Shown here: positions 1 to 64,000 of the stretch, piece after piece
Layout of the letters: the number at the start of each line of letters is the position of its first letter
Numbering within the stretch: position 1 is the stretch's first letter
Source: Salinigranum rubrum
GTDB lineage: Archaea > Halobacteriota > Halobacteria > Halobacteriales > Haloferacaceae
Reading direction: 5' to 3'
NCBI RefSeq assembly: GCF_002906575.1
Contig: NZ_CP026309.1
Coordinates: forward strand, 4,030,001 to 4,094,000
Length of the DNA: 64,000 nt
Made by a program: the position numbers and the translations under genes
Notes under the pieces: generated by a model
Databases searched by the model: none
What the model was told of the DNA's origin: nothing
Seen by the model: only the letters and a program-made list of their open reading frames with translations

Positions 1-1855
1 CGCCCCAGACGTCCGAGAGCGGGTGGCGACTGTCGCGGTCGCGGTCGGACCCCGAAGCGGACCGGGTCGCAGAACGTGACCCGGACGAGGAGGAATCGGA
101 GGGGGACGACGCGGACGTCGAACCGGACGAGTTCGAAGGGGAGGACGAAGAGGCCGACCGCGACGAGCGGTCGACGCGACTCGGGGAGGGCGTCGCGTCG
201 ATACCGGCGAGGGCGGCCGCCGGGTCGAAGTCGGGGAGCGTCGGCGCGTGCATGGCGTCGACCTGTTCGCGGAACCACGGCGGGAGGTCGCCCCGGGCGC
301 GGTCGAACAGGTCGAGGAGGCTCGAATCCGCGAGGTAGGTCGCGCCGTGGTCGTCGGGCGCGCGGACGACACGCCCGCACGCCTGGATCACGGTCCGAAG
401 CGCGGCGCGGTGGTACCACGCCCACTGGCCGTCCTCCAGTCGACGAGCGACCCGCGAGTCGCTCGTGTTGAGGTACGGTGCCTTACAGAGCACCTGCCAG
501 CGACAGAGGTCGCCGTTCAGGTCCAGCGCCTCCTCCATCTTCACCGAGAGGAACAGCGTCGGCTCGGAACTCGCCTTCCACTCCTCTAACACCTCGTTTC
601 GGTCGTCCCTCCCGTGAGCGCGGACGCGCGCGCCGACGCCCATGCCCGCGAGGCGCTCGTGGAGGCGTTCCTGAATGCTGTAGGAGTGACAGTGGACGAG
701 TCCCTTCTCGTCGGGGTGTCTCGCGAGTAAACGGACGAGCAAGCGGGCGATCTTCGGGACGGTGTCGTCGCGGTGCTCGTACGTCATCTTCCCCTGCGTG
801 ACGTCGTACAGCGGGCGGTGCTCCAGGGGGAAGGTGTGGGGGACGTCGACCAGGGCGACCCTGTCGGGATTCAGCCCGACGCCGCGACAGAACGCCTCCT
901 TGTTCAGAATCGTGGCGGAGAGCAGCGCGAATCTGTTCCCTCTGTCCCAGACGGTGTGCTTCAGGTAGCGCGCGGGGTCGAGCGGCTTGATCTGTATCTG
1001 TGAGCCCGCGCCGTCGGGCTGGTCGACGACCCACGTCGTCGGTGACTGGGGGTCTCGGGCGTCGTCGACGAACCACTTCAGTTCCGAGATGAGTTCCTGC
1101 AAGCGGTCCCGACGGGCGGCCTCGTCCGGCGAGAGTTCCTCTTTCGCCAGCAGGTCGTCTTTCGCCCGCGTACAGACGCCGACGAGGGCGTCGGCGAATC
1201 TGATCGTGCGTTCGAGCGGGTCCGACGCCTCCCCCACCGCGGGAACGCGCAGGTCCTCCCAGACGGGAACCGTCCTCGGATTCAGGTCGATGGTCGCGTA
1301 CATCTCGGCCCACTCTGCGAGGCCGTGCGCCTCGTCGACGACGACGACGTCTCGTTTTCGAAAGACGTCGGAGCCCGCGGTCTGCATGAAGTACGCGAGC
1401 GTCATCGCCGCAATCGTTCGGTTGGAGGCGATAGCGCGCGCCGAGTAGTACGGACAGCGGTGTTTGACCGCGCAGTCGAAGCCGCGCTGGCGGGCACACG
1501 GCGCCTGGTTGACCGGCGTGTCCTCCTCGCCGTCGAGAATACAGTTGTAGTTGCGTTTCCCCCGGATGACCTGGAAGTCGTCGAGCAGCGGGTCGGAAGC
1601 GACGTCGTCGAGTTGGGAGACCTGCGGCGTGGTGTAGTACGCGTCGGTCGCGTCTCTGGGCCGGGACTCCTCGACGGTCGCCGCCGCGCCGCAGATGGCT
1701 CGCGCGAGGAGGGACTTCCCGCTCCCCGTCGGTGCGCGGACGAGCACGACGTCGTTGCCGGCGGCGAACGCGTCGCGGATGTCGTGAAGTGCCTGCTCCT
1801 GGGCACCTCTGAACGACGGCGCGGGGAACTCGTCGATAATCCGGGAGGGGTCCAC
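1..1855 (-). CDS. Rad3/XPD-type ATP-dependent DNA helicase (3' end cut by window)
   Basis: Superfamily 2 DNA helicase of the Rad3/XPD group, which unwinds DNA 5'-3' during repair. About 618 codons are visible and the reading frame is unbroken to the window edge. Walker A (APTGSGKS) lies near residue 40 and a DEAH box near residue 174. Between them four cysteines in the YNC..APC..FDC..HRC pattern match the XPD Fe-S cluster. The C-terminal motif VI-like stretch QACGRVVRAPDD is at about residue 490. After it comes a Ser-rich acidic/basic linker of some 70 residues. The start is GTG at 1855: an in-frame TAG lies 36 bases upstream and there is no ATG between them. The gene follows the zinc-ribbon gene at 1886-2107 by 30 bases on the same strand, so the two are probably co-transcribed. 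Confidence 0.9.
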   Translation of the reverse strand, partial: MDPSRIIDEFPAPSFRGAQEQALHDIRDAFAAGNDVVLVRAPTGSGKSLLARAICGAAATVEESRPRDATDAYYTTPQVSQLDDVASDPLLDDFQVIRGKRNYNCILDGEEDTPVNQAPCARQRGFDCAVKHRCPYYSARAIASNRTIAAMTLAYFMQTAGSDVFRKRDVVVVDEAHGLAEWAEMYATIDLNPRTVPVWEDLRVPAVGEASDPLERTIRFADALVGVCTRAKDDLLAKEELSPDEAARRDRLQELISELKWFVDDARDPQSPTTWVVDQPDGAGSQIQIKPLDPARYLKHTVWDRGNRFALLSATILNKEAFCRGVGLNPDRVALVDVPHTFPLEHRPLYDVTQGKMTYEHRDDTVPKIARLLVRLLARHPDEKGLVHCHSYSIQERLHERLAGMGVGARVRAHGRDDRNEVLEEWKASSEPTLFLSVKMEEALDLNGDLCRWQVLCKAPYLNTSDSRVARRLEDGQWAWYHRAALRTVIQACGRVVRAPDDHGATYLADSSLLDLFDRARGDLPPWFREQVDAMHAPTLPDFDPAAALAGIDATPSPSRVDRSSRSASSSSPSNSSGSTSASSPSDSSSSGSRSATRSASGSDRDRDSRHPLSDVWG

Positions 1856-1885
1856 ACCGGAGCGTCGTGACTCCGGCGGGTAAAT

Positions 1886-2107
1886 CTAGCGTTCGTTTTT
1901 CTCACCCAGGGCGACGACGTCGGCGCTCGTCACGTCGCGGTCGTCGGGGAGGCGCTCGATGCAGTCGAAACAGAGGAAGTGGTCGCTCCCGTCCGCGAGT
2001 TCGAGGTCGATACCGCCCGACGTCTCGCTCGAAAACGTCCAGAAGTCGCCGATGCCGCCGGCGATTCTGACCGTCGAGCCGCAGCCGTCACACCGTTGAG
2101 AGCCCAT
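1886..2107 (-). CDS. Small zinc-ribbon protein (haloarchaeal, DUF7561-like)
   Basis: A 73-residue acidic protein with two Cys pairs, CDGC near residue 6 and CFDC near residue 46, spaced as in a zinc ribbon. It is a conserved small haloarchaeal type with no known function; the DUF7561 name is from memory and uncertain. It begins immediately upstream of the Rad3-type helicase gene on the same strand and is divergent from the cysteine-cluster gene at 2185. The context suggests a nucleic-acid-linked role, but that is inference. Confidence 0.75.
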   Translation of the reverse strand: MGSQRCDGCGSTVRIAGGIGDFWTFSSETSGGIDLELADGSDHFLCFDCIERLPDDRDVTSADVVALGEKNER

Positions 2108-2156
2108 CGGCGGAGGTACGAAGAGGAGTCGGATAAGCGCGCTGGGAGCCGAGAAT

Positions 2157-2165
2157 CTATATTAT
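2157..2165 (+). promoter_or_regulatory. TATA box for the gene at 2185
   Basis: An AT-rich ctatattat in GC-rich surroundings, centred about 25 bases before the ATG at 2185. This is the usual spacing for a leaderless haloarchaeal transcript. Confidence 0.6.
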
Positions 2166-2184
2166 CTGACAACAATTCACGGTC

Positions 2185-3063
2185 ATGGAGGTGAACTGCG
2201 CGGGCTGTGCGGGCTGTTGCCTGGACTGGCGTCCCCTCTCCGCGGAGCCGCTGGACCACGAACGTCGCGGGGGGCGCGTCCCGCTGGACGACGCGTACAA
2301 CCTCGTGCCGCTCAGCCGCGACGAGGTCAGCGGGTTCGTCGACGCGGGGTACGGCGACGCGCTGACGCCGCGGCTGTTCGAACCGGGCGAGCGGGACGAC
2401 CGGGTCCGACTCGGCGGGCACGACGTGGCCGCCATCGACGGAAGGCCGGTCTTCTTCGTCGGCCTGCGGAAGCCGCCGAAGCCGGTCGCACCGTTCGAGA
2501 CCGACCGACGCTGGCTCCCTGCCTGCGTCTTCCTCGACCCCGAGACGCTGCAGTGTCGCATCCACGGCGACGACCGGTACCCCGGGGAGTGTGCGGACTA
2601 CCCCGGTCACAACCTCGCGCTCGACCAGGAGACGGAGTGCGAGCGGGTCGAACGCGTCCACGGCGGGACGCGCCTCCGCGACCGGAGCGACCCCCCGACG
2701 GGGAACCTGGCGCTGGGTCCGCAGGCGGTCGGCACGAAGGTGTTCGTCCACCCCGCCCCCGAGCGACTCGACGGCGTCGTCGACCGACTCGTCCGGGGGG
2801 CGCTCCGAGCAGCGGACAGGGCGGAGTTCGTCGGGAGCGCCGTCGCGTCGTCTCCGGGCTCGACCGACGTCGACGAGTCGCGGCTCGCGGCGGTCCGCGA
2901 GCGAGTCGAGGACGCGTCGTCGTGGGTCGGCCGAGCCATCGAGGCGTGGGAAGCGACGGCCGGTGCGGTCGGCACGGACGCCACCGGCGCGGACACGGGC
3001 GTCGACGACCGCCTCGGCGCGCCGTCGACGCCCGGATGGGAGGCGAACGGCGACAAGGGTTAA
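2185..3063 (+). CDS. YkgJ-type cysteine cluster protein
   Basis: A 292-residue protein whose first residues hold a CAGCAGCC cluster, with further Cys in ACVFLDPETLQC near residues 113-123 and GECADYPGH near residue 135. This is the layout of the YkgJ/Fe-S or zinc 'cysteine cluster' family (UPF0153-like), whose biochemical role is not settled. The C-terminal third is acidic and low in complexity. It is leaderless, with a TATA box 25 bases upstream, and is followed 26 bases later by an NAD(P)-binding protein gene. Confidence 0.8.
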   Translation: MEVNCAGCAGCCLDWRPLSAEPLDHERRGGRVPLDDAYNLVPLSRDEVSGFVDAGYGDALTPRLFEPGERDDRVRLGGHDVAAIDGRPVFFVGLRKPPKPVAPFETDRRWLPACVFLDPETLQCRIHGDDRYPGECADYPGHNLALDQETECERVERVHGGTRLRDRSDPPTGNLALGPQAVGTKVFVHPAPERLDGVVDRLVRGALRAADRAEFVGSAVASSPGSTDVDESRLAAVRERVEDASSWVGRAIEAWEATAGAVGTDATGADTGVDDRLGAPSTPGWEANGDKG

Positions 3064-3088
3064 TTCGTTTCCGTCCTTCGGGGAGCGT

Positions 3089-4114
3089 ATGAAGGTGTTC
3101 GTGACGGGTGCGAGCGGGTTCGTGGGGAGCCGGCTCGTCCCGGCCCTCCTCGACGCGGGTCACGAGGTCGTCGCCCTGACCCGTGACGCGACGCGGTACG
3201 AGGGCCCGTCGGCGGTGGAGGTCGTCGAGGGCGACCTGCTCGACCCGGGCTCGTTCCGCCTCGTCGACAGGGAGTCCCCGGGAGAGAACGCGAAGAAGCG
3301 GCGGTCGCTCGGGGACGTCCTCCGCGACCTGCGGGTCGACGCGGCGTACTATCTCGTCCACTCGATGGGCTCGGGCGGCGACTTCGAGACGAGAGACAGA
3401 ACGGCGGCCCGGACGTTCGTCCGCGGTGTCTCCGAGGGAGGCGTCGCGCGCATCGTCTACCTCGGGGGGCTGGGCGGCGAGCGCGACCGACTGTCGCCAC
3501 ACCTCCGCTCCCGACGGGAGGTCGAGCGCATCCTCTCGGAGGGGGAGGCGGAACTGACGACGCTCCGGGCGGCGATCATCGTCGGGGAGGGGAGTACGAG
3601 CTTCGAGCTCATCCGTCAGCTCTCGTCCCGACTGCCGGTAATGCTGACGCCGCGGTGGGTCGAGACGCCCTGTCAACCGATCGCCATCGACGACGTCGTC
3701 GCCTACCTCGTGGGCGTTCTCGGGGTGGAGGAGACGGCGGGCGAGACGTACGAAATCGGGGGGTCGGAGGTGCTCACCTACGGGGAGATCATGCGACAGA
3801 CCGGACGACAGCTGGGTCACGAGCCACGAATCGTTTCGGTGCCGGTGTTGACGCCGCGGCTCTCGGCGTACTGGCTCGACTTCGTGACCGACGTGCCCCG
3901 CTCGGTCGCCCGGCCGCTCATCGAGGGGCTGAAGAACCCCGTCGTCGTGACCGACACGCGCATCCGCGACCTGGTCGACGTCGACCTGACGCCGTTCGAC
4001 GTGGCGGTCGCCCGGGCGCTCGGCCGCGACCCCGACACGCGAGAGCCGGTGACCGTCGAGGTGCGTGAGTTCGACCCGGAGCCGGCGGTCGGGACGGGGA
4101 CGGAGCTACAGTGA
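3089..4114 (+). CDS. NAD(P)-binding epimerase/NmrA-like protein
   Basis: A 341-residue SDR-fold protein. The N terminus carries the Rossmann motif VTGASGFVGSRL (residues 5-16), followed by the acidic strand end and the GDLLDPGS stretch typical of atypical/extended SDRs of the NmrA or NAD-dependent epimerase type. A YYLVHSMG segment near residue 90 corresponds to the second Rossmann half. The substrate cannot be deduced. The start chosen is the ATG at 3089, directly before the Rossmann strand; the open frame extends far upstream but only as a shadow of the preceding gene. The next gene starts 17 bases downstream on the same strand. Confidence 0.85.
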   Translation: MKVFVTGASGFVGSRLVPALLDAGHEVVALTRDATRYEGPSAVEVVEGDLLDPGSFRLVDRESPGENAKKRRSLGDVLRDLRVDAAYYLVHSMGSGGDFETRDRTAARTFVRGVSEGGVARIVYLGGLGGERDRLSPHLRSRREVERILSEGEAELTTLRAAIIVGEGSTSFELIRQLSSRLPVMLTPRWVETPCQPIAIDDVVAYLVGVLGVEETAGETYEIGGSEVLTYGEIMRQTGRQLGHEPRIVSVPVLTPRLSAYWLDFVTDVPRSVARPLIEGLKNPVVVTDTRIRDLVDVDLTPFDVAVARALGRDPDTREPVTVEVREFDPEPAVGTGTELQ

Positions 4115-4130
4115 CGCCCCCCGTGAGGCG

Positions 4131-4841
4131 ATGACGGTCGCAAACGAGGAGGGGCCGCAGTACGGCGAGACGTGGGTGTACGAGAGCATCGTCGGCGCGC
4201 TCCCGGGGGCGTCGCTGTCGGGGACGGCCGCCGTCGCCCTCCAGGTCGCCATCTTCCAGGTCAGCCTGTTCGTCCTCGCGTGGGTGTACGACCTCTGGGC
4301 GGTCGTCCCGGCGGGGACGGCCGCCATCGGCGTCGCGGCGGTCGGGAGCGTCCTCATGCTGCGGTTCAGCGCCGCCACCCGGAGATTAGACCTGCCGACC
4401 GCGTACCAGCGCTTCCTGTTCTCCTCCGGAATCGAGGTGGTGCTGGGCGTGCTGGCGTTCGTCGCGCTCGTCACCCACCTGTTCGTCTTCGCACCCCGGT
4501 CGGGGGAGCCGACGATTCTCACCGCCCTGTTCGGGCCGGAACCGCCGGTCGTCGTCGTCTACCTGATGCTGCTCGTCCTCTGGGACCTCTGCTACAGAAT
4601 CGGGACGTCGTGGTGGGCGGCGGTGGTCGCCGCGTGGCGCTCGTACCGGTATACGTTCGACCCGGCGACCGCGGCGGCGCTCCGGCGGACCGACGCGACG
4701 AACGTCGCGTTCGGCCTGATCCAGGTGGTACTCTTGCCGTTCCTCACGACCGAACCCGTGCTCTTCGCGGCTGTCGCGGGGCACGTCGTCGCGGTGACCC
4801 TCGTCTCGACGGTGGCTCTGGTGACTGTCGAAGCCGAGTGA
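4131..4841 (+). CDS. Multi-spanning membrane protein, function unknown
   Basis: A 236-residue protein with about five or six hydrophobic segments (roughly residues 30-60, 62-80, 100-122, 136-160, 190-215 and 216-236). It has no catalytic motif I recognise; it resembles a haloarchaeal-only conserved membrane family (DUF7530-like, uncertain). The start is the ATG at 4131, 17 bases after the NAD(P)-binding gene, with which it is probably co-transcribed. Confidence 0.75.
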   Translation: MTVANEEGPQYGETWVYESIVGALPGASLSGTAAVALQVAIFQVSLFVLAWVYDLWAVVPAGTAAIGVAAVGSVLMLRFSAATRRLDLPTAYQRFLFSSGIEVVLGVLAFVALVTHLFVFAPRSGEPTILTALFGPEPPVVVVYLMLLVLWDLCYRIGTSWWAAVVAAWRSYRYTFDPATAAALRRTDATNVAFGLIQVVLLPFLTTEPVLFAAVAGHVVAVTLVSTVALVTVEAE

Positions 4842-4852
4842 GAAGCGTCGCG

Positions 4853-5026
4853 TTACTGCTCTTTGATGCGCTTGAACTGGTCGAGGAGTGCCTCTGTGGA
4901 GTCCCCGGAGTCGTACTCGATGGTCCCCTGGTACACAACTCGCTCGTCGTCGAAGGCGGCGTCGACCCGCGAGGTCTTCTGTTCACGTCGCTCGTGCTCG
5001 TCCTCGTCATAGGCACCCATTGACAT
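4853..5026 (-). CDS. Small acidic haloarchaeal protein (DUF5786-like)
   Basis: A 57-residue highly charged protein beginning MSMGAYDEDEHERRE and ending in a DQFKRIKEQ helix. This matches the short conserved haloarchaeal family DUF5786 as I remember it; the function is unknown. The start is the ATG at 5026, with an in-frame ATG at 5020 as alternative. A TATA-like tatatatt lies about 30 bases upstream on this strand. It converges on the membrane protein gene that ends at 4841. Confidence 0.75.
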   Translation of the reverse strand: MSMGAYDEDEHERREQKTSRVDAAFDDERVVYQGTIEYDSGDSTEALLDQFKRIKEQ

Positions 5027-5052
5027 GGTACATATTATCTTGGAAAGTTGCC

Positions 5053-5060
5053 AATATATA
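5053..5060 (-). promoter_or_regulatory. TATA box for the gene starting at 5026
   Basis: Reads tatatatt on the minus strand, centred about 30 bases before the ATG at 5026, in a local AT-rich patch. Confidence 0.5.
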
Positions 5061-5167
5061 GGTTCCGGTGACCATCCGGAACGACCATGATAGTACGCTG
5101 CCGGCGAACGGTTCGAGCCGGCACGCGGCACGGAACGCATAACCGTGCCGGTCGAGTAGACGCCGCC

Positions 5168-6157
5168 GTGGCACGACCGCTCCGCTTCAGACACGCCCCC
5201 GGTCGCTGGACGCTCGACCGGATACGGCGTGACATCTACGCCGACCTCGACGGGAACCTGGGAGCGTCCATGTCCCGGCCGTGGTACCGCCAGCCCGAGG
5301 GGTACGACGCCCGCCGGTTCGACATGGACAACGGCGACACGGCGCTCTTCGCCTGGGACGGCGACGACGCCTACTGGGTCGGCAACACCGAGACGCCCTC
5401 GGCGCTGTGGCGGACGGACAAGATCGCGCTGGAGGAGGCGCCCGCGGCGATCACCGAGTGGGTCGAGCGGGAACTCCTCGCCGAACTGCACGACGAGTCG
5501 CCGTGGCTGAAGCCCTACCCACACCTGTCGTGGTTCTTCCTCCCCGTGTTCTGCTCGAAGGACGGCCGTCAGACGACCAGGGCGTTCTTCTCTGAACACG
5601 CGGCGGGGTTCCCCGACGCCACCGCCGAGGAGGCGCTCTCGTACTACGAGGCGTTCCTGTCGACCGGGGTGTTGGACCCCTACCGGGAACTGATGGCGGG
5701 CAAACTGGGCACGTCGACGTCGCTCGACCTCGTGCGGATGAGCGCGGCGATGGGCGAGTTCAACGCCGCGAAACTCCTCCACGACGCCGGCTACAGCCTC
5801 GAACCCGAGGCGGAGGTGACGACGGGCCACTCGCTGGACTTCCGCGTCGAGAAGGGCGGGAGGGTGACGCTCGTCGAGGTGACGCGCCCGCTCCCGCCGA
5901 GTCGACGCGCGGCGAACAGCCCCGTCACCGCGGTTCGCGACACGGCCCAGACGAAGACCGACGGCCAACTGGAGCGACACGCCGGCGGTGCGGTGCTGTT
6001 CGTCGACTGTTCGTCGTTCCCGGACGACGACTGGAACGCGGTCCGGGGCGAGAGACCGGAGGTCAGACACCGGCCGGCCGTCGTCTTCCGCGTGCGGCCC
6101 GACGGGCGGGTCGACGGCTACACGAAGGGGAGCGTCCCGCTGGACCTGCCGTTCTAG
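5168..6157 (+). CDS. Conserved haloarchaeal protein (DUF5784-like), possible nuclease fold
   Basis: A 329-residue soluble protein of a haloarchaeal family (DUF5784-like, from memory). The start is the GTG at 5168 (V-A-R-P-L-R), because a TATA-like gcataacc sits about 26 bases before it; the frame is open further upstream to an ATG at 5087, but that extension is Arg-rich and unconvincing. Near the C terminus (about residues 200-240) are an Asp in HSLDFRVE and, after a loop, TLVEVTRP. That spacing resembles a PD-(D/E)XK core in which the final Lys is replaced by Thr; this is inference only. The next gene is convergent. Confidence 0.7.
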   Translation: MARPLRFRHAPGRWTLDRIRRDIYADLDGNLGASMSRPWYRQPEGYDARRFDMDNGDTALFAWDGDDAYWVGNTETPSALWRTDKIALEEAPAAITEWVERELLAELHDESPWLKPYPHLSWFFLPVFCSKDGRQTTRAFFSEHAAGFPDATAEEALSYYEAFLSTGVLDPYRELMAGKLGTSTSLDLVRMSAAMGEFNAAKLLHDAGYSLEPEAEVTTGHSLDFRVEKGGRVTLVEVTRPLPPSRRAANSPVTAVRDTAQTKTDGQLERHAGGAVLFVDCSSFPDDDWNAVRGERPEVRHRPAVVFRVRPDGRVDGYTKGSVPLDLPF

Positions 6158-6361
6158 GTATTCGTCAGCACCTCGGCCACGGCCAACCCGACGGGCCCGG
6201 GGAAGAGGACCACTGTCCGACGCGCGACCGACGAAAAACCCACGCGAGAGAGTGCAGTCGCTGGCGTGTCGGAAGCCGAACCGGGGTCTATCCCCGGCGT
6301 CCAGAAGAGTCGGTTCGAGGGCTGTCTCAGGTCGAGGACCGTGTTCGGGTCGACGAGCGCC

Positions 6362-6646
6362 TCAGAACGATTCGGGCGTCGGGCCGTCCTCGCCGAGGGT
6401 GTAGACGTCGCGGTCGCTGTAGAAGCGTCGACCGATACCCTTGTGCGAGACTGCGGAGTAGAGGGCTGTCGTGACGTCCTCGGCGGAGGCGTACGTCTCC
6501 GGCCCCAGGCGTCCGAGTACGTCGGCGACCGTCTCGGACCCGTTCGCGAGTTCGATGGTGTGGTCGCCGTGCTGTGAGATGAACTCCTCGCTGCTGAGGG
6601 GGTACTCGGCCGCGTCGATTGCCTCTTGGGTGCCGTTCAGGCGCAT
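6362..6646 (-). CDS. Small haloarchaeal protein (DUF5789-like)
   Basis: A 94-residue protein with a predicted helix-turn-helix-like central part (residues 40-75) and an RRFYSDRD segment near the C terminus, resembling the haloarchaeal family DUF5789. Its function is unknown. A TATA-like cattatag lies about 30 bases upstream on this strand near 6671-6680. It stands alone; about 200 bases without a recognisable gene separate it from the convergent gene ending at 6157. Confidence 0.75.
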   Translation of the reverse strand: MRLNGTQEAIDAAEYPLSSEEFISQHGDHTIELANGSETVADVLGRLGPETYASAEDVTTALYSAVSHKGIGRRFYSDRDVYTLGEDGPTPESF

Positions 6647-6831
6647 TACATTCAGTCGAAACCCGCCCTCAACTATAATGGTTGTCCATGTACGACCTTA
6701 GTCGCTTGCAAGCCCCTTTGAGTGTTAAAATGTCACGGTTTGTCATGACATAGTTTCTCTCGTGTCAGAGGAGTCGTGATTATACGCGGCGTGACACAAG
6801 CGCTTTGCGTCGGGCCACCCCACGACCGAGT

Positions 6832-7640
6832 ATGACGGACAGCGACGGGTCGGAGCGGGTCGACGCCGACCTCCACGTCCACACGACGGCGTCGGACGGG
6901 ACGTTGACCCTCGACGAGGTGCCGGAGGCGGCGCGCGCGGCGGGCGTCGACACCGTCGCCGTCACCGACCACGACCGGGTCCATCCGGGCCTCGACGCGC
7001 CCGTGACGGTCACGGAGGGCGTCCGACTCGTTCGGGGGTCGAACTCCGGGTCGACGCCGGCGACATCCGCGTCGACCTCCTGGGCTATGCGGTCCGCGAC
7101 GACAGCGCGCTCCGGGCCGAACTCGACCGCCTCCAGCGGGACCGCATCGAGCGGGCCCGCGCCATCGTCGACTGCGTCGAGGACGAACTGGGGGTGGCGC
7201 TCGACATCGACCCTGGCGAGGGGGTCGGTCGGCCCCACATCGCGCGGGCGGTCGAGCGGAGCGACGCGCCGTACGACTATCAGGAGGCGTTCGACGACCT
7301 CATCGGGAGCGACTGTCCCTGTTACCGGGCCCGAGCGATTCCGACGTTCGAGGCGGGGGCCGCGCTCCTCCGCGACGCGTGTGCGGTCGTCTCGCTGGCG
7401 CACCCGTTCCGCTACCGAAACCTCGACCGCGCGCTCGAACTCGCCCGGGGGCTCGGGGCGGTCGAACGCTACTACGCGTACGGCCGGCCGGTGGACGAGA
7501 GACGGATCGAACGCACCGTCCGCGAGGCCGACCTGCTCCGCACGGGGGGAAGCGACGCGCACGACCGGACGCTCGGCCGGGCGGGACTCGTGGGACAGGA
7601 GGCGACGGCGTTTCTCGCGCGGGTCGACGGCAGGGCGTGA
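6832..7640 (+). pseudogene. PHP-domain phosphoesterase, interrupted by a -1 frameshift
   Basis: The first part (6832-7038) encodes a PHP-type metal-dependent phosphoesterase N terminus: DLHVHTTASDGT with its metal-binding His pair, then VTDHDRV. The frame then shifts and continues to 7640 with the rest of the domain, including RPHIARAV, SLAHPFRY and the GGSDAHD metal motif near the end. The break lies in a run of five G at 7034-7038; one additional G would restore a protein of about 269 residues. Both halves keep all expected metal ligands, so a sequencing error is more likely than real loss, but as written the gene is broken. The family includes nucleoside 3',5'-bisphosphate and polymerase-associated phosphoesterases; the substrate is unknown. 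Confidence 0.8.
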
Positions 7641-7653
7641 CCGCGGTCCGCAG

Positions 7654-7728
7654 CGCGTGACTGCCGGTCGTCGACGGCGCGTGACTGCCGGTCGTCGACG
7701 GCACGTGATCGCCACTCGTCGACGACGG
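7654..7728 (+). repeat. Short tandem repeat, 24-base unit
   Basis: Two exact 24-base copies (7654-7677 and 7678-7701), each starting cgcgtgactgccgg, followed by a degenerate third copy to 7728. A weaker related unit overlaps the end of the PHP gene at 7634-7653. The stretch lies between the PHP gene and the next promoter and contains no gene. Confidence 0.75.
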
Positions 7729-7780
7729 TAATCGCTCGGAGCGACGACGCGCGGAACCGCCAACCGTGCCGGAGAAGGCA

Positions 7781-7789
7781 GGCTTATCC
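7781..7789 (+). promoter_or_regulatory. TATA box for the gene at 7812
   Basis: ggcttatcc centred about 27 bases before the ATG at 7812; consistent with a leaderless start. Confidence 0.5.
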
Positions 7790-7811
7790 CGCCGGGGTCC
7801 CGAGGGCTAGT

Positions 7812-7976
7812 ATGCGCTGTCATTACTGCGAACGGGAGGCCGCGTACGCCGCCGAGAAGGACGGGGTGAAGGTCGGCCTCTGCGACACACACTTCCACGA
7901 GCGGCTCGAGACGCTCGCGGAGTCCGAGGAGCTCTCGGCCCTCCGAGAGCAACTCGACATCGACCGCACCGAGTAG
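7812..7976 (+). CDS. 54-residue zinc-finger-like protein (DUF6757-like)
   Basis: Encodes 54 residues starting MRCHYCEREAAYAAEK and containing a second metal-ligand group LCDTHFHERL. The pattern CxxC...CxxHxxH suggests one zinc site. It resembles a conserved haloarchaeal small protein; the function is unknown. It has its own TATA box and a leaderless start. The next gene lies about 70 bases downstream on the same strand. Confidence 0.75.
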   Translation: MRCHYCEREAAYAAEKDGVKVGLCDTHFHERLETLAESEELSALREQLDIDRTE

Positions 7977-8043
7977 CGGCTCGTTCTCCCGACCGAGAGT
8001 CCCGACGGAACGCTTATCACTCGGCCGATGGGTTACCGCGTCA

Positions 8044-8160
8044 ATGGAGACCGGAGGTGACGGTCGCTGCCGGCTGGAAGGGACCGACGACGGACGGCCG
8101 CGGGACCGGCCCGAACGTGCTACGCGTCACCAGCCAGAGGTGTTGAGCGGCCCGTGGTGA
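8044..8160 (+). CDS. Possible 38-residue upstream ORF overlapping the phosphate transporter start
   Basis: An ATG at 8044 opens a 38-codon frame that ends with a TGA at 8158-8160, inside the start codons of the transporter (GTG at 8154 or 8157). A TATA-like cgcttatcac at 8011-8020 is correctly placed for leaderless translation from 8044 and not from 8154. The peptide is Arg/Gly-rich and I recognise no family. It may be a translated leader coupled to the transporter, or chance. Confidence 0.3.
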   Translation: METGGDGRCRLEGTDDGRPRDRPERATRHQPEVLSGPW

Positions 8161-9359
8161 GCGTCACCTTCTGGGCGCTGGTCGCGCTTGCGACCGCGAC
8201 GGGACTGGCGACGGCGTGGGCGCTGGGTGCGAACAGCAACTCCCCGCCCTTCGCGCCCGCCATCGGCGCCAACGCCATCTCGACGATGCGCGCCGCGTTT
8301 CTGATAGGAATCCTCGCCGCGCTCGGTGCGCTCGCACAGGGCGGGAGCATCTCCGAGACCGTCGGAGCCGGGCTGATAAACGGCGTCTCGATCACGTCGC
8401 TCGCGGCCACTGCCGGACTGCTGACCGCGACGGCGTTCATGGCGTTCGGCGTCTACACGGGCTATCCCGTGCCCGCCGCGTTCGCCACGACGGGCGCGAT
8501 GGTCGGTGTCGGCCTCTCGCTCGGCGGGACGCCCGCGTTCGACACCTACCGACGGATCGCGACGTTCTGGGTGCTCGTCCCGCCCGTCTCGGGCGGCCTG
8601 GCGTACCTCACCGCGACCGTGCTTCGAAGGGACGACATCCCAGAGACGGTCGGGGTTCCGCTCTTGGCCGCGGTCGTCGGAGGCATCGTCGCCAACGTCC
8701 GACTGAGCGTCATCCCCGACCCCGCCGGTGGCGACCAGGGGTCGCTCGCGGGCTTTCTCGGGAGCGTCGTCGAGACGCCCTCGGTCCTGGGTGTGGAACT
8801 CGGCGTCCTCCTCGTGACACTCGTCGCCGCGGCCGTGAGCTTCCGGTTCATCCAGCGCCGCACCGAGGAGTCGGTCGACCGCGGCGTCCGAACGTTTCTG
8901 GTGCTGCTCGGGAGCGTCGTCGCCTTTTCCAGCGGCGGGAGCCAAGTGGGGCTCGCGACCGGCCCCCTCGAAAACCTCTACCGCGCCGAACTCGGCCTCC
9001 CGGGTATCGCGCTGTTGGCCGTGGGTGCGACCGGCATCCTCGGCGGGGCCTGGATGGGCGCGCCGCGGCTCCTCCAGGCGACCTCCCGCGAGTACGCCCA
9101 GTTGGGAGTGCGCCGCTCCATCGCCGCGCTCGTCCCGGGCTTTATCATCGCTCAGGCCGCCATCGCGCTCGGCATCCCCATCTCGTTCAACAACATCATC
9201 ATCTCGGGCGTCATCGGCGGCGGTCTCGCCGGGGGCTCGGCGGGGGTTTCGCGTCGAAAGATCGGCGTGACGCTCCTCTTCTGGGTGCTCACGCTGGTGG
9301 CGTCGGTCGCCGTCGGGTTCGGGCTCTACCGGGCGTTCGCGACCGCACTCGGCGGGTGA
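8154..9359 (+). CDS. Inorganic phosphate transporter, PiT (Pho4) family
   Basis: A membrane protein of about 401 residues with ten or more hydrophobic segments. The N-terminal signature ALGANSNSPPFAPAIGAN and a repeated C-terminal half with ISFNNIIISGVIGGG are the two inverted halves of the PiT/Pho4 family, which import phosphate with Na+ or H+. The N-terminal start is a GTG (8154 or 8157), with the first membrane helix beginning at once. No SD sequence is obvious; a leader ORF overlaps the start (see 8044-8160). A universal stress protein gene converges from downstream. Confidence 0.88.
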   Translation: MVSVTFWALVALATATGLATAWALGANSNSPPFAPAIGANAISTMRAAFLIGILAALGALAQGGSISETVGAGLINGVSITSLAATAGLLTATAFMAFGVYTGYPVPAAFATTGAMVGVGLSLGGTPAFDTYRRIATFWVLVPPVSGGLAYLTATVLRRDDIPETVGVPLLAAVVGGIVANVRLSVIPDPAGGDQGSLAGFLGSVVETPSVLGVELGVLLVTLVAAAVSFRFIQRRTEESVDRGVRTFLVLLGSVVAFSSGGSQVGLATGPLENLYRAELGLPGIALLAVGATGILGGAWMGAPRLLQATSREYAQLGVRRSIAALVPGFIIAQAAIALGIPISFNNIIISGVIGGGLAGGSAGVSRRKIGVTLLFWVLTLVASVAVGFGLYRAFATALGG

Positions 9360-9386
9360 GACACGCGCCGAACGCGGGACGAGCGG

Positions 9387-9818
9387 TCAGCGGACGACCG
9401 TCACCGTCACGGGCGCCTCGCCGACGACGGCGGTCGCGACGGTACCGAGCAGTCGGCGCGCGAGGTCGTTCTTCGTCCCGCCGTGGCCGCCCATGACGAC
9501 GTGGTCGACGTCCCGGGAGTCGACGGACGCGAGGATGGTCTCGGCGGGGTCGCCCGTCTCGACCGCCGTCTCGACTCGCCCGCCGAGGTCGGACGCTCGG
9601 CGTTCGGCGCGGTCGACGAGCGTCTCCGCGCGGTCACGCGCGGCCGCCAGTCGGTCGTCGCCGGGGTCGAGGACGCCCCCTTCGCTCATCCCCGAGTCGA
9701 GCGGCTGGACGACGTTGAGGACCGTCGTCCGGCAGTCGAACGTCTCGATGGCGTGGACCAGTGCCTGGTCGGCCAGGGGAGAGCCGTCGAGCGGGACGAG
9801 CACGTGCGAGGGCGGCAT
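9387..9818 (-). CDS. Universal stress protein (UspA family)
   Basis: A 143-residue single-domain Usp. It starts with VLVPLDGSPLAD, and the ATP-binding loop near residues 110-128 reads GGHGGTKNDLARRLLGTV, close to the G-x2-G-x9-G-S/T pattern with Thr at the end. The family binds ATP or other nucleotides and is linked to stress responses; the specific role is unknown. The DedA gene is about 85 bases upstream on the same strand. Confidence 0.9.
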   Translation of the reverse strand: MPPSHVLVPLDGSPLADQALVHAIETFDCRTTVLNVVQPLDSGMSEGGVLDPGDDRLAAARDRAETLVDRAERRASDLGGRVETAVETGDPAETILASVDSRDVDHVVMGGHGGTKNDLARRLLGTVATAVVGEAPVTVTVVR

Positions 9819-9903
9819 TGTGAGTCACATGTGCGCGGGCACGCGCAAGGAGCGTTTCGGTTCCCGTACTTTCGAGTCTCGTACTCTCGATTCCCGTACC
9901 CGG

Positions 9904-10440
9904 TCAGAACAGCCACGAGACGCCGACGAAGTAGAGCGTGGCCAGCACCGACTCGAAGACCAGGGTACCGACGGCGGAGTAGACGACGAACCGTCGGTCG
10001 TCCATCTCGGCGAAGCCGGCGGGGACGGTGAGCATGCCGCGGGTGAAAAGCAGCGCGTTGCTCACCGGCACCGCGACGGGTCCCCAGCGGTCGAACCAGC
10101 CGTCGAACTTGTCCAGGCGTTCGGGGGAGACGCGGAACCAGCGTTTCTCCTCCAGGTAGGCCCGACCGCCGTGTTTGGCGACCAGAAAGAGCGCGTACTG
10201 GCCGAGGGTCGCGCCGAGGACGGCGACGGCCAGCACCGGAATCAGCGCCTCGGGACCGAGGAGGACGATGGAACCGGGGACGATGAGTTCGCTCGGCATG
10301 AAGTACATCAGCATCGCCCCTTCGAGGACGAACACGCCGAAGAGGGCGACGAGCGCCCACTCCGAGTCGAGGAGGGCGCGGAGGGCGGGCGGCATCTCGC
10401 CGACGAACTGGGCGAACACCGGTGGCGAGACGGGTACCAT
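9904..10440 (-). CDS. DedA-family membrane protein
   Basis: A 178-residue protein with four to five membrane segments. The FMPSELIVPGSIVLLG motif (residues 46-61) and the VPVSNALLFTRGMLTVPAG stretch (about residues 126-144) are the two re-entrant halves of the DedA/SNARE-associated family, implicated in lipid scrambling/transport and membrane homeostasis. The start is an ATG at 10440. The gene lies upstream of a Usp gene on the same strand. Confidence 0.88.
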   Translation of the reverse strand: MVPVSPPVFAQFVGEMPPALRALLDSEWALVALFGVFVLEGAMLMYFMPSELIVPGSIVLLGPEALIPVLAVAVLGATLGQYALFLVAKHGGRAYLEEKRWFRVSPERLDKFDGWFDRWGPVAVPVSNALLFTRGMLTVPAGFAEMDDRRFVVYSAVGTLVFESVLATLYFVGVSWLF

Positions 10441-10583
10441 CGTCCGATGTTCACAGCGTCGGCGGTCAAATCGGTTGTGGTCCGTACCGTGTCACAGCGG
10501 TGAGACGATGTCGGCGACGCTGTGAAGTTCCTCGGAGACGGAGGCGTGGAACTGCGGACGAACCGGGCAATCTAGCGGCCACG

Positions 10584-10663
10584 AGGGCGCTGAAGCCACG
10601 GACCTCCCCAGCCGATTCGAGCACTCCTTCACTCCGTTCAGTCGCGCTCTCATCCCTCGCGTG
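10584..10663 (+). repeat. Dispersed intergenic repeat, copy A
   Basis: This 80-base stretch in the gap between the DedA gene and hemB matches, in opposite orientation, 45851-45932. Shared blocks are agggcgctgA, cGccacgg, cctcccc, gccgattcg, tccg-ttca and ctcatccctcgcg. The rest of the 10441-10778 gap holds no gene I can support, apart from the hemB promoter. Confidence 0.7.
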
Positions 10664-10748
10664 ACGGGGCGACATGGCGTCGTCCCCGCCGCGCCACCGC
10701 CTCTATGCGACCGCTGTAGTGGTCGGCGCGCGGAACGGGAACGATGCG

Positions 10749-10757
10749 CCTTTGAGA
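10749..10757 (+). promoter_or_regulatory. Probable promoter element of hemB
   Basis: cctttgaga, centred about 27 bases before the hemB ATG at 10779; a weak TATA-like box. Confidence 0.35.
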
Positions 10758-10778
10758 GACACCGTCCAACCCTCGTCC

Positions 10779-11759
10779 ATGAACCTCACCGACCGCCCGC
10801 GACGGCTCCGGACGGACGGCGTTCGGCCGCTCGTCTCCGAGACGAGCCTGAACGCGACGGACCTCATGGCACCGGTGTTCGTCGACGCCACCACCGACGA
10901 GCGCGTCCCCATCGAGTCGATGCCGGGACACGAGCGCGTCCCGGTCGACGAGGCGGTCGCGCGCGTCGAGGAGGTGCGCGAGACGGGCGTACGGGCGGTG
11001 ATGCTGTTCGGCATCCCCGAGTCGAAAGACCCCGAGGGCACCCGGGCGTGGGCCGAAGACGGCGTCGTCCAGGAGGCCACGCGGCGCATCAGCCGCGAGA
11101 CGGACGTTTACGTCGCCACGGACGTCTGCCTGTGCGAGTACACCGACCACGGCCACTGCGGCGTCCTCGAACCGGGTGCGCACGAGGACGCGCACCTGAC
11201 GGTCGACAACGACGCGACGCTCGACCTCATCGCACGGACGGCGCGCTCGCACGCCGCGGCCGGCGCGGACATGGTCGCGCCGAGCGGGATGATGGACGGG
11301 ATGGTCGGAGTCATCAGAGGGGAACTCGACGCCTCGAGCCACGAGGACGTCGCGATCATGTCGTACGCCGCGAAGTACGAATCCGCCTTCTACGGCCCGT
11401 TCCGCGACGCGGCCGACGGTGCCCCCGCGTTCGGCGACCGGCGACACTACCAGATGGACCCCGCGAACGCACGGGAAGCCGTGCGGGAGGTGCGTCTGGA
11501 CGTCGAACAGGGCGCGGACGTGTTGATGGTCAAGCCCGCACTCGCGTATCTGGACGTCGTCCACCGGGTCCGCGAGGAGTTCGACCACCCCGTCGCGGCG
11601 TACAACGTCTCCGGCGAGTACGCGATGTTACACGCCGCCGCCGAGAAGGGGTGGCTCTCGCTGGAGGAGACGGCGCTGGAGTCGCTGCTCTCGATCAAAC
11701 GCGCGGGGGCGGACCTCCTCTTGACGTACTTCGCCGAGGACGTCGCGGACCACCTCTGA
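10779..11759 (+). CDS. hemB: Delta-aminolevulinic acid dehydratase (porphobilinogen synthase)
   Basis: Condenses two 5-aminolevulinate molecules to porphobilinogen, the second committed step of tetrapyrrole synthesis, in the cytoplasm. The 326-residue protein has the three-Cys zinc site CLCEYTDHGHCG (about residues 115-126) and the two active-site Lys in YAAKYESAFYGPFRDA (about residue 196) and MVKPALAYLD (about residue 250). Length and motifs are complete. It is monocistronic here; other tetrapyrrole genes (hemL, hemC, cobA, hemD) lie within the next 12 kb on the same strand. Confidence 0.96.
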   Translation: MNLTDRPRRLRTDGVRPLVSETSLNATDLMAPVFVDATTDERVPIESMPGHERVPVDEAVARVEEVRETGVRAVMLFGIPESKDPEGTRAWAEDGVVQEATRRISRETDVYVATDVCLCEYTDHGHCGVLEPGAHEDAHLTVDNDATLDLIARTARSHAAAGADMVAPSGMMDGMVGVIRGELDASSHEDVAIMSYAAKYESAFYGPFRDAADGAPAFGDRRHYQMDPANAREAVREVRLDVEQGADVLMVKPALAYLDVVHRVREEFDHPVAAYNVSGEYAMLHAAAEKGWLSLEETALESLLSIKRAGADLLLTYFAEDVADHL

Positions 11760-11886
11760 CGGGTCGGCACGTCGCACCCCGTCGGCAGGGCTCCGCCACG
11801 GCGCGCGCGACGGTCCAACCGGCCGAGGAACCGTGTCGATGAACGTCCAGATTCCGTGCAATATTCGCACGCGATCGCAACGAACG

Positions 11887-11923
11887 TGAACCTTATATAC
11901 ATATTATTGTACCCCATATTAGA
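11887..11923 (+). promoter_or_regulatory. Shared amt upstream element, copy 1
   Basis: A 37-base element of the form aaccttatatac, 17 other bases, attagacg. The same two blocks with exactly the same 17-base spacing occur at 14145-14181 upstream of the second amt gene. The first block contains a TATA-like ttatata. It lies about 150 bases before amt 1, in an AT-rich gap that has a second TATA-like box nearer the gene. It may be an operator plus distal promoter for nitrogen control. Confidence 0.6.
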
Positions 11924-11968
11924 CGTTCGTATATTAGTTCTGTGGAAAAAGACACTTTGTCAACGCAA

Positions 11969-11982
11969 CATTTTATATATGA
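11969..11982 (+). promoter_or_regulatory. Second TATA-like box upstream of amt 1
   Basis: cattttatatatga; a similar cattatatact occurs at the same relative distance upstream of amt 2 (near 14229). Transcription from here would give a leader of about 70-80 bases before the amt ATG, containing a six-codon ORF at 12019-12039. Confidence 0.5.
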
Positions 11983-12060
11983 CCTGTTCTTGTCGTTGAA
12001 CCGTGATTCACGATAACAATGCAACGCGATACGGTGTAGAAGTAGACGTTCGTCCGTCGC

Positions 12061-12065
12061 GGAGG
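12061..12065 (+). promoter_or_regulatory. Shine-Dalgarno site of amt 1
   Basis: ggagg, eight bases before the ATG at 12074. It fixes the start codon and shows that this gene, unlike many here, has a leadered mRNA. Confidence 0.6.
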
Positions 12066-12073
12066 GGGGCGAA

Positions 12074-13453
12074 ATGACGCTCGGACTCGCGCTCCAGCTC
12101 GACGCCGGCGCCATCGCCAACGGCGTCAACAACGTCTGGATCCTCGTGGTCTGTTTCCTGATCTTCTTCATGCAGCCGGGCTTCGCGCTGCTCGAAGCGG
12201 GTCAGGTCCGCGCGAAGAACGTCGGGAACGTCCTGATGAAGAACATGACCGACTGGACGCTCGGTGTCCTCGTGTTCTTCGCCATCGGGGCCGCGGTCAG
12301 CTCCATCGTCGGGATGCTGACCGCGCCCGGGACGGCGCTCGACATCGGCAGCGCGTTCGCGTACATCAACGACCCGACGGCGTACATCGGCTGGTTCTTC
12401 GGCGCGGTGTTCGCGATGACCGCCGCGACCATCGTCTCCGGTGCCGTGGCGGGCCGGATGAACTTCACGGCGTACGTCTTCGTCGCGGCGGCGATGACGG
12501 CGTTCATCTATCCCGTAGTGACCGGGATGACGTGGGCGGGCGGCCTCCTCTCGGGGAGCGGCTACATCGGCCTCGCGCTCGGGGCGGGCTACCTCGACTT
12601 CGCCGGCGCAACCGTCGTCCACATGGTAGGCGGCCTCGCCGGTCTCGTGGGCGCGAAGATGGTCGGTCCGCGCCAGGGGCGGTTCGATTCGAGCGGCAAC
12701 TCCCAGCCCATCCCCGGTCACTCGATGCTGCTCGCCGTGCTGGGGACGCTCTTCCTCGCGTTCGGCTGGTACGGCTTCAACGTCGGCACGCAGGCGACCG
12801 TCCTGGCAGCCAGCGACGGCGGCCTCACCTTCATGGGCGGCGCGCTCGGCCAGGTCGTGCTGAACACGACGCTCGGGATGGGCGCCGGCGGCGTCGCCGC
12901 GATGATCGTCTCGACGAGTTGGCAGGGCAAGCCCGACCCCCTCTGGATGGCGAACGGCCTGCTGGCCGGTCTCGTCGCGGTCACCGGCGCGGTCCCCCAC
13001 GTCACGTGGTGGGGCGGCGTCATCCTCGGCGGCATCGCGGGCGCGCTCGTCCTGCCGACGTTCCGCTGGGTCGTCGATTCGCTGAAGATCGACGACGTCT
13101 GTGGCGTCTTCGTGGTTCACGGCAGCGCGGGCGCCATCGGGACCATCCTGATCCCGGTGTTCGGCGTCACCGCGGCGGGCGGCTACACGTTCCTCGGCGT
13201 GAACCAACTCGTCATGCAGGTCGTCGGCGTGCTCGTCATCGGCACCTGGACGGTGCTCGCGACCATGGTCGCGTTCAAAATCGCCGGCGCCCTCTTCGGC
13301 CTCCGCGTCTCGGAGCAGGAGGAGGAACTCGGTCTCGACGAGAGCGAACACGGCGTGTCCGTCTACCCCGAGTTCGTTCCCGACCGGTCGTCCGAGCGGC
13401 CGACCATGACCGCCGATGGCGGCGTGCGCACCGACGGAGGTGCTGACGAATGA
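12074..13453 (+). CDS. amt: Ammonium transporter (Amt/MEP/Rh family), copy 1
   Basis: A 459-residue membrane protein with about eleven membrane segments that conducts ammonium into the cell. Signature stretches are [15 protein letters not shown] (about residues 34-48), the periplasmic-side [19 protein letters not shown] (about residues 114-132), the pore His regions [14 protein letters not shown] and [12 protein letters not shown], and [10 protein letters not shown]. The C-terminal tail ends in an acidic stretch with VRTDGG. Its codons contain the GGAGG of the downstream glnK, and the two genes overlap by four bases, so translation is coupled. P-II proteins of the GlnK type bind this tail and close the channel. 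Confidence 0.95.
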
Positions 13454-13803
13454 GCGACTCGGATATCGAGATGGTCGTGGCGATCATCCGGCCCGACAAA
13501 CTCGGCGACGTGAAGAAGTCGCTCGCGGAGGCGGGCGCGCCGTCGCTGACGGTCACGAACGTCTCGGGACGGGGGTCACAGCCCGCGAAGAAGGGCCAGT
13601 GGCGCGGCGAGGAGTACACCGTCGACCTCCACCAGAAGGTCAAAATCGAGTGCGTCGTCGCGGACATCCCCGCCGACGACGTGGTCGACGCCATCGCCGA
13701 CGCGGCCCACACGGGCGAGAAAGGCGACGGGAAGGTCTTCGTCCTGCCCGTCTCCGACGCGCTCCAGATCCGCACCGGGACGGTCGGCGTAGACGCCGTC
13801 TGA
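13450..13803 (+). CDS. glnK: P-II nitrogen regulatory protein GlnK, copy 1
   Basis: A 117-residue trimeric signal protein that senses 2-oxoglutarate and ATP/ADP and gates Amt channels. The T-loop is [19 protein letters not shown] with the conserved Tyr (equivalent to Tyr51 of E. coli GlnB) kept, but Trp replaces the usual Tyr46. The B-loop [14 protein letters not shown] and C-terminal IRTG are present. It overlaps the amt stop by four bases, with GGAGG nine bases upstream. Bases 13534-13695 are 98.8 percent identical to the second glnK. Confidence 0.95.
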
Positions 13804-14144
13804 TCCGGTCGCCGGACACTCCCTATCCTCGTCCTCGCAGACTCTGTCGCTACCCCGTCTCACACGGACACTTCTGCGTCTGGTTTCTCTCGTTCACCGT
13901 GTCGCCGAGAGCGAGTCGCTCGAACGGGGCGAACGGACGAGACGGACGGACGACGAGTCGATGACGCGGACGGCGACGCCCGACTCGCCGCGCCGACCCG
14001 GTCCGGCGGGACTATCCTCGAACGCTCGGCGGGTGCCAGCGCGCACCACGCGTCAGCGGAGACACGCGGTTCGTGCCTCGGACGAGTACGGTAGACAAAC
14101 GTCCACTCGACGGGCAATATTTGTGGTCGAAATGGTATGAGTAT
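13804..14144 (+). other. Intergenic stretch with no recognisable gene
   Basis: About 340 bases between glnK 1 and the regulatory element of amt 2. A 99-residue frame on the minus strand (13860-14159) is Arg/Ser-rich at its C-terminal end with no recognisable domain. I see no RNA gene or repeat. Confidence 0.5.
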
Positions 14145-14181
14145 AACCTTATATACCATATATTTGATTCCAGATTAGACG
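14145..14181 (+). promoter_or_regulatory. Shared amt upstream element, copy 2
   Basis: aaccttatatac, 17 bases, attagacg, in the same arrangement as 11887-11923. It lies about 170 bases before the amt 2 start, followed by a second TATA-like box near 14229. Confidence 0.6.
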
Positions 14182-14353
14182 GATGACCATTAAGGTCGAC
14201 GTATTTTCGGATTTGTAAAGACCAACCATTATATACTCGTATGAATATACCTACTGTCGTAATCCACAATACAAATACGTGGAAATAAGCCAAAATCATG
14301 ACCAACTGTCCAATCCCCTCGATCAACGCACCAACCACGGAGGGATCGTTCCC

Positions 14354-15700
14354 ATGGACGTGAACGTCCTCATGCAGTCGGACCTCTCGGCCATCGTCGA
14401 GGCCGTGAACCTCGTCTGGGTCCTCACCGTCACGTTCCTCATCTTCTTCATGCACGCCGGCTTCGCCATGCTCGAAGCCGGGCAGGTACGCTCGAAGAAC
14501 GTCGCGAACCAGCTGACGAAGAACCTGCTCACCTGGTCGGTGGGCGTCATCGTGTTCTTCCTCGTCGGCGCCGCCATCTCGACCATCGTCGGCGGGGTCA
14601 CCGGCGGCGGGTCGTACTCGGTCGGCGGCGCGTTCATGGACATCTGGTACCCGGGTGAGTCGACCGCGTGGGTCGGCTGGCTCTTCGGTGCCGTCTTCGC
14701 CATGACCGCCGCGACCATCGTGTCGGGCGCCGTCGCAGGCCGCGCGAAGCTCCGCGCGTACGTCACGTACACCATCGTCCTCGCCGGGGTCATCTACCCG
14801 GTCGTGGTCGGGTTCACCTGGGCCGGCGGCTTCCTCTCGAACTTCCACGACTTCGCGGGCGGCATGATCGTCCACGGGATGGGCGGTATCGCCGGCCTCA
14901 CCGCGGCGTGGATCATCGGCCCGCGGATGGACCGCTTCAACGCGGACGGCTCCGTGAACGTCATCCCCGGTCACTCGCTGACGTTCGCCGTCCTCGGAAC
15001 GCTGGTGCTGGCGTTCGGCTGGTACGGCTTCAACGTCGGCACCGCCGCCGCGCCGCTCGCCATGGCCGACGACGGCAGCGTCACGCTCGGCTCCTTCAGC
15101 TACGTGGGCCGCGTCGCGCTCACGACGACGCTCGCGATGGGCGCGGGGGCCATCGGTGCGGCCGCGCTCTCGATGATGAAGACGGGGAAGGTCGACACGC
15201 TCTACGTCGCCAACGGTCTCCTCGCCGGGCTCGTCGGCATCACCTCGGTCACCGACGCCGTCGTCTGGCCCGGTGCGCTCGTCATCGGTCTGCTCGCCGG
15301 TGCCCAGCTCCCCATCGTCTTCGAGTTCGTCGAGAAGCGCCTCAACATCGACGACGTCTGTGCGGTCTTCCCCGTCCACGGCTCCGCCGGCGTGCTCGGC
15401 GCACTCCTGTTCCCGTTCTTCAGCGTCGACGGGTTCACCGTCGGTGCCTTGGTGAATCAGGTCGTCGGCGTGGCCGTCATCGCGCTGTGGACGTTCGCCG
15501 CGACCGCCGCGGTGTTCACGGTCCTGAAGTCGATCGGACAGGCCCGCGTCACCCCCGAACACGAACGGGCCGGGCTCGACACCTCCGAACACGGCGTCGA
15601 CACCTACCCCGAGTTCGGCAAGCCCGACGTCGCCGCCGACGGTGGCATCACCTTTGAGTCCGAGGACGTCGTCCGCACGGACGGAGGTTCCGAAGAATGA
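14354..15700 (+). CDS. amt: Ammonium transporter (Amt/MEP/Rh family), copy 2
   Basis: A 448-residue paralogue of the amt at 12074, with the same motifs: [44 protein letters not shown] and [13 protein letters not shown]. The ATG at 14354 is chosen because GGAGG lies ten bases before it and the protein then starts directly before helix 1; an in-frame GTG at 14279 would add 25 residues with no membrane character. An out-of-frame 21-codon ORF (14298-14363) overlaps the start. It overlaps its own glnK by four bases, and the C-terminal VRTDGG codons again carry the glnK ribosome site. Confidence 0.95.
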
Positions 15701-16044
15701 CAGAAATCGAGATGGTCGTCGCGATGATTCGACCGGAGAAACTCGGCGCGGTCAAGAAGTCGCTCGCCGAAATCGGCGCGCCGTCGCTGACGGTCACGAA
15801 CGTGTCGGGACGGGGTTCACAGCCCGCGAAGAAGGGCCAGTGGCGCGGCGAGGAGTACACCGTCGACCTCCACCAGAAGGTCAAAATCGAGTGCGTCGTC
15901 GCGGACATCCCCGCCGACGACGTGGTCGACGCCATCAGCGAGGCCGCCAACACCGGCGAGAAGGGCGACGGGAAGATATTCATCCTTCCCGTCTCCGACG
16001 CGGTCCAGATTCGCACCGGAAAGCGCGGCCCCGAAGCGGTCTGA
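15697..16044 (+). CDS. glnK: P-II nitrogen regulatory protein GlnK, copy 2
   Basis: A 115-residue P-II protein partnered with the amt directly upstream. It has the same T-loop with Trp at the Tyr46 position and the Tyr51 equivalent kept, the same B-loop, and IRTG. The first 26 codons and the last 36 differ from copy 1 at many synonymous and some replacement sites. The central part 15775-15936 differs at only two of 162 bases, which suggests recent gene conversion. Confidence 0.95.
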
Positions 16045-16288
16045 CGGCCGACACCGACCACCTGTTTTCGATATCTTTCGACACGCCGACCCCCCAGCCG
16101 TGGCTCCCGGCGGCGGCAACGAACGGAGACGGCGGGGACAACTGAGCCTCGGCAGCGACGACCGCTCGACCTTCGACGGCGACGACCGCTCTAGCCACGA
16201 CGGCGACGGCCGGATTCGCCCGACACTACCAAGTCAGGGCCAACCGAAGCGGGGCTATGAACGACGCTGACTCCGGCGGTGACAACGC
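16045..16288 (+). other. Gap upstream of hemL, with an 11-codon ORF
   Basis: No clear gene. It holds imperfect repeats of gacgaccgctc/gacggcgac near 16150-16210. An ATG at 16257 opens an 11-codon frame whose TGA (16290-16292) overlaps the hemL GTG start, a possible coupled leader peptide. Confidence 0.4.
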
Positions 16289-17626
16289 GTGAACCACGAC
16301 CGCTCCCGCGACCTGTACGACCGGGCGCTCTCCGTGATCCCCGGCGGCGTCAACTCCTCCGTCCGGGCGACCCGTCCGTACCCGTTCTTCATCGAGCGCG
16401 GCGACGGTGCCCACGTCGTCGACGCCGACGGCAACCGCTACATCGACTACGTGATGGGGTACGGACCCCTGCTGTACGGCCACGACATGCCCGACCCGGT
16501 CCGGGCGGCCGTCCAGTCGCACGCCTCCGAGGGGCCGATGTACGGTGCGCCCACGGAGATAGAGGTCGACCACGCGGAGTTCGTCGCCCGACACGTCCCT
16601 TCCGTCGAGATGATCCGCTTCGTCAACTCCGGCACCGAGGCGACCGTCTCGGCGGTTCGTCTCGCGCGCGGCTACACCGGCCGCGACAAGATCGTCGTCA
16701 TGCAGGGCGGCTACCACGGCGCACAGGAGTCGACACTCGTCGAGGGGGGTCCCGACAACCCCCGGCCCTCGACCGCGGGCATCCCCGCGTCGTTCGCCGA
16801 GCACACGATTCCGGTGCCGTTCAACGACGAGGAGACGATCGAGCGAGTGTTCGAAGAGCACGGCCACGACATCGCCGGCGTCCTCGTCGAACCCGTCCTC
16901 GGGAACTACGGCATCGTCCAGCCGATTTCCGGCTACCACGAGACGCTGCGAGAACTCTGTGACGACTACGGTTCGCTCTTGGTGTTCGACGAGGTCATCA
17001 CGGGCTTCCGGGTGGGCGGCCTCGGCTGTGCGCAGTCGAAACTCGGCGTCACGCCCGACGTCACGACGTTCGGAAAGATCATCGGCGGCGGCTTCCCCGT
17101 CGGCGCTATCGGCGGGAAGGCCGAGATCATCGAGTCGTTCACCCCCTCGGGCGACGTGTTCCAGTCAGGCACCTTCTCCGGCCACCCGGTGACGATGGCG
17201 GCGGGCCACGCCTACCTGACCTACGCCGCCGAACACGACGTGTACGAGCACGTCAATCGGCTGGGTGAGACGCTCCGAGCGGGTATCACCGACCTCTGCG
17301 AGGACCGCGCGCCCGAGTACACGGTCGTCGGGAGCGACTCGATGTTCAAGACCGTCTTCACCAGAGACGCCCCGAGCAGCCTCGGCGACCAGTGCGCCGA
17401 CGGCTGTGAGCAGCGGACCGACTGCCCGCGGTACGACCACTGCCCGAAGACCGGCGGCGACGTCGCCGACGCCGAGACCGAGCGGTGGGAGCGCGTCTTC
17501 TGGCAGGAGATGAAAGAGCGGGGGGTCTTCCTCACGGCCAACCAGTTCGAGTCGCAGTTCGTCTCCTACGCCCACACCGAGGAGGACGTCGAGGAGACGC
17601 TCGAAGCGTACAAGGAGGCGCTCTAG
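16289..17626 (+). CDS. hemL: Glutamate-1-semialdehyde 2,1-aminomutase
   Basis: PLP enzyme that converts glutamate-1-semialdehyde to 5-aminolevulinate, the entry to tetrapyrroles by the C5 route. The 445-residue protein has the [10 protein letters not shown] terminus, FVNSGTEA (PLP phosphate site), [10 protein letters not shown] and the PLP Lys in [14 protein letters not shown] (about residue 259). The start is a GTG at 16289. Near the C terminus (about residues 368-390) is an insert with a C-x3-C-x5-C-x5-C pattern ([20 protein letters not shown]) that bacterial HemL lacks as far as I know; it may bind a metal. Confidence 0.95.
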
Positions 17627-17716
17627 CGCGCAAACGGTCGTCCGTCGCGCGTTCAGTCCACTGGGGTTCGCCCGCCCACATCAGCCGCGCTCTCCCGAGG
17701 CGACGACCGTCCACGA

Positions 17717-19099
17717 CTACCGACGGGCGTTCTCGCTCTCGGAACGCTCGGCCATCAGCGCCGACGCCGTCTCGACCCAGCCGCCCCAGCGGAAGCCGAC
17801 GGCGACGACGACGGCCCAGCACAGGTACGAGAGGGCGACCCCGACGTAGACGCCGGACAGTCCGTAGCCGAGCGTGATGCCGAGGAGGTACGACAGGCCG
17901 AGCAGGAACCCGAACGACCCGAGCAGTCGGGCGTAAAACGGCGTCCGGGTGTCGCCCGCGCCTCGTAGCGCGCCCGCCAACGGGAAGAACACCCCGAACC
18001 AGACCATCGAGACGCCGAAGACGCGGGTGAACGCGACCGCGTGGCCGGCCGTCGCCCGGTCGCGCGTGAACACGCTCACCAGCGGCTCGGCACCGACGAA
18101 CAGCACGAGGCCGGCACAGCCGAGGAGAGCGACGCTGAGCGCGAGAATCGCACGCGTGGCGTACCGCGCCGCCTCGACGTCGCCTTCGCCCAGCGCCTGC
18201 CCGACGACGATGCTGGTGACGGTACTGAACGCCCGGTAGAACGGCCCCGTGAGCTGCTGGTAGAGCCGTCTTCCGATGTGGTACGCGGCGTTCACCTCGG
18301 TGCCGAAGAGCAGCAACAGCGCGTTGAACGGGAAGTTCGCGAGCGAGCTACTCATCCCCTCCGCGAAGCTCGGGAGGCTCACCGCGACGAGTTGTCGGGT
18401 GATCGTGAGGCTTCGCGGCCGCGACAGCGACAGCGGCGTGCGACCGCTCGCAATCGCGCCCGTGAGCGCGAGCGCCTCGAACGCTCGACTGACCGCCGTC
18501 GCGACCCCGACGCCGACGATGCCCAGCGACGGGGCGACCCAGAGCCCGAGACCCAGCGTAACCGTCAGGAGGATGTTGAGCAGGCTCGCGCTCCCGTTGA
18601 CGAGCATGGGCGTCCGCGTGTCGCCGGTCCCCTGGAGCGAGCGAGCGCCGACGAGCCCGACGATTCGCATGGGTGCGGCGGCGAACACGATAGCCAGGTA
18701 CGTGCCGCCCTGACGGACGACCGCCGACTCGGCGCCCAGGAGGCCGATCAGCGCGTGACCGAACAGCAGGCCGGCGGCGACGAGCGGGAGGCCCGAGAGC
18801 GCGCCGATGAGGAGTGCCTGCGTGACCGCGCGGTCGCGCGTGAGGTCGGCCCCCCGCCCCGTGTCCTGACTCGACAGCGCGATTGCGCCGGCACCGAAGC
18901 CCAGGCCGATCCGGAGCGGAATCTGCGCGTAGAGGTCGGCGAGACCGATGGCGGCGACGGCCGCCGGCGAGAAGAGGCCGGTGACGACGATGTCGACCGT
19001 CCGCATCAGCGTGTTGAGCGTCTGCTGGACGGCGATCGGCCAGCCGAGCGCGAGCGCTCGCTGCCAGACACCGAGCAGACGGTCGGGGACCGGAGACAT
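17717..19099 (-). CDS. MATE-family efflux transporter
   Basis: A 460-residue membrane protein with twelve predicted helices, arranged as two related halves, that would export cations or drugs using a Na+ or H+ gradient. Typical MATE stretches are WPIAVQQTLNTLMRTVDIV near the N terminus, RSLQGTGDTRTPMLVNG in the first half and its counterpart GALRGAGDTRTPFYARL in the second. The start is the ATG at 19099; the open frame continues upstream but only over the divergent promoter area. The substrate is unknown. Confidence 0.9.
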   Translation of the reverse strand: MSPVPDRLLGVWQRALALGWPIAVQQTLNTLMRTVDIVVTGLFSPAAVAAIGLADLYAQIPLRIGLGFGAGAIALSSQDTGRGADLTRDRAVTQALLIGALSGLPLVAAGLLFGHALIGLLGAESAVVRQGGTYLAIVFAAAPMRIVGLVGARSLQGTGDTRTPMLVNGSASLLNILLTVTLGLGLWVAPSLGIVGVGVATAVSRAFEALALTGAIASGRTPLSLSRPRSLTITRQLVAVSLPSFAEGMSSSLANFPFNALLLLFGTEVNAAYHIGRRLYQQLTGPFYRAFSTVTSIVVGQALGEGDVEAARYATRAILALSVALLGCAGLVLFVGAEPLVSVFTRDRATAGHAVAFTRVFGVSMVWFGVFFPLAGALRGAGDTRTPFYARLLGSFGFLLGLSYLLGITLGYGLSGVYVGVALSYLCWAVVVAVGFRWGGWVETASALMAERSESENARR

Positions 19100-19249
19100 C
19101 TCTCTCGTCGAACGGGGAGCAACGGCAAGGCGACGCGGGTAGGAGCAAGAGAGACAGGGGGAGCCACGGATACCGCGCGACCGATGCGGGCGGACCGTCG
19201 AACCGGCGTGACCGTGAGAGTTGAGTCCCGCCGCGTCCTCTCTCACCCC

Positions 19250-19855
19250 GTGAGCCCTCCATCCGACGACCACGATTCGGACGACGACGGCCAGGACGTG
19301 ACGCCCGACTCGCTCGCCGAGTTCGACCCACCGACAGACGGCGACTCCGAGAGAGAGGCGGCGCCAGACGGGACAGAGCCACGGCACCGGTCTCACGAAC
19401 CGGCGGAGACGACGTCCGAGAGCCTCCGGCGAACGCTCGACGAACTCCTCCCCGACGCCGACGTCGACTCGAACTGGTGGTACTGGATCGCCGCGGTTCC
19501 GGCGTACCTCGTCGTCACCCTCGCCGGGGGCGTGGTCGCGGCCGTCCTGTTCTTCTCCGCGGCGCTGCTCGACATCGTGGGGCTGGGCGGTCTCGCGAGC
19601 ATCTCGACGTTCGTGCTCTTCGGCGGGTTCGCCGCGCTTCTCGGCCTCCTCGGCGTGGTTCTCGCGTTCATGTTCCCCGTCGCAGTGTACGTCGACGCGC
19701 GAGCGCTCGAACGAGAGGGAGGAGCGTGGACGCCGGACCCCGTCCTCTGGGGGCTGCTCGCCGTCGTCGCCGTCCTCGTGACGAACTTCATCGTCAGCGT
19801 CCCGCTCGCGCTGTACTACCTCTACAAGCGACACGAAGCGGTCGGAACGCCCTGA
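19250..19855 (+). CDS. Membrane protein with acidic N-terminal tail, function unknown
   Basis: The first 75 residues are acidic and low in complexity, followed by three hydrophobic segments (roughly residues 80-110, 118-148 and 165-190). The start is uncertain: the GTG at 19250 (V-S-P-P-S-D-D) gives 201 residues, and the ATG at 19184 gives 22 more, Arg-rich. I recognise no family. It is divergent from the MATE gene and convergent with the next membrane protein. Confidence 0.6.
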   Translation: MSPPSDDHDSDDDGQDVTPDSLAEFDPPTDGDSEREAAPDGTEPRHRSHEPAETTSESLRRTLDELLPDADVDSNWWYWIAAVPAYLVVTLAGGVVAAVLFFSAALLDIVGLGGLASISTFVLFGGFAALLGLLGVVLAFMFPVAVYVDARALEREGGAWTPDPVLWGLLAVVAVLVTNFIVSVPLALYYLYKRHEAVGTP

Positions 19856-19883
19856 GCGACGTGGGGTAGCGACCGGGACGACG

Positions 19884-20309
19884 CTACGACCGCGGGCGGA
19901 GGAGCACCCGCTCACGGAACGCCCGCCAGAGGGTCGGGGAGGTCAACGCGACGCCGACACCGACCGAGAGGAGCCACCAGCACAGGGCGGCCACGCCGCC
20001 TCCGAGCCCTGACCGCGCGCCGAGCGGGAAGAAGACGAGTCCCGTCACCGAGAGCACGGGGACGGCGACGCCGACCAGCCAGGCGCGACCGACCAGTCGC
20101 CAGGAGACGCCGCCACGGAACCAGTAGAGGGCGGTCGCGGCGACGGCGGCACCGACGGGTCCGAGCCAGAAGTCGACGGGGCTGCCGGTCGCGACGGCGG
20201 CGACGGTCCGGAGCGGTGCGGTCGCGGGGGCGACGCCGGCCCACAGGAGGACGAATCGAAGGAACTCGCCCGCCTCGTGGACTGTCGCGTCGAGCCAGTC
20301 AGGGGTCAT
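19884..20309 (-). CDS. Small membrane protein, function unknown
   Basis: About 141 residues with four hydrophobic segments, starting MTPDWLDATVHEAGEF. Alternative in-frame starts at 20321 (MRAPM) and 20381 would add polar residues. The short region before helix 1 fits the 20309 start best. I recognise no domain. It lies divergent to hemC. Confidence 0.6.
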   Translation of the reverse strand: MTPDWLDATVHEAGEFLRFVLLWAGVAPATAPLRTVAAVATGSPVDFWLGPVGAAVAATALYWFRGGVSWRLVGRAWLVGVAVPVLSVTGLVFFPLGARSGLGGGVAALCWWLLSVGVGVALTSPTLWRAFRERVLLRPRS

Positions 20310-20435
20310 CGGGGCTCGCATCGAGACGGTGGACGAGGGGCTGGACGGGGGATACGACCGGACATCAGGACGGGAAGCCAAGAGCGTGACGGCGGAAGTG
20401 GTGGGCTTTTCACGGTCGGTCGCTCATCCCCGCGT

Positions 20436-21518
20436 ATGACTACACGGACGCTCCGACTGGCGACGCGCGGGTCGGACCTCGCCCTCAGACAGGCGGCGAG
20501 CGTACGGGAGGCGCTCGAAGACCGCCGGTACGAGGTCGAAATCGTCGAGGTCGAGACGGAGGGGGATCGGGTCACGGACGAACTCATCCACCGACTGGGG
20601 AAGACCGGCGCGTTCGTCCGCGCGCTCGACGAGCGGGTGCTCAGTGGAGCGGTCGACGCCGCGGTCCACTCGCTGAAGGACATGCCGACGGAGCAGCCGG
20701 AGGAACTCGTCATCGCGGGCGTCCTCGAACGCGCGCCGGCGAACGACGTCCTCGTCACGCCCGAGGGGAAGACGCTCGACGAACTCCCCGAGGGGGCGAC
20801 CGTCGGGACGTCGTCGCTGCGGCGGCGGGCGCAGTTACACAACGCCCGGCCGGACCTGACGGTCGAACCGCTCCGGGGGAACGTCGACACGCGGGTCGAG
20901 AAGGTGCTGGCGCCGTCGCTGCAGGCGGAACACGAGGCGCGTATCGAAGCCGACGAGGAACGGAAGGGGCACATCGGCGAGGACGACTACGAACCCGCGT
21001 ACGACCAGCGTCCCGAGGAGTGGTTCGACTCCCTGAGCGAAATCGAGCGGAACGCCCTCGGCCGGGAGGAGAGCGTCGAGTACGACGCCATCGTCCTCGC
21101 GGAGGCGGGCCTGCGACGGAGCGGGCTGGACCACCACGTCCCCTTCGTCAGACTCCCGACGAAGAAGTTCGTCCCGGCACCGGGTCAGGGCGCCATCGCG
21201 GTGACGGCGACCGAGAACGTCGCAGACCTCAACGAGGTGCTTGACTTCCCGCGGACACGCGTCGAGACGACGGTCGAACGGACGCTGCTCGCCGAACTCG
21301 GCGGGGGCTGTATCGCGCCCATCGGCGTCTACGCCGTCCTGCAGGGGTCGTACGTCCACGCGACGGTCCAGGTGTTCGGTCCCGACGGCGACCTCGTCGA
21401 GGCGTCGCGCGACCTCCCGGCCGAACAGCACGGGACCGCCGCGGCCGACTTCGCCGCCGACCTCCGCGACCGCGGCGCGGCGGAACTCATCGAGCGAGCG
21501 ACGGAGGGGGCCGAATGA
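20436..21518 (+). CDS. hemC: Hydroxymethylbilane synthase (porphobilinogen deaminase)
   Basis: Polymerises four porphobilinogens to hydroxymethylbilane. The 360-residue protein has RLATRGSDLALRQA at the start, the substrate/cofactor Arg-rich stretch GTSSLRRRAQL, HSLKDMPT, and the dipyrromethane-binding Cys in ELGGGCIAPIG (about residue 289). An acidic insert (about residues 165-205) after the GNVDTRVEK motif is probably a haloarchaeal feature. It overlaps cobA by four bases and starts the hemC-cobA-hemD operon. A TATA-like ggcttttca lies near 20404-20412. Confidence 0.95.
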   Translation: MTTRTLRLATRGSDLALRQAASVREALEDRRYEVEIVEVETEGDRVTDELIHRLGKTGAFVRALDERVLSGAVDAAVHSLKDMPTEQPEELVIAGVLERAPANDVLVTPEGKTLDELPEGATVGTSSLRRRAQLHNARPDLTVEPLRGNVDTRVEKVLAPSLQAEHEARIEADEERKGHIGEDDYEPAYDQRPEEWFDSLSEIERNALGREESVEYDAIVLAEAGLRRSGLDHHVPFVRLPTKKFVPAPGQGAIAVTATENVADLNEVLDFPRTRVETTVERTLLAELGGGCIAPIGVYAVLQGSYVHATVQVFGPDGDLVEASRDLPAEQHGTAAADFAADLRDRGAAELIERATEGAE

Positions 21519-22350
21519 GCGACACCGACGTCTCCGGAGACGTCGAGAGGGTCGGCCACGTCTCGCTCGTCGGGTCCGGGCCGGGCGACCCGGAACTGTT
21601 GACGGTGAAGGCCCGTCGCCTCCTCGACGACGCGGACGTCGTCCTCCACGACAAACTCCCCGGCCCCGACATCATCTCGCTCGTCCCGAAGAACGCCGCG
21701 AGGACGTCGGGAAGCGCGCCGGCGGGGAGTGGACGCCGCAGGAGTACACCAACCGCCGGCTGGTCGAACTCGCCCGCGAGGGCAAACACGTGGTGCGACT
21801 GAAAGGCGGCGACCCGTTCGTCTTCGGTCGCGGGGGCGAGGAGATGGAACACCTCGCGCGGGAGGGAGTCCCCTTCGAGGTGGTCCCCGGCATCACCTCG
21901 GCTATCGCCGGTCCGGCCGCGGCGGGCATCCCCGTCACACACCGCGAGTACGCCTCCTCGGTCTCGTTCGTCACGGGCCACGAGGACCCGACGAAGGAGG
22001 AGTCGGCCGTCGACTGGGAGGCGCTCGCGGCGACCGGCGGGACCATCGTCGTGCTGATGGGCGTCGGGAAACTCCCCGACTACACCGCCGAACTCCGGAG
22101 AGTGGGAACGGACCCCGAGACGCCCGTCGCGCTGGTCGAACGCGCGACGTGGCCGGGAATGTCAGTGGCGACGGGGACGCTCGACACCATCGTCGACGTT
22201 CGCGACGCGGAGGGAATCGAACCGCCGGCCATCACCGTCATCGGCGAAGTCGCGTCGACCCGCGACCGGGTCGTCGACTTCCTCCGGAGCGGGTACGAGG
22301 TCGACGGGACGGAGACGGGAGAGCCTGACGAGCGCGGGGGGCGGGGATGA
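21515..22350 (+). pseudogene. cobA: Uroporphyrinogen-III C-methyltransferase, interrupted by a -1 frameshift
   Basis: SAM-dependent enzyme that methylates uroporphyrinogen III at C2 and C7 toward siroheme and cobalamin. The first frame (21515 to about 21697) has VSLVGSGPGDPELLT and VLHDKLPG. The second (to 22350) has VRLKGGDPFVFGRGGEE, PGITSAIAGPAAAGIPVTHR and the C-terminal domain. The junction is at gaacgccgcgagg, around 21694-21700; one extra C giving N-A-R-E-D-V would restore a normal protein of about 278 residues. Everything expected of the enzyme is present, so an indel error is the likelier cause. It overlaps hemC and hemD by four bases each. Confidence 0.85.
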
Positions 22351-23089
22351 CCCGGGAGGTCCGCGTCGCCGTCTTCCGTCCCGACGACGTCCGACTCGCG
22401 CGGGCGGTCGAACTGCTCGACTCGCTGGGTGCGACGCCGGTGCCGGACCCGATGCTCGCCGTCGAGCCGACGGGAACCGTCCCCGACCCGGCACCGTACG
22501 TCGTGCTCACGAGCAAGACCGGGGCCGACCTCCTCGCCGAGTCGGGATGGTCGCCCGGGGACGCGACGCTCGTCTGTATCGGTCCGACGACCGCGGAGGC
22601 TGCGCGAGCGGCCGGATGGACGGTCGACCTGGTTCCCGAGGAGTACTCCTCGGCCGGACTGGTCGCCCTCCTCGACGGAGTAGTCGCGGGCGAAACGGTC
22701 GCAGTCGCCCGGTCGGACCACGGAAGCGACGTGCTCCTCGACGGCCTCCGGGAGGCGGGTGCGACGGTCGACGAGACGGTCCTCTACCGGTTGACGCTCC
22801 CCGAGGGCGCCGGGCGGTCGACGGAGATGGCCGCCCGGGGGAGCTGGGGGGCGTCTGTTTCACCTCGTCGCTCACCGTCGAGAACTTCCTCGAAGCGGCG
22901 GCCGACCGCGGCGTCCGCGAGGAGGCAGTCACCGGGCTGAACGACGCCGTCGTCGGCGTCATCGGCGACCCGACGCGAGAGACCGCCGTGGCACACGGGC
23001 TCGATGTCGACGTCGTCCCCGACCGGGCGGACTTCGAGGAACTGGCGTGTCGCGTCGTCGAGGCCGCAGCGCCGACGTACCACGAGTAG
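22347..23089 (+). pseudogene. hemD: Uroporphyrinogen-III synthase, interrupted by a -1 frameshift
   Basis: Cyclises hydroxymethylbilane to uroporphyrinogen III. The first frame (22347 to about 22841) encodes the N-terminal lobe with VVLTSKTGADLLAE and ATLVCIGPTTAEAARAAG. The second frame continues with VCFTSSLTVENFLEAA and the C-terminal end to 23089. The junction is a run of five G at 22837-22841; a sixth would join ...MAARG to ELGGVCF and give about 247 residues. HemD proteins are weakly conserved, but the lobe motifs and the position after cobA support the call. Third gene of the hemC-cobA-hemD operon. Confidence 0.8.
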
Positions 23090-23177
23090 TCGCGGCCGTC
23101 GAATCGCCGGGAGTCGCAGAAAGAAGCGAAGTGCAGGAGGTTTACGGGCGTCAGTCGGAGACGGCGCGAAACCGCAG

Positions 23178-23603
23178 TTAGGCCGAGTCGTCGGTCGTCG
23201 TCTCGTTCGTCGTCGTTTCGTTCGTCGTCGTTTCGTTCGTCATCGTCTCGTTCTCCATCGAGTCCGTCTCGTTCGTCATCGTCTCGTTCTCCATCGAGTC
23301 CGTCTCGTTCATCGCCGTCTCGTTCTCCGTCGAGTCCGTCTCGTTCGTCATCTCCGTCTCCGTCTCGGATTCGGTCATCATCTCCGTCTCCGTCTCGGAC
23401 TCGGTCATCATCTCCGTCTCCGTCTCGGTCATGGCCTGGTCTTCCTCGGCCGTGTCCGTTTCGCCTGCGGCTCCCTGACTTTCTGTCGTGCCATTCGTCG
23501 AGCCATTGTCACTGCCCGAACCCGAGCAGCCAGCGATTGCTGCGATGAGTGTGGTGGCTGCGCCAGCTACGAACGTTCGTCGAGAGCGGTTGTTTTCGGT
23601 CAT
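23178..23603 (-). CDS. Tat-exported lipoprotein with Thr/Glu/Asn repeat stalk
   Basis: A 141-residue protein. The N terminus reads RSRRTFVAGAATTLIAAIAGC, a twin-arginine signal followed by a lipobox ending in Cys (about residue 26), so it is probably exported folded and lipid-anchored on the outer face of the membrane. Everything after the Cys is low complexity: repeats of the type TETEMMTESE, NETDSMENETMT and finally NETTT. There is no globular domain. The many N-x-T sites (about a dozen) would allow N-glycosylation. It is divergent from the repeat-rich surface regulator at 23772, with 170 bases between them. The start is the ATG at 23603. Confidence 0.75.
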   Translation of the reverse strand: MTENNRSRRTFVAGAATTLIAAIAGCSGSGSDNGSTNGTTESQGAAGETDTAEEDQAMTETETEMMTESETETEMMTESETETEMTNETDSTENETAMNETDSMENETMTNETDSMENETMTNETTTNETTTNETTTDDSA

Positions 23604-23771
23604 GTCGCAGTCGACGGCGACGGGAGACGAGTCCAAAAACAGGGACGACTGTCTCGACCGTTCATTCGCGAAATAGAGATTGTTTCGACTGTTTCAGGCG
23701 AAAACTCACGCCGGACAGAGGATAAACGAAGTGTTAAAACGCCGCTGGTGGTATGTGCCACGAGACGAGGA

Positions 23772-25304
23772 ATGAACGTGCGCTCTGCCGTCCCAAGCAG
23801 CGTGATCGCGGTTGCGGCCGTCCTCCTCGTGCTGAGTGGGGGGGTCGTCGCCACGGCGACCGTGCCGGTCGCCGTGAACGGCGTCGCGCTCTCGGGACCG
23901 GCCGTCGTCGCGGACGGCGACCGGCCATCGGTCGCGGCGTGGCGCAGCGTGAACGTCACCGCCACAGTGGCGACAGGGACCGACACGTACGACGTCTGCG
24001 CCGGCGTGGGCGACGCGGACGCCACGTGCCGCCGGATCAACGGGACGAACACGACCGAGAACGTCACGCTGTCGCTCGATAGCCTCCCGTCGAGCGCGAC
24101 CGGGGACCAACAACTGACCGTCACCGTCCGGAGCGCGAGCGCGGGGAGCGCGAACACGACCAACGCGAGCGCAGAACCGCTCGCGAGCCGAGCGGTCGAC
24201 GTCCGGGTGCTCGGGGCAGAGGGCGACGCCGACAACGACGGACTCGCCAACCGCCGGGAGTTCGAACTCGGGACGGCCTTCGACACGGCGGACACCGACG
24301 GCGACGGTCTCGCCGACGGCCCGGAGGTGAACACCCACGAGACCGACCCGACGAACACCGATACTGACGGCGACGGCCTCGCGGACGGCGTCGAGGTGAA
24401 CAGACAGCAGACGAATCCGACGGAGTCGGACACCGACGGTGACGGCCTCGACGACGGTGTCGAGGTGACCACGCACGGGACCGATCCGACGGACACCGAC
24501 ACCGACGGTGACGGCCTCGACGACGGCGCCGAGGTGACCGAGTATCAGACCGATCCGACGGTAGCCGACACCGACGGCGACGGCCTCGACGACGGACCGG
24601 AGGTCAACGTCCACGAGACCAGTCCCACGAGTCCCGACACCGACGGTGACGGTCTCGACGACGCGGCGGAGGTCAACCGGTACGGTACCAACCCGACCGA
24701 GGCGGACACCGACGGCGACGGCCTCACGGACGGGCGCGAGGTGAACCAGCTCGGGACGGACCCGACACGGGCCGACACCGACGGCGACGGAGTCGACGAT
24801 GCGGCCGAGGACCCCGTCGGCGGGGACGTAGCGACCGACGGACCGGGCGTGATCGGCTCGCTCTCGGCCGCACCGGGTGTCGCCGTCGGAGCCATGGCCG
24901 GCGTTTCGCTCGCTCTCGTTCTCGGTGCTGCGCTGCTCCACCGAAGACGCGGGTCGTTGTGGACCACCTCGTCCGGGGACGAACCGACCCAGACCGAGGC
25001 TCCGACCGCGAACGGTGGACACGGAACCGAACCCGCCGCACCGACCGGGACGAGCATCCCGAAGGCGATGACTGACGAGGAGCGGATCCACGCGGTCGTC
25101 GACGACCACGGCGGGCAGGTGAGACAGTCGGTCATCGTCAGCGAAACGGACTGGTCGAAGTCGAAGGTGAGCCGGGTACTCTCTCGGATGGCCGAGGACG
25201 GCACGATAGAGAAGATCCCCATCGGACGGGAGAACGTCGTCGCCCATCCCGACGAGGTTCCCGAGGGCGCGGGGTCGCCGTTCGACCCGCCCGACGAGGA
25301 GTGA
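23772..25304 (+). CDS. Membrane protein: thrombospondin type-3 repeats, one TM helix, winged-helix domain
   Basis: A 510-residue fusion. Residues 1-30 are a signal-like hydrophobic segment. Residues 30-150 form a beta-rich domain with several N-x-T sites. Residues about 152-347 hold nine type-3 calcium repeats, seven of them exact 23-residue units of the form DTDGDGLxDGxEVxxxxTxP. A single TM helix (about residues 370-392) is followed by RRR, so the C terminus is inside. Residues about 433-500 (DEERIHAVVDDHGGQ to VSRVLSRMAEDGTIEK) form a winged helix of the haloarchaeal DUF7343-like type. It looks like a one-component surface sensor/regulator; the signal and target are unknown. The start is the ATG at 23772. 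Confidence 0.8.
   Translation: MNVRSAVPSSVIAVAAVLLVLSGGVVATATVPVAVNGVALSGPAVVADGDRPSVAAWRSVNVTATVATGTDTYDVCAGVGDADATCRRINGTNTTENVTLSLDSLPSSATGDQQLTVTVRSASAGSANTTNASAEPLASRAVDVRVLGAEGDADNDGLANRREFELGTAFDTADTDGDGLADGPEVNTHETDPTNTDTDGDGLADGVEVNRQQTNPTESDTDGDGLDDGVEVTTHGTDPTDTDTDGDGLDDGAEVTEYQTDPTVADTDGDGLDDGPEVNVHETSPTSPDTDGDGLDDAAEVNRYGTNPTEADTDGDGLTDGREVNQLGTDPTRADTDGDGVDDAAEDPVGGDVATDGPGVIGSLSAAPGVAVGAMAGVSLALVLGAALLHRRRGSLWTTSSGDEPTQTEAPTANGGHGTEPAAPTGTSIPKAMTDEERIHAVVDDHGGQVRQSVIVSETDWSKSKVSRVLSRMAEDGTIEKIPIGRENVVAHPDEVPEGAGSPFDPPDEE
24291..24773 (+). repeat. Seven 69-base repeats encoding type-3 calcium-binding units
   Basis: Seven consecutive units of exactly 69 bases, each opening with gacaccgacggygacggyst, plus degenerate units on either side. 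Asp/Gly at the positions of the DxDxDG loop are invariant. Synonymous differences between units show an old array rather than a fresh slippage product. Confidence 0.85.
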
Positions 25305-25368
25305 GACAGGCACGGACGGCTCGGCGAGTGGTCCGAAGGTTCTTGCCGTCGAACGGCATGGACGGACT

Positions 25369-26091
25369 ATGATTCGCGCAGAGACCCGCGGCGACGCGCG
25401 CTGGGTGACCATCGACCGGCCCGAGAAACGAAACGCCCTCCATCTGGACGGGTGGCGTCGACTCGGCGAGGAACTCGCGCGGGCGGAGTCGGAGTCACGG
25501 GTGGCAGTTCTCACGGGCGTGGATGACGTCTTCTGTGCGGGTGACGACATCGCGGTCATCGACGAAGCGGAGTCGGCCGCCGAAGTCGAGGCACTGGCCG
25601 ATGCCCTGTACGAGACGTTCTGGGGCATCGAACGACTCTCGGTTCCCGTCGTCGCAGCGGTCAACGGTCTGGCGTACGGCGGAGGGTTCGAACTCGTCTG
25701 TGCCGCAGACCTCGCAGTGATCGTCGACGACGCGGCGCTCGCACTGCCCGAGACGACCATCGGCGCGTACCCGCCGTACGCCGTCGAACGCGTGGGGGAG
25801 ATCTGCGGTCGGAAGCGCCTCATGGAGCTGGTGCTCACGGGCGAACCCATCGACGCACAGACGGCCCGCGAGTGGGGGCTCGTCAACCGCGTCGTCGCGG
25901 CCGAGGAACTCGAACCGGCCGTCGAGGAGTACGTCGAACGCGTCGGCGAGTCGCCGAAGCGGGCGACGGCGACCGCCAGACGACTGGCGCGGTCGACCGA
26001 CGACGGCGCGCGTGACCGTATCCGTGGAGCGCTGTCACAGCTCCGACGCGACGAGGCGTGTCGAGCGGCGACCCGGGCGTTCACCGAGTGA
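25369..26091 (+). CDS. Enoyl-CoA hydratase/isomerase family protein
   Basis: A 240-residue crotonase-fold protein. Conserved parts are RPEKRNALH, the first oxyanion segment DVFCAGDDIAVI (about residues 53-64) and the second, NGLAYGGGFELVCAADL (about residues 98-114), then PETTIGAYPPYA. The catalytic Glu equivalent appears to be in the GGGFELV or LPETTIG segment. It probably acts in fatty or amino acid acyl-CoA breakdown; the substrate cannot be told. Neighbours give no pathway. Confidence 0.9.
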   Translation: MIRAETRGDARWVTIDRPEKRNALHLDGWRRLGEELARAESESRVAVLTGVDDVFCAGDDIAVIDEAESAAEVEALADALYETFWGIERLSVPVVAAVNGLAYGGGFELVCAADLAVIVDDAALALPETTIGAYPPYAVERVGEICGRKRLMELVLTGEPIDAQTAREWGLVNRVVAAEELEPAVEEYVERVGESPKRATATARRLARSTDDGARDRIRGALSQLRRDEACRAATRAFTE

Positions 26092-26250
26092 ACACGGACG
26101 AACACGAAGGGGAGCGAACGGACGGTGCCGTCGAAACCAGCAGACGACGCACCGTCACGTCGCGACTCGTCTGCCGGCGAACGTCAGATCACAGCCCACG
26201 GTGGCCCCGCCCTCGTATGTGAACCCTCGGCCGCGAGCGCGAGGACCGAG

Positions 26251-26259
26251 GTTTATACC
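26251..26259 (+). promoter_or_regulatory. TATA box of the RecJ-like gene
   Basis: gtttatacc centred about 28 bases before the ATG at 26283; leaderless. The rest of the 26092-26250 gap shows nothing. Confidence 0.6.
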
Positions 26260-26282
26260 GGAGAGAGCGCTAAGGGGAGTCT

Positions 26283-27710
26283 ATGAGCGCGGACGTAGAC
26301 ACGGACGCCGTGGCGAGTGGACCGGTACCCGCACTCACAGCGCGCGCCGCGGCGTGTGCCGACCGCCTCCGTGCGGCTGACCGCGTCCTCCTCGCCTCCC
26401 ACATCGACGCCGACGGCCTGACGAGCGCCGCCATCGCCTCCCGCGCGCTCGAACGGGCCGGGATTCGATTCGAGACGACCTTCGAGAAACAGCTCGACCG
26501 TGCGGCCATCGAACGCATCGCCCGGACCTCGTACGACACCGTCCTGTTCACCGACTTCGGCAGCGGGCAACTCGACGTCATCACCGAGTTCGAGCGCGAG
26601 TTTACGCCTGTCGTCGCCGACCACCACCAGCCGGCCGACGCGGAGACGGAGTACCACCTCAACCCCCTCCTAGAGGGCATCGACGGGGCCGCCGAGCTTT
26701 CGGGTGCGGGCGCGAGCTACGTCCTCGGCCGCGCGCTGGGAGGCGAGGCGAACCGCGACCTCGCGGGACTGGCCGTCGTCGGCGCCGTCGGCGACATGCA
26801 GGACGGCGACGGCGGGCTGTCGGGGGCGAACGAGGGAATCGTCCGCGAGGGCGTCGAGGCGGGCGTGCTCGCCGAGGAAACCGACCTCTTGCTCTACGGC
26901 CGACAGACGCGACCGCTCCCCAAACTCCTCGAGTACGCGAGCGAGGCGCGCATCCCGGGCATCTCGAACGACGAGGCGGGCGCCGTCTCGTTCCTCGCCG
27001 ACCTGGACCTCGACCTCAAAGAGGAGGGAGAGTGGCGCCACTGGGTCGACCTCACGGGCGAGGAACGGCGGACGCTCGTCAACGCGCTCATGCGTCACGC
27101 CATCTCGCGCGGCGTCCCCGCCGACCGAATCAACGCGCTCGTCGGCACGACGTACGTCCTCACGGACGAGACGCCCGGCACCGAGTTGCGAGACGTGAGC
27201 GAGTTCTCGACGCTGTTGAACGCGACCGCCCGGTACGAGCGGGCGGACGTCGGGCTGGCGGTCTGTCTCGGCGACCGCGGGCCGGCGCTCGACCGGGCGC
27301 GCCGCCTCCTGCGGAACCACCGCCGAAACCTCTCGGAGGGGCTCCAGTGGGTCAAGACCGAGGGCGTCACCGTCGAGGAGAACGTTCAGTGGTTCGACGC
27401 CGGGTCGCGAATCCGCGAGACGATCGTCGGCATCGTCGCCGGGATGGCCGTCGGATCCGGCGGCGTCCGCCACGACCTCCCCATCATCGCGTTCGCCGAC
27501 GCGGGCGACGGGGAGGTGAAGGTCTCCGCGCGCGGGTCACACGCCCTCGTGCGTCAGGGGTTGGACCTCTCGGTCGTGATGCGGGAGGCCTCGCAGGCAG
27601 TCGGTGGCGACGGCGGCGGCCACGACGTGGCCGCGGGTGCGACCATCCCGGCGAGCGAGCGAGAGGCGTTCGTCGACCACTCCGACCGAATCGTCGGCGA
27701 GCAGCTCTGA
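26283..27710 (+). CDS. DHH-family phosphoesterase, RecJ-like exonuclease
   Basis: A 475-residue protein of the archaeal RecJ-like DHH family, whose members act as single-strand-specific exonucleases. The DHH domain has SHIDADGLTSAAI (residues 40-52), FTDFGSGQ and VVADHHQPAD (about residues 115-124). The C-terminal DHHA1 nucleic-acid-binding domain ends with the glycine-rich GGDGGGHDVAAGATIP. Haloarchaea carry several RecJ-like paralogues; which one this is I cannot say. It is a single gene with a leaderless promoter. Confidence 0.88.
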   Translation: MSADVDTDAVASGPVPALTARAAACADRLRAADRVLLASHIDADGLTSAAIASRALERAGIRFETTFEKQLDRAAIERIARTSYDTVLFTDFGSGQLDVITEFEREFTPVVADHHQPADAETEYHLNPLLEGIDGAAELSGAGASYVLGRALGGEANRDLAGLAVVGAVGDMQDGDGGLSGANEGIVREGVEAGVLAEETDLLLYGRQTRPLPKLLEYASEARIPGISNDEAGAVSFLADLDLDLKEEGEWRHWVDLTGEERRTLVNALMRHAISRGVPADRINALVGTTYVLTDETPGTELRDVSEFSTLLNATARYERADVGLAVCLGDRGPALDRARRLLRNHRRNLSEGLQWVKTEGVTVEENVQWFDAGSRIRETIVGIVAGMAVGSGGVRHDLPIIAFADAGDGEVKVSARGSHALVRQGLDLSVVMREASQAVGGDGGGHDVAAGATIPASEREAFVDHSDRIVGEQL

Positions 27711-27796
27711 CGCGTGGGACGCGCGCTCTGCTCGAAGAGACGTAACCAGTATCGGTTTATGAAAGCCTTTTTCTCAACCACGTGTGACTACCCCGC

Positions 27797-28705
27797 ATGG
27801 AAGGGGCCCCGGTCAGTCGTCGACGTGCCCTGGCCGGGATGGCCGTCGCGCTCGGTGGTGCCGGCTACGTGGGCGCGTCGGGCGAGTCCGACACGTCGGA
27901 GACGGTGTCGATGCTCGCCGCCGGAAGCCTGAACGACGCCCTCGAGAACGGGCTTCGTCCGACCGTGGACGCGACGCTCGAAGTCGAGGCACACGGTTCG
28001 GCGCAGGTCGCTCGGCTCGTCGCCGAGGGTTCGAAGGCGCCCGACATCGTCTCGCTCGCCGACGTGGCGCTGTTCGACGCGTGGGTGAAACCGGCGTGGT
28101 ACGCCGAGTTCGCCACGAACGCGGTCGTCATCGCGTACAACCCGGAGACGCCGGGTGGGAAACGGCTGGCCGCGGCGGGGTCCGACGAGTGGTACCGACC
28201 GCTCCTCGACGGAGCGGTCACGCTCGGCCGGACCGACCCGGACCTCGACCCGCTCGGCTACCGGACGCTGTTCGCGCTCGAACTGGCGACGGCGTACTAC
28301 GACCTCGACGTCGACCTGCGCGAGGCGGTTCCGCGCCGCGAGCAGGTCTACCCCGAAACACAACTCATCAGCGGGTTCGAGACGGGAGGCATCGACGCCG
28401 CCGTCGCCTACCGCAACATGGCCGTCGAACGCGACTACGCCTACATCGAACTCCCGGTGGAGGTCGACCAGAGCAGCCCCCACCTCGCGGACCACTACGC
28501 CCGTGCGACGTACGAACTGCCGGACGGGACCGTCGTCAGCGGCAGACCGATCAGCTACGGGTCGACGATGCTGCGCGACTCGCCCGCGGTTCGCGACGTC
28601 TTCGAAGCACACGTCACCGGACCGTACCTCGACGCGTTCGGCTTCGGCGTCCCCGCCGACTACCCACGATACACGCCTCATGCCCCCGACGCACTCACGA
28701 ACTGA
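27797..28705 (+). CDS. wtpA: Tungstate/molybdate ABC transporter, substrate-binding protein
   Basis: A 302-residue exported binding protein that captures oxyanions such as tungstate or molybdate outside the cell. The N terminus SRRRALAGMAVALGG is a Tat signal. There is no lipobox Cys, so it may be anchored by the uncleaved signal or be free. The body starts with SMLAAGSLNDAL, as in ModA/WtpA families. It overlaps the permease gene by 26 bases, and the ATPase gene follows. Which oxyanion is preferred is inferred from family only. Confidence 0.85.
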   Translation: MEGAPVSRRRALAGMAVALGGAGYVGASGESDTSETVSMLAAGSLNDALENGLRPTVDATLEVEAHGSAQVARLVAEGSKAPDIVSLADVALFDAWVKPAWYAEFATNAVVIAYNPETPGGKRLAAAGSDEWYRPLLDGAVTLGRTDPDLDPLGYRTLFALELATAYYDLDVDLREAVPRREQVYPETQLISGFETGGIDAAVAYRNMAVERDYAYIELPVEVDQSSPHLADHYARATYELPDGTVVSGRPISYGSTMLRDSPAVRDVFEAHVTGPYLDAFGFGVPADYPRYTPHAPDALTN

Positions 28706-29489
28706 GGGAGGCGTCGAACGACTCGACTGGCTCTCCGTCGCCTTCCTCCTGGGAGCGGTGCTGCTCTGTTACTACCTCGTCCCGCTCGTCTCGCTCGTCG
28801 TCGCGCAACCGCCGGGTGCCGTCCTCGACCGGTTGACGACGCCGGACGTCACGGCGGCGGTTCGGACGTCGGTCCTCACCGCGGCCGTGAGCACGGCGCT
28901 GGCGACGGTGTTCGGTCTGCCCCTCGCGTACTGGCTCGCACGGACCGAGGGTCGGCGTTCGGCGCTCGTCACCGCGCTCGTCGTCCTCCCGCTCGTCCTC
29001 CCGCCCATCGTCAGCGGAATGGTGTTGCTGACGGTCGTCGGGCCGAACACGCTTCTCGGAAGCGCGGCGACGGCGGTCGGGGTACCGTTGACGCGCTCCG
29101 TGGTCGGCGTCGTCCTCGCACAGACGTTCGTCGCCTCGCCGTTCGTCGTCGTCACCGCGAAGGCGGCCGTCGAGAGCGTCGACCGGAGTCTCGAGTACGC
29201 CTCGCGCTCGCTCGGCAAATCGCGCTGGACGACGTTCCGTCGCGTGACGCTTCCCATCGCGTGGCCGGGAATCCTGGCCGGCGTCACGCTCGGCTTCGCG
29301 CGCGCCATCGGCGAGTTCGGCGCGACCATCATGCTCGCGTACTACCCCCGGACGATGCCGGTGCAGATATGGGTCTCTTTCACCACCCGCGGACTGGACG
29401 AGGCGTTCCCCATCGCCGTCGTCCTCCTCGGGGTCGCCGTCGCGACGCTCGTCGTCATCAACGCGCTCGGCACGTCGCCCCTGGAGTGA
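28680..29489 (+). CDS. wtpB: Tungstate/molybdate ABC transporter, permease
   Basis: A 269-residue permease with six membrane helices. The EAA-type loop that contacts the ATPase reads SLEYASRSLGKSRWTTFRRV and is followed by LGFARAIGEFGATIM, as in ModB/WtpB/CysT permeases. The start is the ATG at 28680, inside the last 26 bases of the binding-protein gene, so the two are translationally coupled. The ATPase starts three bases after its stop. Confidence 0.88.
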   Translation: MPPTHSRTEGGVERLDWLSVAFLLGAVLLCYYLVPLVSLVVAQPPGAVLDRLTTPDVTAAVRTSVLTAAVSTALATVFGLPLAYWLARTEGRRSALVTALVVLPLVLPPIVSGMVLLTVVGPNTLLGSAATAVGVPLTRSVVGVVLAQTFVASPFVVVTAKAAVESVDRSLEYASRSLGKSRWTTFRRVTLPIAWPGILAGVTLGFARAIGEFGATIMLAYYPRTMPVQIWVSFTTRGLDEAFPIAVVLLGVAVATLVVINALGTSPLE

Positions 29490-29492
29490 CCG

Positions 29493-30527
29493 ATGCTCGA
29501 ACTCACCGCCCTCACGAAGTCGTACCCCGGATTCGAGTTCGGCCCGGTCGACCTCTCCGTCGAGCGGGGGGTGCTCTCGGTGCTCGGCCCGTCGGGGAGC
29601 GGGAAGTCGACGCTGCTGTCGCTCGTCGCGGGCATCGTCAGTCCCGACGGCGGAGAGGTGACGCTCGACGGTCGCTCGCTCGTCGGCCGGCCGCTCGAAG
29701 CCCGACGGGTCGGCGTCGTGTTTCAAGAGGGCGCGCTGTTCCCACACATGACCGCCCGGGAGAACGTCGAGTACGCGGCCACGGGGCGTGACCGGGTCGA
29801 CGAACTCGCCGGAATGCTCGAAATCGAAGGAGTGCTGGACCGCCGCCCCGCAGCGCTTTCGGGCGGCGAACGACAACGGGTCGCCCTCGCACGGACGCTG
29901 GCGGCTGACCCCGATACCCTGTTGCTCGACGAACCGCTCTCCAGTTTAGATACCCCCATCCGCCGCCGACTCCGCGACCAGTTACACGACCTCTTCGCCT
30001 CGCTCGACATCCCGGTCGTCTACGTGACGCACGACCAGCGGGCGGCGACCGTCCTCGGGGACCGACTCGCCGTGCTTCACGCGGGGCAGGTCGAACAGGT
30101 CGACACGCCGGACGCGGTGCTGAACCGACCGGAGAGCGCGTTCGTCGCCCGGTTCACCGGGAGCGAGAACGTGTTCGAGGCGGGCGTCGTCGAAGCACGC
30201 GGGGACGGGGCCGTCCTCCGTGTCGGCGACGTGACGCTCCAGACGACGGCACGCGTCGCGGTCGGCACCACCGTCACGGCGTGTGTCCGTCCCGCCCGCG
30301 TTCGCCTCGTCACACGCGACGCGGCTCCGACGGTACCGACGCTCACCGGAAGGGTTCGGCGCACCCTGAACGAAGGCGACGAGTACCGGATGACCGTCGC
30401 GTGCGGTGACTGGGAAGTGACGGCGCAGGTTCGCCCGGAAGCGGTCGATCGGCGGGACGTGCGACCGGGAACGACGGTACGGCTCGCGGTACCCGCAGAC
30501 GCGGTTCACGTCATCGCGACACGTTGA
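29493..30527 (+). CDS. wtpC: Tungstate/molybdate ABC transporter, ATPase
   Basis: A 344-residue ABC ATPase. It has Walker A GPSGSGKST (residues 32-40), a Q-loop in FQEGALFPHMT, the signature LSGGERQRVALARTLA (about residues 124-139), Walker B LLLDEPLSSLD, and the switch His in VTHD. The C-terminal third (about residues 230-344) is a TOBE-type oxyanion-binding regulatory domain. It completes the binding protein-permease-ATPase operon. Confidence 0.9.
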   Translation: MLELTALTKSYPGFEFGPVDLSVERGVLSVLGPSGSGKSTLLSLVAGIVSPDGGEVTLDGRSLVGRPLEARRVGVVFQEGALFPHMTARENVEYAATGRDRVDELAGMLEIEGVLDRRPAALSGGERQRVALARTLAADPDTLLLDEPLSSLDTPIRRRLRDQLHDLFASLDIPVVYVTHDQRAATVLGDRLAVLHAGQVEQVDTPDAVLNRPESAFVARFTGSENVFEAGVVEARGDGAVLRVGDVTLQTTARVAVGTTVTACVRPARVRLVTRDAAPTVPTLTGRVRRTLNEGDEYRMTVACGDWEVTAQVRPEAVDRRDVRPGTTVRLAVPADAVHVIATR

Positions 30528-30701
30528 GGGGGGAGGACGACACCCAGAGTTCGGCCCGGTAGTCGTTTTGATATCGCAGTATATGGTTTACCTCGGAGAT
30601 ACGTCCCGATTCGAGAAGAGCGCCGAGGCGGCCGACAGAGCCCCGACTCGGGGGACAGACCGTACCGGCTGACTTTTGTCTCTTCCCCGAAAACGCCGGG
30701 T

Positions 30702-31028
30702 ATGACCGAGTTCGACCCCGAGAAGTTCGAGGACAAGTACGCGAACTACTTTACCGAGCTCCAGCGGGCGTACAAGAACGCGTTCGAGACGATGCGGGAG
30801 TCATACGACTCGGACCTCGTTCACGCCATCGACCAGTTCGTCCTCAACGAGTCGGAACCGTTCTACGAGGACGGGGAGTTCCGCATCGACCTCCCCGAGG
30901 ACCCGGCGGCACGACTGGAGGGCAGCGGGGTTCCGGTGAGCGAGGAGACGCTCGAAGCCGCGCTCGACGACTACACGGAGGAGATCAGGGCCCAACTCAG
31001 GCGAATCTTCGGGCTCGACGGGGAGTAA
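30702..31028 (+). CDS. Small acidic haloarchaeal protein (DUF5783-like)
   Basis: A 108-residue acidic, mainly helical protein beginning MTEFDPEKFEDKYANYF. It resembles the conserved haloarchaeal family DUF5783; the function is unknown. It stands between the ABC operon and the NifU-like gene on the same strand, with gaps of about 170 and 115 bases. Confidence 0.75.
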   Translation: MTEFDPEKFEDKYANYFTELQRAYKNAFETMRESYDSDLVHAIDQFVLNESEPFYEDGEFRIDLPEDPAARLEGSGVPVSEETLEAALDDYTEEIRAQLRRIFGLDGE

Positions 31029-31110
31029 CGTCGTTCGCACACCGCTCTTCGGCGGTCGTCTCCCCTGAGAACCGTCCCCGGACGGAGTGCTCTGGTCCCG
31101 CTGAACCAAA

Positions 31111-31119
31111 GGCATAAGC
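31111..31119 (+). promoter_or_regulatory. TATA box of the NifU-like gene
   Basis: ggcataagc centred about 28 bases before the ATG at 31143. Confidence 0.5.
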
Positions 31120-31142
31120 ACCGCCGTTTCCTACTCGAATAC

Positions 31143-31505
31143 ATGAGCACGGACGCCCAAGAGGCCGACGACGACCTGAAGGAGCGGGTGTCGAACTTCC
31201 TGCGCCGGAACTTCCCGCAGATTCAGATGCACGGCGGGAGTGCCGCGATTCAGAACCTCGACCGCGAGACGGGCGAGGTCACCATCATGCTCGGCGGCGC
31301 CTGTTCGGGCTGTGGCATCTCGCCGATGACCATCCAGGCCATCAAGTCCCGCATGGTCAAGGAGATCCCCGAGATCGAAGTGGTCCACGCGGACACCGGC
31401 ATGGGCGGTGGCGGCCACGGCGGCGGCGGCGGCATGTCCCCTTCGTTCCCCGGGGACACGACCGACGATTCCGATTCCGACGAGGGGCCGCAGGCCCCGT
31501 TCTGA
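31143..31505 (+). CDS. NifU C-terminal-domain Fe-S scaffold protein
   Basis: A 120-residue protein. The Nfu domain occupies residues 12-88 and has the QMHGGSAAIQN start and the cluster-binding CSGCG motif (about residues 57-61). Two such sites in a dimer hold a [4Fe-4S] cluster for delivery to target proteins. The tail is glycine/histidine-rich (GMGGGGHGGGGGM) and then acidic; the His/Gly stretch is unusual and could bind metal. Confidence 0.9.
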   Translation: MSTDAQEADDDLKERVSNFLRRNFPQIQMHGGSAAIQNLDRETGEVTIMLGGACSGCGISPMTIQAIKSRMVKEIPEIEVVHADTGMGGGGHGGGGGMSPSFPGDTTDDSDSDEGPQAPF

Positions 31506-31728
31506 ACCCGCCGAACCGCTCCGACTTCGTCGATTTCTTCGGACGCTGACCGCAGAGCGTACGCTCCGTGAGCGCGTTCGAATCCGAATTCTCACGTTCT
31601 CTAGAAAATGAGCTACTCAGCCCAGTACGAGCCCGATTTCGAGGAACGGACCGATAGCCACACAGTAACCGATAAACACCATACCGCGATATAAAACAGC
31701 CCTCGAGCGCCCGAATCAGGATAGAGGG

Positions 31729-31736
31729 GTTTATTC
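31729..31736 (+). promoter_or_regulatory. TATA box of the sulfatase-like gene
   Basis: gtttattc centred about 27 bases before the ATG at 31760; leaderless. The rest of the 31506-31728 gap is AT-richer than average but holds no gene I can see. Confidence 0.55.
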
Positions 31737-31759
31737 GGGTCAGCACGCAAGACGGGCGC

Positions 31760-33310
31760 ATGGCAACCCAGCCCACGAACGTCCTCTTCGTGGTGATGGA
31801 CACGGTCCGGAAGGACCACCTCACGCCGTACGGCTACGACCGTCCGACGACGCCGGGTCTGGAGGAGTTCGCGGCCGAGGCGACCGTCTTCGAGCAGGCA
31901 GTCGCGCCTGCGCCGTGGACGCTACCCGTCCACGCCTCGCTCTTCACGGGGATGTATCCGAGCCAGCACGGTGCCGACCAGGAGAACCCCTACCTCGACG
32001 GGGCGACCACGTTGGCCGAAACCCTGTCTCGGGAGGGGTACGACACGGCCTGTTACTCGTCGAACGCGTGGATCACTCCTTACACCCACCTCACCGACGG
32101 ATTCGACGAACAGGATAACTTCTTCGAGGTGATGCCCGGCGAGTTCCTCTCGGGTCCCCTCGCGAAAGCGTGGCAGACGCTCAACGACAACGAGCGACTG
32201 CGCGCCATCGCCGACAAACTCGTCAGCCTCGGGAACACCGCCCACGAATACCTCGCGGGCGGGGAAGGTGCGGACTCGAAGACACCCTCCGTCATCGACC
32301 AGACCCAGACGTTCGTCTCCGACTCACAGTCGGAGTCGGGGTGGTTCGCGTTCATCAACCTGATGGACGCACACCTCCCGTACCACCCGCCGGAGGAGTT
32401 CAAACGGGAGTTCGCTCCCGGCGTCGACTCCGCCGATGTGTGTCAGAACTCGAAGGAGTACAACTCGGGCGCGCGCGACATCACAGAGGAGGAGTTCGAG
32501 GACATCCGCGGGCTGTACGACGCCGAAATCGCTCACATCGACGCCGAACTCACGCGGTTGTTCGACTTCCTCAAAGAGGAAGACGAGTGGGAAGACACGG
32601 CGGTCGTCGTCTGCGCCGACCACGGCGAACTCCACGGGGAACACGACCTCTACGGCCACGAGTTCTGCCTCTACGACCCGCTCGTCAACGTCCCACTGAT
32701 GGTCAAGCATCCGGCGCTCGACGCAAACCGGAGGGCGGACCAGGTCGAACTGCTCGACATCTACCACACCGTCCTCGACGCGCTCGACGTCGAGGGCGGA
32801 GTACCCACCAGCGCGGGCGAGACAGCCATCGCACGCGACCGGACACGGTCGCTGCTCTCCGACTCGTACCGACAGTTCAGTCGGGCGTCGAACCCTGATG
32901 CCGGTCAGCGGGCCGCGCCCGAGGGCGAGTACGCGTTCGTCGAGTACTCCCGCCCCGTCGTCGAACTCAAACAGTTAGAGGAGAAGGCCAAGGGCGCCGG
33001 CATCACCCTCCCCACCGACTCGCGCTTTTACTCGCGGATGCGCGCGGCGCGGCGTCCCGACGCGAAGTACGTCCGAATCGACCGCATCCCCGACGAGGCG
33101 TACCGACTCGACCGCGACCCCGACGAACTGGAACCGCTCTCCACCGACGACGAGGCTATCGCCGCGACCGAGGCGGCGCTGAGCGCGTTCGAAGAGTACA
33201 TCGGTGGGGCGTGGACCGACGCCCTCGACGACGAGGTGAGCGACGACACGGTCGAGGAGATGGACGACGAGGCACAGGAACGACTGCGTGACCTCGGCTA
33301 CCTCGAGTAG
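31760..33310 (+). CDS. Sulfatase-superfamily hydrolase lacking the formylglycine Cys
   Basis: A 516-residue protein of the alkaline phosphatase/sulfatase superfamily. Metal ligands are in LFVVMDTVRKDHL (Asp near residue 14) and VVCADHGELHGEHD (about residues 290-303). At the nucleophile position the classical C/S-x-P-S-R is replaced by T-L-P-V-H (Thr near residue 54). It therefore cannot be activated to formylglycine and may act as a phosphoesterase, phosphotransferase or Thr-dependent sulfatase. There is no signal peptide, so it is probably cytoplasmic. Similar proteins often sit in haloarchaeal glycan loci, but none is visible here. Confidence 0.82.
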   Translation: MATQPTNVLFVVMDTVRKDHLTPYGYDRPTTPGLEEFAAEATVFEQAVAPAPWTLPVHASLFTGMYPSQHGADQENPYLDGATTLAETLSREGYDTACYSSNAWITPYTHLTDGFDEQDNFFEVMPGEFLSGPLAKAWQTLNDNERLRAIADKLVSLGNTAHEYLAGGEGADSKTPSVIDQTQTFVSDSQSESGWFAFINLMDAHLPYHPPEEFKREFAPGVDSADVCQNSKEYNSGARDITEEEFEDIRGLYDAEIAHIDAELTRLFDFLKEEDEWEDTAVVVCADHGELHGEHDLYGHEFCLYDPLVNVPLMVKHPALDANRRADQVELLDIYHTVLDALDVEGGVPTSAGETAIARDRTRSLLSDSYRQFSRASNPDAGQRAAPEGEYAFVEYSRPVVELKQLEEKAKGAGITLPTDSRFYSRMRAARRPDAKYVRIDRIPDEAYRLDRDPDELEPLSTDDEAIAATEAALSAFEEYIGGAWTDALDDEVSDDTVEEMDDEAQERLRDLGYLE

Positions 33311-33359
33311 CGAACTCACGAGACGGGGCTTCTTCTCCCTCGCGCGTCTCGGCTCCCGT

Positions 33360-33764
33360 ATGCCACACCTGCGATTCGAGACGACGGCGACACCGGCGGA
33401 CAGAACGGGGTTCGTCGAGTGGGTCACCGCCGAGTTCGCGGACGTGATGGAGACCGGGACGGGCCACGTCGGCGTCTCTATCCGCGTTTGCGACCGACGA
33501 GACCTCTCGATGGGACGCGCGGGTGACGACGAGGACGTCGTGCTCGTCAACGCCGACATCCGCGCGGGTCGGAGCGAGAAACAGCGCCGAACGCTCGCTG
33601 CTTCGATTATCGAATCGGTCTCGAAACGGTGGGGTGTTCCCGAACCGAACGTCTATCTCGTCTACACCGAACACGGCGGACGCGACTTCCACCTCGCCGA
33701 GGGAGCGCTCGCCTCGTGGGACGAGGTGGAAGCCGAAACCGGGGCTGGACGGCACACCGGATAG
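33360..33764 (+). CDS. Tautomerase-superfamily protein
   Basis: A 134-residue protein starting MPHLRFETT, with the N-terminal Pro (exposed after Met removal) that serves as general base in 4-oxalocrotonate tautomerase/MIF-like enzymes. The middle has VSIRVCDRRDLSMGR and ASIIESVSKRWGVPEPNVYLVYTE-like parts seen in family members. The start is the ATG at 33360. The substrate is unknown. Confidence 0.75.
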   Translation: MPHLRFETTATPADRTGFVEWVTAEFADVMETGTGHVGVSIRVCDRRDLSMGRAGDDEDVVLVNADIRAGRSEKQRRTLAASIIESVSKRWGVPEPNVYLVYTEHGGRDFHLAEGALASWDEVEAETGAGRHTG

Positions 33765-33792
33765 CAAGCTTCGAAAAAGGAACCGAATCGAA

Positions 33793-34107
33793 TCAGTCTT
33801 CGGCCCAGTAGTACAACTCCTCGCGAGGTGCGTCACACGCCGGACAGGATTCGGGGAGTTCGTCATCGATCTGCCCCATCTCGCCGCACTCCCAACAGCG
33901 CCACATGACGTAGCCGACGCCGAACGCGTCGCGGGCCTCCTCGAACCCGACTCGACCGGTCCCCTCGGCGGACCGGACGTAGAAGCCGACGTCATCGAGA
34001 CCACGGACGGTCCCGAGTTCGTTTCCGTCCGCGTCGTACACCGTCGTTCCGATGTCGACGTCGACGACCGATTCAGCAGCGTCCGTTGCGGATGCCTTCT
34101 CGGACAT
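33793..34107 (-). CDS. Rubredoxin-like zinc-ribbon protein (DUF7130-like)
   Basis: A 104-residue protein. The N-terminal half (residues 15-65) is a small beta domain with VGTTVYDADGNELG-like turns, similar to PRC-barrel edges. The C-terminal half has WRCWECGEMGQIDDELPESCPACDAP, the two CxxC knuckles of a rubredoxin-like or zinc-ribbon fold. It may carry electrons via Fe or bind zinc structurally. A T-rich gatttttacc lies about 27 bases upstream on this strand. It lies downstream of polC on the same strand, behind a terminator. Confidence 0.8.
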   Translation of the reverse strand: MSEKASATDAAESVVDVDIGTTVYDADGNELGTVRGLDDVGFYVRSAEGTGRVGFEEARDAFGVGYVMWRCWECGEMGQIDDELPESCPACDAPREELYYWAED

Positions 34108-34204
34108 GCGCAGTTGTTGGATGGCTGACGGTAAAAATCGTGGTATTTTCTACCATAGAGAACGGTTTGGACACCCGGAGTTCACAACCGTACCGACCGC
34201 GAAC

Positions 34205-34236
34205 GAGTCGCGCGCGACTCGCTCGCGGCGTTTTTT
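34205..34236 (-). other. 16-base perfect palindrome with flanking T-runs
   Basis: gagtcgcgcgcgactc at 34205-34220 is a perfect palindrome, and six T follow on the plus strand at 34231-34236. It lies in the gap between polC and the rubredoxin-like gene. It could be a second terminator hairpin or a protein binding site. Confidence 0.5.
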
Positions 34237-34254
34237 GGTCGAGCTTTTTTCCGA

Positions 34255-34292
34255 GCGGTTCGCGCTTTGTGCGAACCGCGAGGGCAAAAAAA
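34255..34292 (-). terminator. Probable terminator of polC
   Basis: On the minus strand, directly after the polC stop, a run of seven T (34286-34292) is followed by a perfect nine-base stem (gcggttcgc/gcgaaccgc, 34255-34263 and 34271-34279) with a seven-base loop. Archaeal RNA polymerase stops at T-runs; the hairpin may protect the 3' end. Confidence 0.6.
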
Positions 34293-34299
34293 GGTCGGC

Positions 34300-37200
34300 C
34301 TACATGAAGTCCGCAATCCCGGACTGCTTGTTCTGGTCGTTCTCGAACACTGATTCGAGCGACTTTTCGAGCACTTCGAGACGCTGTTTGGTGTAGGGTC
34401 GACAGTCGTACTCGTCGGCGACCCTGATGGCCGTCTCCATGTACTTGTTCACCGACCCGCGGTGGACGGTGAGGTTCACCCGACCGCCGCACTCGCGGCA
34501 GTCGCCCGTCAGTGGCACGCGCCGGTACTTCTCGCCGCAGTCGAGACAGCGCGTCTCCTGCCGCGAGAAGGCGCGGAGGTTCCCGATGAGGTCGGGGAGG
34601 AAGTGGTACTCGATGACGCGCTCGGCGACGTCCGTCTCGTCGACCGATCGAAGCTTCCGCGCGAGTTCGAGCTGGGCGTCCATCTTCTCCATCATCGAGC
34701 CGAGCGTCTTGTACGCGGAGAGGTCGGGTCCGAGGGCGATGTTCGAGGTGTCGTGGCTGTGTTCGAAGCCGTGGTACTCGTGGTCGGTGTCGAGCGTCTC
34801 CTCGGCGATTTTTATCTCCACGGACTCGGGGTCTGCCATCTCCAGGGTGGCCTCGTAGAACTCTCTGGGGTACTCGCGGACGATGTCGACGTTGTGTGCC
34901 TCGTCGTCGATCTCGGAGGGGTCGATGCGCGAGGACATCACCAGCGGGGCGTCCATCTGCCCGCCGCGCTTGTCGGGGAGGAACTCCTTCGAGAAGTTCA
35001 ACAGGCCGTCCATGAGGAGCATGACGCAGTCCTCGTCCCCGTCGCACTGAGCGACGTAGAGGTCGTTCGCGACGAGCGAGTGCGTGTCGGAGACGGTCAC
35101 GTTGTAGGTGAACGCGATGTCCGAGGCGACGGGTTCGACCGACGTCACCTCGTCGAGCCAGACGTCCGTGCTGCCGTCGCCGAAGAGCCGCTGCGGTCGG
35201 AGTTCGGTCGACGCCAGTGCGTTCGCGAGCGCGTCTCGTTTCCGGTCGAGGGCGAAGCCGACGGTCTCTGCGAAGCGGGCAGCGTTCTCCGAGGTGATCT
35301 TCAATACCCACGATTCGAACTCGGGCGTACCGTCGTAAAATTCGGCGATGACACCAGTGTCGTGCGTTCGCGTCTCCCGGTAGACCTTCGTTGCGATACC
35401 GAATCGCTTCAACGCCGCCATCAGGTCGTCTTTCAGTTCGTCACTGACGGTGTGGGCGCGGACCTCGACACGGTCACCGGAGGCGCTCCCGTCACCGCTG
35501 AAGTAGCCAGCGAGGAAGCCAGCGAGGGAGTCGGCCGGAGCCGACAGGACTGCGTCGGGGATTCGCTTCGAGGCCGCGTCGGAGCCGACGTCGAGGACGT
35601 CGGCGAACACGGCCGTGACGAGTCGGCTCGAGACGGTCACCTTCCACTGGTTCTCCTCGTAGGCGTCGGCCGAGAGCGAACGCTCGAAGATCTCGATAAT
35701 CTGGTCCCGTACGGACCGGTCCGGGGTACAGATCGTCGTCTGGTAGCACTGGCCGGGTTCGCGGCGGGTGAACCCCTCCGCCGCGTAGTAGCCGAGCAGT
35801 TTCGAGAACCCCTCGTCGATTTCGAGGTAGCGGTCGACCTCGGCGGTGTCCCGCCTAGCCGCGAGCGTCACGTCGTCGGGGATCCGCCGGAGCAACTCCT
35901 CCTCGTCGAACAGTTCGAGCAGCACCGAGACGGGCACGCTGTCGCGACTGACCCAGTTGTAGACCGTCGACGTGCTGACTCCCAAGGCCGTCGCAATCGG
36001 CGTCAGGTACTCGTCGGCGTCGGTCGCACCATCGAAGAGCTCTTTCAGTCGCTCCGTCCCGATACCCCGAACGACGAGGTTTTCGGGTGGAATCGTTCCG
36101 GCGTCGAGCAGTTCTTCGAGCAGGTCGTATTCTGCGTGAGCACCCTCGAAGTCGACGCTGCGAGGAGTGGGAATCAGCTGTCCCGGTTCCAACTCTATCG
36201 CGGAGGTCCGCTCCAGTTTCTCGCCCGACCACCGCAACAGGTCGTGGTCGGGGGTCACGGTCAGTTCCCGGCCGCTCCGCGTCTCAACTCGAACGAGATG
36301 GTCGGTCGAGTGATGCTTCGAGACGGCCTCAACGGGTTTCATCACGGTGTACCCGTTGGCATCGACCGACGGGACCCGGATGTCGCAGTCGAGTTCTTCC
36401 ACCAGCGTCCCGAAATCGTCGGTACGGGGGTTTTCGAGCCGTTCTTCCACGACCGTCTCGATACGCTCGTGGTGGCAGTCACCGGACTCGTCCTCGTACC
36501 AGATTTTCGTATCCGGGTGGAAGCAGTTCCGTCGCTTCGCCGCGTGGAAGTACGGATGGGCGTACCCGACCGCCGCCGAGGTGAACCCCACGACTCTGCC
36601 GACGACGGCCGCCGACGTGTGCGGGGCCATCCCGAACACCAGTTCGCCGACGAGGTCCTCTCGTGACTCGACCTCGTAGAAGGGCGGGAGGTCGTAGAAG
36701 CGCCGCAGGAGGTCGTCGACGAAATCGGCGGTCTTGAGCATGTGCTCCGCCGCACCATCGGAAAGAACGATGTCCTGTACCTTCAGTTCGACCAGTTGGT
36801 CGTCGAAGCGGAGCGGTTCGCCGTCGACGTCGGTGTCGTAGCCGAGGTCACGGAAGTCGTCGGCGGTGACGTCGAGTTCCGCGGGGCGAACGGAAGTAAC
36901 GGGGAGGTCCGTCATGTCGTAGCGGACGGTGCCGTCCTTGAACGAGGTCACCCCGTGTTTCGCTCGCAGTATCCCCTTCTGGAGGGGTTCGGGCGTCTTG
37001 TTCGACGAGGTGAGCCCCTTGACGCCCTTCAGAATGTCGAACGAGGCCTCGCGTTCGGCGACGTCCTGGAGGGCGTCTCGAAGTTCGGTGTTGAGGTCGA
37101 TCGACTGCCACGCGGCCGAGGAGATGTCGCGGTCGCACCGCCCGCAGTGGACGCGACCCCCTTCGTCGGGTTCGATCACCTGCCCGCAGTCGTCACACTC

Positions 37201-39354
37201 GTAGTGTGGGTCGGTGTGGGCCGCACACTCGGGACAGCGCGTCTTGTACGTGTCCGTCCCGCACTCTGAGCAGCGCCGTCGGCCGATCTGTACGTCGAAC
37301 TGTCCGCGTCTTCCGTTCTCCCCGCGTGCGCGTGCCGCGGCGCTCACGTCGCGCTGGCTGCCGCCGGCCTCGCTGATGGGAAAGAGGGTGTGGACGGCGG
37401 GCGAGAGGTCGCGGCTCTCGGACTTCTCGGGCCGGCCCATGCGCGCTCCGACGCGGGTGGGCGCACGCTCGCGGATCCGGAACGGGGCGACGTCGTTGAC
37501 CGCCTCGACGGCGTTTTCGCCGTCGTCCCACGTGCGGGCGTGCTCGGACAACCGGTCCCACGTCCGTTCCAGCCCGGGTGTGAAACCCAGCGAGCGGACG
37601 AGCGGTTCCCACGTCGCGATTCGAACGTCGTCGTCGGTCTGTCGGTGTTCGACGAGGAGCGTCTCCAGCGCCCGCGTCGTCTCCTCGGTGCGGGGAAGCA
37701 CGAGCGTCCCCGTCCGGCGTTCGGACGTCGGGTCGAGCGCGACCCCACCGTCGGCGGTCGCCTCGGTGACGTGCCCGGCCTCGACAGTGTCAGCCAGCGC
37801 CTCGAACGCTTCGACCGAGAGGTCGTGCCACAGGTACGTGTACGCCGGGTGGAGCGGGCAGTCGTGCTCCGTGGCCCACGCGAGCGCCTCGGCGACGGTG
37901 GGGTTCGAGAGGTCGACGTGCGGGTCGTCTTCGAGCGCCTGGAGGTCGCCGCCCGCGTGTTCGAAGTCCTGTCGCCACCACTCCACGGTGTAAGAAGAGG
38001 GCGCGAGCGGGTGGTTGTTCTCGATGAACTCGCCGTAGTTGACGAGGTACTCCCCGAGGTCGAGGATGGCCTCGACGCCGTTTCTGAGTTCCAGCGCCTC
38101 CCGGGGGTCGTCGATGCGGCGGACGTCGCCGTTCGCCAGCCTGACCGTCGGTCCCTCGATGGAGTCGACCGGCACGACGCCGGCGGCCTTGCCGGGCCGT
38201 TCGGTTTTTATCTGGGTCCCCGTCGCGAGGAAGTCGTCGACGAGGTGCATCGTCGCGGGGTGGACGCCGGCGGTGGCGAACCCGTGGTTGCGTGCGCGGC
38301 CGTATCTCAGTCGAAAACCGCCGGGCATCGACGGGTGGCCGAACACGGGGCGGCCGGCGATGAGGTCGCGGAGGAACTTCGTCGCCGGTTCGACGCGGGG
38401 AGGTCCGACGGGTTCGTCGGCAGGTGCCGTCTCACCGTCGTCGTCGGCCTCGCGTTCCGAGTCCTCGCCGGACTCGGCGTCGTCCGTCTCGGCCTGTCCG
38501 TCTTCGTCGTCCGTGCCGATGGTCCCGTCGATGAGGTCCTGGAGCCAGGGCCACTCGACCTCGTCGAGTTTCCGGGTGTAGCGCTGGATCTTCGGCGCCT
38601 TCAGCGCGATTCCCTCCGCGAGAACGAGACACATCCCGCCGCGGGGGTTGTTGGTGTCGACGCGTTCGAGGTCTCTGTACCCGGAGACCTCCTCGTCTCC
38701 CGTCGCCTCGCCGTCGAGCATGATGGGCATGTTCCGGGCGATGAAGCGGGTCTCCTTGTCCTTCGGCGAGTACTGCAGTCCGGTGTCCTTGTCGTAGAGG
38801 TTGACCTCCTCGACGTAGCGTTCGACCTCCTCCGTTCGGGGTTTGTACTCGTCGATGTCGAGGAGCGTCCGGGCGTAGTCCGCGACGAGCACGGAGAGGG
38901 CCTGTGCCGTCCCGCCCGCCGACCGGATGGGCCCGGCGTAGTAGACGTTGACGAACTGGGTGCCGTCGTCGTTGTCGAGTATCTCGACGCGGTCGATGCC
39001 CTCGATGGGCGCGGCGACGACGCCCTCGGTGAGGAGCGCGACGGCCGTCCGGACCGCGCCCTCGATCTTCCCCGCCTTCGACTCGTAGTCGCCCACGCTC
39101 CCCTCGACGAAGTCCGTGACGAGTTCGAGCGCGGCCTCCTCCCGGGACATCTGGCCTTCGAGTTCGCGGACGCGCTCGGCGACGCCCGGAATTTCGAGGA
39201 TGTTCTCGACGCGGTCGGCCATGTCCTTCGCGACGGGTATCTCGACCTCGCAGGTGGGGTCCCACCCCTGCGCCTTGGCCGCTTCGGCGGTCTCGAACGC
39301 CTCGTCGAGGCGGGACTCGATGCGCTCGAAGTAGCGTTCGTCCTCCCGTCTCAT
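34300..39354 (-). CDS. polC: DNA polymerase II (PolD) large subunit DP2, with intein
   Basis: Catalytic subunit of archaeal replicative polymerase D. The ORF is 1684 residues; without the 493-residue intein the mature protein would be 1191, normal for haloarchaea. An acidic haloarchaeal insert lies near residues 275-318. A zinc-ribbon group (RRCSECGTDT, CPECAAH, CDDCGQ, HCGRCD) lies at about 691-745. The catalytic motif N-CDGDED is split by the intein between N943 and C944/C1437. C-terminal zinc ligands are CLDCGEKY and CRECGG, near 1600-1630. The PPC-domain gene ends 13 bases upstream on the same strand. The end is marked by a T-run terminator. Confidence 0.96.
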   Translation of the reverse strand: MRREDERYFERIESRLDEAFETAEAAKAQGWDPTCEVEIPVAKDMADRVENILEIPGVAERVRELEGQMSREEAALELVTDFVEGSVGDYESKAGKIEGAVRTAVALLTEGVVAAPIEGIDRVEILDNDDGTQFVNVYYAGPIRSAGGTAQALSVLVADYARTLLDIDEYKPRTEEVERYVEEVNLYDKDTGLQYSPKDKETRFIARNMPIMLDGEATGDEEVSGYRDLERVDTNNPRGGMCLVLAEGIALKAPKIQRYTRKLDEVEWPWLQDLIDGTIGTDDEDGQAETDDAESGEDSEREADDDGETAPADEPVGPPRVEPATKFLRDLIAGRPVFGHPSMPGGFRLRYGRARNHGFATAGVHPATMHLVDDFLATGTQIKTERPGKAAGVVPVDSIEGPTVRLANGDVRRIDDPREALELRNGVEAILDLGEYLVNYGEFIENNHPLAPSSYTVEWWRQDFEHAGGDLQALEDDPHVDLSNPTVAEALAWATEHDCPLHPAYTYLWHDLSVEAFEALADTVEAGHVTEATADGGVALDPTSERRTGTLVLPRTEETTRALETLLVEHRQTDDDVRIATWEPLVRSLGFTPGLERTWDRLSEHARTWDDGENAVEAVNDVAPFRIRERAPTRVGARMGRPEKSESRDLSPAVHTLFPISEAGGSQRDVSAAARARGENGRRGQFDVQIGRRRCSECGTDTYKTRCPECAAHTDPHYECDDCGQVIEPDEGGRVHCGRCDRDISSAAWQSIDLNTELRDALQDVAEREASFDILKGVKGLTSSNKTPEPLQKGILRAKHGVTSFKDGTVRYDMTDLPVTSVRPAELDVTADDFRDLGYDTDVDGEPLRFDDQLVELKVQDIVLSDGAAEHMLKTADFVDDLLRRFYDLPPFYEVESREDLVGELVFGMAPHTSAAVVGRVVGFTSAAVGYAHPYFHAAKRRNCFHPDTKIWYEDESGDCHHERIETVVEERLENPRTDDFGTLVEELDCDIRVPSVDANGYTVMKPVEAVSKHHSTDHLVRVETRSGRELTVTPDHDLLRWSGEKLERTSAIELEPGQLIPTPRSVDFEGAHAEYDLLEELLDAGTIPPENLVVRGIGTERLKELFDGATDADEYLTPIATALGVSTSTVYNWVSRDSVPVSVLLELFDEEELLRRIPDDVTLAARRDTAEVDRYLEIDEGFSKLLGYYAAEGFTRREPGQCYQTTICTPDRSVRDQIIEIFERSLSADAYEENQWKVTVSSRLVTAVFADVLDVGSDAASKRIPDAVLSAPADSLAGFLAGYFSGDGSASGDRVEVRAHTVSDELKDDLMAALKRFGIATKVYRETRTHDTGVIAEFYDGTPEFESWVLKITSENAARFAETVGFALDRKRDALANALASTELRPQRLFGDGSTDVWLDEVTSVEPVASDIAFTYNVTVSDTHSLVANDLYVAQCDGDEDCVMLLMDGLLNFSKEFLPDKRGGQMDAPLVMSSRIDPSEIDDEAHNVDIVREYPREFYEATLEMADPESVEIKIAEETLDTDHEYHGFEHSHDTSNIALGPDLSAYKTLGSMMEKMDAQLELARKLRSVDETDVAERVIEYHFLPDLIGNLRAFSRQETRCLDCGEKYRRVPLTGDCRECGGRVNLTVHRGSVNKYMETAIRVADEYDCRPYTKQRLEVLEKSLESVFENDQNKQSGIADFM
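35047..36525 (-). other. Intein in PolC, with LAGLIDADG homing endonuclease
   Basis: A protein-splicing element of 493 residues (944-1436 of the ORF). It begins with Cys in CFHPDTKIWYED. Block B is LTVTPDHDLL; the end is TYNVTVSDTHSLVAN, then DLYVAQ, followed by the +1 Cys of the extein. The last residue is Gln instead of Asn and the penultimate is Ala instead of His. The central part has an HTH-like stretch (LGVSTSTVYNWVSRDSV, about 1125-1142) and two LAGLIDADG helices, LLGYYAAEG (about 1187) and LAGFLAGYFSGDG (about 1275), both with acidic residues, so the endonuclease may be active. Confidence 0.92.
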
Positions 39355-39367
39355 CCCTGTTGCTCGC

Positions 39368-39787
39368 TCACAGCCAGAGATCCAGGTCGGTCACGTCGTC
39401 GTGTTCGCGCTCTAAGGGCTCCTCGAACGCGCGGAGGTAGACCTCGCCGGCGAACACGGTCCCCGAATTGAGGTGGCCCGCGAGCGACTGCCCCGAGCGC
39501 CGCGAGAGCACGGCGTGGGTGTGCGCGAACGGTTCGCCGTCGAGGAGCGCGACGTTGCCGACGCACGCCGCGACCTCCAGCGGTTCGTCGAACTGCACCG
39601 AGAGGTACTCCTTGTCCTCCTGGTCGTAGAACCAGACCTCGGCGTCCTGCACGGCACCCATGGCGTTGAACCACGCCGACTCGATTCCCTCGCGCGCGGC
39701 GAACTCTTCGATCTCCTCGCGCCAGTCCGTCCCGTGTTCGAGCGAGCAGAGGAACTCCCGTGTCGGCGTGACTTCCCGATAGTTCAT
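39368..39787 (-). CDS. PPC-domain (DUF296) putative DNA-binding protein
   Basis: A 139-residue protein of the plant-and-prokaryote-conserved PPC/DUF296 family. Family features are the FLCSLEHGTDWREEIEEFA start, AWFNAMGAVQDAEVWFYD, and the metal-binding HTHAVLSRR-like segment near residue 90, followed by GHLNSGTVFAGEVYL. Archaeal members form trimers with a putative zinc site; the function is not established. The start is the ATG at 39787, because it matches the usual family N terminus; an upstream frame extends nine codons to 39814. It sits 13 bases upstream of polC in an apparent operon. Confidence 0.85.
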   Translation of the reverse strand: MNYREVTPTREFLCSLEHGTDWREEIEEFAAREGIESAWFNAMGAVQDAEVWFYDQEDKEYLSVQFDEPLEVAACVGNVALLDGEPFAHTHAVLSRRSGQSLAGHLNSGTVFAGEVYLRAFEEPLEREHDDVTDLDLWL

Positions 39788-39894
39788 AGCCAGGCTATCG
39801 GGAGTGGTCGACAAAAAAGTTCAGTCACGCGTCGGGCGATGCGTCTCCCGAGGTGCGAGTGCGACTGCCGAAAAGCGAGGGCGTACCGACGCGG

Positions 39895-40059
39895 CTAGCG
39901 CCACTCCGGAAGTGTCGACGCCTCTTCGAGTCGCACTGCCATCCAGGCGTCGTCGCAGGTCACGTCTGCGATGATAAACTGCGACCGACCGGGGGCAGAG
40001 TCCACCGAGGCCATGACCTCAGTGTTCGAGGCATCGACGGGAGTGGTCGCATCCGTCAT
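39895..40059 (-). CDS. 54-residue acidic haloarchaeal protein (DUF7556-like)
   Basis: A 54-residue frame starting MTDATTPVDASNTEVMASVD and ending VRLEEASTLPEWR, with one Cys in ADVTCDDAWMAV. It has a textbook leaderless promoter. Short proteins of this type occur widely in haloarchaea (DUF7556, from memory). The function is unknown. It is upstream of the PPC gene on the same strand, with a gap of about 107 bases. Confidence 0.7.
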   Translation of the reverse strand: MTDATTPVDASNTEVMASVDSAPGRSQFIIADVTCDDAWMAVRLEEASTLPEWR

Positions 40060-40081
40060 GTTTGGTACAACGTACCACCCT

Positions 40082-40090
40082 CTTATAAAT
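40082..40090 (-). promoter_or_regulatory. TATA box for the gene starting at 40059
   Basis: Reads atttataag on the minus strand, centred about 27 bases before the ATG; leaderless. Confidence 0.65.
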
Positions 40091-40366
40091 TCGTCGATGT
40101 GTCGAAGACGAATCGGCCAAACAGTCCGATAGTTTCGGACGTTTTTCTGTATTCGATGGGCCTAACGCGCAGCACGTCAATAAATATAACGAACTAGTGA
40201 GCTGTCTTTCAATTACATGGGAATCAGTGCGGGAACCGTCCCGAGTCGGCGCACGCAGTAACGCTCTGCGAACGCGAGGGACGGACGAAAATCACCGCAC
40301 GACGGGACGTGCGTCCGTGATATCCGCTTCGCAGAGTACAAGAGGAGGGGGCCTGTAAGCGGGGGT
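40091..40366 (+). other. Gap with promoter-like A/T patch and inverted repeats, no clear gene
   Basis: A TATA-like ataaatataa at about 40180-40189 is followed by an ATG at 40217 that opens only a 14-codon frame. Further on, cgcacg and cgtgcg (six-base inverted repeat) lie near 40296-40313, and acggac/gtccgt flank them more widely. A short untranslated RNA or a long leader for the CBS gene is possible; I cannot decide. Confidence 0.35.
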
Positions 40367-41212
40367 ATGAACGTAGCCGACGCGATGACGCCACGAGCGG
40401 AGGTGGTCACGGTCGAACTCCCCGGCACCCGTGACGACGTCCTGACCTACCTCCAAGAGCGCGGCTTCTCCTCCGTCCCCGTCGTCAAGCAGACCGACGA
40501 CGGCGAGGAGTACCGCGGCCTCGTCTCCCGAGAGGACCTCATCGAACAGCCCGACGAGGACCAGCTCGCACTCCTCCTGCGGGAGGTTCCGACGACATCG
40601 CCCGACGCGACTGTCGAGGAGGTCGCGGAGCTGATGGTCGACACCGGGGCGCGTCGGGTACCGGTGGTCGACGACGGACTCGTCGGCATCATCACCGTGA
40701 CGGACGTGGTTCACGCCATCGCCAGCGGCGACGCCGACGGTGACGCCGGGGTCGGTGACCTCGCCGCGAAGGACGTGAACACGACCTACGTCGGGACGCC
40801 ACTGACGGTGGCCGAGCGCGAAATCTACTACGCCAACGTCCCCTACGCGGTGGCCCTCGACGACGACGGTCGGATGTGCGGTATCCTCACCGAGGTCGAC
40901 ATCATCGAGGTCGCCCGCGTCGTCGAGGGCGAGGACGACACCGGTGACTCCATCGCCAACCAGGACAACGACTGGATGTGGGAGGGCATCAAGGCCGTCG
41001 GCAACCGCTACATCCCGACGCGGAACGTCGAGATTCCCGCCGAGGCCGTCGAGACGTTCATGACGACCGACCTCGTGACCGTCTCCCGAACCCGGACGGC
41101 GAAAGAGGCCGCGCAGATGATGATCTCGAACGACATCGAGCAGATCCCGCTCGTGTCCGGCGACGAACTCATCGGCGTGGTCCGCGACATCAACCTGCTG
41201 GAGGCGCTCTGA
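40367..41212 (+). CDS. CBS-domain protein (two CBS pairs)
   Basis: A 281-residue cytoplasmic protein made of four CBS motifs, at roughly residues 5-65, 70-125, 133-185 and 225-280. Repeating features are DAMTPRAEVVTVE, PDATVEEVAELMVDTGARRVPVV, TPLTVAERE and FMTTDLVTVSRTRTAKEAAQMM. CBS pairs bind adenosyl nucleotides or SAM and regulate partner proteins. It ends two bases before the glyS start, so the two are probably co-transcribed. The partner is unknown. Confidence 0.9.
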   Translation: MNVADAMTPRAEVVTVELPGTRDDVLTYLQERGFSSVPVVKQTDDGEEYRGLVSREDLIEQPDEDQLALLLREVPTTSPDATVEEVAELMVDTGARRVPVVDDGLVGIITVTDVVHAIASGDADGDAGVGDLAAKDVNTTYVGTPLTVAEREIYYANVPYAVALDDDGRMCGILTEVDIIEVARVVEGEDDTGDSIANQDNDWMWEGIKAVGNRYIPTRNVEIPAEAVETFMTTDLVTVSRTRTAKEAAQMMISNDIEQIPLVSGDELIGVVRDINLLEAL

Positions 41213-41214
41213 CG

Positions 41215-43011
41215 ATGCCGGCGGAGGGCGCGAGCGAGAGCGAGGCCATCGCCGAACTCGCGAAGCGCCGCGGCTTCTTCTTCGGCGCCGCGGGCGCCTA
41301 CGGCGGCGTGGGCGGTTTTTACACCTACGGCCCCCAGGGCGCGTCCCTGAAGCGCAACGTCGAGGACGCCTGGCGCGAACGCTTCGCCGTGCAGGAGGGC
41401 AACCTCGAAATCGACGGCCCCACCGTGATGCCCGAACCCGTCTTCGAGGCGTCGGGACACCTCGACGGCTTCGACGACATGCTCGTCGAGTGTCCCGAGT
41501 GCGGCGAATCACATCGCGCCGACCACCTCATCGAGGATTCGACAGGAATCGAGGAGGCCGAATCCCTCCCCATCCCCGAAGTCGAGGAACTCATCGCCGA
41601 ACACGACCTCGCGTGTCCGAACTGCGGTGCCCCCCTCGCCGGCGAACCGGTCGAGGAGTTCAACCTCATGTTCGACACCACCATCGGCCCGGGGTCGTCG
41701 ACGCCCGGCTACCTCCGGCCCGAGACGGCACAGGGCATCTTCGTCGAGTTTCCTCGATTGAAAGAGTACGCGCGCAACCGCCTCCCCTTCGGCGTCACCC
41801 AGATCGGTCGCGCCTACCGGAACGAAATCTCGCCCAGAAAGAGCCTCGTCCGCACCCGTGAGTTCACCCAGGCGGAGTTGGAGCAGTTCATCGACCCCGA
41901 ACGGGACGAACCGGACCTCTCGACGGTCGCCGACCGCGAAGTCGAACTGTACCCCGCGAGCGAACAGGTCGACGACGACGGGAAGATACTCCAGACCACC
42001 ATCGGCGAGGCGGTCGAGGCGGGTGTCATCGGCAGCGCGTGGGTCGGCTACTTCCTCGGCGTCGCCGACGAGTGGTACGAATCCGTGGGAGTGGACATGG
42101 ACCGGTTCCGCTTCCGCCAGCACCTCTCGGGCGAGCGCGCCCACTACGCCGCCGACTGCTGGGACGCCGAGGCGGAGGTCGACGGCGACTGGATCGAGAT
42201 CGCCGGCTTCGCGTACAGAGGAGACTACGACCTCTCGAAGCACGCAGAGCACGCCAACGACGACTTCACCGTCTTCCAGCAGTACGACGAGCCGAAGGTC
42301 GTCGAACGGGCGGTCGTCGACCCGGACATGAGCGTCCTGGGTCCGGAGTTCGGCGGGGCCGCCGCGGGCGTCGCGGACGCGTTGCAGGAACTGGCCGAGC
42401 GCGACCCCGAGGCGTTCGACGGCGAGGAGGTGACCGTCGAGGTGGGCGACAGCGAGTACTCGGTCCCGACGGCGGTCGCGGACTTCCGTATCGAAGAGCA
42501 GACCGAGTCCGGCAAGCACGTCACGCCGCACGTCGTCGAACCGTCGTTCGGCGTGGACAGAACGGTGTACACCCTCGTCGCCCACGCGATGCGCGAGGAC
42601 GAGGTCGACGGCGAGACGCGGACCTATCTCGACCTCTCACCCACGGTGGCACCGACCGACGTCGGCGTGTTCCCGCTCGTCTCGAACGTCGACGACCTCA
42701 CCGACCGGGCGCGCGAACTGGCGAGTCAGCTTCGGAACGCCGGCTTCACCGTCGTCTACGACGACTCGGGCAGCATCGGCCGGCGCTACCGCCGGCAGGA
42801 CGAGGTCGGGACGCCGTTCTGCGTGACGGTCGACCGCGACGGCCTCGAAGGCGACGGCCCCGAGAGCGTCACGGTGCGCGAGCGCGACTCGGCCGCGCAG
42901 GCCCGGGTGCCGGTCGACGCCCTCGTCGCCGTCCTCGTCGACCTCCGTGCTGGAACCCGGGCGTTCGACGACGTGCTCGACGAGTACGACCGCGTCGCGA
43001 CCGAGGCGTAA
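41215..43011 (+). CDS. glyS: Glycyl-tRNA synthetase
   Basis: A 598-residue class II synthetase of the archaeal/eukaryotic (alpha2) type that charges tRNA-Gly. It has KRRGFFFGAAGAYGGVGGFYTYGP (motif 1 area), a zinc-type pair CPECGESH/CPNCGAP (about residues 92-145), YLRPETAQGIFVEF and GRAYRNEISPRKSLVRTREFTQAE (motif 2, about residues 195-222), and the C-terminal anticodon-binding domain (about residues 485-598). The start is the ATG at 41215. The CBS gene precedes it by two bases, and a dolichol kinase-like gene follows three bases after its stop. Confidence 0.96.
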   Translation: MPAEGASESEAIAELAKRRGFFFGAAGAYGGVGGFYTYGPQGASLKRNVEDAWRERFAVQEGNLEIDGPTVMPEPVFEASGHLDGFDDMLVECPECGESHRADHLIEDSTGIEEAESLPIPEVEELIAEHDLACPNCGAPLAGEPVEEFNLMFDTTIGPGSSTPGYLRPETAQGIFVEFPRLKEYARNRLPFGVTQIGRAYRNEISPRKSLVRTREFTQAELEQFIDPERDEPDLSTVADREVELYPASEQVDDDGKILQTTIGEAVEAGVIGSAWVGYFLGVADEWYESVGVDMDRFRFRQHLSGERAHYAADCWDAEAEVDGDWIEIAGFAYRGDYDLSKHAEHANDDFTVFQQYDEPKVVERAVVDPDMSVLGPEFGGAAAGVADALQELAERDPEAFDGEEVTVEVGDSEYSVPTAVADFRIEEQTESGKHVTPHVVEPSFGVDRTVYTLVAHAMREDEVDGETRTYLDLSPTVAPTDVGVFPLVSNVDDLTDRARELASQLRNAGFTVVYDDSGSIGRRYRRQDEVGTPFCVTVDRDGLEGDGPESVTVRERDSAAQARVPVDALVAVLVDLRAGTRAFDDVLDEYDRVATEA

Positions 43012-43014
43012 GGC

Positions 43015-43608
43015 GTGAGCGAACTCCAGCGACGTCTCGTCCACGCGAGCGGGAGCCTCGTACCGCTGGGGTATCTCGCCGGACTCGTCCCGTGGTCGCT
43101 CGTGCGAGGCCTCGTCGTCGTGAGCGCCCTCGTCGCGACGGTGTTGGAGGTGCTCCGCCTCGGCGTGGGACTCGACTGGGCCATCTACGACCGACTCACC
43201 CGCGACTACGAGCAGGACAACCCCGCGGGCTACGCGCTGTACACCTACAGCATGGCCGGCGTGGCGCTCGTCTTCTCACCGCCCGTCGCCGTGGCGGGGA
43301 TGCTCATGCTCGCCATCGGCGACCCCATTTCGGGTCTCATGGGCTCGCGCGACGTCGGCGAGACGAAACGGGCCACGACGCTCCTCGTCATGTTCGGCGT
43401 CTGCCTCCTCCTGGCGGTCGGAACGTTCGCCGCCGAGGGCCTCGGGGTAGATGCGTCGGCGCTCCTCGCAGGTGCCGTCGGTGCCGCCGGGGCGACCCTC
43501 GCCGACGGTATCAAGCCCGTGGTGGCGGGCTACGTCGTCGACGACAACCTCTCGATTCCGCCGACGGCGTGCGTGGGGATGTGGCTCGTCCTCTCGGTCC
43601 TGCGGTGA
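43015..43608 (+). CDS. Dolichol kinase-like membrane protein
   Basis: A 197-residue membrane protein with about six helices and a GTG start. It has RRLVHASGSLVPLGYL at the N terminus and the CTP-transferase type motif LAIGDPISGLMGSRDVGETKR (about residues 100-120), as in dolichol kinase/phosphatidate cytidylyltransferase-like families. In archaea this would phosphorylate dolichol for N-glycosylation. It follows glyS by three bases. Confidence 0.8.
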   Translation: MSELQRRLVHASGSLVPLGYLAGLVPWSLVRGLVVVSALVATVLEVLRLGVGLDWAIYDRLTRDYEQDNPAGYALYTYSMAGVALVFSPPVAVAGMLMLAIGDPISGLMGSRDVGETKRATTLLVMFGVCLLLAVGTFAAEGLGVDASALLAGAVGAAGATLADGIKPVVAGYVVDDNLSIPPTACVGMWLVLSVLR

Positions 43609-43748
43609 GGGTGGTTCCCCCGAAGGCGCCCCGCCCGGAGACGAACGTCCACGGCCTCCGAAGGGCGGACCGGGCGTCGGACGCTCCCACCCGAGAACGA
43701 AACGCCGCCGCGTAGCGTTTTTGTCGTGACATGCCGTGAGTCGATAGT

Positions 43749-43967
43749 ATGGACCTGAGTCAGAACATGTCGACGGCCGACCGCGTCGTTCGCGGCGTCG
43801 TCGGTATCTGGTTGCTCGCGATGGCGGTCGGTGCGGCGCTCGACCGACGGAACGTCGTGGCTGCCATCGCCGGTATCGCGGGAGCAGGCCTGCTGTCGAA
43901 TTCGCTGACCGGACACTGTGGCGGTAACGCCTTGCTCGGAATCGACACCTCGGGCAGCGAGCCGTGA
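43749..43967 (+). CDS. DUF2892-family small membrane protein
   Basis: A 72-residue protein with two membrane segments (residues 14-32 and 36-54). The N-terminal MSTADRVVRGVVGIWLL and the TGHCGGNALLGI tail are typical of the DUF2892/YgaP-membrane-domain family. The function is unknown. It lies alone between glyS-dolK and the antiporter pair. Confidence 0.8.
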   Translation: MDLSQNMSTADRVVRGVVGIWLLAMAVGAALDRRNVVAAIAGIAGAGLLSNSLTGHCGGNALLGIDTSGSEP

Positions 43968-44008
43968 TACTGGTTCGAGAGGGTGAGGTGGACGCGGGGG
44001 CCGTGAGA

Positions 44009-44016
44009 ATTTATTA
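44009..44016 (+). promoter_or_regulatory. TATA box of the KhtT-like gene
   Basis: atttatta centred about 27 bases before the GTG at 44039; leaderless. Confidence 0.55.
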
Positions 44017-44038
44017 GCGGGTCGGCCCAAGGCGGTGT

Positions 44039-44524
44039 GTGACCGTCTACGAGAGCGACCTCCCCGGCGTCGGCAAGAAACACGAGATAGAGCTCGGTGA
44101 CGGCTCACGGCTCGTCGTCGTAACGCACAACACGGGGAAACGGGAGGTGTTCCGTCGAGCGGACGACGACGCCGACTCGGAGAAGCTCTTCGAGCTCCCC
44201 GACCAGCTCGCTCGCCAGGTGGGGACCATTCTGGAGGGGGCGTACTTCCAGCCGGTGCGCTCACAGAGCATCGAGACGCTCCTGGGTGGGGACACGCTCA
44301 TCGAGTGGGTCGAAATCCCCGAAGGGTCGGACCTCGACGGCAAGACGCTCGGCGAGGCCGACCTCCGGCAGGAGACGGGCGCGAACGTCATCGTCGTCCA
44401 GCGGGGCGACATGACCATCACCAACCCCGGTGGCGACACGGAACTCCGGGCCGGCGATACCCTCCTCGCCGTCGGCCCGCGGGAGGCCTGCCGGACGTTC
44501 CAGTCCATCGTCACGGGCGAGTGA
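44039..44524 (+). CDS. KhtT-like regulatory subunit with TrkA-C domain
   Basis: A 161-residue soluble protein. Residues about 85-160 form a TrkA-C (RCK-C) domain: GSDLDGKTLGEADLRQETGANVIVV, then GDTELRAGDTLLAVG. The N-terminal part (VYESDLPGVGKKHEIEL) matches the conserved N-terminal domain of KhtT-like proteins. With the antiporter gene starting one base after its stop, it forms a two-gene unit like Bacillus KhtTU, which moves K+ out in exchange for H+. The start is a GTG. Confidence 0.85.
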   Translation: MTVYESDLPGVGKKHEIELGDGSRLVVVTHNTGKREVFRRADDDADSEKLFELPDQLARQVGTILEGAYFQPVRSQSIETLLGGDTLIEWVEIPEGSDLDGKTLGEADLRQETGANVIVVQRGDMTITNPGGDTELRAGDTLLAVGPREACRTFQSIVTGE

Positions 44525-44525
44525 G

Positions 44526-45731
44526 ATGGTCGAGTTCTCCCTGTTAGAACTCGGTGAACTGTTCGTCGTCGTCGCCGTCGCCGGAGCCGTCGGAGCACGG
44601 TTCGGCCTCTCCGTCATCCCGCTGTACGTGGTCGGTGGGATGGTCGCCAGCCCGTTCGTCGCCGGGCGATTCGGCCTCCCGTACGTCCTCCAGTCGGAGA
44701 CGCTGACGCTCCTCGCCGAGGTCGGAATCGTCCTTCTGCTGTTCTTTCTCGGGCTGGAGTTCAGCCTCGACCGGCTGCTGGCGGCGAAGACGAACATCTC
44801 TCGGGCGGGCCTCATCGACATCGTGGTCAACCTCCCCGTCGGGGTGGTCATCGGCCTCGCGCTCGGCTGGCCGCTCGTCGAGGCCCTCCTGTTAGGAGGC
44901 ATCGTCTACATCTCTTCGAGCGCCATCATCACGAAGTCGCTCATCGACCTCGGGTGGATCGCCAACGCGGAGTCCGAACCCATCCTCGGGACGCTCGTCT
45001 TCGAGGACCTCGTCATCGCCGTCTACCTCGCGCTCGTCACCTCGCTCGTGCTGGGCGGGGACGGCGCGGGAAGCGTCGTCCGGAGCCTCGCCATCGCCTT
45101 CGGTTTTCTCGGCGTACTCCTCGTCGCCGTCCAGTACGGCACCCGGCTCTTCTCGGCGGTACTCGACGTGGAGAACCCCGAGCCGTTCGTCCTGCGGACG
45201 CTCGGCGTCCTGATACCGATCGCCGGCTTCGCGCTCTCTATCGGCGTGAGCGAGGCCGTCGCCGCCTTCTTCGTCGGCATGGGCTTTTCGACCACGGAGC
45301 ACCGCGAACGCATCGAGCGCCGCCTCGTCGGCATCCGCGACGTGTTCGCCGCCGTCTTCTTCTTCTGGATCGGCGTCAACACCGACCCGCGGCTCGTCCT
45401 CGCCGCGGCCGTCCCGCTGGCAATCGCCGTCGTCGTCACCACCCCCACCAAAATCGTCTCGGGCTACTACGGGGGCCGCGTCTACGACCTCACGCCGAAG
45501 CGGTCGCTCCGCGTCGGCGTCGGGATGGTCTCACGCGGGGAGTTCTCGCTCGTCATCGCGGCGCTCGCCGCACAGGGCACGGGAACCATCATGACCGAAC
45601 TCATCCCCGCGTTCGCCGTCGGCTACGTCCTCGTGATGAGCACGCTCGGGACGGTGCTGATGAGCGAGTCCGACCGCCTCGAAGCGCTGGTGTTCCGCGA
45701 GTCACAGGAGTCGACGGCGACGGCCGATTGA
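44526..45731 (+). CDS. Cation:proton antiporter (CPA2/KefB type), KhtU-like
   Basis: A 401-residue membrane protein with about twelve helices. CPA2 features are LFFLGLEFSLDRLL (about residues 77-90), SSSAIITKSLIDLG, ESEPILGTLVFEDLVIAVYLA (about residues 140-160) with the ion-site Glu/Asp pair, and the GVGMVSRGEFSLVIAALA segment near residue 340. It has no NAD-binding TrkA-N domain of its own; that control role falls to the subunit upstream. It probably exchanges K+ (or Na+) for H+. Confidence 0.9.
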   Translation: MVEFSLLELGELFVVVAVAGAVGARFGLSVIPLYVVGGMVASPFVAGRFGLPYVLQSETLTLLAEVGIVLLLFFLGLEFSLDRLLAAKTNISRAGLIDIVVNLPVGVVIGLALGWPLVEALLLGGIVYISSSAIITKSLIDLGWIANAESEPILGTLVFEDLVIAVYLALVTSLVLGGDGAGSVVRSLAIAFGFLGVLLVAVQYGTRLFSAVLDVENPEPFVLRTLGVLIPIAGFALSIGVSEAVAAFFVGMGFSTTEHRERIERRLVGIRDVFAAVFFFWIGVNTDPRLVLAAAVPLAIAVVVTTPTKIVSGYYGGRVYDLTPKRSLRVGVGMVSRGEFSLVIAALAAQGTGTIMTELIPAFAVGYVLVMSTLGTVLMSESDRLEALVFRESQESTATAD

Positions 45732-45850
45732 GGCCGGGAGACACGCGAGGGGAGAAGCGGTGCGGTGGCGCGTGACGACAACGGCCTCCGTACCGCGTCC
45801 CGCGAGTGCAACGAGCGGGAAGCGGCGAGACCGCAGGTCTCGCCAGCCCT

Positions 45851-45932
45851 CACGCGCGAGGGATGAGTTCCTGAACGAGCGGAGCGAGTGAAGGGACGAA
45901 TCGGCCGGGGAGGCCCGTGGCGTCAGCGCCCT
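45851..45932 (-). repeat. Dispersed intergenic repeat, copy B
   Basis: Reverse-orientation relative of 10584-10663. On the minus strand it reads agggcgctgacgccacgggc, then cctccccggccgattcg and finally ctcatccctcgcgcg. It fills the middle of the 45732-46018 gap, which has no other feature. Confidence 0.7.
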
Positions 45933-46018
45933 GGCGACCGCACGTCTTCACGCGGTTCTACACAGACCGCTCTCCCCGACACCCCGTGCAATCGCTGAAC
46001 CACTCGTCGGGACCACGC

Positions 46019-47011
46019 TCAAACCGCAAACAACAGAAAGCGCACGCTGACGAACACGAAGTACGCGATGACGAGCCACGCGCCCTCGCGTCGGCGGATG
46101 ACCCAGCCCTCCCGGCTCGCAATGCCGACGAGCGCGAGGCCGACGAGGAACTTGAACGGGAGGTCCCAGCGAATCACCGAGGGGGGAACCGTGTAGGTCG
46201 ACACCACGCCGCCGAGGCCGAACCCGACGAGCGGGTTGACGACGTTCGAGCCGACGAGCGTCCCGAGCGCGAGGTCGGGCGTCTTTCGTCTGAGGGACTC
46301 GACCACCGTCGAGAGTTCGGGGAGCGCGGCGGCCAGCCCGATGGTGACGACGCCGACCATCGACCCGTTCAGCCCGAGCGTGACGACGAGGTCGTCGACC
46401 ACGCGGAGCACGACGAAGGCGCTCCCGAGGACGAGCAGGAACCCGACGAACGCGGCGACGGCGTCCCGTCGGGGGTCCGCGCTCGCCGTCTCGGGGAGGC
46501 TCTCCACTCTGCCGTGGGTGGTGACCGTCCAGTAGGCGTAGGCGACGAACGCAACGAGGAGCGCGAGGCCGTCGAGCCGCGAGACGTGGCCGTCGACCAC
46601 GACGATGAACGTGAGCGCGAAGGCCGCGAGCATCGGGTAGTACGTCGACCGACGGAACGCGTGCGAGAGGGTGACGCGGCCGAAGCCGACGAGGAAGAGC
46701 CCGACGAGCAGCGTCTGCTGAACCGTCGACGACCCCATGTTGCCGCCCATCACCGTCGCGCTGGCGACGGCGGGGTCCAGCGTGCCGGAGACGATGCCGA
46801 GCGAGGCGACGAGGTGCGAGCCGAGTTCCGGGAGGCTGGTCCCGAGCGCGACGAGCGTCGAGGCGACGACGGCGTCGGGGACGTCGTACGCACGGGCCAG
46901 CGCGACGAGGCTGTCGACGGTCACGCCGGCCGCCTTGACGAGGACGGCGAGCGCGACGGCGGCGAGAACGAGCGAGCCGACGAGGTCGGGTGTGAGCGGG
47001 ACCGGTGCCAT
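46019..47011 (-). CDS. Sodium/calcium antiporter-like protein (CaCA family)
   Basis: A 330-residue membrane protein of two inverted halves. The alpha-1 repeat has VASTLVALGTSLPELGSHL (about residues 48-66) and GGNMGSSTVQQ. The alpha-2 repeat has VTIGLAAALPELSTVVESL and LVGSNVVNPLVGFG (about residues 252-265). The paired PEL/Asn residues are the ion-binding positions of YrbG/CaCA exchangers. The counter-ion is unknown. Confidence 0.88.
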   Translation of the reverse strand: MAPVPLTPDLVGSLVLAAVALAVLVKAAGVTVDSLVALARAYDVPDAVVASTLVALGTSLPELGSHLVASLGIVSGTLDPAVASATVMGGNMGSSTVQQTLLVGLFLVGFGRVTLSHAFRRSTYYPMLAAFALTFIVVVDGHVSRLDGLALLVAFVAYAYWTVTTHGRVESLPETASADPRRDAVAAFVGFLLVLGSAFVVLRVVDDLVVTLGLNGSMVGVVTIGLAAALPELSTVVESLRRKTPDLALGTLVGSNVVNPLVGFGLGGVVSTYTVPPSVIRWDLPFKFLVGLALVGIASREGWVIRRREGAWLVIAYFVFVSVRFLLFAV

Positions 47012-47088
47012 CTCAGTCGCGTCCCCAGCCTGTCATCGTTTTCGACTCACACCGGGTGGGGTGAAAAGTGCGCGTGTTCCGGGGCGCG

Positions 47089-47538
47089 TCACACGTCGGC
47101 GTCAGCGGGGTCGGAGACGAGTCCGAGCTGTCGAAGCATCCCGAGCGCGTCGAAACTGGCCCAACGCTCGGCGATCTTCCCGTCCTCGATGCGGGCGATG
47201 ATGATGCCCTCGCCCTCGAACGTCTCACCGGTCGGCTCGATGCCCATGAACGGCCCGCGGTGGGTGCCGCGCATCCGCGCACGGAAGGCGACTCGGTCTC
47301 CCTCGGCCAGTACGTCCTCGATGGTGTACTCCAGGTCGGGAAAGGCGTCGAGATACCGCTGGTTGTACGTCCTGAACGCCTCCGGGCCGCGGACGTCGTC
47401 GGAGGGGTCGTGGAGCACCGAGTCGGGGGTGAAAAGCTCGTCCATCGCGCTCACGTCGCCCCGCTGCCAAACGGTCTCGACGAACCGCCGGACGACCGCC
47501 TTGTTCGCGTCGAGGTCGTGTGTCCTTTCGGTTGACAT
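47089..47538 (-). CDS. SnoaL-like ester cyclase family protein
   Basis: A 149-residue alpha+beta-barrel protein of the SnoaL/NTF2 superfamily. Typical segments are NKAVVRRFVETVWQRGD, DELFTPDSVLHDP, TYNQRYLDAFPDLEYTIED and RGTHRGPFMGIEPTGE. The catalytic Asp/His pair of polyketide cyclases seems present, but many relatives are not cyclases. Substrate unknown. Confidence 0.8.
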   Translation of the reverse strand: MSTERTHDLDANKAVVRRFVETVWQRGDVSAMDELFTPDSVLHDPSDDVRGPEAFRTYNQRYLDAFPDLEYTIEDVLAEGDRVAFRARMRGTHRGPFMGIEPTGETFEGEGIIIARIEDGKIAERWASFDALGMLRQLGLVSDPADADV

Positions 47539-47617
47539 GACGGCGTCAGATGGACCGCCACGAGCAAAGCGCTACCGGCACCGCTGGACGTCCGTACCAG
47601 AGACAGTGAGCGGCGGC

Positions 47618-49255
47618 TCAGACGGAGCCGGTCACGTCGAACGAGGTGACGATGGCGTCCAGCGCCTCGGCGTCGCGCGGCGCGACGAGTTGGACGACGA
47701 CGAGTACCGTGTACGAACCGTCCGGCGGCACCGCCGCGATGACCACGATGGCGGTGTCGCGCCCGTCGCACGACTCGTAGCGCGACACGCGACCGGTGAA
47801 CTTCCCGTCGCTGTAGTTCCCGCGGCCGCTCGCGGTACACGCCGGGAAGCTGAACTCGTCGAGTACGACGTCGGGGTCCCGGGAGAGGTCACGGGAGGCC
47901 AGGATGGAGACGCCGGGCGTCGAGTAGCCGCTGTTGTACGCGTCGACGTCGGGGGCCGCGACGAGGCCCGGGCCGATTTCGAACGCGCGCCCGTCCACGT
48001 CGGACCACTCGGCCGGGACGTCGACGACGATGGAGCCGCTGTTGTCGGAGACCCGCCGGTAGTTGGCGTAGCCGGCGGCGGAACCGGACGAGTCGCCGCT
48101 GTTCGAGGAACCGCCATCGCCACCGCCGCCACCACCGGCAGGGAGCACCGACTGGAGCGGGGCGCCGTTCACCTCGCCCGAGAGGATTTCACCGGTGGTG
48201 AAGCGGAGGACCTGCACGGAGAGCACGTCGTCGGCGTTCCGCGACCGGAGGATGTCGCAGTAGTCCTTCATCGACCCGTCGCGACCGAGGGTGAGCCCCT
48301 CCATGCGGACGATGATGTCTGCCGGTTCGATGCCCGCGCGGGAGGCGGGAGAGCCGGATTCGACCGACGAGACCCACACGCCCGAGATGGAGCCGTCGTC
48401 GCTCCGGACGGCGCGGCCGTTGATGCCGATGGTGTTGACGTTTCTGCCCTGCCGGAGGTCCTCGACGATGCCGCGGGCCAGCGGCGCGGAGATAGCGAGG
48501 TTGATGTCGAACTTGTCGTCCCCGGCGTAGTTGACGCCGACGACGCGCCCGCGCTCGTCGACGAGCGGGCCGCCCGAGTTCCCGGGCCGGATGCGCGCGT
48601 CGTGTTCGAGGACGCCGTCGACCGACGCCCACACCGTGTGGACGGTCGAGGCCTGCTTCGAGATGATCCCTCTCGTGACGGTGTAGTTCGGGTCGCCCAG
48701 GGGGAAGCCGAGCGCCCACACTTCGAGGTTGGTCTGGATGGGGCCGTCGTACCACTGGAGGGCCTGGAACTCACCGCCTGTAATCTCGATGACAGCGAGG
48801 TCGGAGCACTCGGAGACCCCGAGCACCTTCGCGTTGTACGACCGGCCGTTCGCGAACACTTCGAGCGTCGCCGCGCCGGTCACGACGTGGTTGTTGGTGA
48901 CCGCGATGCCCGAGGGGTCGATGATGAACCCGGTCCCGCTGCCGGCGGAGTTCGCCTGATAGCCCACCTGCGGGTCGACGAACGACCCCTGTGCGACGAT
49001 GCGGACGACGGAGGCCCGAGCGTCCTCGACGCTCGTCACGCCGGAGACGCCCGAGGCGAACTCGGTGCCGCCGCCGGTACACCCGGCGAGGCCCGCGAGA
49101 CCGACCGCACCGAGGCCCGCGAGGAACGCTCGTCTATCGAGCGTCGGACGCGTTCCCTCGGAGGACAGCCCGTCGACGGCCGCAGTCGCGGTGTCCGGTT
49201 CCGGGCGTGTGAGTCTCTGTCTGTCGTCTCCGCGTTCGGTTGCTGCGTAGCTCAT
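47618..49255 (-). CDS. HtrA/DegP-like serine protease, Tat lipoprotein
   Basis: A 545-residue exported protease of the trypsin-like S1C family for protein quality control on the cell surface. A Tat signal and lipobox (DRRAFLAGLGAVGLAGLAGC) lie near residues 39-58, after a hydrophilic n-region. The triad is His in VTNNHVV, Asp in CSDLAVIEI and Ser in RPGNSGGPLV. A PDZ domain (about residues 285-375: SGVWVSSVESGSPASRAGIEPADI) follows. A glycine/serine linker leads to a further domain of about 150 residues of unknown type. The start is the ATG at 49255, because a TATA box lies about 49 bases upstream; the in-frame ATGs at 49294 and 49324 lie too near or beyond it. Confidence 0.85.
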   Translation of the reverse strand: MSYAATERGDDRQRLTRPEPDTATAAVDGLSSEGTRPTLDRRAFLAGLGAVGLAGLAGCTGGGTEFASGVSGVTSVEDARASVVRIVAQGSFVDPQVGYQANSAGSGTGFIIDPSGIAVTNNHVVTGAATLEVFANGRSYNAKVLGVSECSDLAVIEITGGEFQALQWYDGPIQTNLEVWALGFPLGDPNYTVTRGIISKQASTVHTVWASVDGVLEHDARIRPGNSGGPLVDERGRVVGVNYAGDDKFDINLAISAPLARGIVEDLRQGRNVNTIGINGRAVRSDDGSISGVWVSSVESGSPASRAGIEPADIIVRMEGLTLGRDGSMKDYCDILRSRNADDVLSVQVLRFTTGEILSGEVNGAPLQSVLPAGGGGGGDGGSSNSGDSSGSAAGYANYRRVSDNSGSIVVDVPAEWSDVDGRAFEIGPGLVAAPDVDAYNSGYSTPGVSILASRDLSRDPDVVLDEFSFPACTASGRGNYSDGKFTGRVSRYESCDGRDTAIVVIAAVPPDGSYTVLVVVQLVAPRDAEALDAIVTSFDVTGSV

Positions 49256-49299
49256 GATTGAATACCCGTGTGAGAGTGTACCGTACGCTGTCATGAACG

Positions 49300-49308
49300 A
49301 TAAATACA
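49300..49308 (-). promoter_or_regulatory. TATA box of the HtrA-like protease gene
   Basis: Reads gtatttatc on the minus strand. Transcription would start near 49275, giving a leader of about 20 bases before the ATG at 49255. Confidence 0.5.
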
Positions 49309-49385
49309 TACAGTCAACTGTCAATTCTTTCTGACCGACACGAAATCCTGAGAATCGAGGCGGACGAGCGCGCCGACGAGTCGGA

Positions 49386-50587
49386 CTACCCCGAAAAGAG
49401 CGAGGTGTGGACGGGCGCGTACTCGCGCTCGTCGGCCGAGTCCTCCTCCGCGGTGTCGTGGATGGCGCTGCCCTCGATACCCTCGGCGAGGAAGTCCTTC
49501 AGCGGCGGGCCGACCTTCTCGGGTTCGACGAGGAACGCGTCGTGGCCGTGGTCGCTCTCGACGACGTGGTGCGCCACGGGGATGTCCGAGTCCCGAAAGG
49601 CCGCGGCGACTGCCTCGCTCTGGGCGACGGTGAAGTGCCAGTCGCCGGTAAAGGAGAGCAAGAGCGCCTCCCCCTCGAACGCGGCGAGTGCGGCGGCGTC
49701 CGATTCGTACCCTTCCGAGAGGTCGTAGTCGTCCATCGCGCGCGTGAGATAGAGGTAGGAGTTGGCGTCGAACCGCTTGGTGAACTTCTCGGCCTGGTAG
49801 TCGAGGTACGACTCCACGTCGCGGTAGGGGAAGAAGGAGGCCGCGGGGTCCACCGGAAAGGTGTCGCGAATGGCGTCTCTCCCGGCGGAGCGGCGGCCGA
49901 ACTTCTGTTCCATCGACGCCTTCGAGAGGTACATCACGTGGCCGATCTGTCGCGCCAGCGCGAGGCCGTCCCTCGGTTCCTCGCTTCCGTAGTAGTCGCC
50001 GCCGTTCCAGTTCGGATCGGTGGTGATGGCGCGGCGGGCGATGGCGTCGAGCGCGAGACACTGCGGGTCGAGGCGGGCGGCCGCCGCGACCGGGGCGATG
50101 CGGTCGACGTCGTCGGGGAAGGCGACGGCCCAGTCGAGGACGTTCATGCCTCCCACGCTCCCGCCGACGACAGCGTGGAGGCGGCCGACGCCGAGTTCGT
50201 CCAGCAGGGCGCGCTGGGCGTTCGTCCAGTCTCTCACGGTCACGGGCGGGAAATCCGTTCCCCACGGTTCGCCCTCGGGGTCGTCGCTCGGGGACCGTCC
50301 GTCCCGTAGCAGGAACCGGGGACGTTCGCACAGACCACGTAGTACTGCTTCGTGTCGACGGCCTTGCCGGGGCCGACGATGTCGTCCCACCACGCGCGGG
50401 CCTGGCCGGCCGTCCCCTTCGTCTGCCGACCGGAGACGTGTTGGCTGCCCGTGAGCGCGTGACAGACGAGGACGGCGTTCGACCCGGTGAACTCCCCGTA
50501 CGTCTCGTAGGCGACGGTGAACTCCTCGATGACGTCGCCGCACTGGAACTCGAACCGGCCGATGGAGGTGCGGTCGCGGGTCGTCAC
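49386..50587 (-). pseudogene. metX: Homoserine O-acetyltransferase, interrupted by a -1 frameshift
   Basis: Activates homoserine for methionine synthesis. Frame one (50587 to about 50293) has the MetX N terminus: [39 protein letters not shown]. Frame two (to 49386) has [20 protein letters not shown], the nucleophile [14 protein letters not shown], the Asp in [10 protein letters not shown] and the His in [13 protein letters not shown]. The junction is a run of four G at 50290-50293 (C on the coding strand); a fifth would join TDGP to [11 protein letters not shown] and give about 400 residues. The triad is complete, so an indel error is likely. The start is a GTG at 50587 that overlaps the metY stop by four bases. 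Confidence 0.88.
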
Positions 50588-51867
50588 GCCCCGCTCACCG
50601 CCCGCTCGATGCCCTGGTCGAGGTCCGCGACGATGTCGTCGGCGTCTTCGATGCCGACCGAGAGACGGAGCATGTCGGGAGCGACCCCCGCCGCGCGCTG
50701 TTCCTCGGCGCTCAACTGGGCGTGCGTCGTCGACGCCGGGTGGATTATCAACGTTTTGGCGTCGCCGATGTTGGCGAGGAACGACGCGAGTTCGACCGAC
50801 TCACACAGCGTCTTGCTCGCCTCGAACCCGCCTTCCAGTCCGAAGGTCACCATCCCGCCGTAACCGCCGTCCAGATACCGAGAGGCGAGGTCGTGGGTCT
50901 CGTGGCTCTCCAGTCCCGGGTACGAGACCCACGCCACGCCGGGATGGTCGTCGAGGAACGCGGCGACCTGCGCCGCGTTATCGGAGTGTTTCTCCATTCT
51001 CAACGGGAGGGTTTCGAGACCCTGCAGCGTCACCCAGGCGTCGAACGGCGACTGCTGGTTCCCGAGCGAGCGGACGGCGCGCTGGCGGGCACAGGCGGCG
51101 AAGGCACGGTCACCGAACCGAGTCGAAAAGTCGATGCCGAACGCGGGGTTCTCCCCGGCGAGTTCGGGGTACTTGTCGGTCGCCTCCCAGGGGAAGGTGC
51201 CGCCGTCGACGAGGATGCCGCCGACCGTCGTACCGGAGCCGTGGAGCCACTTGGTGGTCGACTCCCAGACGACGTCGGCGCCGTGTTCGAGCGGGCGACA
51301 CAGGTACGGCGTCGCGAAGGTGTTGTCGACGACGAGCGGCGTCTCGTGGGCGTGGGCGACGTCGGCGATGGCCTCGAAGTCGGGGGTGCGAAGCGAGGGG
51401 TTGGCGACCGTCTCGACGTGGACGTACGCGGTGTCGTCGTCTATTTCGGCCTCGTACGCGGAGACGTCGAGCGTGTCGACGACGCGCGTCTCGATGCCTC
51501 TTCTGGACGCCATCTTCGAGAGGTACGTCGCGGTGCCGCCGTACATGTCGGCTGAGGCGACGACGTTGTCGCCGCTCTCGGCGAGGATGCTCGTCGCGGA
51601 GTCGAGTGCGGCCATGCCGGCCGCCGTCGCAACCGCGTCGGTGCCGCCCTCCAGGGCGGCCATCCGCTCTTCGAGGACGCGCGTCGTCGGGTTCGAGATG
51701 CGCGAGTAGACGTACCCGTCCGCTTCGAGGGCGTAGAGGTCCGCCGCGTAGTCGGCGTCGTCGAAGACGTAGGAACTGGTCTGGTAGATGGGTGGTGCGC
51801 GGGCACCCGTCGCCGGGTCCGGGCGCTGTCCGGCGTGGAGGCTCCGGGTGTGGAAGCCACGGGTCAT
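50584..51867 (-). CDS. metY: O-acetylhomoserine aminocarboxypropyltransferase
   Basis: A 427-residue PLP enzyme that makes homocysteine from O-acetylhomoserine and sulfide. The start is [23 protein letters not shown]. Then come [20 protein letters not shown], the PLP-contact [20 protein letters not shown] and the PLP Lys in [16 protein letters not shown] (about residue 210). It is the first gene of a metY-metX unit, overlapping by four bases. It is leaderless, with TATA at 51893-51900. Confidence 0.93.
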
Positions 51868-51892
51868 GTGTAGTACGCATATTTCTCGAATA

Positions 51893-51900
51893 TCTTATAA
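51893..51900 (-). promoter_or_regulatory. TATA box of metY
   Basis: Reads ttataaga on the minus strand, centred about 29 bases before the ATG at 51867. Confidence 0.6.
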
Positions 51901-52029
51901 CCCGTAGTTACGGCAAGGCCTGCGGTTGTTCGCAGGGTCGTCGGGGAGAACGGCTCGGTCGCTCGATATCGGGAGTGCGTGCGGCGTGTGGACGAAGCGC
52001 GTGAGAGGGGCGGCGGTGGCGTCGGCGGG

Positions 52030-52554
52030 TCAGTGGCGTCGTCGTCGGACCGCGCTGACGACGCCCGCGAGGAGCGAGAGCACGCCGAGGCCGGCGACGA
52101 CTGGGCCGCCGACCCGTACCGCGCGCCGCTGGAACGTGTCCGTCCGGTGGTTGACGCTCTCGGTCACGAGCGCGCGGTACTCGTCGCGCTCGGCGTCGTA
52201 GAGGGCGTAACAGCCCGTCCCGCGGGCGACGTGGTCGCTCGGGAAGACGAACGGACCGTCGGCCTCCCCGGACCGTTCGACGGTGTACGAGCCGTTCGCC
52301 TCTGCACGGCGGACGTCCGCCCGTGCCGCCGCCGAGAGGTTCGAGCGGTCGACGACGAACCGCTCGGGTTCGACCGAGTCGTTCGCCTCTCCAAGGGAGA
52401 GTTCGGCGACGGCGTCCGCACAGAAGCCGTCGGTCGGCGTGCGGTATCGGAAGTCGCGGTCCCAGTCGGCGGTGAAGAAGTCGACGAACGGGAGCGCGAG
52501 GGCCGTCGCGAGGAGGACGAGTCCGAGGAGAGCGAGGCGGGTGGACCGGCGCAT
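52030..52554 (-). CDS. Membrane-anchored protein with extracellular domain, function unknown
   Basis: A 174-residue protein with a TM segment at residues 6-24 and a second at about 148-168, separated by an extracytoplasmic domain with two Cys (FCADAV and GTGCYALY) and several N-x-S/T sites. The C terminus ends in RRRR. I recognise no family. The start is the ATG at 52554; an in-frame upstream region to 52812 lacks conservation signs. Confidence 0.65.
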   Translation of the reverse strand: MRRSTRLALLGLVLLATALALPFVDFFTADWDRDFRYRTPTDGFCADAVAELSLGEANDSVEPERFVVDRSNLSAAARADVRRAEANGSYTVERSGEADGPFVFPSDHVARGTGCYALYDAERDEYRALVTESVNHRTDTFQRRAVRVGGPVVAGLGVLSLLAGVVSAVRRRRH

Positions 52555-52574
52555 CGTCGGGGAGTCGACGGTGA

Positions 52575-54919
<2,345 letters not shown>

Positions 54920-55000
54920 CCCTCGAACGGTCGCCCGCGACCGTCGCGCGGGGCGTTCGTGGTTAAGGCACCTAATATAATCTATCGGATATTGCACAAA

Positions 55001-55010
55001 GCCTTATATT
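55001..55010 (+). promoter_or_regulatory. TATA box of the small zinc-ribbon gene
   Basis: gccttatatt centred about 28 bases before the ATG at 55034, in an AT-rich 60-base patch that begins after ligA. Confidence 0.6.
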
Positions 55011-55033
55011 CACTGCCGACCCGGAGTGAATCG

Positions 55034-55162
55034 ATGGCAACGAAACAGCAGCCGACGTCCGACGCGTACCGCTGTCCGGTCTGCAGCGGTACCCTCGCGT
55101 GCGTCAGTGGCTCGTGGGGCTGTACCGACTGTCGGTACGTCCCAACTCACGGCGCGGACTGA
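55034..55162 (+). CDS. 42-residue zinc-ribbon protein
   Basis: Two CxxC knuckles, CPVCSGTL (about residues 14-21) and CTDCRYVP (about residues 30-37), in a 42-residue protein. Such one-finger micro-proteins are common in haloarchaea; the role is unknown. The start is the ATG at 55034, because the TATA box fits it and the longer upstream frame crosses the promoter. Confidence 0.7.
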   Translation: MATKQQPTSDAYRCPVCSGTLACVSGSWGCTDCRYVPTHGAD

Positions 55163-55208
55163 CCCTCCAGTCGACGAGACGGCGGAAGAGACAGAGAACC
55201 GACCCCGA

Positions 55209-56125
55209 TCAGAGGTCCTGATCGCGGAAGCTCCAGTAGCCGAGCACGGGCGGGACGACGATCCACGCCAGGAGCACGGCGAAGATGAACGGTCCCGTGA
55301 GGTAGACGGGGAGCGACTCCTGCAGGACGGGCGCGGCCTGCGCCTGCGTGAAAAAGCCCTCCTTGACCAACCGAGCCTGCACCGGGTCGCCGAAGTACAC
55401 CTCCGCGACCAGCGTCTCGTACGCTCGGAGCGGGTTGAGGTACTTGACGAGGAGACGAAGCTTCACCGTGAGCGCCGTCGAGAGCGGGTCCGCTCCCGGC
55501 ACCCGCTTGGCGATTTCGGTGAGCAACTGGGGGAAGCCGCGGGCGACGAACGACCACAGGAGCGCGAAGAGGAAGTACATCCCGAGCGTTCCGAGAGTCG
55601 CTTGTCGACCCGAGTCCGCGGAGGCGGAGACGCCGACGCCGATAGAGACGAACGCGACGGCCAAGAGCGCGGTGAGCGCGACCTGCGGGAAGAAGTGCCC
55701 GGGGATGATTCTGGTCCCCGTCGCCAAGAGCGCGACGAGCGCGATGAGGAAGCCGACGAGCGCCGGGATGACGACGACAGCGCTCCGACCGGCTATCTTC
55801 CCGGCGATGACGTCGCGGCGGGCGTGCGGGAGCGACAGGAGGAGCTTCAGTGTGCCCGACTCGCGCTCGTCGATGATCGCGCCGTAGGAGGTGATGAGCG
55901 CGATGAACGCGAGCGCGAAGGCGAGAAAGCCCGTGTACGAGAAGGAGAGAAAGCCCGAGGCGAACAGCCCGAACAGCGAGTCGGAGGTGGCCTCGGGACC
56001 GCCGAGGTACGCGTAGAAGAGGCTCGTCGTCCCGCCGAAGAAGAGCAGGAAGAACGCGGAGAGCCCCCAGAGCCACCGCGAGCGGACGGCGTCCTCGAAG
56101 TCCTTCTGGGCGACGGCCTGCCAAC

Positions 56126-56129
<4 letters not shown>
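55209..56129 (-). CDS. ABC-2 type transporter permease
   Basis: A 306-residue membrane protein with six to seven helices. It starts WQAVAQKDFEDAVRSRWLW, has the ABC-2 core IDERESGTLKLLLSLPHARRDVIAGK (about residues 90-115) before helix 3, and further helices to the end. It starts four bases before the ATPase stop, with which it forms an export or membrane-remodelling ABC system. Substrate unknown. Confidence 0.88.
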
Positions 56130-57100
<971 letters not shown>

Positions 57101-57120
57101 GGGAGGGCCTTGTCCCACCA

Positions 57121-57130
57121 CGGAATAAAG
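57121..57130 (-). promoter_or_regulatory. TATA box of the ABC ATPase gene
   Basis: Reads ctttattccg on the minus strand, centred about 26 bases before the ATG at 57100. Confidence 0.55.
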
Positions 57131-57185
57131 GGTTTAGGTCCCGCTATCAGCGCTGACCCTGGGTCGGGTGCCCGCGCGTCACCGG

Positions 57186-57488
57186 TCAGACCTCCTCGTC
57201 GGGGTCGTACCGGTCGCGCATCCGGGCGGCCTCGGTCGCGTAGCGTTCTCTCTCCTCGCCGTCGACGGGAGCGAGTTGCGTCGGATCGGCGTCGATGGCG
57301 GCGGTGATGCGCGTCCCGCGCTGGTGCATCACGGTCGCCGCGATCTCCTTGCGGAGCGCCCGCTCGCCGTCGGGAGTCGCGTAGACGAGCGTGATGAGAT
57401 TGCGGTCGTCGTACGAGCGCTCGACAAGCCACGCGCGGACGGTGTCCGCGTCGGCCGCGTCGGAAGCGGAGGAGTCGCCGTCGGTCAT
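57186..57488 (-). CDS. Conserved haloarchaeal protein, function unknown
   Basis: A 100-residue acidic, soluble protein with one beta-alpha core (NLITLVYATPDGERALRKE, about residues 30-48). I recognise no family motif. It sits upstream of the ABC ATPase on the same strand, but with an 85-base gap that contains the ATPase's own TATA box. Confidence 0.65.
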   Translation of the reverse strand: MTDGDSSASDAADADTVRAWLVERSYDDRNLITLVYATPDGERALRKEIAATVMHQRGTRITAAIDADPTQLAPVDGEERERYATEAARMRDRYDPDEEV

Positions 57489-57630
57489 ACCGGCCGTTCG
57501 GGACGCGGGGTTTTACAGGCTGTCATGTTCGGTGTGGACGCCGGGGCCGAAGCGGCCGACCGCTGTGACAGGGTCGGTCACTAGTGCTCGTGTCAGCGGC
57601 TGCGATTTACCGACACACTTTGGCTGGCAC

Positions 57631-57640
57631 TTAATATCTT
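57631..57640 (+). promoter_or_regulatory. TATA box of the DUF7344-like gene
   Basis: ttaatatctt centred about 27 bases before the ATG at 57662; leaderless. Confidence 0.55.
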
Positions 57641-57661
57641 GGCCGTACATCGGTAGCACTG

Positions 57662-58156
57662 ATGGGGGAGAATGCCGACAGTGGGGGACCCACAGGAGTA
57701 CTGACGAACAGAAGGCGCCAGCTAGTGCTCAGCCAGTTACAGGAACACGAGTCGATGGCACTCCGCGACCTCGCAGAGCAGATCGCGGTCAGCGACCTCC
57801 AGACCGACATCGAGTCGCTCAGCGAGGAGGCCATCGACGAGGTGGAAATCGCGCTCCACCACGTCCACACGCCCAAACTGGCCGATGCGGGCTACGTCGA
57901 GTACGACTCGCACAACCAGGTCATCTCGTTGACCGACGCCGGGCGCCGCAAGTCCATCGAGAACGAGTGCGACCACGTCGGACCGCAGTCGTCTAGCCGT
58001 ATCTCGGTCAACCTCCGCCCGGAGACGGTCGACTTGCTCCACGGAATCATCCGCCGAGACGACCGGTTCGACGCACGGATGGACTACGACGACGTCATCT
58101 CCGTGGTCCTCTCGGACGCCCGCATCGAGCGGGAGAGCGAGGAAGAAGCACAGTAA
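57662..58156 (+). CDS. Winged-helix protein (DUF7344-like)
   Basis: A 164-residue protein. Residues 10-95 form a winged helix of the haloarchaeal DUF7344 type: [29 protein letters not shown], then [19 protein letters not shown] second small domain (residues 110-155, [19 protein letters not shown]) resembles a short dimerising strand-helix-helix. A DNA-binding regulator is likely; the target is unknown. It is leaderless. Between it and uvrC is a gap of about 165 bases with a short ggacacgcc repeat near 58222-58262. Confidence 0.8.
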
Positions 58157-58322
58157 CGTAACCGGACTGCACCGTTTTTCGCCGACTCGACCGGGAGCGG
58201 AGCGTAACGCCGCCCAGAGAGCGGACACACCGGAACATGCCGGACACGCCGGACACGCCGGACGCGCTCCGACAGCGAGTCGACGCGAAACCTCAAAGCC
58301 CGTCCGTCGACTAGCGGGCGGC

Positions 58323-60059
58323 GTGGAACCGAACGAGGTTCGAGCGCGTGCGGACGACCTGCCGCGGAGTCCCGGAGTGTACCAGTTCCTCTCGGGTGAC
58401 ACCACGCTGTACGTCGGGAAGGCGGTCGACCTCAGGGACCGAGTGCGGTCGTACGCCGACCCGCGGGGCGAGCGCATCCGGCGGATGGTCGCCGCGGCGG
58501 AGACGGTCGACGTCGCCGTCACGGACACCGAGACGCAGGCGCTCTTACTCGAAGCGAACCTCATCAAGCGCCATCAGCCGCGGTACAACGTCCGGCTGAA
58601 GGACGACAAGTCCTACCCGCTCGTCCAACTCACGGACCACTCCGTCCCACGCATCGAGGTGACGCGCGACCCCGAACCGGGCGCGACGGTGTTCGGTCCC
58701 TACACCGACAAGGGTCGGGTCGAGACCGTCGTAAAGGCCATCCGCGAGACGTACGGCCTCCGGGGCTGTTCCGACCACAAGTACAGCGGCCGCGACCGCC
58801 CGTGTCTCGATTACGAGATGGGACTCTGTTCGGCACCGTGTACCGGTGAGATCAGCGAGGAGCGGTATCGAGAGGACGTCGAGTCGGCGGTGCGGTTCTT
58901 CGAGGGCGAGACCGGCGTGCTCGCCGACCCCCTCTCCCGGGAGATGGAGGCCGCGGCGCAGGGCCAGGAGTTCGAGCGGGCGGCGCACCTCCGCGACCGA
59001 CTGTCGGTGGTCGAGTCGTTCCACGGCGGCGGCGAGGAGGCCGTCAGTAGCCGCCGTGACGAGCGGACCGTCGACGTCCTCGGCGCGAGCGTCGAAGGCG
59101 ACCGGGCGGTCGTCGCCCGCCTCCACGCGGAGCGCGGCCAACTCGTCGACCGGTCTCGACATCGACTCGACGCGCCCGAGGGGAGCGACGCGGCCGCCGC
59201 GGCGCTGTTCAGCGCGTTCCTCCCGCAGTACTACGCCGAGCGCGACCTGCCCGACGTCGTTCTCCTCTCCGAGCGGCCGGACGACGAGGACGTGATCGCC
59301 TGGCTCGAAACCGAGGGCGTCTCCGTTCGCGTCCCGGGGAGCGGCCGGGAGGCGAAACTGGTCGAACTCGCGCTGAAGAACGCCCGTCGGACCGACGGCG
59401 AACCGGACAGCGTCGGCGAACTCGCCGCGGCGCTCTCTCTCTCGCGCCCGGAGCGCATCGAGGGGTTCGACGTGAGCCACGCGCAGGGCCGGGCCGTCGT
59501 CGGCAGCGACGTCTGCTTCGTCGGCGGCGACTCCGACACCAGTTCGTACCGGCGAAAGAAGCTCTCGGAGGGCAACGACGACTACCTCCACATGCGCGAA
59601 CTCGTCGAGTGGCGCGCTCGCCGCGCCGTCGAGGGACGGGACGACCGACCCGACCCCGACCTGCTCCTCGTCGACGGCGGGCGCGGACAACTGGACGCCG
59701 CCCGCGCCGCGCTCGACGAGGTGGGATGGGACGTTCCGGTGGTCGCGCTCGCGAAGGAGGAGGAGGTGGTCGTGACCACCGAGCGGACGTACGACTGGCC
59801 GCCCGACCACCCCGGACTCCACCTCCTCCAGCGCGTCCGCGACGAGGCGCACCGCTTCGCGGTCCAGTACCACCAGACCCTCCGCGACGACGTCTCGACC
59901 GTCCTCGACGACATCGACGGCGTCGGACCGGCCACGCGCCGAAAGCTCCTCCGGCGGTTCGGCAGCGTCGACGCCGTCCGAGCGGCCTCGGTGGAGGACC
60001 TCACCGACGTGCCCGGCGTGGGTGAGAAGACGGCGCGGACGCTCAAAGAGCGGCTCTAG
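58323..60059 (+). CDS. uvrC: UvrABC system protein C (excinuclease)
   Basis: Makes both incisions in nucleotide-excision repair. The 578-residue protein has the GIY-YIG nuclease ([24 protein letters not shown], residues 19-42, and [16 protein letters not shown]), a Cys cluster [18 protein letters not shown] (about residues 145-178), a UVR helix ([19 protein letters not shown]), the RNase H-like nuclease ([16 protein letters not shown], about residue 381) and C-terminal HhH motifs. It starts with GTG. Its TAG overlaps the stop of the convergent protease gene in a CTAG. Confidence 0.95.
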
Positions 60060-61005
60060 CCGGTCGGGGGCGACAGTCGGTCGTGATCGAGAAGTAACCA
60101 CGCCGCGAGCAGCGCCCACGGCACCACGACGAGCAGTCCCGTCACCGTCGGGCCGAGGAGGAGCGAGTCGGTGGAGCGCGAGAAGAGCAGGCCGACCCCG
60201 CCGACGGCGTTGATGGCCCCGTGACCGAGCGCGGCGGGCCAGACGCTCTCGGACCAGAGCGTCACCCACGCGAGGAACGTCCCCGTCGCCGTCGTCATCG
60301 CGACCATCGCGAGCATCCCCGTCCAGGGCGCGCCGGGGTAGCCGAACCCGTAGTTGTAGCCCATCGCGATGATCGGCCAGTGCCAGACCCCCCAGACGAC
60401 ACCCACGAGGACGACGGCGGGACGCGTCCCGAACGGGAGCAGTTTCGGGAGGAGGTAGCCGCGCCAACCGAACTCCTCGCCGACCGCGAAGACGGTGTTG
60501 ATGGCCGGGCCGACGGTGAGTGCCGCGACGAGTTGAATCCCGACGACGAGTTCGGGCGACAGCGGCGCGTCGGGGGGAGCACCGACCGAAGAGTCGAAAA
60601 GGTCGGGTCGACCCGCGAGGGGAAGACGAGGAAGTAACAGCCGACGCCGACGAGCGTGAGCGCGGCGGGGGCGAACCACGCGAGGAGGTACGGTCGGAGG
60701 GCGGCCGGGAGGTTCGGCCGGAGTACCGCCCTGGCCCCGGCGAACCCCTCACCCGTCAGGAGGCGCGTCAGACCGTGAGCGACCGCGGGGGCGAACATGT
60801 AGCCCGTCGCGAGGAGGACCGTCGCGAGCGAGAAACCGGCGACGAGCGGTGGACTGTCGCGGAGACCACCGGAGAGAGCGATGACGCCGCTCACCGCCCA
60901 GGCGATGCCGAACGCCAGGAGCGAGAAGAGCAGGACGCGACGGCGCTCGAACCGAGCGGAGGGGGCGAACGGCGTGTTGGTGTCGAGCGAGGACGGGGAG
61001 GACAT
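60056..61005 (-). pseudogene. CAAX-type (CPBP) membrane protease, interrupted by a -1 frameshift
   Basis: A membrane metalloprotease of the CPBP/Abi family, whose role in archaea is unknown. The first frame (from the ATG at 61005) encodes three helices to about YFLVFPSRVDP. The second frame (to 60056) has the catalytic EEFGWRGYLLPKLL, WGVWHWPIIAMGYNY and the last motif LGHGAINAVGG. The shift lies between about 60560 and 60620, most simply in the run of six G at 60572-60577. One extra base would give about 316 residues with all motifs. The gene ends head-to-head with uvrC, the two stops sharing CTAG. Confidence 0.8.
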
Positions 61006-61077
61006 GGACACGATGAGACGCGTCTGCAGCGGTGAAAAACGTGGGTGTGGTGAGGAGTCGTCGCGGCGTGGCGGCGC

Positions 61078-62001
61078 TCAGAGGTCGGCCGTGGTCTTCT
61101 CGTACTGCGTCGAGAGCTTCTCGGAGGCCTCCTCTAAGAGACCGACCTCGTAATCGTCGAGGTCCCACTCGACGACTTCCTCGACGCCGTTCGAGCCGAG
61201 TTTGAGGGGAACGCCGAACGCGGTGTCCGACTGTCCGAACTCGCCGTCGAGTTTGATCGAACCGGGGAGGACGGCCCCCGTGTCCCGGAGGACGGCCTCG
61301 GTCATGTGGGCGACGCCCGTCGCCGGACCCCACTCCGTGGCCCCTTTCCGGGAGATGACGTCCATCGCCGACTCCTGGAGGTCCGAGAGGATTTCCTCCT
61401 TCTCGTCGTCCGAAAAGGAGGGGTCCGCGCCGTCGACGCGGACCTTCGAGAAGACGGGGACCTGCGCGTCGCCGTGTTCGCCCAGGATGGTTGCCTCGAC
61501 GTTCTGGACGGGCACGTCGAAGCGCTCGGAGAGGACGTAGCGGAAGCGTGCGGAGTCGAGCCGTCCGCCGAATCCGATTACCTTCTCGGGGGCGCGGTCG
61601 CCGACCTCGTAGAGGTGCCGATTCAGGAGGTCGACGGGGTTCGACGTCGTGATGGAGACGAAGTCGTCGTTGTGTTCGGCGAGCGAGTCGTGGATGTCCT
61701 GCATGATGGGCGCGTTGTCACCCGCGAGGTCGATGCGGGTCTGACCCTCTTTGCGGGGGATGCCCGCCGTGATGACGACGACGTCGGAGCCTGCGGTGGC
61801 CTCGTAGCCGCCCTGGACGACGCGCGTGTTCGAGTCGTAGGCGATGCCGTGGTTCGTGTCGGCGGCCTGGCCGACAGTTTTGTCCTCCATCTTCGGGATG
61901 TCGACGAGAACGAGTTCGTCGCAGATGTCCCGAAGCGCGATGTTGTACCCGGCCGCCGCGCCGACGGTCCCGGCGGCGCCAACCACGCTAACTTTCGTCA
62001 T
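61078..62001 (-). CDS. mdh: Malate dehydrogenase
   Basis: NAD-dependent oxidation of malate to oxaloacetate in the citric acid cycle. The 307-residue lactate/malate dehydrogenase-fold protein starts [20 protein letters not shown] (Rossmann motif). It has [20 protein letters not shown] (mobile-loop Arg), [14 protein letters not shown], the active-site His in [11 protein letters not shown] (about residue 178), and the adjacent Arg in [10 protein letters not shown]. The residue before the loop, Arg in PRKEGQTR, marks malate rather than lactate specificity. Length fits haloarchaeal MDH. Confidence 0.93.
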
Positions 62002-62146
62002 ACCGTTTCGAAACCGTGCGGGATTCCGATTAAACGCTTCGGAACGCCCGAACGGGCCGGACGAGCGAGGACGACCGGTCGCTGCCCAGCGCGTCCGCCT
62101 CCGCGTCCCCGGTGGGTTTTTCGACGCGAGTCGCATGGGTTGACCT

Positions 62147-62854
62147 ATGAGCGACTTCGACAAGGAGGCGGAGCGACAGAAACTCCGCGAGAAGTTCGAC
62201 CGAGACAAGCAAAAGCGCAAGGAGACCGAACGGATGAGCCAACTCCTCCTGCAGGGGGCGACGATGACGAACCGCCACTGCGACACGTGTGGCGACCCGC
62301 TCTTCCGCTACCAGGGACAGGAGTTCTGTGCGACCTGTGAGGGGAGGGCACAGGAGGCCGACGAACAGGCACAGGCACAGGCGCAGACGGAGTCCGACGC
62401 GAAGCCCGCGACGACGGACGAGACGGCCGCCGCGGCGGAGGCCGCCGAGGGGACCGGAGCGGCCGACCCCACGACGAACGAGCGTGCGCTCGACGCGGAC
62501 GCCGCGGGACATCCCACAGGACAGGGAGGCGGTGGGTACGGAGACGACGCCGAATCGATGGTGGAAACCGCCGCGGGCACGAGCGGGCACGCGGGCACAG
62601 GCGCGGACAGGGATACGACGAACACGGGTGCAAGGACGGCGGAAACGAGGACGGGAACGGGACGCACGACGTCGACCGGTTCGGCGTCGGTGGGCGGCGA
62701 CGCGCTCGCCGACGCGCGCGCGTCGCTGGTTCGGACGCTGACCCACCACGCACAGCAGGCCGAGGCGGCCGACGGCCCGCGGCGGGCGACGGACCACCTG
62801 AGCGCGGCGCGTGAGGCCGCCGAGGCGCTCGCCGCGCTCGAACGGGGGCGGTGA
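62147..62854 (+). CDS. Zinc-finger protein of the Sjogren's autoantigen 1 (p27) type
   Basis: A 235-residue protein. Residues 1-35 are a highly charged helix ([19 protein letters not shown]), followed by a zinc finger [20 protein letters not shown] (about residues 45-64), as in the Auto_anti-p27 family. The central 110 residues are low-complexity Ala/Glu/Thr/Gly. A C-terminal helix pair (about residues 185-235) closes it. The role is unknown in archaea. It overlaps the Usp gene start by one base (TGATG) and is thus coupled. Confidence 0.8.
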
Positions 62855-63243
62855 TGGACGTCCTCGTCCCCGTCGACGGAAGCGACCCGAGTTTCCGCGC
62901 GCTCGACTTCGGGCTCGACTTCGCGGGGCGGTTCGACGCCTCCCTCCACGTCGTCCACTTCTCCAACCAGGAGACCGAAGCCACGGAGACGATTCTGGAG
63001 CGTGCGCGAGCGCGCGTCGGGGCGTCGGAACTCACCGACGTTCCGACGGTGGAACTCGTCGACCTCGACATCTGGACCGACGCGGGCGTGGGGAAGGCCA
63101 TCGTGGACTACACGCGCGACGAGGGGTACGACCACGTCGTGATGGGTCATCACGGCTCCGGTGCGGTCAAACGCGTTATCCTCGGGAGCGCCGCCGAGGC
63201 CGTGGTCCGGGCCAACGAACTCCCGGTGACGGTCGTCCCCTAG
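62854..63243 (+). CDS. Universal stress protein (UspA family)
   Basis: A 129-residue single-domain Usp. It starts [17 protein letters not shown], and the nucleotide loop reads VMGHHGSGAVKRVILGSAAEAVV (about residues 99-121), a good G-x2-G-x9-G-S match. The start is the ATG at 62854, sharing one base with the zinc-finger gene stop; a GTG at 62851 directly before is the alternative. Its stop shares CTAG with the convergent Hef-type gene. Confidence 0.9.
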   Translation: MDVLVPVDGSDPSFRALDFGLDFAGRFDASLHVVHFSNQETEATETILERARARVGASELTDVPTVELVDLDIWTDAGVGKAIVDYTRDEGYDHVVMGHHGSGAVKRVILGSAAEAVVRANELPVTVVP

Positions 63244-64000
63244 TCCGTGCCGCTCTCGGCCGACGGGTCGTTCTCGTCGTCCCCGTCGGCTCCGTCCTCG
63301 TCCCCGCTCTCGTCGTACGCGTAGTCGCTCCCGATAACCTCGCGTATCCGCTCGGCGGTCTTTGCACCGACGCCGCGAACCTCCTGTAACTCCTCTTCGC
63401 TCGCCGTCATCACGGCCTCGACGCTCCCGAAGTGTGCGAGCAGCGACTGGGCCGTGACGGGGCCGACGTCCGCGATGGCGCCGACGACGTACTCCTGCTG
63501 CTCGTCGAGCGTCTTCGCCGCCTTCTCGCCGTGGACGCTCACGGTCCGGTCGCGCTCGGTCTGTTCGCGGGAGGCGAGGGTGGCGAGCAGTTCCGTCGTG
63601 TCCGTCTCGTCTCTGGTGTGCAGGACGCTCACGCCGAAGTCCACCGCGAGCGAGGCGATGGCCCCCCGAATGGCGCTCGGGTGGATGTTCCGCTCCTCGT
63701 ACAGTCCGTCGCCCTCGATGATCACCACCGGACGGGCGTAGTGTCGGGACATGTCCCGCGCCTGCCCGAACAGCGAGCGGTCCTTCCCAGTGAGCGTGTC
63801 GAGGAAGTCCGAGACGGTCTTGCGCTCGACGACGACGCGGTCCGAGCAGACGTAGTCGCCGACGGCGAGCGTCTCCAGCCGCGTTCGAATCCCCTCGCGC
63901 GTGGAGAGGTCGCGGGCGATGGTCGAGTCGAGTTCGCGCTGGTCGACGACGAGTTCGACGACGTCCTCGCCCTCGGAGTCGGCGGTTGCGACGGTGCCCT
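63240..64000 (-). CDS. hef: Hef-type nuclease/helicase, C-terminal part (5' end outside window)
   Basis: Only the last 253 or so codons are in the window. The visible part has the XPF/ERCC4 nuclease domain: VELVVDQRELDSTIARDL, then the GDYVCSDRVVVERKTVSDFLDTL core with ERK, which is the catalytic ExRK/E motif of this family. A tandem HhH domain (IADVGPVTAQSLLAHFGSV, EVRGVGAKTAERIREV) and an acidic tail follow. In haloarchaea this is the C-terminal half of Hef, which processes stalled forks; the helicase half would lie beyond 64000, so an XPF-only protein is not excluded. Confidence 0.85.
   Translation of the reverse strand, partial: GTVATADSEGEDVVELVVDQRELDSTIARDLSTREGIRTRLETLAVGDYVCSDRVVVERKTVSDFLDTLTGKDRSLFGQARDMSRHYARPVVIIEGDGLYEERNIHPSAIRGAIASLAVDFGVSVLHTRDETDTTELLATLASREQTERDRTVSVHGEKAAKTLDEQQEYVVGAIADVGPVTAQSLLAHFGSVEAVMTASEEELQEVRGVGAKTAERIREVIGSDYAYDESGDEDGADGDDENDPSAESGTD

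Follow-up and report, generated by a model that had tools for sequence, protein, structure and literature searches.

Can a single protein carry a signal from the surface of a haloarchaeal cell to its DNA? The question is raised by a gene in the 4.97 Mb genome of Salinigranum rubrum, located at positions 23772–25304 (forward strand) of the 64,000-nucleotide stretch analysed here (hereafter the window) and translated into 510 aa. The original prediction described a protein with nine calcium-type repeats, a beta domain, one transmembrane (TM) helix and a winged helix (wHTH), separated by a divergent gap of about 170 bases from a Tat lipoprotein made up entirely of a glycosylatable low-complexity stalk. 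Pfam and hydropathy analysis agree with this domain composition, and the features of the locus are as follows.

23178..23603, − strand: divergent Tat lipoprotein, 141 aa, with a low-complexity T/E/N tail and 12 sequons; a genus-level companion, putatively linked to the regulator
23604..23771, no strand: divergent intergenic region, 168 bp, conserved in locus L059 (alignment)
23772..25304, + strand: whole gene, stop included, of the transmembrane wHTH regulator with a type-3 repeat (TSP3) stalk (translation; L059 orthologue; dN/dS 0.33)
23772..23858, + strand: signal peptide or first hydrophobic segment, residues 1–29 (hydropathy peak at residues 11–29)
23865..24227, + strand: all-beta head, residues 32–152, with Trp57 and Cys76/Cys86 (family profile A2)
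24225..24810, + strand: stalk of nine type-3 (DxDxDG) repeats of the calcium-binding type (Pfam PF18884, E=8e-40; tandem array at 24291–24810)
24849..24935, + strand: single TM helix, about residues 360–388, followed by HRRR (hydropathy; family charge bias)
25068..25250, + strand: DUF7343 winged helix, residues 433–493, with the WSKSKVSRVLS recognition helix and GREN wing (Pfam PF24034, E=7e-26; invariant columns)

The mechanically called open reading frame of the regulator is longer (766 aa, from 23004), but the ATG at 23772 is the preferred start because both the orthologue at L059, a locus from the same genus, and the signal peptide support it; the stop ends at 25304. The L059 orthologue is collinear and 73% identical over residues 1–509, with dN/dS values of 0.33 overall, 0.19 in the repeats and 0.20 in the wHTH, whereas conservation is lowest in the TM segment and linker (52% identity, dN/dS about 0.5). 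Judged by this same-genus orthologue, the purifying dN/dS and an architecture that recurs across the class, the regulator gene is not a chance ORF.

The nine D.D.DG repeats lie between residues 152 and 335 with a period of 69 bp (23 aa) and match TSP3_bac (PF18884) with 134.7 bits against a gathering cut-off of 25, seven stretches scoring over the threshold. The DxDxDG ligand residues are present in all nine, so that each is a predicted calcium site as read from the sequence. The C-terminal domain scores 90.3 bits against the DUF7343 gathering cut-off of 27.6; the Pfam scan found no DUF7345 match in the protein. Sequence matches of the wHTH to solved wHTH proteins are weak, and its single-sequence fold model (pLDDT 50) was discarded. 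For the head, a single-sequence AF2 model has nine beta-strands (pLDDT 70, pTM 0.64). A fold search with it gave weak Ig-, FN3-, CBM- and CARDB-like matches (best E 7e-3) to which no family could be assigned, and the head profile found nothing significant among PDB sequences, the best matches (E 0.12) being antibody chains. Another TSP3 protein of this genome, at L085:9396-10343, is 315 aa long and has 12 DxDxDG repeats; it lacks a wHTH and seems to be secreted or surface-located.

Profile A2, which covers the head and excludes the repeats, was used to search 391 Halobacteria genomes from 86 genera and matched 67 of them, representing 26 genera and nine families. A phylum-wide search yielded five matching genomes, every one from the same order, and a full-protein scan of genome contigs returned bacterial TSP3 proteins as its sole matches. 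The ORFs of the fetched family loci were annotated with head, repeat, TM and wHTH models, and all 76 readable ORFs with a head and a wHTH have the order signal peptide, head, TSP3, TM, wHTH; the window protein likewise combines a head with the Cys pair, TSP3 repeats, TM helix and wHTH in this order. The predicted recurrence of the TSP3-TM-wHTH order in other genomes is thereby borne out. Fusion by error, or an assembly artefact, is ruled out by the 76 fused relatives, the lone split case (L061) being caused by a frameshift. Two weak head relatives (L170:7809-9011 and L171:7706-8845) carry 8–10 type-3 repeats, with no Cys pair and no wHTH. In public records the family members are labelled as 'helix-turn-helix', 'MarR family' or 'thrombospondin type 3 repeat-containing' proteins, and our literature search found no paper on DUF7343 and none on the head-TSP3-TM-wHTH architecture.

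Conservation differs markedly along the protein. In all 76 members the head contains exactly two Cys and one or more Trp residues, and the stalk is free of Cys, a pattern that fits an exported disulfide domain. The wHTH follows the consensus WSk.KVSRlLS...GReN, with invariant G, Q, W, S, K, V, S, R, L and G-R-x-N positions; by this measure its recognition helix and wing are near-invariant and under constraint, as in a domain of the DNA-binding type. The topology can be read from two family-wide signals. Head domains carry 4.8 sequons each compared with 1.5 expected from shuffles, and the cytoplasmic part has 0.31 per 100 aa; the net charge is −0.8 before the TM helix and +1.2 after it. Because of this sequon partition and charge bias, a single-pass topology with the head outside and the wHTH in the cytoplasm is supported, which agrees, as a prediction, with the placement of repeats and beta domain outside and winged helix inside that had been proposed earlier.

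Which of the external parts would do the sensing is a separate matter. The type-3 stalk had been proposed as the sensor, and this assignment was not supported by the comparison: the number of TSP3 repeats varies from 1 to 11, differing between relatives, between paralogues and inside genera, whereas the Cys pair and Trp of the head are kept throughout. For that reason we consider the head the likelier sensor and the stalk a spacer, a step that goes from conservation to function. The repeats could themselves sense calcium or salinity, their rigidity shifting with calcium or ionic strength, and the nine extracellular, canonical DxDxDG repeats under purifying selection speak for this; we nevertheless regard it as decidedly unlikely, given that the repeat count is so variable, that the invariant features sit in the head and that two members of genus g14 (L093 and L129) keep the same head and wHTH with just two degenerate repeats, a number also seen in L131 of that genus.

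The poorly conserved linker between the TM helix and the wHTH (25–148 aa, median 50) bears on how a signal would be passed on. Together with the type I topology and the low conservation of the TM and linker noted above, it is compatible with a Notch-like scheme, in which a ligand or tension would trigger shedding of the ectodomain and an intramembrane or juxtamembrane cut would free the wHTH to diffuse. However, there is no conserved cleavage motif, no protease gene recurred conspicuously in the neighbour clusters common to most genera, and many membrane regulators work without cleavage (PMC10269533), which makes proteolytic release unlikely. A wHTH that acts while still anchored in the membrane is the reading that we retain below.

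The candidate output of the family comes from its gene neighbourhood, which, like the architecture, the conservation and the topology signals, is a matter of direct observation. Neighbouring genes were grouped by clustering and Pfam, and HMMs were built from those clusters. Two or more genes for surface polysaccharides (GT2, GT1, UDP-sugar dehydrogenase, GlmS, flippase, DegT, Gfo/Idh, DUF354 or PGM) were found within 7 kb at 36 of the 75 family loci, as counted with HMMs built from these tested, mutually related loci themselves, compared with none of 40 random regions from the same genome set and two of 20 loci that encode TSP3-free DUF7343 regulators. The association relative to random regions has a Fisher p of 6e-9, computed as if the related loci were independent. 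On the tree, the polysaccharide context needs about four label changes, and since the loci cluster phylogenetically, independent associations number far fewer than 36; by genus, the median is at least two polysaccharide genes in 13 of 26. A second recurrent neighbour encodes a DUF7344 membrane wHTH protein whose C-terminus has one or two predicted TMs: such a gene stands directly upstream and co-oriented at 32 of the 75 loci (11 genera), and any DUF7344 gene was found within 7 kb at 41, compared with one of the 40 random regions and none of the 20 TSP3-free DUF7343 loci. The link of the family to surface-polysaccharide loci and to an upstream DUF7344 gene is new here. A shared palindromic operator was sought in the upstream regions of the family genes, and none rose above shuffles.

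Two of these loci lie in named plasmids. On pHME505 of Haloferax mediterranei the genes encode DegT, Gfo/Idh, a 200-aa hypothetical protein, the regulator, GT2, a flippase and nucleotide-sugar dehydrogenases, and pHGLR2 of H. gibbonsii provides the second named case of a regulator in a polysaccharide locus. In three genomes, two family members on opposite strands and 20–31 kb apart bracket a polysaccharide-gene region (G224:C13, L130 and L136; G365:C6, L133 and L148; G384:C1, L167 and L168), and each member of these pairs has its own upstream DUF7344 gene. Roughly one in two family members, those of the window clade included, lies outside polysaccharide loci. In a second conserved context the family gene immediately precedes uvrC, and ligA and a pair of ABC-2 transporter genes are often close by (L134, L139, L140, L142–L145, L150, L151, L153, L155, L158, L161 and relatives); one large clade is placed between ligA/ABC-transporter genes on one side and uvrC on the other. 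This uvrC/ligA arrangement may be mere stable synteny.

The linkage to a second HTH regulator and to pathway genes also bears on whether the protein regulates genes at all. TSP3 repeats are common in structural and adhesive proteins, and the best NCBIfam matches of the window protein are CglD and MtsD-type TSP3 surface proteins, far under cut-off, so that the wHTH might be imagined as an inner anchor to proteins or bulk DNA in a structural surface protein that regulates no specific gene. Against this stand that linkage and the near-invariant recognition helix and wing, seen also in DUF7345-DUF7343 proteins, and we hold a purely structural role to be very improbable.

The copy in the window is flanked by hemC-cobA-hemD and an enoyl-CoA hydratase gene. 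The tree places it with L059 and, less securely, with L060, L147, L137 and L165. Within 7 kb none of these six copies has polysaccharide genes or an upstream DUF7344 gene: the clade lacks that context, which the Salinigranum copy has left. A DUF7344 wHTH match at 57698–57925 of the window (1.4e-20), one of 17 in the genome, lies away from the regulator gene. The cobA-like (21515–22350) and hemD-like (22347–23089) genes of the window have frame shifts near 21690 and near 22840, respectively, whereas their L059 counterparts are intact single-frame genes; because two adjacent biosynthesis genes are broken in the same way, this suggests sequencing indels, with pseudogenes as the alternative.

The divergent lipoprotein turned out much as described, with a 168-bp gap, a twin-arginine SRRTF motif, an IAGC lipobox and 12 N-x-S/T sequons. 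Ahead of the sensor gene the intergenic region holds the AT-rich GATAAACGAAGTGTTAAAA, and a similar GATAAACGAAGCATTAA is found in G002, a genome of the same genus. At the same hemD locus the lipoprotein shares 77% identity with its counterpart in L059 and 48% with that in G002. The expected conserved neighbourhood was found in part: the pairing of regulator and lipoprotein holds within the genus, where it can be read in two Salinigranum genomes, G002 having the lipoprotein beside 1545 bases given as N; beyond the genus, no conserved lipoprotein partner was seen at the family loci, lipoprotein matches elsewhere were mostly low-complexity, and it is DUF7344 and polysaccharide genes that recur. 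Gene-sized N stretches lie beside a similar lipoprotein, at the expected position of the regulator, in G002 (L226:9061-10605) and in G030 (L227:8804-10420). It is plausible, from this arrangement, that the protein regulates itself and controls the lipoprotein via the divergent region; the nearest candidate target of the Salinigranum copy would be the 168-bp promoter region between the two genes, together with the glycosylatable lipoprotein.

Taken as a whole, the protein is probably a one-component transmembrane transcription regulator of haloarchaea, built as head, stalk, TM and wHTH. The type-3 repeats, of the calcium-binding type, would form a rod that keeps the exported, disulfide-containing beta-sandwich head off the membrane. 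It is the head, and not the repeats, that would bind or sense a cue at the cell surface, in the S-layer or in the glycan layer. By way of the single TM helix, a change of position or oligomer state would then reach the DUF7343 winged helix in the cytoplasm, and this domain would bind DNA while still membrane-anchored. Family-wide, surface polysaccharide and glycan genes would be the likely output, probably together with the adjacent DUF7344-type membrane wHTH. In this chain we infer that the repeats load calcium, that the head senses a ligand and that the wHTH binds DNA, and likewise which genes are regulated. A bolder version, which we put forward tentatively and do not yet favour, is that of a class-wide outside-in family whose disulfide head on a variable stalk reads the glycan or S-layer coat and, with the neighbouring membrane-anchored DUF7344 wHTH, directly switches its own polysaccharide locus with no kinase or diffusible intermediate. 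If true, it would amount to a two-protein membrane-bound transcription switch for archaeal capsule or EPS.

Outside sensing and the control of surface polysaccharides are little known in haloarchaea, for which the family, spread over 26 genera, is a widespread candidate; the main weight lies on this class-wide family and its polysaccharide link, and less on the window copy itself. The context also gives a function-linked setting to three domains, DUF7343, DUF7344 and the unnamed head. Candidate target loci exist in the genetically tractable hosts H. mediterranei and H. gibbonsii, and deletion of an EPS cluster is established in the former (PMC8387396; PMC9769981), a cluster that we do not equate with the pHME505 locus.

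Among known systems, the haloarchaeal DUF7345-TM-DUF7343 proteins, two of which, from the same genome, were scanned (L086 and L087), share the C-terminal wHTH family, the one TM and an N-terminal exported domain, but the ectodomain of these two is DUF7345, with no TSP3 stalk and no Cys-pair head; the window protein is not one of them. TSP3-free DUF7343 regulators also differ in lacking the family neighbourhood at their loci, as the counts above indicate. The DUF7344 proteins are likewise haloarchaeal and membrane-associated, but they have a cytoplasmic N-terminal wHTH and no ectodomain, and none adjoins the window gene. TSP3_bac surface proteins such as the myxobacterial MtsD and CglD carry the same calcium-type repeat, but are secreted or anchored, and the window protein scores far under their NCBIfam cut-offs. 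In ToxR and CadC the DNA-binding domain lies at the N-terminus; here the order is reversed, with signal peptide, head and TSP3 stalk first and the wHTH C-terminal. Transmembrane transcription regulators are an established class, of which the single-pass form is the commonest, and 'Thrombospondin' is absent from the main text of the survey that describes it (PMC10269533). Archaeal ArnR and ArnR1 bind promoters of surface-structure genes (PMC6396743). Like these regulators, and like ToxR and CadC, the window protein and its 76 relatives combine a predicted DNA-binding domain with a TM in a single polypeptide (PMC10269533), and by predicted domain content and topology the window protein belongs to the same class.
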